Source: Balneolaceae bacterium (lineage in GTDB: Bacteria > Bacteroidota > Rhodothermia > Balneolales > Balneolaceae). From it: DNA of 34,442 nt. The stretch covers positions 1 to 34,442 of the forward strand of contig SLJB01000015.1 in NCBI GenBank assembly GCA_007135335.1, written 5' to 3'. Every line of letters begins with the position of its first letter. The stretch's first letter is position 1. The position numbers and the translations under genes are program-made. A model generated the notes under the pieces. That model worked only from the letters and a program-made list of their open reading frames with translations, was not told where the DNA came from and did not search any database. Below, piece after piece: positions 1 through 34,442 of this stretch.

Positions 1-31
1 AAGCGCCTGTAATTAAGGCTGTTTTTTGCAT
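1..31 (-). CDS. N-terminus of a short-chain dehydrogenase/reductase (partial)
   Basis: On the minus strand an ATG at 31-29 opens a frame that runs off the left edge and reads MQKTALITGA, with the next codon starting with T. That is the first beta strand and the start of the TGxxxGxG dinucleotide-binding motif of short-chain dehydrogenases, where Ser usually follows TGA. Only ten residues are visible, so the substrate cannot be guessed. It lies downstream of the universal stress gene on the same strand, but a terminator separates the two, so it probably has its own promoter in 32-100. Confidence 0.6.
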   Translation of the reverse strand, partial: MQKTALITGA

Positions 32-100
32 TTTAGATCAATTTATAATTCGTTTTATACATCTGCTAATAAGTACAATTCATTTTATTTCGTTCTTAAA

Positions 101-138
101 AATAAAAAAGGCCCTCCGTCTGTAAAACCGAAGGGCCC
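101..138 (-). terminator. Rho-independent terminator of the universal stress gene
   Basis: Read on the minus strand, GGCCCTTCG (137-129) pairs with CGGAGGGCC (118-110), with one G-T wobble, and is followed by a T-rich tract (TTTTTTATTTTT). It sits about 20 bases after the stop codon of the stress-protein gene. Confidence 0.85.
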
Positions 139-155
139 ATAAAGATGAATTGTGC

Positions 156-998
156 TTATTTCTTTTTCCCGATCATAACCAATACCGGTACTTTGGAGTA
201 GATTCGCATCTTCTTGGTGTGATTTTCATCCAGAAGATTTTCGAGAAGTGATTTTTTGTAGCGGTTCAAAATGAGCAGGGAAATCTTGTTGCTGTCAATA
301 AATTTAGACATGGTACCGATTGTATCTTCATCAATCAGTAGTTCAAAGTTGAGTTTGCTGAGCAATTTCTCCTCTTTTGCAAGATCTTTAATTCCCCTGA
401 ATTTAATCTCAGTTTCAAGATCTTTCTCTTTGGCTATATGAAGCAGATGAATATCTGCCCCGAACAATTTCGCAAAATTGGCTGTTTCTTTCAGGTTCTT
501 AAAATCATCAATTCTAAAATTGGTGGTAAAGAGAAAATGATCAAAAGAGAGATGAGTGGCATGCTCAGGTACAGCAAGTACAGGTATGGGCGCGCTCAAC
601 ATGATGTCTGCTGATACACTCCCAAAAAACAGTTTACGGTTCTCGCCTTCGGTACCGCTTCCCATCACCAGCAGGTCTATCTTCAAATCACCAATGGCTT
701 CGATAATTTGCGATATTGGTTTGCCAATTCTGAGTTGCCGTTTCACTTTTATATTTTTTCCGGAAAATTTTTCGGCCATCTCTTGTTCCATCCTGTCAAG
801 GTGCTGCTCAGCATTCTCGCTTAAAAAATCGATGACCCCTTCTACATTGGTAGGAAAGTTAAAAGGGGGTTCAATTACGTGCAAAAGAGTCATTTTTGCT
901 CCGGTTTTTTCGGCAATGGCGCCGGCGTAAAACATCGCTTTTCTGGAACAAGCTGAAAAATCTGTAGGGATGAGTATGTGTTTTGCTGTTGAAATCAT
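156..998 (-). CDS. Universal stress protein, two tandem UspA domains
   Basis: A 280-residue protein made of two UspA-like halves. The first half (about residues 5-145) starts with KHILIPTDFS and carries the nucleotide-binding region VMGSGTEGENRKLFFGSVS, close to the family G-x2-G-x9-GS motif but with Thr at the second Gly position. The second half (about 150-277) ends in VPVLVM but lacks a recognisable ATP motif, so it may be structural. Such tandem Usp proteins are cytoplasmic and usually linked to starvation, redox or energy stress; the role here is inferred. AGGAG on the minus strand (1007-1003), four bases before the ATG, supports this start. The gene is monocistronic: it has a terminator downstream and a long gap upstream. 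Confidence 0.9.
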   Translation of the reverse strand: MISTAKHILIPTDFSACSRKAMFYAGAIAEKTGAKMTLLHVIEPPFNFPTNVEGVIDFLSENAEQHLDRMEQEMAEKFSGKNIKVKRQLRIGKPISQIIEAIGDLKIDLLVMGSGTEGENRKLFFGSVSADIMLSAPIPVLAVPEHATHLSFDHFLFTTNFRIDDFKNLKETANFAKLFGADIHLLHIAKEKDLETEIKFRGIKDLAKEEKLLSKLNFELLIDEDTIGTMSKFIDSNKISLLILNRYKKSLLENLLDENHTKKMRIYSKVPVLVMIGKKK

Positions 999-1307
999 AG
1001 GGCTCCTGCTATTAAAAATTTATTGGGTCTCCTGGTTCTCTAAGCATGTTAAGAATTAGCGAAGCCGTTGACCATACAGAAGCTGATGATGTGCTGGTAG
1101 GGGAAACCCTGATATCTTTTTTTTTGAAATAGCAGTATGCGCCTAACTTCTTGCAAGCTTGCCATTAAAGGATTTTTTGAGATACAAAAGCAAAGTTTTT
1201 CAAAATTATTTTGAGCCCGTTATTTCGTTTTTGTCGTGATATAGGATAATTGATGTTAAATAAATGGATTATATGATTTATTACTTAATCGTAAACGACT
1301 ATTTGTT
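999..1307. other. Divergent intergenic region
   Basis: This 309-base gap separates the minus-strand stress gene from the plus-strand lipoprotein island and must hold promoters for both. I see a perfect 10-base palindrome GCAAGCTTGC (1153-1162) and long A/T tracts, but no convincing promoter boxes and no plausible gene. Confidence 0.5.
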
Positions 1308-2672
1308 ATGAACCAAAGACCATTTTACCGATTACACTCAATTCTGATGCTGATCGTATTTATTGTTTCTTGTTCGTCATCTTCCACCGATCCTGAGACC
1401 GATTTTCCGGAAATTCAGGGTTTCGATGTAGAGCTTGCTGAGGAGACTTCTTACATAGAATCATCCGTTGCAGATGCAATTATCAAGAGGGCAGATGAGG
1501 AGACGGGTATCTACTATTTTGATGCATCTGCTGCGGGTGATACCAATATCCGCTTCGAAGTGGGTGAAATCCTGTTTATTGAGCAGGGTGCTTTGTTGAA
1601 AATCACCTCGGTATCTGAGCGGAATGGAGAGATCGTAGTTCAGACTGAACCTGCAATGGTAAATGAAGTGTTCAGAAATGCTGAAATCAGTCTGGAACAG
1701 CAAATTACATTCGACCTTAACACACTGCAAAAAACTCAGGTTGAATACATGGGTAAAGTGTTCGATCCGCTCACAACTTCCACAAACACAGTAAAATGGA
1801 CCGGAAAGGTGGGAGATTTTGAATTTGAGATCGAAGCAACACCGGGAGGTTCAGAGCTTGGCCTGGCTATGCTTGTAAAGTATGATACGGGGCAGGTTAG
1901 CGGGGCATTCAGAACAGGAGTAACGTTAGACAGCTTTACGCAGCAGGTAGATTTGAATATTGTAGAGCAACAAACCACTCTGTTTCGAGCTAATACTGCT
2001 GATTTTTCGGGTACTTTAGAATTGTTGATGATACTTGCCGGCGGTAATAGTGAAGGGCAATGGCAACATGCACCTGATTTTCCAAGAATGCGTTTTCCAA
2101 TTCCGGGTGTCCCGCTTCTTTTCCAACTGGAGCTTGGAACTGTATTTGTAACATCGTTTGATCTGGGTATAAATGGCACCTCAAGATTTGAAACAACCTA
2201 TTCCTACAGTGGGGAAATGGGATTTGAATTTGACGGAAGCCGTCCCAGACCTTTTATAAGGGGTAATCTTGGAGAGCCTCAGGTATCAGATGGAATTGGA
2301 AATGCAGCGGGTTTTTCCGGCACGGTAAGCGGGCAGTATGGTGTTGCCTTGCCAAACCTGGGTGTGCTGGTTGCTACTGTACCGGCCGCATATATTCGTC
2401 AGGAGTTTTATGTAGGTGCTCTTTACTCGTTTCCGACTTGTACAGAGATTTATTCAAGATATGTACTAAAAGCAGGAATGAGCCTGGTTGGAAATCTTGG
2501 GTTCAACCTGAATATTGCCAACCCCGAACATACATTTGTGGATCGCAGAATGCATGAATCAAAATCAGATGGCTGCGCGCCCGGTAAACTTTTTGAAAAT
2601 GACTGGATCTCTATTTCCGGTGGATATGCACCCGAAGATCCCGGTGTGCCTCTCCGGGTTAGTATTGAATAA
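1308..2672 (+). CDS. Lipoprotein of unknown function, 454 residues
   Basis: The N-terminus is a lipoprotein signal: basic n-region, hydrophobic stretch, lipobox IVSC with the lipidated Cys at about residue 22, then a Ser/Asp-rich linker. The rest is rich in beta-strand-like alternation and Gly/Thr, with no motif I recognise; two Cys near the C-terminus (in SFPTCTEIY and SDGCAPG) could form a disulfide. It is therefore probably anchored in the outer membrane, possibly on the surface. It is the first gene of the lipoprotein island and only 20 bases separate it from the next one, which suggests co-transcription. The function is unknown. Confidence 0.8.
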   Translation: MNQRPFYRLHSILMLIVFIVSCSSSSTDPETDFPEIQGFDVELAEETSYIESSVADAIIKRADEETGIYYFDASAAGDTNIRFEVGEILFIEQGALLKITSVSERNGEIVVQTEPAMVNEVFRNAEISLEQQITFDLNTLQKTQVEYMGKVFDPLTTSTNTVKWTGKVGDFEFEIEATPGGSELGLAMLVKYDTGQVSGAFRTGVTLDSFTQQVDLNIVEQQTTLFRANTADFSGTLELLMILAGGNSEGQWQHAPDFPRMRFPIPGVPLLFQLELGTVFVTSFDLGINGTSRFETTYSYSGEMGFEFDGSRPRPFIRGNLGEPQVSDGIGNAAGFSGTVSGQYGVALPNLGVLVATVPAAYIRQEFYVGALYSFPTCTEIYSRYVLKAGMSLVGNLGFNLNIANPEHTFVDRRMHESKSDGCAPGKLFENDWISISGGYAPEDPGVPLRVSIE

Positions 2673-2692
2673 TCACCTAAATAAAAATAATT

Positions 2693-3280
2693 ATGAACTC
2701 TATTAAGAAATACATTAAGCATCTGACCCCAATGATCGTGTTTATTTTTGCACTCTCAGGCTGTTCAGACAATAGCAGTAGTACAACAAGTTCGGATGAG
2801 CATTTTGGGTATATCTCATTAACTGTAACGGGAGCGATTGATGCCGTTCATGAATGTGATAATAGCCCTGGTTGTGTAGTAAGTTTTGGGCGGTCTCAAT
2901 TTGAAATAGGAAATAATACATACTACACATGGCTTATTGAATCAGGCGATTACACCTCATTTCTCCCGTTTGAGATTTCTACAACTTCGATAAACACAGC
3001 TGTAAGCAGACCTTCACCCGGCACCTATGACATTGGGTCTGAAATGGCTCCTTCATTTTCAGCAGGATACAGTAATATCGAGGGAGGATTAAATGATGAC
3101 CACAGTTACGAAACAACGAATCAGACGGGAGGCACTCTTACTATTGAGAGCTCAACAAATGAGCGTGTTACAGGAAGTTTTGAGTTTACAGCGGTTCATA
3201 TAGATGAAGGTAACAGCCAAACCGTAACGATAAGCGGGCGGTTCGAAGCTGTTAGTGAAGATATTTTAGATAATTTTTAA
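2693..3280 (+). CDS. Small lipoprotein, member 1 of a paralogous family
   Basis: A 195-residue protein with signal peptide and lipobox LSGC, followed by SDNSSSTTSSD. It shares with the genes at 3851, 4497 and 5943 an ordered set of motifs: an early strand of the ISLTVTGAI type, a central PSPGTYDIG, GGTLTIES, a VTGSFEFTA strand and a final ISGRFEA. It is the most divergent copy: it lacks the paired Cys seen in the other three and instead has two Cys (CDNSPGC) early in the mature part. The motif series loosely recalls small Bacteroidota lipoproteins of the DUF6252 type, but I cannot confirm membership. Its leader is A-rich with no Shine-Dalgarno sequence. Function unknown; it is likely in an operon with its neighbours. 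Confidence 0.8.
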   Translation: MNSIKKYIKHLTPMIVFIFALSGCSDNSSSTTSSDEHFGYISLTVTGAIDAVHECDNSPGCVVSFGRSQFEIGNNTYYTWLIESGDYTSFLPFEISTTSINTAVSRPSPGTYDIGSEMAPSFSAGYSNIEGGLNDDHSYETTNQTGGTLTIESSTNERVTGSFEFTAVHIDEGNSQTVTISGRFEAVSEDILDNF

Positions 3281-3310
3281 CAATCTGAAAAACAACAATA
3301 ATACAATCGA

Positions 3311-3748
3311 ATGAGAAGAATCAACACTTATAAATGTATGCTTCTGCTTACAGGCTTCCTGCTTTTTTCATCAGCCTGCAGCGACAACGGCGTAGGCGCC
3401 ACAAATGATGAATTAACCGCATGCCTTGGGGAAACAATACCGTTTCCTGCAACCGGAACTATCACGGCGTGTTTTGGGCCCCAGGCCGAGCTGATTAAAG
3501 GTGCTCTGTTTGAGCCCGGTATATCCTGGTCTAAGACGCTGGATTTCTTTTCGGATAAGTACAGCTCCAGAGGCTGGAACTTAACCCGGGAAAATATCCC
3601 AACCGAAACCGCCGGTGAACGGACTGCTGAATGGACAGCTATGGGTAGTGACTTTGATGTTGTTATTTCTATCACAGCCTTTGGAGATAGTGGTACCGGA
3701 TTTATGGTAGGTACAATTGGGATATATCAGAAGGGAACCGCCAATTAA
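3311..3748 (+). CDS. Small lipoprotein of unknown function, 145 residues
   Basis: The signal peptide ends at lipobox SSAC and the mature part starts with the island's common SDN. It is not a clear paralogue of its neighbours. The mature part has two Cys (in LTACLGE and ITACFGP), then a segment LDFFSDKYSSRGWNLTREN followed by beta strands. This pattern is seen in many small bacterial lipoproteins, where a helix leads to a 'GW' strand; it gives no function. It lies 30 bases after the preceding gene and 102 bases before the next. Confidence 0.75.
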   Translation: MRRINTYKCMLLLTGFLLFSSACSDNGVGATNDELTACLGETIPFPATGTITACFGPQAELIKGALFEPGISWSKTLDFFSDKYSSRGWNLTRENIPTETAGERTAEWTAMGSDFDVVISITAFGDSGTGFMVGTIGIYQKGTAN

Positions 3749-3850
3749 CAAAAGCATTAGCAGATTAGTAATTTTGAGCAAACCCCTTTTCTTAAGCCCT
3801 TTTGATAACTATTCCGTAAAGACAGGGTTTTTCAAAATAAACTTTATTCT

Positions 3851-4465
3851 ATGAACAATTTAATACGGGTTTTAGAGATGATATCCACTTCGATCAAATT
3901 TGTACTGATGCTCCTCTTCTTCACAGGGGTATTATTTGTCGGTTGCTCAGATAACTCATCGGGTACTGAATTCGGAGACAATGATCTTGGCGAAGTTACC
4001 TTCACCATCAGCGGGGATACCGAGGGTGAGTCAACCGGTGCTGCATTTTTTAATTACCAGCCGGGTGAGTCGGGAGATGAAACTGCCTTTGAACTGATCT
4101 TTATGGATGGTTTTGGCGGCCCGCAAACGTATGCGTTTTATATATCCCGATATCGCACGGAACCGTTCAGTATTCCAACACCCGGAACTTATGAGATAGA
4201 TGGCAGACCCTTCAACTTTACGGCCGGTTATGAGTACACCTCCGGTACATTTACAGGAACAGACAGATACACCGATCAATATTGTGAAGAGGCAATTGAA
4301 CAGGGAGGCGAGCTTGTGATAAGCAGTTCATCAAGCTCTCAGGTTACCGGAAGTTTTCGTTTCCTGGTTGCCGGATTTGACGACCTGAATGATTGCAACC
4401 TTCTTGGGTATGTGGAATTGTCAGGGAATTTCAGGGCGGTGCCGTACGAAAACAGTTTCTTATAA
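3851..4465 (+). CDS. Small lipoprotein, member 2 of a paralogous family
   Basis: A 204-residue protein with a lipobox of the form FVGC followed by SDNSSGTE. It shows the family series: VTFTISGDTEGESTGAAFF, PQTYAFYIS, TPGTYEID, QGGELVISSSSSSQVTGSF, and a late NDCNLLGYVELSGNFRA. The two late Cys (YCEEA and NDCNLLG) match Cys in the 4497 and 5943 copies and could form a conserved disulfide in the periplasm or on the surface. An alternative start at Met10 (3878) would leave a more typical signal peptide. Function unknown. It is 31 bases upstream of the next paralogue. Confidence 0.8.
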   Translation: MNNLIRVLEMISTSIKFVLMLLFFTGVLFVGCSDNSSGTEFGDNDLGEVTFTISGDTEGESTGAAFFNYQPGESGDETAFELIFMDGFGGPQTYAFYISRYRTEPFSIPTPGTYEIDGRPFNFTAGYEYTSGTFTGTDRYTDQYCEEAIEQGGELVISSSSSSQVTGSFRFLVAGFDDLNDCNLLGYVELSGNFRAVPYENSFL

Positions 4466-4496
4466 ATCACACTTAATAAAAATAACACAAATAAAT

Positions 4497-5102
4497 ATGT
4501 TTAGAAGTATCCAAACACGATTGTTAATTATCATTTTTGTCATTTCTGTCGCTGCCGCTTGTTCAGATAGTTCCTCAGGCCCTGATCTCGATAATAGCCC
4601 GGGGCAGGTTTCACTCACCGTAAGCGGCGATGTTCAGGGTGAAAAAACGGGAATGGCCGATTTTTATGGCGGCGAGCCCGGGGGGCAGGGCATTCACTAT
4701 TGGGAGTTAAGCTTTAATGATTTCAGTCCGCAAACTTACTCACTGCAGCTTTCATTAACAGATTTTGATGAAATCCGGCGGCCGTCTCCGGGTAGTTATG
4801 AAATTGGCTTTGAACCGGGAAATCCATTTGAGGAACAAGGTGAGCCCCTATTTTTTGGCATCTACACGCATATCCCCAATGGCAGCTTTTCAAACGCAAT
4901 GGAATTTGATACAGGGCTGTTCTGTGTGGATGAAGGACCCAGAGGCGGCACCCTGGTGATAACCGGCTCAAGTTCCGAGGCAGTGTCAGGGTCATTCTCA
5001 TTTAAAGCCGCGAACTATGATTTTGATGATTCAGGTAATTGCATATTACAGGGTGAGATAGAAGTTACCGGAGAATTCAATGCAAGGGCTCGTCAGTTCT
5101 GA
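4497..5102 (+). CDS. Small lipoprotein, member 3 of a paralogous family
   Basis: A longer frame opens at 4389 inside the previous gene, but the ATG at 4497 is chosen because it starts directly with the signal peptide MFRSIQTRLL and ends in lipobox AAAC. This gives 201 residues. Family motifs are complete: VSLTVSGDVQGEKTGMADFY, PQTYSLQLS, RPSPGSYEIG, GGTLVITGSSSEAVSGSFSF, DFDDSGNC and IEVTGEFNA. It is the closest relative of the 5943 gene, also at DNA level: a TTCATTCTCATTTAAAG stretch is shared. The two conserved late Cys are present. The A-rich leader resembles that of the 2693 gene. Function unknown. Confidence 0.82.
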   Translation: MFRSIQTRLLIIIFVISVAAACSDSSSGPDLDNSPGQVSLTVSGDVQGEKTGMADFYGGEPGGQGIHYWELSFNDFSPQTYSLQLSLTDFDEIRRPSPGSYEIGFEPGNPFEEQGEPLFFGIYTHIPNGSFSNAMEFDTGLFCVDEGPRGGTLVITGSSSEAVSGSFSFKAANYDFDDSGNCILQGEIEVTGEFNARARQF

Positions 5103-5162
5103 TAGAACCTGATAAACAACATTTTGAACCAAAACAATCAAGAACAAACAAAAACCTAAACC

Positions 5163-5717
5163 GTGATGAACCATAACAAACTACTTCGCATCCTTTATAT
5201 AGTAATTCTGATAGGCGTAACGGCCGGCTGTTCAAATAGTGATGAAACCCGTGGAGATATTGGAGAGGATGGGATAACTCAACAACAAGATTCTGCTAAT
5301 CAGGCAGAACGTGAAGTAGTTGGAACCATTTCCTGGGGTAGCTCGGAACCGCAACCACTGCATGAGGTTCGGTGCGGATATAGAGGAGATGAATATATTA
5401 TGAATGCTTTGGGTGACAATTTTAACTTACGAATCTATTTTCGTGATCCGGATGGTGGAACTTCTGTCGATTTTTCAAGACGCAGGTCTTTTGATCTGAG
5501 ATTTGATCAAAATCATCAATATTCTCAGGCCAGATTCTACTACCCGAATTTTTTGGAGAGCGAAGGGCATTTTTCAGCCTCACCTGAAGGGGCAAATGGA
5601 GAGGCTGAACTGATAAACCCGATAAATGTGAGCGGCGTGGATATTGGTGATTTGGTGGGATCCACTCTCAGTTACGATTTTACATGCTCTCATGATCTTA
5701 ACAGAAGCCGTCTTTAG
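5163..5717 (+). CDS. Lipoprotein of unknown function, 184 residues
   Basis: The signal peptide ends in lipobox TAGC, followed by SNSDETRGD. The mature part begins with a polar, probably unstructured linker rich in Gln and Asp, then a beta-rich region with two Cys (in EVRCGYRGDEY and DFTCSHDL). It lacks the motif series of the paralogous family, so it is an unrelated or strongly diverged member of the island. It follows the previous gene by 60 bases and ends before a 225-base gap, so it may close the first operon. Function unknown. Confidence 0.75.
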   Translation: MMNHNKLLRILYIVILIGVTAGCSNSDETRGDIGEDGITQQQDSANQAEREVVGTISWGSSEPQPLHEVRCGYRGDEYIMNALGDNFNLRIYFRDPDGGTSVDFSRRRSFDLRFDQNHQYSQARFYYPNFLESEGHFSASPEGANGEAELINPINVSGVDIGDLVGSTLSYDFTCSHDLNRSRL

Positions 5718-5760
5718 AAATTTATATTATGGCGTAATCTTCAAAGTTTAGCAGTTTCCG

Positions 5761-5928
5761 CACTTTTTTTATACCTGAAGGCAATTCTCCATTAAAAAGG
5801 GTCTTTAAAAAAGTGTTACGGCGAATGAACTGTTTCTCAACTTTTTTTCGCGTTTAGTTCATCGGGTTTCAAATAGATATCCGGATAGATGCTATCAGCC
5901 ATTGAAATGCCTTCCAGTCATGGCTGAT
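5761..5928 (+). repeat. Three inverted repeats in the gap before the fourth paralogue
   Basis: The 225-base gap 5718-5942 has no gene. It holds CACTTTTTT (5761-5769) with AAAAAAGTG (5807-5815), ATGAACT (5825-5831) with AGTTCAT (5856-5862), and ATCAGCCAT (5894-5902) with ATGGCTGAT (5920-5928). The last pair ends 14 bases before the start codon. They could be a leader structure, an attenuator or operator sites; none has a clean terminator T-tract. Confidence 0.5.
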
Positions 5929-5942
5929 GCAATATCAAAACA

Positions 5943-6566
5943 ATGAACAAACTAAACGTGGATAAGATGAAAAAGAAAAATAAATTCAAAGCTTTATTGC
6001 TGTTGACGGGTCTGTGCCTGGTAATAACTATGGCAGTTTCCTGCTCAGATAATTCCGCAGGCCCTGATGATGGCCCGGGTGGAAAAGGGCAGGCATCCTT
6101 CACCATATCAGGTGCAGTAAGCGGACAAAAAACCGGTGTAGCTGAGTTTTACAACTTCTCGGCATTTGGTATTCACACCTGGACAATCGATATATATGAT
6201 CTTGGCCCGAGTACCTATGAGTTGTCACTTTTCAAGGTGTCCAACTCGCCAATAAGCAATCCTGCACCCGGAAGCTATGATCTTGGAAATGACCTCTTCA
6301 CCAATGATGGGTTTGTTGCTACATATACTGACGGTGTAGGCCCGAATTCAACGGAGTATTCCCCGATCTTATCAGCTCTGTGTCCGGGTGTTTCGGAAGA
6401 TGAAGGCGGCACACTCATTATCGAAAGTTCGAATAATGATCGCATAAAGGGTTCATTCTCATTTAAAGGCAGTGATTTCGACTTTGATGATAATGGAAAT
6501 TGTGTTGTGCTTGGTACAGTTACCGTTTCAGGCCAGTTTAATGCAACCAAAACAAATCTCGATTGA
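5943..6566 (+). CDS. Small lipoprotein, member 4 of a paralogous family
   Basis: A 207-residue lipoprotein with lipobox AVSC followed by SDNSAGPDD. A second start at Met9 (5967) would give the more usual MKKKNKFK signal-peptide beginning. Family motifs: ASFTISGAVSGQKTGVAEFY, PSTYELSLF, NPAPGSYDLG, EGGTLIIESSNNDRIKGSFSF, DFDDNGNC, VTVSGQFNA. Both late Cys are conserved (ALCPG and GNC). It is separated from the other copies by the unrelated 5163 gene and a structured 225-base gap, so it may be transcribed independently. Function unknown; an anchored beta-sandwich-like envelope protein is a reasonable inference. Confidence 0.82.
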   Translation: MNKLNVDKMKKKNKFKALLLLTGLCLVITMAVSCSDNSAGPDDGPGGKGQASFTISGAVSGQKTGVAEFYNFSAFGIHTWTIDIYDLGPSTYELSLFKVSNSPISNPAPGSYDLGNDLFTNDGFVATYTDGVGPNSTEYSPILSALCPGVSEDEGGTLIIESSNNDRIKGSFSFKGSDFDFDDNGNCVVLGTVTVSGQFNATKTNLD

Positions 6567-6582
6567 TTTGACTCAGAGGTAA

Positions 6583-6629
6583 TTTCGGCATACATTATAT
6601 ATACAATATATGTGTGATGTATGCCGAAA
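6583..6629 (+). promoter_or_regulatory. 21-pair hairpin enclosing the radical SAM start codon
   Basis: TTTCGGCATACAT (6583-6595) is perfectly complementary to ATGTATGCCGAAA (6617-6629). Inside, 6596-6603 pairs on with 6609-6616 through five Watson-Crick and three U-G pairs, leaving a loop of only five bases (6604-6608). As plus-strand RNA this gives 21 continuous pairs. The ATG of the next gene (6621-6623) is in the right arm. No T-tract follows, so it does not look like a terminator. Confidence 0.75.
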
Positions 6630-7670
6630 CCAATACATGGCCGTGGTGCCGCAGGCAATCCGAGAAACCGTTTTTGCGATACCCTTCTTGAATATGATGT
6701 AGATGAGGTTACCGGCAGGCTGAATCATCCGGGTACTACATTAATTGAGGATCGAACCACTCAAATTATCTCCCGAAACAATAGTCCCGATATCGGTTTT
6801 AATGTAAGTGTAAACCCATATCGCGGTTGCGAACACGGCTGTGTGTACTGTTATGCACGGCCCACGCACGAATTTCTTGGAATGAGTGCGGGACTCGATT
6901 TCGAATCGAAAATTGTGGTTAAATACAATGCTGCAAAATTGCTTCGAGATGAACTCTCCAAACCATCATGGAAACCGCAAACCCTGGTAATGAGTGGCGT
7001 TACCGATCCCTATCAGCCCATTGAGAAGAAGCTGCAAATTACACGCGAATGTGTGGAAGTTCTGGCAGAGTGCTGCCATCCGCTGGTTATCATCACAAAA
7101 AATTATCTTGTTACCCGCGATATGGATCTGCTTACGAAACTGGCCGAAGTTAATGCAGTTCGGGTGTTAATGTCGATAACTTCCCTCGATAAAACCATTA
7201 CTGATACAATGGAGCCGAGAACATCCAGGCCTCAAAAACGTCTGCAAGCGGTGCGTGAATTAAGTTCAGCAGGAATACCCGTTCATGTGAATATTGCTCC
7301 GGTCGTCCCGGGGTTAACAGATGATGAAATGGTACCCATCATGGAAGCATCTGCAAATGCAGGAGCACAATCGGTTTCTCTGGTCAATCTGAGATTGCCG
7401 TACGGTGTGAAGGATCTGTTCGATAAATGGCTTGAGGATCATCATCCCAACCGAAAAGAAAAAGTGCTGAATCGATTAAAATCTCTGAAAAGTGGTAAAT
7501 TGAATCGTTCAGAATTTGGTGAAAGATTCCGTGTAGATGGTCCGTATGGTGAGCAGATGATGCAGCTTCTTTCCATTCATTCCAAAAGACTTGGCTTAAA
7601 CGGGCAAAAGGTTGCGCTGAATACAAAGAACTTCAGGCGTCCTCAGACCAAGCAGTTATCTCTATTTTGA
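6621..7670 (+). CDS. PA0069-type radical SAM protein (SplB-like)
   Basis: A 349-residue radical SAM enzyme. The CxxxCxxC cluster motif is CEHGCVYC (Cys70, Cys74, Cys77), which binds the 4Fe-4S cluster that cleaves S-adenosylmethionine. The N-terminal HGRGAAGNPRNRF and the VNPYRGC lead-in are typical of the PA0069 family, distant relatives of spore photoproduct lyase (COG1533). The reaction is not established for this family; DNA repair has been suggested only by homology. The N-terminal match supports the ATG at 6621 even though it is buried in a hairpin. The gene is 54 bases after the lipoprotein island and is likely regulated separately. Confidence 0.88.
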   Translation: MPKPIHGRGAAGNPRNRFCDTLLEYDVDEVTGRLNHPGTTLIEDRTTQIISRNNSPDIGFNVSVNPYRGCEHGCVYCYARPTHEFLGMSAGLDFESKIVVKYNAAKLLRDELSKPSWKPQTLVMSGVTDPYQPIEKKLQITRECVEVLAECCHPLVIITKNYLVTRDMDLLTKLAEVNAVRVLMSITSLDKTITDTMEPRTSRPQKRLQAVRELSSAGIPVHVNIAPVVPGLTDDEMVPIMEASANAGAQSVSLVNLRLPYGVKDLFDKWLEDHHPNRKEKVLNRLKSLKSGKLNRSEFGERFRVDGPYGEQMMQLLSIHSKRLGLNGQKVALNTKNFRRPQTKQLSLF

Positions 7671-7769
7671 GCAACCGAAATAATTGTTGACCTGAACACG
7701 GATTGAAATTTATTTATCTTTTGTTCGAATTATTGAAAGTTTAAAATTAAATTCAAAATTCAGGCTATC

Positions 7770-8351
7770 ATGGCATCAGTTAATTCTACTATGCTCGAGC
7801 TCGGTACCGAAGCACCCTATTTTTCCCTGAAAGATACCGTAACGGGGAAAACAGTAACCCGTGATGATTATAAAGGCAATCGCGGGCTTTTGGTGATGTT
7901 TATTTCAAACCACTGCCCCTATGTAAAACTGATTAAAGAACATTTGGCAAATTATGCAGCAGATTATATGCCTGAGGATGTTGCAGTGGTTGCAATCTGT
8001 TCAAATGATGTGGAAAATTACCCGGATGACAGCCCCTCGAAAATGAAAGAGGATGCCGAAAAATATGGCTATGCATTTCCTTATCTCTACGATGAGTTAC
8101 AGGAAGCAGCCAAGGCATACAAAGCTGCTTGCACACCGGATTTATTCCTTTTCGATGAAAATTTTAAGCTCTACTATCGAGGACAGTTCGACAGTGCGCG
8201 GCCCAGGAATGAGATTCAGCCTACGGGTGAAGATCTCAGACAGGCAACGGATCGCCTTCTGGAAGGTAAACCTTCTCCCGAAAAACAGATTCCGAGCATT
8301 GGTTGCAACATAAAATGGAAAAAAGGAAACGAACCGGAGTATTTTGGCTGA
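7770..8351 (+). CDS. Thioredoxin-fold (peroxiredoxin/TlpA-like) protein
   Basis: A 193-residue protein with the AhpC/TSA-like start LGTEAPYFSLKD and an active-site loop SNHCPYVK. This has a single Cys (Cys49) rather than the thioredoxin CxxC. Further Cys at 121 (AACTPD) and 179 (SIGCN) are conserved features of this group and could act as resolving residues. No signal peptide, so it should be cytoplasmic. The substrate is unknown; a peroxide or disulfide reductase role is inferred from the fold. Its last eight bases overlap the pdxH start, so the two are translationally linked. Confidence 0.82.
   Translation: MASVNSTMLELGTEAPYFSLKDTVTGKTVTRDDYKGNRGLLVMFISNHCPYVKLIKEHLANYAADYMPEDVAVVAICSNDVENYPDDSPSKMKEDAEKYGYAFPYLYDELQEAAKAYKAACTPDLFLFDENFKLYYRGQFDSARPRNEIQPTGEDLRQATDRLLEGKPSPEKQIPSIGCNIKWKKGNEPEYFG
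8336..8339 (+). promoter_or_regulatory. GGAG ribosome binding site deciding the TTG start of pdxH
   Basis: GGAG lies four bases before TTG (8344), inside the last codons of the upstream gene. No ATG occurs in the pdxH frame before the conserved core, so this site supports the TTG. Confidence 0.6.
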
Positions 8352-8997
8352 AAAAGTTAAGAGAGATGTTTCGTCTCTCCGCGAAAATTACACAAAAGGG
8401 GGTCTTTTGGAAGAAGAATTACCCGGGCATCCCATTACCTTATTTAAAGAGTGGTTTGATGAAGCCGTACAATCGGGTACCCATGAGCCAAATGCAATGG
8501 CGCTTGCTACAACCGATGCCGATGGTCATGCCAATGTTCGATATGTTTTAATGAAGGGCATAAAAGAGAATTCCATCCAGTTTTTTACAAACTATGAAAG
8601 TGAGAAAGGAAGAGAACTGGCCGGCAATCCGTATGCTTCAGTTGTTTTTTGGTGGCCTGAAATTGAGAGGCAAGTGAGAATACGCGGACACGTTGAAATA
8701 ATGAGCGAGAAGGAGAGTAGTGCCTATTTTAAATCACGCCCACGGGGGAGCAAAATAGGTGCATGGGCATCGGAACAGAGCAGGTCTGCAAGCGGAAGAG
8801 AAGAGCTTGAAGAACGGTTCCAAAAAGAAGAAGAAAAATATGATGATATAGAGATTCCCAAACCACCATTCTGGGGAGGCTATGAATTATACATTGATCA
8901 GATAGAATTCTGGCAGGGAAGGCCTGGACGACTCCATGACAGAATCCGGTATACAAATAAGAACGGAGATTGGGAACAGATGCGGCTGCAGCCATAA
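8344..8997 (+). CDS. pdxH: Pyridoxamine 5'-phosphate oxidase
   Basis: This FMN enzyme makes pyridoxal 5'-phosphate from pyridoxamine or pyridoxine 5'-phosphate, the last step of vitamin B6 synthesis and salvage. The 217-residue length matches the family. Visible signatures: LRENYTKGGL near the N-terminus, FFTNYESEKGREL, WWPEIERQVRIRG, SRPRGSKIGAWAS, and the C-terminal IEFWQGRPGRLHDRI. The start is TTG, overlapping the previous stop by eight bases, with a GGAG upstream. The reading frame begins about eleven residues before LRENYTKGG, as in E. coli PdxH (about 13). It is followed three bases later by trmB. Confidence 0.95.
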   Translation: MAEKVKRDVSSLRENYTKGGLLEEELPGHPITLFKEWFDEAVQSGTHEPNAMALATTDADGHANVRYVLMKGIKENSIQFFTNYESEKGRELAGNPYASVVFWWPEIERQVRIRGHVEIMSEKESSAYFKSRPRGSKIGAWASEQSRSASGREELEERFQKEEEKYDDIEIPKPPFWGGYELYIDQIEFWQGRPGRLHDRIRYTNKNGDWEQMRLQP

Positions 8998-9000
8998 AGA

Positions 9001-9660
9001 ATGGGAAAGAAAAATAAACTAGGTCGTATTGAGGATGTTGAACGCTTTCCCAATGTGATACAATATGTAGATTTTGAGAAGGAGCATGAGCTGAAAGGAG
9101 TCTGGAGTACTGTTGAATTTGCGAATGCAAATCCCATTACTCTCGAGCTGGCCTGCGGAAAAGGAGAGTATTCATTAGGTCTTGCAAAAAAATATCCCAA
9201 CAGAAATTTTGTTGGAATTGACATAAAAGGACCGCGTTTATGGGTAGGTGCAAAACAGGCTCTTGATGAAAATATCGGGAATGTGCGGTTTCTTCGCGCA
9301 TTCATCGATCATCTTGAAAATTATTTCTCAACAAATGAAGTAGAAGAGATCTGGATTCCGTTTTCTGATCCATATTTGAAAAAAGCGAGAAAAAGACTGA
9401 CTTCGCCAAAATTTTTAGATATTTATAAAAGCATTCTAAAACCGGGTGGCGTTATACATGTAAAAACAGACTCAAAAGTTCTGTATGAGTATTCGCTGAA
9501 AGTAATCAATAAAGAGAATCTGAAGATTATTGAGAAAATTGATGATGTTTATCATGAAGCTCCTGAGCACGAACTGCTTACCTCTATTCAAACCTACTAC
9601 GAAAAGATGCATCTGAAGGAAGGGAAAACTATTCACTATGTATCATTCCGGTTGAACTAG
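9001..9660 (+). CDS. trmB: tRNA (guanine-N7)-methyltransferase
   Basis: A 219-residue SAM-dependent methyltransferase that makes 7-methylguanosine at position 46 of tRNA. The SAM motif is LELACGKGEYSLGLAKKYP, followed by FVGIDIKGPRLWVGAK. The catalytic region, usually FPDPWPKKRH, reads FSDPYLKKARKRLTSP: the Asp-Pro and Lys are kept but two prolines are replaced. The C-terminal ELLTSIQTYYEKMHL matches the family T.YE element. It starts three bases after pdxH, so the two are probably co-transcribed. A small hairpin CTGAAA-acc-TTTCAG (9661-9675) follows the stop but lacks a T-tract. Confidence 0.93.
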   Translation: MGKKNKLGRIEDVERFPNVIQYVDFEKEHELKGVWSTVEFANANPITLELACGKGEYSLGLAKKYPNRNFVGIDIKGPRLWVGAKQALDENIGNVRFLRAFIDHLENYFSTNEVEEIWIPFSDPYLKKARKRLTSPKFLDIYKSILKPGGVIHVKTDSKVLYEYSLKVINKENLKIIEKIDDVYHEAPEHELLTSIQTYYEKMHLKEGKTIHYVSFRLN

Positions 9661-9819
9661 CTGAAAACCTTTCAGGAATGGTTCTGTTAGCTGTGAAGTA
9701 CGTGCTGAATATTTGCCGGCTTTCATTCGTTGATTTTTTTGAAAGTATTATCAGCAGCTCTCAGATTTCATTTTATTGTAAAAATCCAGGCTTTTCTGCT
9801 GCAGAAAGTAAGCTCCCAC

Positions 9820-9847
9820 TTGACATTCATCACAATTTTGATAAATT
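9820..9847 (+). promoter_or_regulatory. Putative promoter of the tetR-fadE unit
   Basis: A perfect TTGACA (9820-9825), a 16-base spacer, then TAAATT (9842-9847, 4 of 6 to TATAAT). A start near 9854 would leave a leader of about 30 bases to the ATG at 9884. The rest of the 223-base gap 9661-9883 shows no gene. Confidence 0.45.
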
Positions 9848-9850
9848 AAA

Positions 9851-9867
9851 ACTGTTTACTTAACAGT
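9851..9867 (+). promoter_or_regulatory. Palindromic operator candidate
   Basis: ACTGTT (9851-9856), five bases, AACAGT (9862-9867): a perfect 6+5+6 palindrome just downstream of the putative -10 box and 16 bases before the TetR start codon. Size and place fit a TetR-family autoregulatory site. Confidence 0.5.
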
Positions 9868-9883
9868 GTTAACCTTACCGTAT

Positions 9884-10471
9884 ATGTCATTACGCAAAGA
9901 AATTTTGGATGTCAGCAAGGATCTCTTAATCAAAGACGGGTTCAGTAAAATGTCGATGAGGCGTATTGCAAAACGTGCTAATGTTACAGCTACAAGCATC
10001 TACCTTCATTTCAAAAACAAAGATGATCTTCTTCTCGCACTTATTGAGGAGAGCATACACAATCTCAAAGAAGTTTTGGTTGAGGTTATGGATCCGTCAA
10101 AAGGATTTATACAGCAGCTTGAAGAGATGGCGCGGGCTTATATCCGTTTTGCACTTGAACATCCCAAGGAGTATGAGATTATTTATATGGTACGTCCGGA
10201 GGAGATGCCTAAATATCCCCGGGAAAAGTTTAATGAAGTGCGTAATGCATATGAGCTGCTCGCGGGGATTATCAGCGATGGAAAAGCAAACAGTCTGATT
10301 GATGTGGATGATCCGCTGATCTGCGCATATACAATCTGGGCACAGATACATGGAGTGGTATCGGTAATTCTGAACAGGAGACTGGATACCCGGATACCGC
10401 AGCAAAAGTTTATTGATCAGGCTGTTGATCACATAATACAGGGATTTATTATTCAAAAAACACCGGCATAA
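9884..10471 (+). CDS. TetR/AcrR-family transcriptional regulator
   Basis: A 195-residue regulator. The N-terminal helix-turn-helix spans about residues 5-50 (MSMRRIAKRANVTATSIYLHF, typical TetR signature with the YLHFKNKDDLL end). The C-terminal ligand-binding domain contains WAQIHGVVSVI, the WxxxHG feature of one TetR C-terminal family. The frame is open upstream to a GTG at 9866, but that codon lies within the palindrome, so the ATG at 9884 is preferred. It is 12 bases upstream of an acyl-CoA dehydrogenase with which it forms an operon. By analogy with FadR-type TetR proteins it may sense acyl-CoA; this is inference. Confidence 0.9.
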   Translation: MSLRKEILDVSKDLLIKDGFSKMSMRRIAKRANVTATSIYLHFKNKDDLLLALIEESIHNLKEVLVEVMDPSKGFIQQLEEMARAYIRFALEHPKEYEIIYMVRPEEMPKYPREKFNEVRNAYELLAGIISDGKANSLIDVDDPLICAYTIWAQIHGVVSVILNRRLDTRIPQQKFIDQAVDHIIQGFIIQKTPA

Positions 10472-10472
10472 C

Positions 10473-10478
10473 AGGAGG
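10473..10478 (+). promoter_or_regulatory. Strong AGGAGG ribosome binding site of fadE
   Basis: A full AGGAGG five bases before the ATG, starting inside the tetR stop codon. Most starts in this window have no such site, so high translation is likely. Confidence 0.75.
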
Positions 10479-10483
10479 ATTTT

Positions 10484-12982
10484 ATGGAATCATTAATTCA
10501 GGATGTTGCTTTTTTTCAGGGGCTGCCTTTATGGGTATCCATCGGGGCTGTATTGATTGTTTATGTGATTATGGCGTATAGGGGCATGTCTCTCTGGGTT
10601 TGGGCGGTTGCCGGTTTCGCTGCTTTAATCGGCTTTAATGCACCTGTTTGGCTTATTGCCGTCTACGCATTATTTGTGATTCTCTTTAATGTAAAACCTT
10701 TGCGGAGGATACTATTATCCGGCCCTATTATGAAGATGCTGGATGCCCTCAACATTCTGCCGGCTATATCAGAAACAGAACAAACCGCCATTGATGCCGG
10801 TACAGTTTGGGTTGAAGGTGAACTTTTTTCCGGCAAACCAAATCTCAAAAAACTGGCTAAGGAGACTTACCCGGGATTAACAGAAGCTGAAAGAGCTTTT
10901 ATGGAGGGACCGGTTGATGAACTCTGTTCAATGGTGTCTGACTGGGAGCTGTATCAGAGAAAAGATTTTGATGAAAAAACCTGGAAATATTTAAAAGAGA
11001 AACGTTTCTTCGGGCTTATTATCCCAGAAGAGTATGGCGGCTACGGTTTTTCTGCAAACGCACACAGTGCTATCGTTGCAAAACTCGCCTCACGCTGCGG
11101 CCCGCTTGCAACCACAGTTATGGTGCCAAACTCTCTGGGTCCGGCCGAGTTACTGATGCATTACGGCACCGATGAGCAGAAAAAGCATTATTTACCGCGT
11201 CTGGCAAAAGGCGAGGAAATGCCATGCTTTGCACTCACGGAACCCAATGCAGGGTCTGATGCAGGGGCCATGCAGAGCCGTGGTGAGGTTTTCAAAGGAG
11301 ATGACGGCTCACTCTACTTGAAACTAAACTGGGACAAACGCTACATAACCCTTGCTGCTATATCTACGGTGATTGGGCTGGCGTTTAAAATGTATGATCC
11401 CGAGAATTTACTCGGAAAAGGAACTGATCTTGGTATTACATGTGCACTGGTTCCCAGTGATTTGAAAGGGGTGGAAATTGGGAAAAGGCATGATCCGCTT
11501 GGGGTGCCGTTTTATAACTGCCCTACCCGTGGCAAGGATGTGATTGTACCGATTGATGCCATTATCGGCGGTAAAGAGGGTGCCGGTAACGGATGGAGAA
11601 TGCTGATGGAATCACTGGCAGTAGGCCGGGGAATTTCGCTGCCTGCGCAGGCCATTGGCGGTGCCAGGTTAGCTGTTCGGGCTGTGGGTGCTTATGCAGC
11701 AATCCGCAAACAGTTTGGTATTAACATCGGCAAATTTGAAGGGATTGAAGAACCGATGGCACGGATAGGTGGGTATGCATACATAATGGATGCAGCCCGC
11801 GGTTATATCTGCGGAGCTCTCGATAAAGGAGCAAAACCGGCGGTTGTAACAGCAATCGCAAAATATAACTTTACAGAACTCGGCCGCGAAATTATTAATG
11901 ACTCAATGGATATTGTTGGCGGAGCCGGTATTTCAAGGGGACCTAGAAATCTGTTTGCTCACGCTTACATTTCTACCCCTATTGCTATTACTGTAGAGGG
12001 GGCCAACATCCTTACCCGCACATTGATGATTTTCGGGCAGGGTGCCATCAGAAGCCATCCGTATGCTCTCAAAGAGATTGAAGCTCTGATGAACAATGAC
12101 GTAAAACAATTTGATGATAATTTCTGGAGTCATATTGGCCATGTGGCACAGAACGAAGTCCGCTCTTGCATGCTTAGCATCACGCGCGGAAGACTGGCAA
12201 AATCACCGGTGAAAGGTCCGGCCGCTACATATTATCGTAAACTGGCATGGGCATCGGCATCCTTTGCATTTATGGCTGATATTGCACTAGGATCATATGG
12301 TGGTGCCCTGAAAATGAAAGAGAAAATTGCCGGACGTTATGCCGATATTCTGAGCTGGATGTTCCTTGCAACTGCCACTCTCAGACGGTATGAAGCGGAT
12401 GGAAATCAAAAAGAAGACCGCATCTTTTTTGATTGGGCCATGCAGCATGCGTTTTACAGAATTGAGACTGCTTTTGATGAGATCTATTCAGAGATAAGGG
12501 TACCCGGTTTAAGCTGGGTGTTCAGGGGGCCGGTTGCCGTATGGTCACGAATAAACCGGATAGGGAAAAAACCATCTGATGATCTTGGCCAAAAGGTTGC
12601 GCAGGCAATGCAAACAAGGGGTGAACAACGCGATCGAATGACAAGTGATATCTATCTGCCGCTTTCGCGATCAGAAGCACTTGGAAAATATGAGTATGCC
12701 ATGAAACAGATAGAAAAGTCATTCCCTGTGTACAAGAAGCTATACAAAGCTACCAAAGCGAAGGAGATTGAAAAGAACCATGTTTTGAAGCAGCTTTCCT
12801 CAGCTCTGGAAAAGGGAATCATCACCAAAGGAGAGGCAGAAATCGTTCAAAAGACTGAAGAGGCCAGGTTTGATGCAATTTTGGTTGATGAGTTCACTTT
12901 GGAGGAGTATGAAAAAGGAACTGCAGGTGCACCTATGTCTGAGGGGTATAAAAAACCACAAAAAGATACGGTGCTTTTGTAG
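10484..12982 (+). CDS. fadE: FadE-like acyl-CoA dehydrogenase
   Basis: An 832-residue protein, close to the length of E. coli FadE (814), catalysing the first oxidation of beta-oxidation. Residues 15-80 form two or three hydrophobic membrane segments. A linker follows, then the acyl-CoA dehydrogenase core: N-terminal helical part with FFGLIIPEEYGGYGFSANAH, middle beta domain with CFALTEPNAGSDAGAM, and C-terminal part with AVGRGISLPAQAIGGAR and IVGGAGISRGPRN. The extra C-terminal DUF1974-like region characteristic of FadE follows. It is cotranscribed with the TetR gene, has a strong ribosome site, and ends at a good terminator. Medium- or long-chain specificity cannot be told. Confidence 0.92.
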   Translation: MESLIQDVAFFQGLPLWVSIGAVLIVYVIMAYRGMSLWVWAVAGFAALIGFNAPVWLIAVYALFVILFNVKPLRRILLSGPIMKMLDALNILPAISETEQTAIDAGTVWVEGELFSGKPNLKKLAKETYPGLTEAERAFMEGPVDELCSMVSDWELYQRKDFDEKTWKYLKEKRFFGLIIPEEYGGYGFSANAHSAIVAKLASRCGPLATTVMVPNSLGPAELLMHYGTDEQKKHYLPRLAKGEEMPCFALTEPNAGSDAGAMQSRGEVFKGDDGSLYLKLNWDKRYITLAAISTVIGLAFKMYDPENLLGKGTDLGITCALVPSDLKGVEIGKRHDPLGVPFYNCPTRGKDVIVPIDAIIGGKEGAGNGWRMLMESLAVGRGISLPAQAIGGARLAVRAVGAYAAIRKQFGINIGKFEGIEEPMARIGGYAYIMDAARGYICGALDKGAKPAVVTAIAKYNFTELGREIINDSMDIVGGAGISRGPRNLFAHAYISTPIAITVEGANILTRTLMIFGQGAIRSHPYALKEIEALMNNDVKQFDDNFWSHIGHVAQNEVRSCMLSITRGRLAKSPVKGPAATYYRKLAWASASFAFMADIALGSYGGALKMKEKIAGRYADILSWMFLATATLRRYEADGNQKEDRIFFDWAMQHAFYRIETAFDEIYSEIRVPGLSWVFRGPVAVWSRINRIGKKPSDDLGQKVAQAMQTRGEQRDRMTSDIYLPLSRSEALGKYEYAMKQIEKSFPVYKKLYKATKAKEIEKNHVLKQLSSALEKGIITKGEAEIVQKTEEARFDAILVDEFTLEEYEKGTAGAPMSEGYKKPQKDTVLL

Positions 12983-13011
12983 TACACCACTTTAGAATTT
13001 CCCAATACCAA

Positions 13012-13042
13012 CCCGCAGGTCTTTACGACTGCGGGTTTTTTT
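13012..13042 (+). terminator. Rho-independent terminator of tetR-fadE
   Basis: CCCGCAG (13012-13018) pairs with CTGCGGG (13029-13035), loop of ten bases, then seven T. It lies about 30 bases after the fadE stop. Confidence 0.92.
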
Positions 13043-13306
13043 GGCTTAGTTAGAAAAGAGCTTGTTATCTCGCTTAGAGTTCCGGCATATCCTTCATCAA
13101 ATTGAACTACATTTCTCAGCTTATTCATATTTGAACTTGGCAGTTAGTACCCGGCAAAGTTATGTCACATGATTTGAGTGATGTAATGACTGCTGAAATA
13201 GCAGAAGGCTTAAGCGTTGCCCCGCGCCTCACGCGGAGAGACACTCTTCAACAAAGCCTTACCTCGAACCCACGTTCCTGCTAATTCTCTTTTAGAATTT
13301 TAACTC
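13043..13306. other. Intergenic region with structured segment at 13190-13260
   Basis: No gene is supported here. It contains CTGCT-gaaat-AGCAG (13190-13204), directly followed by an outer pair AAGGCTT (13205-13211) with AAGCCTT (13254-13260) enclosing CCGCG-cctca-CGCGG (13222-13236). It may be a small structured RNA or a chance cluster; it is more GC-rich than its surroundings. Confidence 0.4.
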
Positions 13307-13345
13307 AAAAAAAAAGCCATCTTTGCAGTTGCAGAGATGGCTTTT
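13307..13345 (-). terminator. Terminator of the metalloprotease gene (possibly bidirectional)
   Basis: AGCCATCTTTGCA (13315-13327) pairs with TGCAGAGATGGCT (13330-13342) with one wobble. On the minus strand nine T follow (13315-13307), the right position for the protease ending at 13372. On the plus strand four T follow, so weak function in the other direction is possible. Confidence 0.88.
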
Positions 13346-13371
13346 AAATTTTAAGACCCGTCTATTAAAAA

Positions 13372-15855
13372 TCAGGGATTTAAAATGTCGTCAATTCTTC
13401 TGTCAAGATCATTCAGGTGAATTCTGGTTGATCTGTCTCTCACACTCGAGGCTGTGCTTTTTACATCTCTGTGAAGAATCTCGAGCTGCTCGCGAACAAT
13501 CGGGCGAATATCTGACTGACTTACGTTCACGTTAGTGATACCCATAAACTGCCGGAACTGTGCAGGAACACCGTCCAGCTCGTCAGTCATCAATGTTTCC
13601 ATTCGCTCAACATACGCTCTCTGCAGGTTCCTGCGATAGACAGAAATTGCTGAGTTATTATTCAGCTCGCTCCAGATTGCGTTTCTTAGATCATCCATAA
13701 ACTCGAAAGGTGAGTAGGTGTCTTCTCCACGAATTTCATACTCAATGAGACGTGCAAGGCGGGAAGCATCCAGAAGGCTGTTCAGAACGCTTACCTGGCG
13801 GCCACGATAACTATCGATAAAATCAGCCTGATTTATTCTTGAAAGTATATCACTGTTCAGTACCCATGTTGGATCACTGAATGCATACTCAGCAAGAAAC
13901 TCCATTGCTTCTCTCTGTCTGTAGGCCTCTACAGGCTCATAAACAGATCCATCCTGATCGAAGGTTTTATCAGTTTCATAGACGCCGCCAACATAAGGAG
14001 TTACGTGCCCCATGTATCGTCCCCATTGAACGAGAATTTGAGTGTAAATTTCTGACAGTTCAGAAAAATCTTCCCCTTCAGTAGAAATCCAGTCAATAAG
14101 ATTTTCAGTAATAACTTCAAGATTATTGATTCCGTAATAGCTGGCTTTCATGGCATCATCGCCCAGGTCTTCACGGTTTGAACGCGGATCGATGGGGTTG
14201 CCGGTCTGGCTGCCAAAGAAATAGCGGTGATCATCAGCACGCTCGGTTGTCCACTTGTGCAGAATTTTTTCCTGCTCTTTGATCGGCATGTCTCCAAACC
14301 ATGTGTATGCCCATTTAACGGCCCATTTGTCATACTCACCCACGGCAGGGAAGAAGTTAGTAACACCATCTCCCGGTTGGGCAATGTAATTAAAGCGGGC
14401 ATAATCCATAATGGATGGCGCAGTGCCGTGATTTGCCGTGTAGGTTGGTGAACGAAGCGAATCAACCGGGACAGCATAGCTAGAGCCGAAGTTGTGCGGC
14501 AAGCCGAGTGTATGGCCTACTTCATGTGCAGAGACAAAACGAATGAGTTCACCCATTACGTCATCATCAAACTGAGTGGCACGTGCTTCAGGGTTTGCTG
14601 CTGCTGTCTGGATAAAATACCAGTTTCTCAGAAGACGCATTACGTTATGGTACCAGCCGATGGCGGAAGTCATAATCTGTCCGGATCGCGGATCGTGAAC
14701 ATGAGGTCCGAATGCGTTTTGTATTGGAGAGGCAAAATACCGGATACTCGGGTAGCGAATATCTTCGAGGCTAAATTCGGGGTCTTCCTCAGGTGTTGGA
14801 GCCATTTTGCCATAAATGGCATTTTTGAATCCGGCGGCTTCAAAAGCTACCTGCCAGTCATCCACACCTTTAATGAGCCATTCCCTCCATTGTTCGGGGG
14901 TGGCAGGATCTATGTGAAACACAATTGGATTTACCGGTTCCACGAGTTCTCCCCGCAGATAGGCCTCTTTATCTTTAGGTACAAGCTGCCATCTTGTTAC
15001 ATGGCGAACCGGTTTTGCGCGATGCTCTTCGGTGCCATAGTCAACCTGGCTGGCTGTGAAATACCCAACACGGGCATCCGGCCGGCGTGGCTGCATAGGT
15101 TTTTTGGGCATTAAGATCATACTGTGATTGATCTCAAGTGAGATCGTATTTGCATCAGAATTTGATGGCGGGTTAGCTGCTTCGTAGGTGAGAATATGTC
15201 TCGCCTCTACATTTTCAGGAAAACTTCTGATTCCTTCAATAAATGTTCTGGTTCCATCTACCCGGCGAACCTGATACAGAGTTCTGAAGCGTTGTGGTAA
15301 GCCCAGTGCAGGCACATCTGATGTGAAAAGACTGGTTACATCAATTACGGAGCCGGTACTGTCTTCATTGAGCGCCTCGATGCTGAATGATGCGATAATC
15401 GGCTCAAAGTTGGAGTTACGAACGGCTTCGTAAACCGGGAGTGAATCACTGGCTGTATTGCTGAATGAAACACGCCGCAGCAGAATATTTTTATCGCGTT
15501 TTTCCCAGCGGAGTACCTGATTGTTATTTCGCATACCGCCGTAGAGAATCCCATCGGCAGTTCTTGCAATTCGCGAAACCATGAGCATCTCCCGGCCAAG
15601 CAGGGAGTCAGGAATTTCGTAATAGAATTTTGAATCGTCTTTGTAAACGTTAAAAAGCCCTTCATCTTTTTCAGCGCTGTCTTTTATAACTTCTGAAAAC
15701 GCTTTAATGGCATTATTGCCTGATGGCGCTCCCATGCGTGGTCTCTCCGGTGTTTGCGTACTTTCCTGTTCTGTGGCAGTCTGCGATGTACTGCAGCCCG
15801 TAACCAAGAGAAAAGACAGAAACATTACCGGTAGTATCTGGTAAATTTTAGTCAT
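13372..15855 (-). CDS. Zinc-dependent metalloprotease lipoprotein (DUF5117/DUF4953 type)
   Basis: An 827-residue lipoprotein: signal peptide with lipobox VTGC, then a polar linker. An N-terminal segment FYYEIPDSLLGREMLMVSR is typical of the DUF5118/DUF5117 part of this family. The zinc site is HEVGHTLGLPH (residues 444-454), followed by a metzincin-like Met-turn SIMDYARF, and the rest matches the long DUF4953 C-terminal region. Such proteins are common in Bacteroidota and relatives, usually predicted to be outer-membrane or periplasmic; the substrates are unknown. The gene is monocistronic, with its own terminator, and diverges from the glycosylasparaginase gene. Confidence 0.92.
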   Translation of the reverse strand: MTKIYQILPVMFLSFLLVTGCSTSQTATEQESTQTPERPRMGAPSGNNAIKAFSEVIKDSAEKDEGLFNVYKDDSKFYYEIPDSLLGREMLMVSRIARTADGILYGGMRNNNQVLRWEKRDKNILLRRVSFSNTASDSLPVYEAVRNSNFEPIIASFSIEALNEDSTGSVIDVTSLFTSDVPALGLPQRFRTLYQVRRVDGTRTFIEGIRSFPENVEARHILTYEAANPPSNSDANTISLEINHSMILMPKKPMQPRRPDARVGYFTASQVDYGTEEHRAKPVRHVTRWQLVPKDKEAYLRGELVEPVNPIVFHIDPATPEQWREWLIKGVDDWQVAFEAAGFKNAIYGKMAPTPEEDPEFSLEDIRYPSIRYFASPIQNAFGPHVHDPRSGQIMTSAIGWYHNVMRLLRNWYFIQTAAANPEARATQFDDDVMGELIRFVSAHEVGHTLGLPHNFGSSYAVPVDSLRSPTYTANHGTAPSIMDYARFNYIAQPGDGVTNFFPAVGEYDKWAVKWAYTWFGDMPIKEQEKILHKWTTERADDHRYFFGSQTGNPIDPRSNREDLGDDAMKASYYGINNLEVITENLIDWISTEGEDFSELSEIYTQILVQWGRYMGHVTPYVGGVYETDKTFDQDGSVYEPVEAYRQREAMEFLAEYAFSDPTWVLNSDILSRINQADFIDSYRGRQVSVLNSLLDASRLARLIEYEIRGEDTYSPFEFMDDLRNAIWSELNNNSAISVYRRNLQRAYVERMETLMTDELDGVPAQFRQFMGITNVNVSQSDIRPIVREQLEILHRDVKSTASSVRDRSTRIHLNDLDRRIDDILNP

Positions 15856-15894
15856 GTTCGATTGATAGATGTGAATTTAAATTTTAGTAACCTT

Positions 15895-15902
15895 CAAACT
15901 TA
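15895..15902 (-). promoter_or_regulatory. Bacteroidota-type -7 box upstream of the metalloprotease
   Basis: On the minus strand TAAGTTTG matches the TAnnTTTG -7 consensus known from Bacteroides, about 40 bases before the start codon. No good -33 TTTG is at the expected distance, so support is partial. The rest of the divergent gap 15856-16089 shows nothing else. Confidence 0.35.
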
Positions 15903-16089
15903 TCTAAAGCAGAACAAAAGAGTGAGCTAATAATGTTAAAAAAGATAAAATTTTACTGTTCCATTCTGAAATTTTTACGTATCAGTTTATGTAACTGAAA
16001 AATAATACCGTTTTCACTACAAAAACATGGATTCATAAAAGTTTTCATCTATTTTGTACCGTCTTCTTGAATTTTAATACTCAACAATC

Positions 16090-17085
16090 ATGTCCACCCG
16101 CAGAAAATTCATTAAACAATCTCTTCTTACATCCACACTTTTGCTACCGGGTACCATTCGGCAAGGGACAGTATTTTTCCGGAATAAAAGGCAAGCAGTA
16201 ACCGGTAGAAAACCATTGATTCTCTCAACCTGGAACCACGGCCTTGCAGCAAATGAAAAAGCGTGGGAAACTTTGAATCAAACAGGTTCCATTCTCGATG
16301 CCGTGGAGGAAGGAGTCAAGATTACGGAGGCAGATCCCGCCAGCAGATCGGTTGGTTTGTATGGATTCCCCGACAGAGAGGGTATAGTAACTCTTGATGC
16401 ATCGATTATGAAAGGAGATGGCGACTGCGGTTCGGTCTGTTTTGTTCGGCAGATTAAACATCCTATCACACTTGCTCGAAAAGTTATGGAGAATACTCCG
16501 CACGTGATGCTTGCCGGTGAAGGTGCGCGTCAGTTTGCCATAGCTCAGGGGATGCCGCTTGAGGAGGAAGTTCTCCATCCTGAATCGGAAGAGGCGTATC
16601 TGGAGTGGCTTGAAGAGGCTGAATACCGGCCCATTATTAACATCGAAAATCACGACACCATTGGTATGGTGGGTGTGGATGCAGATGGAAATCTTGCCGG
16701 TTCATGCACAACAAGCGGTCTGGCATATAAGATGCACGGACGAGTGGGAGATAGTCCCATCATCGGGGCAGGGCTTTATGTAGATAGTGATGTAGGTGCA
16801 GCTACGGCAACGGGTATGGGTGAAACCATCATAAAAGTTTGCGGCAGTTTTCTTGTGGTAGAGCTGATGCGGCAAGGCAGATCCCCTCAGGATGCTTGTG
16901 AAGAGGTGGTGGGCAGGCTGATTGAGAAGAATAAAGATGGAATTGAAGATATGCAGGCCGGTTTTATCGCAGTAAACAAAGATGGCGAATATGGAGGTTA
17001 CGCAGTTCATCCCGGATTTAATTTTGCCGTGCATGATGAGAGTGGAAACAGAATGCAGGATTCCAAAAGCAGGTTTATGGATTAA
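16090..17085 (+). CDS. N4-(beta-N-acetylglucosaminyl)-L-asparaginase (glycosylasparaginase)
   Basis: A 331-residue Ntn hydrolase. The N-terminus STRRKFIKQS with a hydrophobic stretch is a twin-arginine signal, so the folded enzyme should be exported to the periplasm. The autocleavage site is HDTIGMVGVD, with Thr190 as the new N-terminal nucleophile. The downstream GSCTTSGLAYKMHGRVGDSPIIGAG is split here into its conserved parts GSCTTSG and GRVGDSPI, with GATATGMGE after it. The length matches the flavobacterial enzyme, which cleaves the sugar-Asn bond of glycoprotein breakdown products. It is followed by cutC 44 bases later, an arrangement I recall from other Bacteroidota. Confidence 0.92.
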   Translation: MSTRRKFIKQSLLTSTLLLPGTIRQGTVFFRNKRQAVTGRKPLILSTWNHGLAANEKAWETLNQTGSILDAVEEGVKITEADPASRSVGLYGFPDREGIVTLDASIMKGDGDCGSVCFVRQIKHPITLARKVMENTPHVMLAGEGARQFAIAQGMPLEEEVLHPESEEAYLEWLEEAEYRPIINIENHDTIGMVGVDADGNLAGSCTTSGLAYKMHGRVGDSPIIGAGLYVDSDVGAATATGMGETIIKVCGSFLVVELMRQGRSPQDACEEVVGRLIEKNKDGIEDMQAGFIAVNKDGEYGGYAVHPGFNFAVHDESGNRMQDSKSRFMD

Positions 17086-17129
17086 CTTTGCACCATGAAC
17101 CACAGATCGCACACAATAAGCCGTGAACA

Positions 17130-17843
17130 ATGAAACTTGAAACCCCTGTATTTACTGCAGAAGCCGCTCTAAAAGCCGCGGAGTTCGGAGTGGACAGAAT
17201 TGAACTCTGTTCATCATTTCAGGAAGGTGGGGAGACACCGGGTGCCGGAATGCTCAGCTTTCTGAAGAGTCGGATAAATATTCCCATTTTTGTGATGATT
17301 CGTCCCAGAGGAGGTGATTTTGTCTTCTCTGAGGTTGAAATCTCTGTGATGGAAAAAGAGATTGAAATTCTCGATAGACTCGGAGCTGATGGTTTTGTTT
17401 TCGGTATATTGAAGGAGAATGGTGGAGTGAATGAGAAAGCTTGCCGTAAACTAATCCGGAAAGCAGGTGAAAAACCCTGCACATTTCACCGTGCGGTTGA
17501 TGTGTGCAGAGATCCGCTTGAAGCGGTAGGGGTTATTGCCGATTGCGGTTTTAAACGAATTCTAACATCTGGCGGCGAAGAGGGTGTGGAAAAAGGGCTG
17601 AATACAATTATGAAGATGCTCGAATTGGCCGGTAATGATGTAATAATAATGCCGGGCGGAGGGATGGAACCACGATTTATTGAGCCCTTGAATAGCAGCG
17701 GTAAGCTTAAGGAAGTGCATGCGAGCTGTAAAGAGTGGGAGAAGGTATCTTTTAGCAACTCTCGTATGTATCAAGAAACGCAAGTGCTAAGGAGACTGAC
17801 CATTAGCCGGAAAAAAGTTGCGGATTTTAAAAAGATTTTATGA
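17130..17843 (+). CDS. cutC: CutC family protein
   Basis: A 237-residue TIM-barrel protein. Signatures: VDRIELCSSFQEGGETPG near the N-terminus, IFVMIRPRGGDFVFS, GADGFVFGIL, CTFHRAVDVCRDP and RILTSGGEEG, all typical of CutC. The family was named for copper homeostasis in E. coli, but direct copper handling is disputed, and its biochemical activity is not established. No signal peptide, so cytoplasmic. It sits between the glycosylasparaginase and an alpha/beta hydrolase frame that opens at an ATGA overlap with its stop codon. Confidence 0.93.
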   Translation: MKLETPVFTAEAALKAAEFGVDRIELCSSFQEGGETPGAGMLSFLKSRINIPIFVMIRPRGGDFVFSEVEISVMEKEIEILDRLGADGFVFGILKENGGVNEKACRKLIRKAGEKPCTFHRAVDVCRDPLEAVGVIADCGFKRILTSGGEEGVEKGLNTIMKMLELAGNDVIIMPGGGMEPRFIEPLNSSGKLKEVHASCKEWEKVSFSNSRMYQETQVLRRLTISRKKVADFKKIL

Positions 17844-17890
17844 CCGGGCGTATTTTGTCAGGTTACATGCATGTTAAACGGAATAATAAG

Positions 17891-18643
17891 ATGAAATCAG
17901 AAAAAGTAGAGTTTAAAAGTGCACTGGGAGAAAAACTTTCAGGCAGAGTTGATATGCCGGAAGGTGATGTAATCTCCTGTGCGTTGTTTGCGCACTGTTT
18001 TACCTGTTCAAAAAATTTGAGGGCAGTTGGTAACATCACAAAAGCACTTGCTTCAAAAGGTATTGAAACTCTTCGGTTTGATTTTACAGGTCTTGGAGAA
18101 AGTGAAGGTGATTTTGCCAACACAAATTTCAGCTCAAATATTGACGATTTGATTGCCGCCGCAGATTTTATGAAATCACGTACAGGGGGGCCTGTTATTT
18201 TAATCGGGCACTCGCTTGGCGGCGCTGCTGTTTTACAGGCAGCCGGTAAAATAGATTCTGTGAAAGCTGTTGTAACCATCGGGGCGCCCTCGGAGCCGAG
18301 GCATGTGGAAAAGCATTTTGAATCAAAAAAAGAGGAGATTGAGAGAGATGGCGAGGCTGTGGTAAAGCTAGCCGGGCGGCCATTTAAAGTAAAAAAACAG
18401 TTTCTGGATGATCTCGAAAAGACGAAAATGGATGATTTCATCACAAACCTGAACAAAGCACTTTTAGTTATGCACGCCCCGCTCGATGAAACCGTCGGAA
18501 TTGATAATGCCGCAGACATTTATAAAAATGCCAAACATCCCAAAAGTTTTGTATCGTTACATAAAGCCGACCACTTGCTGTCGGACGAAACATACAGCCT
18601 TTATGCAGGTTCACTCATTGCGGAATGGTTTTCAGTTTACTGA
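17891..18643 (+). CDS. Alpha/beta hydrolase lacking the usual OsmC partner domain
   Basis: A 250-residue hydrolase. The nucleophile elbow is GHSLGG (Ser108), the acid is likely the Asp of HAPLDETVG, and the catalytic His is in HKADHLLS. ALFAHCFTCSKNLRAVG and LRFDFTGLGESEGDF identify it with the hydrolase half of proteins that in many bacteria carry a C-terminal OsmC-like peroxidase domain. Here the protein stops right after the hydrolase. The frame is open to an ATG at 17840 overlapping the cutC stop (ATGA), but family homologues begin near MKSEKVEF, so 17891 is preferred. It is likely co-transcribed with cutC. Substrate unknown. Confidence 0.85.
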   Translation: MKSEKVEFKSALGEKLSGRVDMPEGDVISCALFAHCFTCSKNLRAVGNITKALASKGIETLRFDFTGLGESEGDFANTNFSSNIDDLIAAADFMKSRTGGPVILIGHSLGGAAVLQAAGKIDSVKAVVTIGAPSEPRHVEKHFESKKEEIERDGEAVVKLAGRPFKVKKQFLDDLEKTKMDDFITNLNKALLVMHAPLDETVGIDNAADIYKNAKHPKSFVSLHKADHLLSDETYSLYAGSLIAEWFSVY

Positions 18644-18717
18644 ATTCTGAATTCGAGTGAATGCCAAAATAGAAAGCTGTGTTACATAAGTAACTTTAAC
18701 TAAATAATTTGTTCCCA

Positions 18718-19269
18718 ATGAGATATTTACTAATAACATTATTCTCTTTTTTACTGCTTACAGCATGCGTGCAGGAGGAGATAGTAGAAGAAATTTATGA
18801 AGGCCCCGATACCGAAATAGCTACTGTTGTTATCCACCCCACAGAAGGAAATGAAGCTTCAGGTGTGGTAACATTCACACAAACTAATGAAGGTGTTCGT
18901 GTTCAGGCTGCAATTATCGGATTAGGTTCTGAAACACTGCATGGTTTTCATGTACACGAATATGGCGATTGCCGTGATTCTGCAGCGATGTCTGCGGGCG
19001 GGCATTTTAACCCGACAGATATGCCACATGGTGCTCCAACGGACACCGAGCGCCACATGGGAGACCTCGGAAATCTTCCCGCTGATGAAAACGGTGTTGC
19101 CACAGTAGATTTTGTGGATACTCACCTGAAACTGAACGGAGTGCATTCTATTGTTGGCTATGCAGTAATTGTTCACGAACAGCGAGATGATCTGCAGTCA
19201 CAGCCAGTTGGTGATGCCGGAGGCAGAATCGGGTGCGGAATCATTGGTGTAGCCAATCCCGATTTCTAA
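18718..19269 (+). CDS. sodC: Cu/Zn superoxide dismutase, lipoprotein form
   Basis: A 183-residue protein starting at ATG 18718 (an in-frame TTG lies three codons upstream). The signal peptide ends in lipobox LTAC, so it is membrane-anchored in the envelope. Metal ligands are visible: HGFHVHE (copper), GGHFNP (bridging His), PHGAP and RHMGDLGN (zinc His and Asp), and VIVHEQRDD (copper). The disulfide Cys are in GDCRD and GRIGCG, the latter with the active-site Arg. The enzyme removes superoxide outside the cytoplasm. A strong terminator follows. Confidence 0.95.
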   Translation: MRYLLITLFSFLLLTACVQEEIVEEIYEGPDTEIATVVIHPTEGNEASGVVTFTQTNEGVRVQAAIIGLGSETLHGFHVHEYGDCRDSAAMSAGGHFNPTDMPHGAPTDTERHMGDLGNLPADENGVATVDFVDTHLKLNGVHSIVGYAVIVHEQRDDLQSQPVGDAGGRIGCGIIGVANPDF

Positions 19270-19296
19270 GATATCTGTTTTACTGTAAAACCTTTC

Positions 19297-19323
19297 AAAG
19301 CCCGGTACTGCCGGGCTTTTTTT
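19297..19323 (+). terminator. Rho-independent terminator of sodC
   Basis: GCCCGG (19300-19305), loop of five, CCGGGC (19311-19316), flanked by AAA and followed by seven T. Confidence 0.93.
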
Positions 19324-19332
19324 ATGATGAGA

Positions 19333-19389
19333 TGATACTTTATCTGAATCCATTATCATGAATTCAGATAAAGTATCAATGGATAATGG
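19333..19389 (+). repeat. Interlocked inverted repeats (X-Y-X'-Y' order)
   Basis: TGATACTTTATCTGAAT (19333-19349) is perfectly repeated inverted at 19362-19378 with a 12-base loop. The first eight bases of that loop, CCATTATC (19350-19357), are repeated inverted downstream as GATAATGG (19382-19389). The pairs cross, so the two stems compete. Located between the sodC terminator and the next start codon. Confidence 0.7.
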
Positions 19390-19455
19390 GCGTAATAAAG
19401 CATATTTTCAATTCTAATTCAGATATGCTCAAATTCACTTCTACTTATACGATAC

Positions 19456-20844
19456 ATGCTTCATCATCTATTCTTTTTACTGCTTTTATTGCTACAGCCA
19501 TTTGGTCAGAATAAAACGGATATTCAGGGCAACTGGACTGGTTTTATAGAAATTCAAAATGAGCAGCTGACTATCAATATCACTTTTTCTTACAGTGATG
19601 GTATTTTAGACGGTTCTCTGGATATTCCGCAGCAAAATGCATTTAATCTGCCAATTGAAGTTGTTGAATTTGAGGATGGTGCAATCGTTTTCCAGTTTCA
19701 GACAGGCACGGGTGCGGCTGTATTTAATGGGCGGATTCACAATGGAGAACCCCACATTATGGGTGAATTTGAGCAGCTTGGTGAGCAATTTCCTTTCACT
19801 CTGAAAAAAAGGGTCTCTTTGCAAGGTATCCGGACTGAAATGTCGGAACAGGAGCTTCTGATTGAAACGCGTGCCGGGCAAATTAGCGGCAGTCTGCTGC
19901 TAAGAGATCCGGATTCACCCATTGTGGTTCTGCTTTCAGGTTCTGGTTTGCAAGACCGTGATGAAAATATTGCAGGGTTTCGGGTGTTCAGGGAACTCTC
20001 CGATATACTTTACAGAAATGGGTTTTCATCCTTTCGTTTTGATGACAGAGGTATTGGAATGTCAGAAGGTGATCAGGACGCAACAATTGAAGATCTGGGA
20101 GAAGACCTTGCAGATATTTTAAAATATCTAAGCCGGAATTTTGGGGATCAATTTTCCGGGTTTGTGCTTCTTGGCCATAGCCAGGGTGGAATGGTTGCAA
20201 CTCTTGCAGCAGATAAAGCAGATGTGGATGGTATCGTATTCATGGCAAGTCCTTTTTTGAAAGGTGATGAGATCATTAACGAACAGATTGTACTTCTGTC
20301 ACAATCATCCGGTGTATCTGAAGAGGTTCTGAAAACAAACCTGAATTTTCAGCAGCAGATTTATGATGTGGTTCGCTCAGAAGGAGACTGGAATGAAATT
20401 GAACAGAATCTCGCAGATCGTCTCGAAGAGCAGATCAATCAGCTTCCGGAACAGCAGCGCGCAGCTTTGGGCGATATGACGTCATTTATACAGAGTCAGA
20501 TTAATCGCCAGCTTTCAGCCGCTAAAAGCCGCTGGTTTAAATCAATGATAGATTTTAACACGGCAGAAAAGATATCAGAAATATCCGTACCTATGTTGGT
20601 ACTTTTTGGGGAGAAGGATGTGCAGGTAGCCGCTGCAACAAACAGTGCTAAAGCGGCAGAGCTACTTGCTGAATTTGGCCTTCAGATGCATATAACTGTA
20701 ATTCCTGAAGCCAACCACCTGTTTCAAAAAGCCAATACCGGATTGCCCGGAGAATATGGAATGCTCGAGCGATCCTTTTCACCCGGCTTTGCTGATTCTA
20801 TTTTACGATGGCTCAAAGGGTTAGAAGAGACCGGTTCATACTGA
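19456..20844 (+). CDS. Exported alpha/beta hydrolase with N-terminal beta domain
   Basis: A 462-residue protein with a hydrophobic Leu-rich signal peptide and no lipobox Cys, so it is likely periplasmic or secreted. Residues 25-115 form a beta-rich domain starting DIQGNWTGFIEI, common before hydrolases of this group. The hydrolase has an oxyanion region LSGSGLQDRDEN, FRFDDRGIGMSEG, nucleophile GHSQGG (Ser242), acid in LFGEKDVQV and His in PEANHLFQ. The family (COG1073-like) contains esterases and peptidases; the substrate is unknown. Its leader contains the interlocked inverted repeats. Confidence 0.87.
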   Translation: MLHHLFFLLLLLLQPFGQNKTDIQGNWTGFIEIQNEQLTINITFSYSDGILDGSLDIPQQNAFNLPIEVVEFEDGAIVFQFQTGTGAAVFNGRIHNGEPHIMGEFEQLGEQFPFTLKKRVSLQGIRTEMSEQELLIETRAGQISGSLLLRDPDSPIVVLLSGSGLQDRDENIAGFRVFRELSDILYRNGFSSFRFDDRGIGMSEGDQDATIEDLGEDLADILKYLSRNFGDQFSGFVLLGHSQGGMVATLAADKADVDGIVFMASPFLKGDEIINEQIVLLSQSSGVSEEVLKTNLNFQQQIYDVVRSEGDWNEIEQNLADRLEEQINQLPEQQRAALGDMTSFIQSQINRQLSAAKSRWFKSMIDFNTAEKISEISVPMLVLFGEKDVQVAAATNSAKAAELLAEFGLQMHITVIPEANHLFQKANTGLPGEYGMLERSFSPGFADSILRWLKGLEETGSY

Positions 20845-20856
20845 TCGGAACAAAAT

Positions 20857-20887
20857 TTGCAAAACGAATCTGAGATCCGTTTTGCAA
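20857..20887. terminator. Hairpin between convergent genes
   Basis: TTGCAAAACG (20857-20866) pairs perfectly with CGTTTTGCAA (20878-20887). It lies between the hydrolase stop and the glyS stop. The T-tract is weak on both sides (best on the minus strand: ATTTTG), so a bidirectional terminator is only likely. Confidence 0.55.
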
Positions 20888-20895
20888 GCAGGTCA

Positions 20896-22362
20896 TTATT
20901 CAGCTTTCCAGTTTTTCATGCTTTCACGGATTACGTTGTGTAACTGATCTACTGAAACCCGTTCCTGATTCATGTTATCACGGTAGCGAATAGTAACCGT
21001 ATCCGGCCCTTCCGATTCTACCCCGTCAAAATCTACGGTTACACAGAAAGGAGTTCCCGCTTCATCCTGCCGGCGGTATCGCTTACCGATTGAGCCTGCC
21101 TCATCATAGAGAACGGTGTAATCTTCTTTCAGATCGGTTTCAATTTTGTGAGCCAGATCCTGTAATTCCGGCTTTTTGATCAGCGGAAAAATTCCCACTT
21201 TTGTAGGTGCCAGTTTGGGATGAAGTTTCAGAACGGTTCGGTTATCGCCGTCCACATCCTCTTCACGGTAGGCATCACAGAGTACCATCAGTGCGGTTCT
21301 GTCGAGCCCAACTGAGGTTTCGATTACATAGGGAATGTATCGTTGCTGATTTTTCTGATCGAAATACTCCATTTTTTTACCGGAAAAATCCTGATGCTGG
21401 CTAAGGTCAAAATCAGACCGGTTGTGAATTCCCTCCACTTCTTGCCAGCCTATCGGGTACTTGTATTGAATGTCAGCTGCAGCGCGGGCGTAATGGGCAA
21501 GTTTATCATCTGGGTGGGGCGATACCCGTAAGTTCTCCTCACGTATCCCGATGCTTTTATGCCATGCAATCCGGGTTTCAAGCCATTTTTCATATTCATC
21601 CCCATCGGTTCCAGGCTCTACAAAATATTGCATCTCCATCTGCTCAAATTCCCTCATGCGGAATACAAATTGTCGGGCTACCACTTCATTCCGGAAAGCT
21701 TTTCCGATCTGTGCAATTCCAAAAGGAACCTGAACACGTGCTGTATCAAGCACATTTTTGTAGTTCACAAAAATACCCTGTGCAGTTTCCGGTCTCAGAT
21801 AAATTGCATCATCATCATCTTTGGCTATTGCTCCATAATGCGTTTTAAACATCAGGTTGAACTGGCGAACATCGGTCCAGTCGAACGCACCGGAATCGGG
21901 CGAACGAATCTCCTCTTCCATGATGATGGCGTAGAGATCTTCACACAATCCTTTACGGGTACCTGTTGTATCAAGCTGATTTTGAAGATCATCCGCTTTC
22001 TCATTTTTACCTTTTTCGCGCAGTTTCAGGATATGTTGTTCTATCAGCATATCGGCACGATACCGTTTTTTCGACTGCTTATCGTCGATCATCGGGTCGT
22101 TGAACCCGTCCACATGGCCGCTTGCTTTCCATACGGTTGGGTGCATAAAGATGGCCGCATCAATTCCAACAATGTTATCATTTGCCTGTGTCATCGCTTT
22201 CCACCAGGCAGTCTGGATGTTTCGTTTCAGTTCAACACCAAGCGGACCGTAATCGTAAACGGCCGCAAGTCCGCCATAAATTTCGGATGACTGAAAGATG
22301 AACCCCCGGGCTTTCGAGAGGGATACGATTTTATCGAGGCTGTCTAAATGAGTAACAGGCAT
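20896..22362 (-). CDS. glyS: Glycyl-tRNA synthetase, dimeric class II type
   Basis: A 488-residue enzyme that charges tRNA-Gly. It is the single-chain alpha2 type rather than the alpha/beta form. Motif 1 region: FIFQSSEIYGGLAAVYDYGPLG in parts (SSEIYGG, YDYGPLG). Motif 2: FRNEVVARQFVFRMREFEQ. Motif 3: ETSVGLDRTALMV. The C-terminal anticodon-binding domain is about residues 385-485, with PTKVGIFPLIKK and DEAGSIGKRYRRQDEAGTP. Cytoplasmic and essential. It is divergent from asd; no T-box-like leader is evident in the 191-base gap. Confidence 0.96.
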   Translation of the reverse strand: MPVTHLDSLDKIVSLSKARGFIFQSSEIYGGLAAVYDYGPLGVELKRNIQTAWWKAMTQANDNIVGIDAAIFMHPTVWKASGHVDGFNDPMIDDKQSKKRYRADMLIEQHILKLREKGKNEKADDLQNQLDTTGTRKGLCEDLYAIIMEEEIRSPDSGAFDWTDVRQFNLMFKTHYGAIAKDDDDAIYLRPETAQGIFVNYKNVLDTARVQVPFGIAQIGKAFRNEVVARQFVFRMREFEQMEMQYFVEPGTDGDEYEKWLETRIAWHKSIGIREENLRVSPHPDDKLAHYARAAADIQYKYPIGWQEVEGIHNRSDFDLSQHQDFSGKKMEYFDQKNQQRYIPYVIETSVGLDRTALMVLCDAYREEDVDGDNRTVLKLHPKLAPTKVGIFPLIKKPELQDLAHKIETDLKEDYTVLYDEAGSIGKRYRRQDEAGTPFCVTVDFDGVESEGPDTVTIRYRDNMNQERVSVDQLHNVIRESMKNWKAE

Positions 22363-22553
22363 GTTGCTTTTTCTGGTTTTCTAAATTCTATTAAGCTGGA
22401 AAGATAGCAATTTTATTGCCTATGATGAATCTATTGTCCCTATGATTTGCTATTTTTGAGGTTTGGAAAAATTCAGAATAATTAAAGTTAAAACTGAAGA
22501 GTACTGAAGAGACAAAAAGTAATTATTACGAACCACAGATTTTAGATAGTAAA

Positions 22554-23612
22554 ATGACACAGTTTAATGTTGGGATTCTCGGGGCAACCGGGGCAGTTGG
22601 TCAAAAGTTTATTCGTTTGTTACAGAATCATCCATGGTTTACCATTAAGGCACTTGGAGCATCAGACCGGTCGGCCGGAAAAGCATATCAGGAAGCGGCC
22701 AACTGGATTGAGAGCACACCAATGCCCGACAATGTGAAAGACAGGGTGGTACGAAACTGTATGTCAGCTCAGTTTGAAGATGTTGATTTTGTGTTTTCCG
22801 GTTTGGACTCTTCGGTTGCAACCGAAATTGAAGGCGATTTTGCCAAGGCCGGAATACCGGTCATAAGCAATGCCAAGAACTATCGAACAGATCCAACCGT
22901 ACCTCTGCTTGTGCCCGAGGTAAATCCCGATCATATTGAACTTATTAAAACCCAGACTTTTACCACAGACGGCTCCGGCTGGATTGTAACCAATCCTAAC
23001 TGTGTGGCCATTCCACTCACGATGAGCCTGAAACCTCTGAACGATCATTTCGGGATTGAGTCTGTTGTGGTTACATCACTTCAGGCAATTTCAGGTGCGG
23101 GGTATCCCGGTGTGCCGAGTCTCGATATTCTGGGTAATGTAATTCCGTTTATTGGCGGTGAAGAGTCTAAAATTCGAGAGGAACCACTTAAATTGCTGGG
23201 TAAACTCAAAGATGGAAAGATTGAACACGCCTCATTTCCGGTTCAGGCAACGGCTACCCGGGTGCCGGTTATCAATGGACATCTGCTCACTGTGAATGTG
23301 AAGTTCAAAAAGAGTCCGGCCGATTTTAAAGAGGTTGTACAGGCAATGAAATCGTGGAGGAGCCCGATAGCGGACTTAGGACTTCCATTTGCTCCGAAAT
23401 TTCCATTAGAGATTTTTGAAGATGAGCGATATCCTCAGCCAAGGCTCCATGCCGACAGCGAAAATGGAATGCAAACAGCCATTGGAAGAGTTCGTTCAGG
23501 CGATGTGATGGATGTGAGTTACATCGCAATGGCACATAACACCATTCGGGGCGCAGCCGGAGGGGCTATTCTGAATGCAGAGCTTTTAGTAAGCAAAGGT
23601 TTTATAAGCTAA
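22554..23612 (+). CDS. asd: Aspartate-semialdehyde dehydrogenase
   Basis: A 352-residue NADPH enzyme making aspartate semialdehyde from aspartyl phosphate, the branch point to lysine, diaminopimelate, methionine and threonine. The Rossmann motif is GILGATGAVGQKF; the catalytic Cys150 is in TNPNCVAIP; SLQAISGAGYPG follows. Sequence style (ANWIESTPMPDN and IPFIGGEESKIREEPLKLLG, given here as separate parts IPFIGGEE and EEPLKLLG) matches the archaeal/fungal-like branch that also occurs in Bacteroidota relatives, rather than the E. coli form. CTGAAGAG is directly repeated in its leader near 22493-22511. Confidence 0.95.
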   Translation: MTQFNVGILGATGAVGQKFIRLLQNHPWFTIKALGASDRSAGKAYQEAANWIESTPMPDNVKDRVVRNCMSAQFEDVDFVFSGLDSSVATEIEGDFAKAGIPVISNAKNYRTDPTVPLLVPEVNPDHIELIKTQTFTTDGSGWIVTNPNCVAIPLTMSLKPLNDHFGIESVVVTSLQAISGAGYPGVPSLDILGNVIPFIGGEESKIREEPLKLLGKLKDGKIEHASFPVQATATRVPVINGHLLTVNVKFKKSPADFKEVVQAMKSWRSPIADLGLPFAPKFPLEIFEDERYPQPRLHADSENGMQTAIGRVRSGDVMDVSYIAMAHNTIRGAAGGAILNAELLVSKGFIS

Positions 23613-23643
23613 AGGTTTTATTGAACTCTCATTACTGGAATTG

Positions 23644-23680
23644 AATAGCGCAAACATCCCGTTTGTGCTATTTATCTTTT
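23644..23680 (+). terminator. Repeat hairpin after asd, probable terminator
   Basis: AATAGCGCAAAC (23644-23655), loop ATCCC, GTTTGTGCTATT (23661-23672): 12 pairs with one wobble, followed by TATCTTTTCT. A near-identical hairpin core recurs at 32690-32710. Confidence 0.65.
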
Positions 23681-23740
23681 CTATCGATGCCATCAGGCAA
23701 TTGCCCTGTTTTTTATGTTCAGCTCTTCAAACAGTTATTG

Positions 23741-24088
23741 TCACTCCCCAAGCTCTTTTAACCGATACTCAGATAACCAGAGCCTTGCCGTGCTGATGTT
23801 TTTCTCGGCACGTGCTCTGTCCCTTCGTTTAATCTGAAGGGTGCAGCGTCCCTGACTTGCTCCCGGCACATCCTCCAGTGCTTTTATCGATTTTGTGGCC
23901 ACATCCACAACGGCACCTATCCACTTCTTTCTGAAAATTATGGATTCAATCTCACTGAAAGGTACATGTATTTCAGAAGTTCCAAATTTTGGAAGCCCGG
24001 TTGCCGTATCAACTTTTTCGAATTCGAACAAAAGTTCATCATTACGTATCTGAAGCAGGCCGTTCTCCTGAGAAAATCCATTTTGCAT
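23741..24088 (-). CDS. Hypothetical PH-like protein, 115 residues
   Basis: A small soluble protein without signal peptide. After GLLQIRNDELLFEFE comes alternating beta-strand pattern, IHVPFSEIESIIFRKKW, and a C-terminal helix rich in Arg/Lys/Glu; the arrangement suggests a bacterial pleckstrin-homology-like fold, but this is inference. The frame also opens at a GTG at 24124, adding twelve residues; the ATG at 24088 is preferred because the recognisable strand pattern begins just after it. It stands alone between asd (convergent) and an intergenic region. Function unknown. Confidence 0.65.
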   Translation of the reverse strand: MQNGFSQENGLLQIRNDELLFEFEKVDTATGLPKFGTSEIHVPFSEIESIIFRKKWIGAVVDVATKSIKALEDVPGASQGRCTLQIKRRDRARAEKNISTARLWLSEYRLKELGE

Positions 24089-24129
24089 GTGTGAAATCGT
24101 AAAAGGGATTGTGTGTCTGGTCACTATAT

Positions 24130-24309
24130 TGGCGGGTTTTTTTATTATTTATGTAATGATGATTTTTTTAAAAAAAAGTGTAAGGTTTTTCGATTTTCCG
24201 GTTCATACAGATGAGAACACGATAAAAAGAGCAAATTGGGAAGTGCTTGAGCACACTTCTCAAAGTCCTTCCGGGAGTTGTGGCTGATACCCACAACTCC
24301 CGATTTTTT
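24130..24309 (+). ncRNA. Candidate small RNA ending at an orphan terminator
   Basis: A strong terminator ends this stretch: CGGGAGTTGTGG (24272-24283), loop of seven, CCACAACTCCCG (24291-24302), A, then six T. No convincing plus-strand gene precedes it; the nearest plus-strand stop codon is that of asd, which has its own hairpin. Upstream, GAAGTG and CACTTC form a second small hairpin (about 24239-24258). The 5' end is not visible to me. Confidence 0.35.
24272..24309 (+). terminator. Strong rho-independent terminator without an assigned gene
   Basis: Twelve perfect pairs (24272-24283 with 24291-24302), a 7-base loop and a run of six T from 24304. The T-tract exists only on the plus strand, so it does not serve the minus-strand gene at 23741. 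Confidence 0.85.
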
Positions 24310-24674
24310 CATTCTATTTTTGTTCATCATCGGGTTTCCATATTCCTTACAGTGCACTGTATAATACCATCAAAATTCCGGCATCTATGAGTCTGTATCG
24401 TAAAATATTTTCATTGTCAAAAAGTGTGAATCCAGGATTCATAAACATGAGACCTGAATCTGTAAAACTTGCATTACTTTTTTTTGGATCTATGAGATTG
24501 CCAACATTCTTAAATATAACCACTGTGCAGACATTAAAAGCTGAACGTACCACAAAATATATTGTGATGCAGGATGGAAATAAAATGAGCCGGTTATTTT
24601 TAATGCCGTCTCTTCAGAGTCATTTTGCTAATTCCGGTAAGTCAAAATAAACATGTTGTTAAAAAGTTTAAACA
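24310..24674. other. Leader region of the giant surface protein gene
   Basis: About 365 bases without a supported gene. A perfect 12-base palindrome ACAGTGCACTGT (24349-24360) abuts TATAAT (24360-24365), a possible -10 box, though no clear -35 is present. A second palindrome GAATCC-a-GGATTC lies at 24428-24440, and GTTTAAAC (24666-24673) sits directly before the TTG start. Short frames on both strands here look random. Confidence 0.4.
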
Positions 24675-27600
24675 TTGAACTATTTATATAAGACTGTTAC
24701 GATTCTGGCCTTTCTGGTTTTGATCTCTTTTCAGGGGTTGCTGGCCCGGCAGATTGTGCTGCAGGATAATTTTGAAGACGAAGACCTCACCCAAAATCCC
24801 GTCTGGACGGGCGATTTAGGAGATTATACATTTGTGCAGGAGAATGGGAACACGTTATTGAGATTAAATGCCGCAGCTGGTGATCGTTCTGAGATTTCAA
24901 CACTTTCGCCAACCGCCTATGGGAGCTGGGAATTTTACGTGCGAGTTCCGGCAACATCAACCCAAAACAGAGTATATGTTTATTTGATGTCTGATTCAGA
25001 TCTGCTGGATATTATTGGTGCCGGATCACCTGGAAATGCAAATGGTTATGCTATACATACCGGTAATGGGAATTTTGAGTTAGTTCGTTTGAATAATGGT
25101 AACAGCACTTCACTTCTCAACTCAAATACAACTATCACAGCAAATCAAGGGTATCAAGTTAGAGTTTCCAGAAATCAGGCTGATGAATGGCGGTTGTATG
25201 TTAGTGAAGGGTATGGTTCTAGTCCGGTTTTGGATTCTGGAACGGTTGTGGATGGAACACATACCGAGTCAGTTTTTTTTGGTTTGTATGCAAGGTATTC
25301 TGCTGCTAACAGGAGCGGATATTTTTTTGACGACATCATCATCACCAAACCTACAGAAGAGTTACATGTTGAAGATATTGAAGTAACCCGGGCAAATGTG
25401 CTTGACATCACCTTTTCAAATGATCTGAATCCTGCTTCATTCAGCCCGGCTGATTTTTCAGTAAACAATGCAATAGGAAGCCCGGAAACAGCTGAACTTA
25501 CCGATGACAATTTGATTCGGTTAACATTCTTCAACGTATTTCCAGATGGTGATCAAATCCTCACTATCAACAACGTGGAAGATAGTAACGGACAAGAGAT
25601 AGAACCGAATACAGGTGTTCCGTTCACAACAGAAAACCCCTTTGACGCAGGATCAGTTGATGTAATCAGCTCTATACGAATTCTGGTTGAGTTTACCGAG
25701 GTGCCCGACAGTGACGATCTTATAGATTCTAACTTCGAAATCCGTGCTGATGGGGAAACTGCTTCTGTAAATCCACAAAACGTAGACTATGATGCGGGAT
25801 CTGATGAGCGGACTGTTATCCTGAACCTCGCCGGTCCGCTGCCAATCGGCGATTATGAGCTGACCATCAACAATGTTTTCAGTGATTTGGGCTGGCCTCT
25901 TAGAGGTGATAATGTGTTCGATTTTTCTGTGGAAAATCCATTCCGGGTTGATGATTTTGATGTTTTGAGCAGAACAGAGGTTGAAATTACCTTTTCACAG
26001 GATATCCAATCGGGTGGAGGAAATACATCCAACTACCTGCTCAACAATACCATAAATCCGCAAACGGTAACCGCATCACCGGGGAATGTGGTTTTGCTGC
26101 AGTTTGAGAATCCAATGGATGAGGGAGATCAGGTCATTGAAATCAGGAATCTCGAAAGTGTTGAAGGTTGGCAAATTGAAGCGGGTACAACAGTTGAGTT
26201 CACTCTGGTGAACAATTTTGACTTTGTGTCTCTCGATCTGTTCCGTGGCGATGAAATTACGCTTGAGTTCACAGAAGTGCCTGATGGGGAAATTTTTATC
26301 ACATCGAATTTCGAAATAAGCGGTATCGGGAATCCGGAAGGGATTTCATATGATGCCAGTTCCAATCCCAATATCGTGGTTCTTGAGCTAAGTTTGCCAC
26401 TATTTACAGGTGATTATACCCTCATTACAAACAATATGTTGAGCGATTTCGGCTGGCCGCTCTCCGGTGATGCAGAGCTTGCCTTCACTGCTGACAACCC
26501 GTTTGAAGTTACAGATTTCGAGAATATAAGCACTACAGAATTTATCCTCACGTTTTCACAGGATTTGCTTGCCGGCTCTGTTATAGCATCAGCTTTTGTG
26601 ATTGAAGGAATCGGTTCACCCGACAACATAACCGTTGAAAATGACAATACAGTTCGAATTACGTTTAACGACTCCGTTGATGAAGGCGATCAGGAATTGA
26701 TCATTAATAACATACAGAGTATAGATGGCTGGGAGATCGAGCCAAATACAGCCATACCCTTTGCCCTGTTCGGAGACTATGAGCCGGGTGACCTTGTGTT
26801 GAGTGAGTTTTACTACCGGGTGCCTATTTCATGGCGCACAGCCGAATTCGACCGGCCGCGGTATGTAGAAATATTTAACCGTTCCCAAAAGACCCTGAAC
26901 CTGCGAAATTTTACCCTTACGGGACAAAATATCAGCGTGGACAGTGATCTGGCCATTTCACCCGGAGAATATCTTGTTCTTACCCGGGGTGCACCTGTTT
27001 TTGAAGAACGTTTTGGTGAACGTACGTTTGTTGAAGCGGATAATTTTCCGACGTTAAACCTCACTACATCCAGTAGTATCATTTTTGAAACAGACGAGGG
27101 TGAGTTGATTGAACGGCTTACCTATTTCGCGAACATGTGGGGTGGCAATGAGGTATCTCTCGAGCGCATCTCGTTCGATATATCATCAGAGTTCCGCGAT
27201 AACTGGGCCGAATCGGAAGACGTGCTTACCGGCTCGCCCGGCCTGCCAAATACAGTTTCTGCACCGGCAGATGCACCGCGAGCATTATCAGCAGCTTTTC
27301 CTGCACCTCAAACACTACAAATCACGTTTTCCCGCACACTTACGGAAGAGTCTCTCGAAACGCTGTCCAATTTCAGCCTGAACAACAACGCGGTGTTTAC
27401 GTCGGTAGATTTTACCTCAAATGAGCGTACCCTTGAATTTGAACTGGATCACAAGCTCGGTGATCAGTTTGAGTACACCTTCTTGTATCAAAACATAGGC
27501 GACATTTTCGGCAACAACGTGATTGGTACGCAACAACTCAATTTTACTTTTGTGAATCCGTTCAGAATTTTGACGGCCGAACTTGAAAGCTCCACAGAGT

Positions 27601-30600
27601 TGCGTATTCAGTTCTCTCTGCCTTTGGATCAGCCCGGATCATACAATACATCTAACTTTGAGCTTTCTGATGGCACGTCTCCAGCATCAGTGAGTGTTAT
27701 CGACTCAGAAACTCTCCGCCTCACATTCAGCCATTCGTTTGATGTGGGCAGTTACGTAATTGTTGCTAATGGATTAACCAGTATTACAGATGGCTGGGAA
27801 CTTGAGGTGAACTCGGAATTTGAATTTTTCCGGTTTGATGAATACCGGCCCGGAGACATTGTAATCAGTGAATTTATGTATCGCCCGCCCGATGGTTATC
27901 CGCGTTACGTGGAAATTCACAACGTATCCGGCCGATTTCTAAATCTGAAAGATTGGGAATTACGCAGAGCAGAAGGGGCAACCTCAAACGGGGGTTCCTT
28001 CAGCCGGTTTGATCTGCCCATTGAACCGGGCGGGTTTATCGTGATTACGCCCAACGCTTCACTGCTTGAATCAATTTTTGGTGAAGGCCCGTGGCTGCAG
28101 ATGAACAACTACCCCGGCCTCACACAAACAACCGGTGATCGGATCCGCCTGATCGACAGTGAGGGCGATATTGTTGAGATTTTAGATTACAATCCCTCAA
28201 TCTGGGGAGGTAACGGCGTTGCCCTTGAGCGTCGCAGAATCGATCTCTCCCCGGAATTTTCCGAAAACTGGGCAGAATCACCAAACGAATTGCTGGGCAC
28301 ACCGGGTGCGCCTAACGAGGTGGATTCAAGCTTCAATCTTGTAGCTGAAACAGTGGAAGCACTCAGCAGGCAGGAAGTCAGGGTGGTCTTTAATGCAGAG
28401 ATCAGGGAAAGTGATGCTGTTACCGGAAATTTTTCGGTTGATGGTACAAACCCATCAGCTGTAATACGTGAAAGTGGAAATGAGGTATTGCTTCAATTCA
28501 GTTCAAATCTGGCAAGAGGAGAGCGTACACTGAACATCAATAATATCCGCACATTTGGAGGGTTTCTGATCGCAAACAACGCGCAATACACCTTCTTGGT
28601 GTTTGACAATTTTCAGAGCGGTGATATTGTCATCAACGAATTTATGTACAGGCCGGCATCAGGGTTTGTTCGCTATGTAGAGATTTATAATGTCTCCGGC
28701 CGACTGATTAACCTGAGAAACTGGGAACTTCGCAGGACCGAGGAAGCACCAAATAATGGCGGGGTTTTCAGCGATACTGACCTTGCAATCCAGCCCGGCG
28801 GGTATATTGTACTGACTCCAAACGAGGAATTACTCGAGGAGATTTATGGATCAGGCCCGTGGGTTCAGATGAGCAATTACCCCGGATTTACCCAAACTGT
28901 GGCCGACCAGATTCGACTGATAACCCCGGATGGGGATGTGGAGCAGTTTATCGAGTATATGCCATCCTCATGGGGAGGGAATGGTATGGCGCTGGAACGA
29001 CGGAGTTTAAGCGCTCCTGAGAATAACCAGAATAACTGGGGCGAATCCCTGGCAGAACTGCTGGGTACACCCGGTGCAGAGAATACCGTGGAACCCGAAG
29101 ATGAGGGTCCGCACCTGCTGAGCGCCGGTTTTGTGAGTGCGGATACGGTATCTGTTCAATTCTCAGGTTCGCTTAATCTGGAGGCGATATCAACGGACAA
29201 CTTCGACATTAGCAGCAGCCTGAACATCGCCGGGCTTGAATTCACAAACCAATTTACGACACTGCTCATTCTCAGCGGTAACATGAATTCCGGCACAACC
29301 TATACCATTACAGTAACCAACATACCGGATATTTTCGGGTATGTGCTGAGCAGTGCGCAGGCGCAGTTCACATTTTACGAAATTGAACAGGCTGAACCGG
29401 GCGATGTGGTGATCAATGAGTTTATGTACAACGAGCCGGACGATTATTCGCGCTACATCGAGCTGTTTAACCGAAGCAGCAAGGCTGTTGATCTTGCGGG
29501 CTGGCGGCAGGCGAACGACACCGGAACCCGGCGCATTATCACCAATCAGCAAACTATTGTACCGCCAAACTCCTACATCGTAATTGTACCCAATACCAAC
29601 CTGCTCTCAATATTTCCGGATATCAGCTTCGTTAATGCAGGTGGCAATCTTTCTGCTTTGAAAAATGGCGGAGATCAAATTGTAATTGAAAATAACCTGG
29701 GTGTGGTGATGGATTCCCTTCGCTATAACCCGACCTGGGGCGGAACCGGCGTGGCCCTTGAAAGGCGGCGAGCCGATCGATCACCGCTTTTTCGTGAAAA
29801 CTGGGGCGAATCGCCCAATGAGTTGTTCGGTACTCCCGGAGCTCAAAATGAAGTTGAGAGGAATTTCAAGCTCTCGGCAACCACCGTTCAGGCCATTTCA
29901 CGCAGGTCGGTTGAGGTACTGTTCAATGCAAATATCAGGGAAGATGACCTGGTTGCCGCTAACTTTTCCGTGAATGGCACCAACCCTTCAAATGTGGTTT
30001 TTGAAGAATCGGATGCAGTGATTCTTGAGTTCGAAACTAATTTTGCAATCGGTACCCGCACACTCACCATCAACAACATCCGCACACTTGGCGGATTTCA
30101 GATTGAGGACAATTCTCAGTTTGTGTTTACCGTATTCGATGATTTTGAAGATGGAGATATTGTGATCAACGAGTTTATGTATCGTCCGCCCACGGGGTAT
30201 GTGCGGTATGTTGAGCTGTTTAACAATTCAGATAAATTGCTGAATCTTCGCAACTGGCGGTTGCAAAGGCGTCAGATTTCATCGGAACCAAGAAGAATAA
30301 TTTCGGAAGTTGACCTGCTTTTAGAACCGGGAGCGTTTATTGTTATTACGGAAGATGAAGAGCGCATGGCTGAGATTTTTGGAGAGCGGAATTATCTCGA
30401 ATTGTCAAACTTTCCAAACTTCACAGCAACTGTGCCCGACCAAATCCGCCTTTTCACAGATACCAATGTACCGGCTGATTCACTTGAGTACGTACCGTCG
30501 ATCTGGGGAGGGAACGGCGTGGCTTTGGAACGTATCAGCACGGAAGTACCTGCCACTATTGCCGAGAACTGGGAAGAGTCGGCCAATGAACTTCTGGGCA

Positions 30601-32648
30601 CCCCGGGTTTGCCAAACGATGTAAAACCGGATAATGAACCACCGGTTCTGCTGAGTGCAGCTCAGTTTAAGGATCTGGGTTTCAGGCTTCGGTTCAGCAA
30701 GCAGCTCGATTCCGAATCAGCGCTTACGGCTTCAAACTATTCCATTGCCCCTTCAATACCCGTTTCGATGGTTGGGCTGGACGGCAACGACGTAATCTTA
30801 TTTGTGAGTGGTGAGCTGGAAAATGACCGGCTGTATGAGATCACTGTACAAAATATCAGCGATATTTTTGGTAATGTGATGCAGCCGGTAACCGTCTCAG
30901 TTCGCTATCTCGAATTTGGTGAGGTTCGCCCGCAGGAAATTGTAATCAATGAAATTCTCTACAGAAGGTTACAGGCCGGCAGCCCCGAGTTTGTGGAGAT
31001 TTACAACCGGACCGATCAGAATTTTGATCTCACCGGGTGGACACTTGCCGATGAATCAGGCAGCGCAAATATCCCGGCCGGTACGGTAATCAGGGAAAAC
31101 AACTATCTGGTGTTTACGGATACACAATCCTTTGCCGCTGAATCGGAACAGATCATCTATCTGCCCGGCTTTCAATCACTCAATAATACATCAGATGCTG
31201 TGGTAATCCGTAGCTCATCCGGTGTGGCGATCGACAGCCTCACCTACCATTCTTCATGGTACAACAACCCGGCCGGCATTTCACTTGAACGACGAGATCC
31301 TGCCGCCCTCTCGATCGACCGGGCAAACTGGGCGCTCAGTACCGGTGAACGCGGGTCAACCCCGGCCGAAGAGAACAGCCGTTTTGAACGGGATGAAACT
31401 CCGCCTGAAGTTATTTTCGCCAACATCTTCCATCCCGATTCTCTTGAGGTTGTGTTCAGCGAGTTTGTTGACCTGACAGGTCAGAACGGGGCAACCATTA
31501 ACAATACCAATATGATGGCAAACGGGCCTGAACAAGTTTTGGAAATGCAGAGCATTACCCGCTTCATGATAAACGGTACTGGTGCCGACCTGCTGAAGTA
31601 CGAACCTGCCAGGGGGAACCGGGTGGTGCTTAGTCCGGCAGGTGTGTCACCGGGCGATGTGATTACACTAACGATCGAAAATGCGGGGGATTTTCAGGGG
31701 AATGTTTCTGCTCGGCTTGAACAGCCTGTTGCACAGCCGTTGCAGCCTGGCAATCTTGTGTTCAATGAGATCATGTACAATCCACTTGCTGATGACCGTG
31801 ATGGAATACCCGATCAATCGGAATACATCGAAATTTATAACAGGCAGCCATACGCGATTTCACTGGAGGGAATATTCCTGCATGATGAACCCAATGAAAA
31901 CGGGCAAATAACGAGAATTGATCCGATCAGCAGTGCGCAGCGGTGGATTCCGGCAAACGGACACGCTCTGTTCTATCCGGAACCAACGGCGCGGCCCTTT
32001 TCCGAAAGCCGGACAGCGCGATTCTTTGAATTGAGTGAAGATTTTGCTCCATATGCATTTCAGGCGTTACGAACTACGCTTAATCTGCCGAATGCCGGCC
32101 GCAGGGTCTATCTGGCTGACAGCACCCGAACCGTAATTGATATGGTGGATTACAGTCCGGATTGGCACAACCCAAATCTTGCAGATACCCGGGGAATTGC
32201 ACTGGAGAGAATTAATCCCGATCTGGAAACCAATAATCCGGCAAACTGGAGTTCCAACGCAACCCTTCAGGGAGGAAGCCCGGGGATGCAAAATTCCAAT
32301 TACCAGGAGCCGCAATTTACCGGCTCGGATACCGGTGTTTTTCTCGATCCAAATCCCTTCTCACCCGATGGTGATGGGTTTGAAGATAACCTGTTCATCA
32401 ACTACATATTTGACGAGCCCGATTATCTGCTGCGAATCCGGATCTACGATCGGTACGGAAGGCTGGTGCGAACTCTGACTGAGGGAATCCCGGCCGGATT
32501 GCAAGGCTCAGTAATCTGGGATGGACGAACGGATGACGGCCAGCGAAACCGCATTGGGATCTACATTATATTAGTTGAAGCATATAATAGCAGCAGCGGC
32601 CGCAGCAGGGCGTTCAGGGAAACTTCTGTGCTGGCAAGGCAGTTTTAG
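24675..32648 (+). CDS. Giant secreted lamin-tail/Ig-like domain protein, 2657 residues
   Basis: A signal peptide (YLYKTVTILAFLVLISFQG, ending near LLARQ) directs export. About residues 26-230 form a lectin-like beta-sandwich. From about 233 come roughly twelve SbsA-like Ig domains of 85-100 residues, five in a row and then alternating with seven lamin-tail domains. These begin near residues 703, 1058, 1315, 1575, 1825, 2086 and 2358, each with a pattern GD(I/V)VINEFMY..RYVE(I/L)(F/Y)N and ending GGNGVALERR...NW.ES..ELLGTPG.PN. The C-terminus (about 2558 on) is a FlgD-like Ig domain, DPNPFSPDGDG to DGRTDDGQRNRIGIYI, as often found in exported Bacteroidota proteins. No enzyme motif is seen; adhesion, matrix or cell-surface binding is inferred. 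The start is TTG, since an in-phase ATG is absent. Confidence 0.9.
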   Translation: MNYLYKTVTILAFLVLISFQGLLARQIVLQDNFEDEDLTQNPVWTGDLGDYTFVQENGNTLLRLNAAAGDRSEISTLSPTAYGSWEFYVRVPATSTQNRVYVYLMSDSDLLDIIGAGSPGNANGYAIHTGNGNFELVRLNNGNSTSLLNSNTTITANQGYQVRVSRNQADEWRLYVSEGYGSSPVLDSGTVVDGTHTESVFFGLYARYSAANRSGYFFDDIIITKPTEELHVEDIEVTRANVLDITFSNDLNPASFSPADFSVNNAIGSPETAELTDDNLIRLTFFNVFPDGDQILTINNVEDSNGQEIEPNTGVPFTTENPFDAGSVDVISSIRILVEFTEVPDSDDLIDSNFEIRADGETASVNPQNVDYDAGSDERTVILNLAGPLPIGDYELTINNVFSDLGWPLRGDNVFDFSVENPFRVDDFDVLSRTEVEITFSQDIQSGGGNTSNYLLNNTINPQTVTASPGNVVLLQFENPMDEGDQVIEIRNLESVEGWQIEAGTTVEFTLVNNFDFVSLDLFRGDEITLEFTEVPDGEIFITSNFEISGIGNPEGISYDASSNPNIVVLELSLPLFTGDYTLITNNMLSDFGWPLSGDAELAFTADNPFEVTDFENISTTEFILTFSQDLLAGSVIASAFVIEGIGSPDNITVENDNTVRITFNDSVDEGDQELIINNIQSIDGWEIEPNTAIPFALFGDYEPGDLVLSEFYYRVPISWRTAEFDRPRYVEIFNRSQKTLNLRNFTLTGQNISVDSDLAISPGEYLVLTRGAPVFEERFGERTFVEADNFPTLNLTTSSSIIFETDEGELIERLTYFANMWGGNEVSLERISFDISSEFRDNWAESEDVLTGSPGLPNTVSAPADAPRALSAAFPAPQTLQITFSRTLTEESLETLSNFSLNNNAVFTSVDFTSNERTLEFELDHKLGDQFEYTFLYQNIGDIFGNNVIGTQQLNFTFVNPFRILTAELESSTELRIQFSLPLDQPGSYNTSNFELSDGTSPASVSVIDSETLRLTFSHSFDVGSYVIVANGLTSITDGWELEVNSEFEFFRFDEYRPGDIVISEFMYRPPDGYPRYVEIHNVSGRFLNLKDWELRRAEGATSNGGSFSRFDLPIEPGGFIVITPNASLLESIFGEGPWLQMNNYPGLTQTTGDRIRLIDSEGDIVEILDYNPSIWGGNGVALERRRIDLSPEFSENWAESPNELLGTPGAPNEVDSSFNLVAETVEALSRQEVRVVFNAEIRESDAVTGNFSVDGTNPSAVIRESGNEVLLQFSSNLARGERTLNINNIRTFGGFLIANNAQYTFLVFDNFQSGDIVINEFMYRPASGFVRYVEIYNVSGRLINLRNWELRRTEEAPNNGGVFSDTDLAIQPGGYIVLTPNEELLEEIYGSGPWVQMSNYPGFTQTVADQIRLITPDGDVEQFIEYMPSSWGGNGMALERRSLSAPENNQNNWGESLAELLGTPGAENTVEPEDEGPHLLSAGFVSADTVSVQFSGSLNLEAISTDNFDISSSLNIAGLEFTNQFTTLLILSGNMNSGTTYTITVTNIPDIFGYVLSSAQAQFTFYEIEQAEPGDVVINEFMYNEPDDYSRYIELFNRSSKAVDLAGWRQANDTGTRRIITNQQTIVPPNSYIVIVPNTNLLSIFPDISFVNAGGNLSALKNGGDQIVIENNLGVVMDSLRYNPTWGGTGVALERRRADRSPLFRENWGESPNELFGTPGAQNEVERNFKLSATTVQAISRRSVEVLFNANIREDDLVAANFSVNGTNPSNVVFEESDAVILEFETNFAIGTRTLTINNIRTLGGFQIEDNSQFVFTVFDDFEDGDIVINEFMYRPPTGYVRYVELFNNSDKLLNLRNWRLQRRQISSEPRRIISEVDLLLEPGAFIVITEDEERMAEIFGERNYLELSNFPNFTATVPDQIRLFTDTNVPADSLEYVPSIWGGNGVALERISTEVPATIAENWEESANELLGTPGLPNDVKPDNEPPVLLSAAQFKDLGFRLRFSKQLDSESALTASNYSIAPSIPVSMVGLDGNDVILFVSGELENDRLYEITVQNISDIFGNVMQPVTVSVRYLEFGEVRPQEIVINEILYRRLQAGSPEFVEIYNRTDQNFDLTGWTLADESGSANIPAGTVIRENNYLVFTDTQSFAAESEQIIYLPGFQSLNNTSDAVVIRSSSGVAIDSLTYHSSWYNNPAGISLERRDPAALSIDRANWALSTGERGSTPAEENSRFERDETPPEVIFANIFHPDSLEVVFSEFVDLTGQNGATINNTNMMANGPEQVLEMQSITRFMINGTGADLLKYEPARGNRVVLSPAGVSPGDVITLTIENAGDFQGNVSARLEQPVAQPLQPGNLVFNEIMYNPLADDRDGIPDQSEYIEIYNRQPYAISLEGIFLHDEPNENGQITRIDPISSAQRWIPANGHALFYPEPTARPFSESRTARFFELSEDFAPYAFQALRTTLNLPNAGRRVYLADSTRTVIDMVDYSPDWHNPNLADTRGIALERINPDLETNNPANWSSNATLQGGSPGMQNSNYQEPQFTGSDTGVFLDPNPFSPDGDGFEDNLFINYIFDEPDYLLRIRIYDRYGRLVRTLTEGIPAGLQGSVIWDGRTDDGQRNRIGIYIILVEAYNSSSGRSRAFRETSVLARQF
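26781..32330 (+). repeat. Seven tandem lamin-tail modules with intervening Ig domains
   Basis: Seven lamin-tail modules of about 150-180 residues recur through the gene, separated by one or two Ig domains. Ig domains before modules 3 and 5 are near twins (VEALSRQEV.VVFNA and VQAISRRSVEVLFNA; NINNIRT.GGF in both), and those before 4 and 6 share a DIFG type end. So the repeating unit is Ig(A)-tail-Ig(B)-tail, about 510 residues, duplicated once. Confidence 0.8.
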
Positions 32649-32689
32649 TTAACTTCCATCACCAATTTGAATAGCTAATAAGAAAAATT

Positions 32690-32735
32690 GCACAAACTTC
32701 CCGTTTGTGCTATCGTGCGCTAACAAACAAACGGG
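32690..32735 (+). repeat. Second copy of the repeat hairpin, with an alternative partner
   Basis: GCACAAAC (32690-32697), loop TTCCC, GTTTGTGC (32703-32710), like the element after asd. TTGAATAGC also precedes both copies, directly at 23641 and 14 bases further away at 32667. Here CCCGTTTGT (32700-32708) is also complementary to ACAAACGGG (32727-32735), giving a competing stem 13 bases before the next start codon. No T-tract follows. Confidence 0.6.
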
Positions 32736-32748
32736 GTAAAATAAGCCA

Positions 32749-34296
32749 ATGAAAGGAGCCGTAGCCGCCGGGCATAGTGAAACTGCGACATGCGCAGCAG
32801 ATATTTTAAGAGACGGCGGTAATGCGTTCGATGCGGTTGTTGCTGCTCACCTTGTTGCATGTGTATCAGAACCGGTTCTCTCCTCTTTGGGTGGTGGTGG
32901 ATTCTTACTTGCAAAAAAATCAACAGCCACTCCTGTTCTCTACGATTTTTTTGCGCAAACACCTTTAGAGAAAAGTCCGGAAACTACCGGTTCTTTCTAT
33001 AAAATATCCGCTGATTTTGGAACTGTAACCCAGGATTTCCGAATAGGGCCGGGCTCTGTAGCAGTTCCCGGAACTGTGAAAGGTTTATTTAACATACATG
33101 AAGAGCTCTGTACAATGCCATTATCAAGGCTGGCAGAACCCGCAATTACCCTTGCGCGAAATGGTGTTGAAATGAATGCTTTTCAAGCGGATATTTTCAG
33201 GATTGTTAAGCCGATTTATGAAGTAAACAGTGAGGTGAAGAAACACTATTCAAATCAGATTAGTGGCGGTTTATTTGTTGAAGGAGAGTTATTTAAAAGG
33301 CCACTTTTTGCTGATTTCCTGGAAAACCTGCATAAAGAAGGCAGTAAATTATTTTATGAGGGAGAGATTGCCAAAGCTATCCGGGAAGTGTGTTCGGTTT
33401 CAGGTGGTCATATCACCGCGAAGGATTTAAGAAATTACAGAGTCATTAAGAGAAATCCCATAAGAAGTGAAGCATTTAATCATACTGTTTATATAAATCC
33501 GCCACCTTCTTCAGGAGGTATACTGGTTGCATTTGCTTTGAAACTGTGCGAAAAGATAGGTATTCAGAAACATGATCCGTGGAGTATCGGTTTCGTGAAA
33601 AAAGTGGCTGAAGTTCAGCGAATTGTAAACAAGGCAAGATTAGAATTGCTCTTGAACAATCAAGGCAAAAACCCTGATACTGATTTATTGGATGAAGAGT
33701 TGCTGGAAATATATAGAAATGAAGTGCTTCAAAATTTTTCATCTGAAAGAGGAACTACACATATCAGTGTTGCTGATGGTAATGGGAACCTTGCGGCACT
33801 TACAACAAGTAACGGTGAGGGAAGCGGAGTGATGATTCCGGGTACATCCATCATGCTGAATAATATGCTTGGTGAATCGGATCTGTTCCCGGGAGGAATG
33901 GGTAGCTGGACACCAAACAGCCGGATTTCATCGATGATGGCACCGGGCTTGTTACAGCTCGATAACGGAACGGAAATTGTGTTTGGTTCAGGCGGCTCAA
34001 ACCGTATTCGAACGGCAATATTACAGGTCTTACTGAAGATCTCTGCTTATGAAATAGGTATTGAAGATGCTGTGAATCATCCCCGAATTCATATCGAAGA
34101 GGAGATCCTGAATATAGAAGGCGGTTTTGACAGGCTGATTGTGGAGCAGCTAAAAAATCTATTTACTGAATCTAAAATATGGCAGAATAAAAGTCTGTTT
34201 TTTGGAGGCGTTCATGTGGTAAGCAGATCATCACGGGGAGAATTCACGGGCTGCGGAGACCCGCGGCGTGGCGGAATATTTATGACAGTTGAGTAG
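32749..34296 (+). CDS. Gamma-glutamyltransferase family protein without signal peptide
   Basis: A 515-residue Ntn hydrolase. The large-subunit part has DGGNAFDAVVAAHLV, SLGGGGFLLA and GPGSVAVPGTVKGL. The autocleavage site is RGTTHISVAD with Thr336 as nucleophile, and the small-subunit part has TSNGEGSGV, MLNNMLGE, SSMMAPG and GSGGSNRIRTAI. Family members transfer or hydrolyse the gamma-glutamyl group of glutathione and related compounds, usually in the periplasm. Here the protein starts directly at the enzyme core; an in-frame stop (32737-32739) rules out a longer N-terminus, so it should be cytoplasmic. It is separated from the giant gene by 100 bases with competing hairpins. Confidence 0.92.
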   Translation: MKGAVAAGHSETATCAADILRDGGNAFDAVVAAHLVACVSEPVLSSLGGGGFLLAKKSTATPVLYDFFAQTPLEKSPETTGSFYKISADFGTVTQDFRIGPGSVAVPGTVKGLFNIHEELCTMPLSRLAEPAITLARNGVEMNAFQADIFRIVKPIYEVNSEVKKHYSNQISGGLFVEGELFKRPLFADFLENLHKEGSKLFYEGEIAKAIREVCSVSGGHITAKDLRNYRVIKRNPIRSEAFNHTVYINPPPSSGGILVAFALKLCEKIGIQKHDPWSIGFVKKVAEVQRIVNKARLELLLNNQGKNPDTDLLDEELLEIYRNEVLQNFSSERGTTHISVADGNGNLAALTTSNGEGSGVMIPGTSIMLNNMLGESDLFPGGMGSWTPNSRISSMMAPGLLQLDNGTEIVFGSGGSNRIRTAILQVLLKISAYEIGIEDAVNHPRIHIEEEILNIEGGFDRLIVEQLKNLFTESKIWQNKSLFFGGVHVVSRSSRGEFTGCGDPRRGGIFMTVE

Positions 34297-34307
34297 AAAT
34301 ACCTCAG

Positions 34308-34442
34308 TTAAGGGCTGTTTTCCACTATACCGAGAATTTTTTGTAGATCTTCAACCCGGTTTGTGTTGTTTGTTTTTGTATACGCATGCATAAGATTGCG
34401 AATGCATCGTTTCAGAATTTCGGCTTCATCCGCCAGAGTACG
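34308..34442 (-). CDS. C-terminal end of an unidentified protein (partial)
   Basis: A minus-strand frame is open from the right edge to a TAA at 34310-34308, giving 44 residues starting RTLADEAEILKRCIRNLMHAY and ending GIVENSP. It is helical and amphipathic. The arrangement (ILxRxxxNLxxxY followed by a short helix) is like the tail of transglutaminase-like SirB1-type proteins, but this is weak. It converges on the gamma-glutamyltransferase with only eleven bases between the stops and no visible terminator. Confidence 0.6.
   Translation of the reverse strand, partial: RTLADEAEILKRCIRNLMHAYTKTNNTNRVEDLQKILGIVENSP

Follow-up and report, generated by a model that had tools for sequence, protein, structure and literature searches.

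Results

The window, that is, the whole 34,442-nucleotide stretch of Balneolaceae DNA analysed here, carries at 6621..7670 on the forward strand a gene for a PA0069-family radical SAM protein of 349 amino acids (NF033668, E 6.4e-136, 453 bits against a cut-off of 360; Pfam Radical_SAM). Its closest named relatives in public genomes are found in Balneolaceae MAGs. The annotated ATG at 6621 is very probably correct, because orthologs begin at the same position. In the literature on Rv2578c, the titles found concern matters other than the function of that protein. Upstream on the same strand, the list of open reading frames places a lipoprotein-like gene at 5943..6566, whose stop codon lies 17 nt 5' of the hairpin described below. 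A scan between this stop (6566) and the radical SAM gene returned no terminator-like site, and the lipoprotein-like gene is the likely source of read-through RNA. It closes a series of tandem lipoprotein-like ORFs on one strand (window 3311-6566, with starts at 3311, 3851, 4389, 5163 and 5943), several of which have similar N-termini with a CSDNS-like lipobox at their end. The four ORFs scanned gave no Pfam match above cut-off.

A hairpin at 6583-6629 spans the start of the radical SAM gene. On the forward strand, its left arm (6583-6603) contains the end of the promoter spacer, the -10 element and the left LexA half-site, the loop has five bases (6604-6608), and the right arm (6609-6629) contains the right LexA half-site, the start codon (6621-6623) and codons 2-3 (CCG AAA). 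The 21 pairs comprise 13 perfect outer pairs and eight inner ones, three of the latter being U-G (T6596-G6616, T6598-G6614 and T6600-G6612). The fold reaches z = -4.7 in a frame of 101 nt (dinucleotide shuffles, 0 of 200 equally stable) and z = -7.7 in a tighter 63-nt frame. The initial annotation had described a hairpin of 21 pairs and a 5-base loop over the ATG, lacking a terminator T tract, and the sequence, the fold and the terminator scan bear out this description. An intrinsic terminator was dropped as the identity of the hairpin, given that the scan found no T tract after the stem. A genome search located the sequence once in its Balneolaceae genome; with this single copy, a repeat or mobile element is ruled out. 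At gathering score, the window also lacked a match to any Rfam family, and hence to any known riboswitch or thermosensor.

The loop and inner stem are filled by a LexA box, TCACACATATATTGTATATA, at 6598..6617 on the reverse strand, with the half-site TATGTGTGA at 6609-6617 in the right arm. It agrees at 16 of 20 positions with the published Balneolaeota consensus TTACACATATTTTWTACATA and is the top match to that consensus across the 34-kb window. Orthologs score 15-18 of 20, and the box of the window is among the weaker ones. According to PMC7739468 (2020), the LexA of Balneolaeota binds the direct repeat TTACACATATTTTWTACATA, as tested by gel shift, and its regulon includes LexA, RecA, polymerases, a helicase, an SOS peptidase and a radical SAM protein. 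In our comparison, the motif common to the upstream regions of same-genus orthologs is TATATGTRCAAAATATGTGTA, not the stem sequence, and TATATGTRCAAAATATGTGTA is the reverse complement of the published repeat. Most of the family Balneolaceae retains the box upstream of this radical SAM gene, and the motif pattern gave 99 matches in 59 related genomes, against a single match for the reversed control. Within the genome itself, sites lie 5' of genes for a Y-family DNA polymerase and a UvrD-like helicase and of a small gene adjoining the SRAP gene, with a weaker match near recA; in relatives they lie 5' of lexA, Y-family polymerases, a umuD-like gene, recA and others. A LexA accounts for the only S24 peptidase match in the genome (TIGR00498 above cut-off; LexA_DNA_bind and S24 domains), and a weaker box stands 11 nt 5' of the lexA ATG. 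Further afield in the family and order, the LexA box may stand 16-80 nt before the gene, off the start codon. Judging from these sequence matches, 6598-6617 is very probably a LexA operator, and the radical SAM gene is most likely controlled mainly through SOS repression of its transcription. The operator itself is already known (PMC7739468); the box here has the same direct-repeat sequence and the genome likewise encodes a canonical LexA.

The 11-bp repeats had suggested a CarH/LitR light operator as a first idea, which was abandoned when SOS genes turned out to neighbour the box and the published LexA consensus came to light. The light-responsive operators of CarH/LitR likewise consist of 11-bp direct repeats across the promoter (PMC9304148), whereas the regulon and the consensus here fit LexA. 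As for a B12-binding MerR regulator, the sole MerR_1 (PF13411) match in the genome is a frame of 128 amino acids, too short for CarH.

Two further observations concern SOS boxes. In genus g7 of the same family (L029, L185-L188, L192, L195, L197, L211, L213; further loci in this observation are L257-L262, L264, L267-L269), the usual LexA box is absent before the radical SAM gene and the palindrome TGACACNATGNTGTCA is present instead. This palindrome also has a match about 56 nt 5' of recA in the six genomes searched, and is absent before the several, divergent LexA-like genes of g7 that were examined; a switch of the SOS box to TGACACNATGNTGTCA in this genus is possible. In L039, positions 1203-1490 of the reverse strand encode a 95-residue protein (..INVLNVIRGF..HHITPYRFET..) that adjoins SRAP and has a perfect LexA box upstream; relatives occur in L222, L236, L242 and L247, and the protein has no match in NCBIfam or Pfam.

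The promoter scan placed a -35 element, TTGACT, at 6568..6573 and a -10 element, TACATT, at 6591..6596, both on the forward strand, the latter being also conserved and lying inside the left arm. Of 18 same-genus promoters, the window included, 15 have TTG at a spacing of exactly 17 bp from the -10, and the layout TTGAnn-17-TAnATT recurs throughout the genus at a nearly fixed distance 5' of the LexA box. With the -10 element in the left arm, this spacing predicts a transcription start in the loop, at 6604 on the forward strand, approximately 7 nt after the -10 and 17 nt before the ATG. An mRNA from the gene's own promoter would thus have a leader of about 17 nt without the hairpin, and the left arm, if the promoter is right, would be transcribed only by read-through. 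We consider it probable, from the conserved promoter, that transcription begins inside the hairpin.

Comparison with relatives indicates that the stem exceeds chance, that its arms co-vary and that it is specific to radical SAM promoters. Across the window and the three promoter sequences nearest to it, two of which come from a single genome, 96.4% of cells are paired, and both sides have changed at three outer pairs. The alignment of orthologs proposed in the initial annotation as a search for compensatory changes shows arms that change together. They vary between genomes and yet follow each other, for example TTTCGGCAT/ATGCCGAAA, TACAGG/CCTGTA and GGCA/TGCC, with compensatory changes keeping the left arm in step with the start codon and codons 2-3. 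Swapping spacers between genomes weakens the fold (summed energy -289 vs -222 kcal/mol, p < 5e-5; p = 0.0002 without the group of the window). Spacer-only shuffles gave a combined p of 2e-15 over 35 promoters, and of 6e-5 (n=11) or, without the window, 0.002 (n=10) over a non-redundant same-genus set, combined values that are overstated given that the relatives are not independent. The start codon lies in a paired arm across many lineages with unrelated arm sequences. One bin, G010, contains the radical SAM promoter in two versions (L228 and L013), which differ at three left-arm positions and have identical right arms; the second copy of the gene runs off the end of its contig.

The pairing excess was absent in control genes, namely 20 from the window (the hairpin gene included) and 54 others, with a median p of about 0.5. 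It was equally absent in 42 genes, most of them with a LexA box (median p again about 0.5), which rules out the stem as a general SOS feature. Three same-genus orthologs (L010, L012 and L024) have a good box, yet no excess pairing. In terms of accessibility, the start codon has a median probability of being unpaired of 0.06 in read-through RNA, compared with 0.34 in RNA from the gene's own promoter and 0.45 in control genes, the occlusion in read-through RNA differing from control genes with p 1e-5; for the window, the predicted values are 0.00 in read-through and 0.33 in own-promoter RNA. Pairing also varied with the orientation of the upstream neighbour. Promoters with a divergent neighbour showed no excess (p 0.41-0.93), against a median of about 0.07 for co-directional ones (Mann-Whitney p 0.006; 0.013 in the non-redundant set), a comparison that includes only four divergent cases, takes orientation from ORFs alone and leaves out L016 as ambiguous.

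Discussion

Our results suggest an SOS-controlled promoter that carries its own shield against read-through, a reading to which we assign a probability of about 0.6. LexA bound to its direct-repeat operator would overlap the -10 element, the transcription start and the stretch just 5' of the start codon, and would keep the radical SAM gene repressed until LexA is inactivated by DNA damage. Once the promoter fires, the mRNA would begin in the loop, have a leader some 17 nt long that lacks the left arm, and be translated. RNA reading through from the co-directional lipoprotein gene would instead carry the left arm, with the spacer and the -10, which would pair with the start codon and codons 2-3 and prevent translation. 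Leak transcription in the absence of damage would in this way leave the gene silent. The computation shows the hairpin, the operator, the promoter layout and the co-varying arms with their specificity. The start site, the binding of LexA at 6598-6617 and the silencing of read-through RNA are steps that we infer, and a shielding function of the stem is, from the pairing data, at slightly below even odds. The dependence of stem strength on neighbour orientation is in line with a shield against co-directional read-through.

The initial annotation had taken the U-G pairs as an argument for selection on the mRNA over a DNA operator. Over 35 promoters, G-U does outnumber A-C by 32 to 6. Nevertheless, G6612, G6614 and G6616 all belong to the right LexA half-site and are constrained as DNA, so the three pairs are uninformative on RNA selection; the operator that had been discounted, and whose LexA identity had been missed, accounts for them. 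Outside the LexA box, G-U and A-C are even among the four closest sequences, and with no G-U excess there, selection on the RNA is not proven. The proposal that the stem hides the start codon held, at a level beyond chance. Its placement in the gene's own mRNA is probably wrong given the predicted start in the loop, and a start within the hairpin (around 6604, from the conserved promoter) is what that annotation had itself named as incompatible with its proposal.

The main rival to the shield is template switching during replication, which copies one arm onto the other at a quasi-palindrome; the operator and the promoter would then be real and the outer stem functionless. The central quasi-palindrome, made up of the -10 and the LexA box, would arise from the promoter layout, an origin that would also explain the lack of the stem at other SOS genes, and the non-coding left arm could simply trail drift in codons 2-3. 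Template switching is reported, in the available part of PMC8794818, to create and maintain RNA hairpins, with which this scenario is consistent, as it is with the absence of a G-U over A-C bias outside the LexA box. We regard it as unlikely, although it deserves to be taken seriously: start codons are paired in many lineages despite unrelated arm sequences, and a replication error is blind to the orientation of the neighbour, which stem strength follows.

A translational switch in the gene's own mRNA, as the initial annotation proposed, whether a thermosensor or a stem opened by a protein or an RNA, would need a promoter further upstream. A stable, co-varying stem across the start codon is what such a switch predicts, but the conserved promoter places its -10 inside the left arm, the window lacks an Rfam match, and in distant family and order members the LexA box may stand 16-80 nt away from the gene; we hold this to be very improbable. 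The least probable of the explanations, in our judgement, is that the stem stabilises or terminates the 3' end of the lipoprotein gene (5943..6566). The stem does begin 17 nt past that stop codon, and an ORF on the same strand, with its end some 55 nt upstream of the ATG, is likewise present in the two closest orthologs. Against this role, the T tract is absent, stems are present even where the upstream gene is 150-300 nt distant, and the arms follow the start codon together with codons 2-3.

In the insertion sequences IS10 and IS50, RNA entering from outside forms a hairpin that hides the translation start. The read-through shield proposed here resembles them in placing the hairpin in incoming RNA, and differs in that the element is not mobile. 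A closer likeness is found in phage T4, where the leader hairpins of gene e (lysozyme) and of I-TevI cover the start region and have late promoters within the 5' strand of the stem, and where long read-through RNAs are silent and own-promoter RNAs are translated (PMC3014915). Here too, by sequence and conservation, the 5' strand of the stem contains the promoter (-10 at 6591-6596), and the start codon is predicted to be hidden in the long RNA only. The T4 promoter is a phage late promoter, whereas the present one is a sigma70-like promoter of a cellular gene, repressed by LexA, and its silencing is predicted. The available portions of PMC7739468 cover the operator and do not mention the overlapping start-codon hairpin. 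As far as these papers show, a co-varying start-codon stem laid over an operator is a new form of the T4-type design. We tentatively propose, at somewhat less than even odds, a chromosomal SOS promoter that insulates itself through an upstream half whose complementarity to the start codon and first codons is maintained; leak RNA from neighbours would then stay untranslated and only transcripts made after LexA clearance would be translated. With similar caution, and by analogy, this would represent the design of T4 gene e in a cellular DNA-damage gene, with compensatory change across a bacterial family.

Sequence conservation places the PA0069 radical SAM family, which is widespread and of unknown function, in the SOS response of Balneolaceae, and this placement brings its likely role closer to DNA damage. 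Should the shield be real, it would offer a compact route by which a tightly repressed gene escapes read-through expression, and comparing promoter spacers with start codons would be a way to look for similar designs in other genomes.
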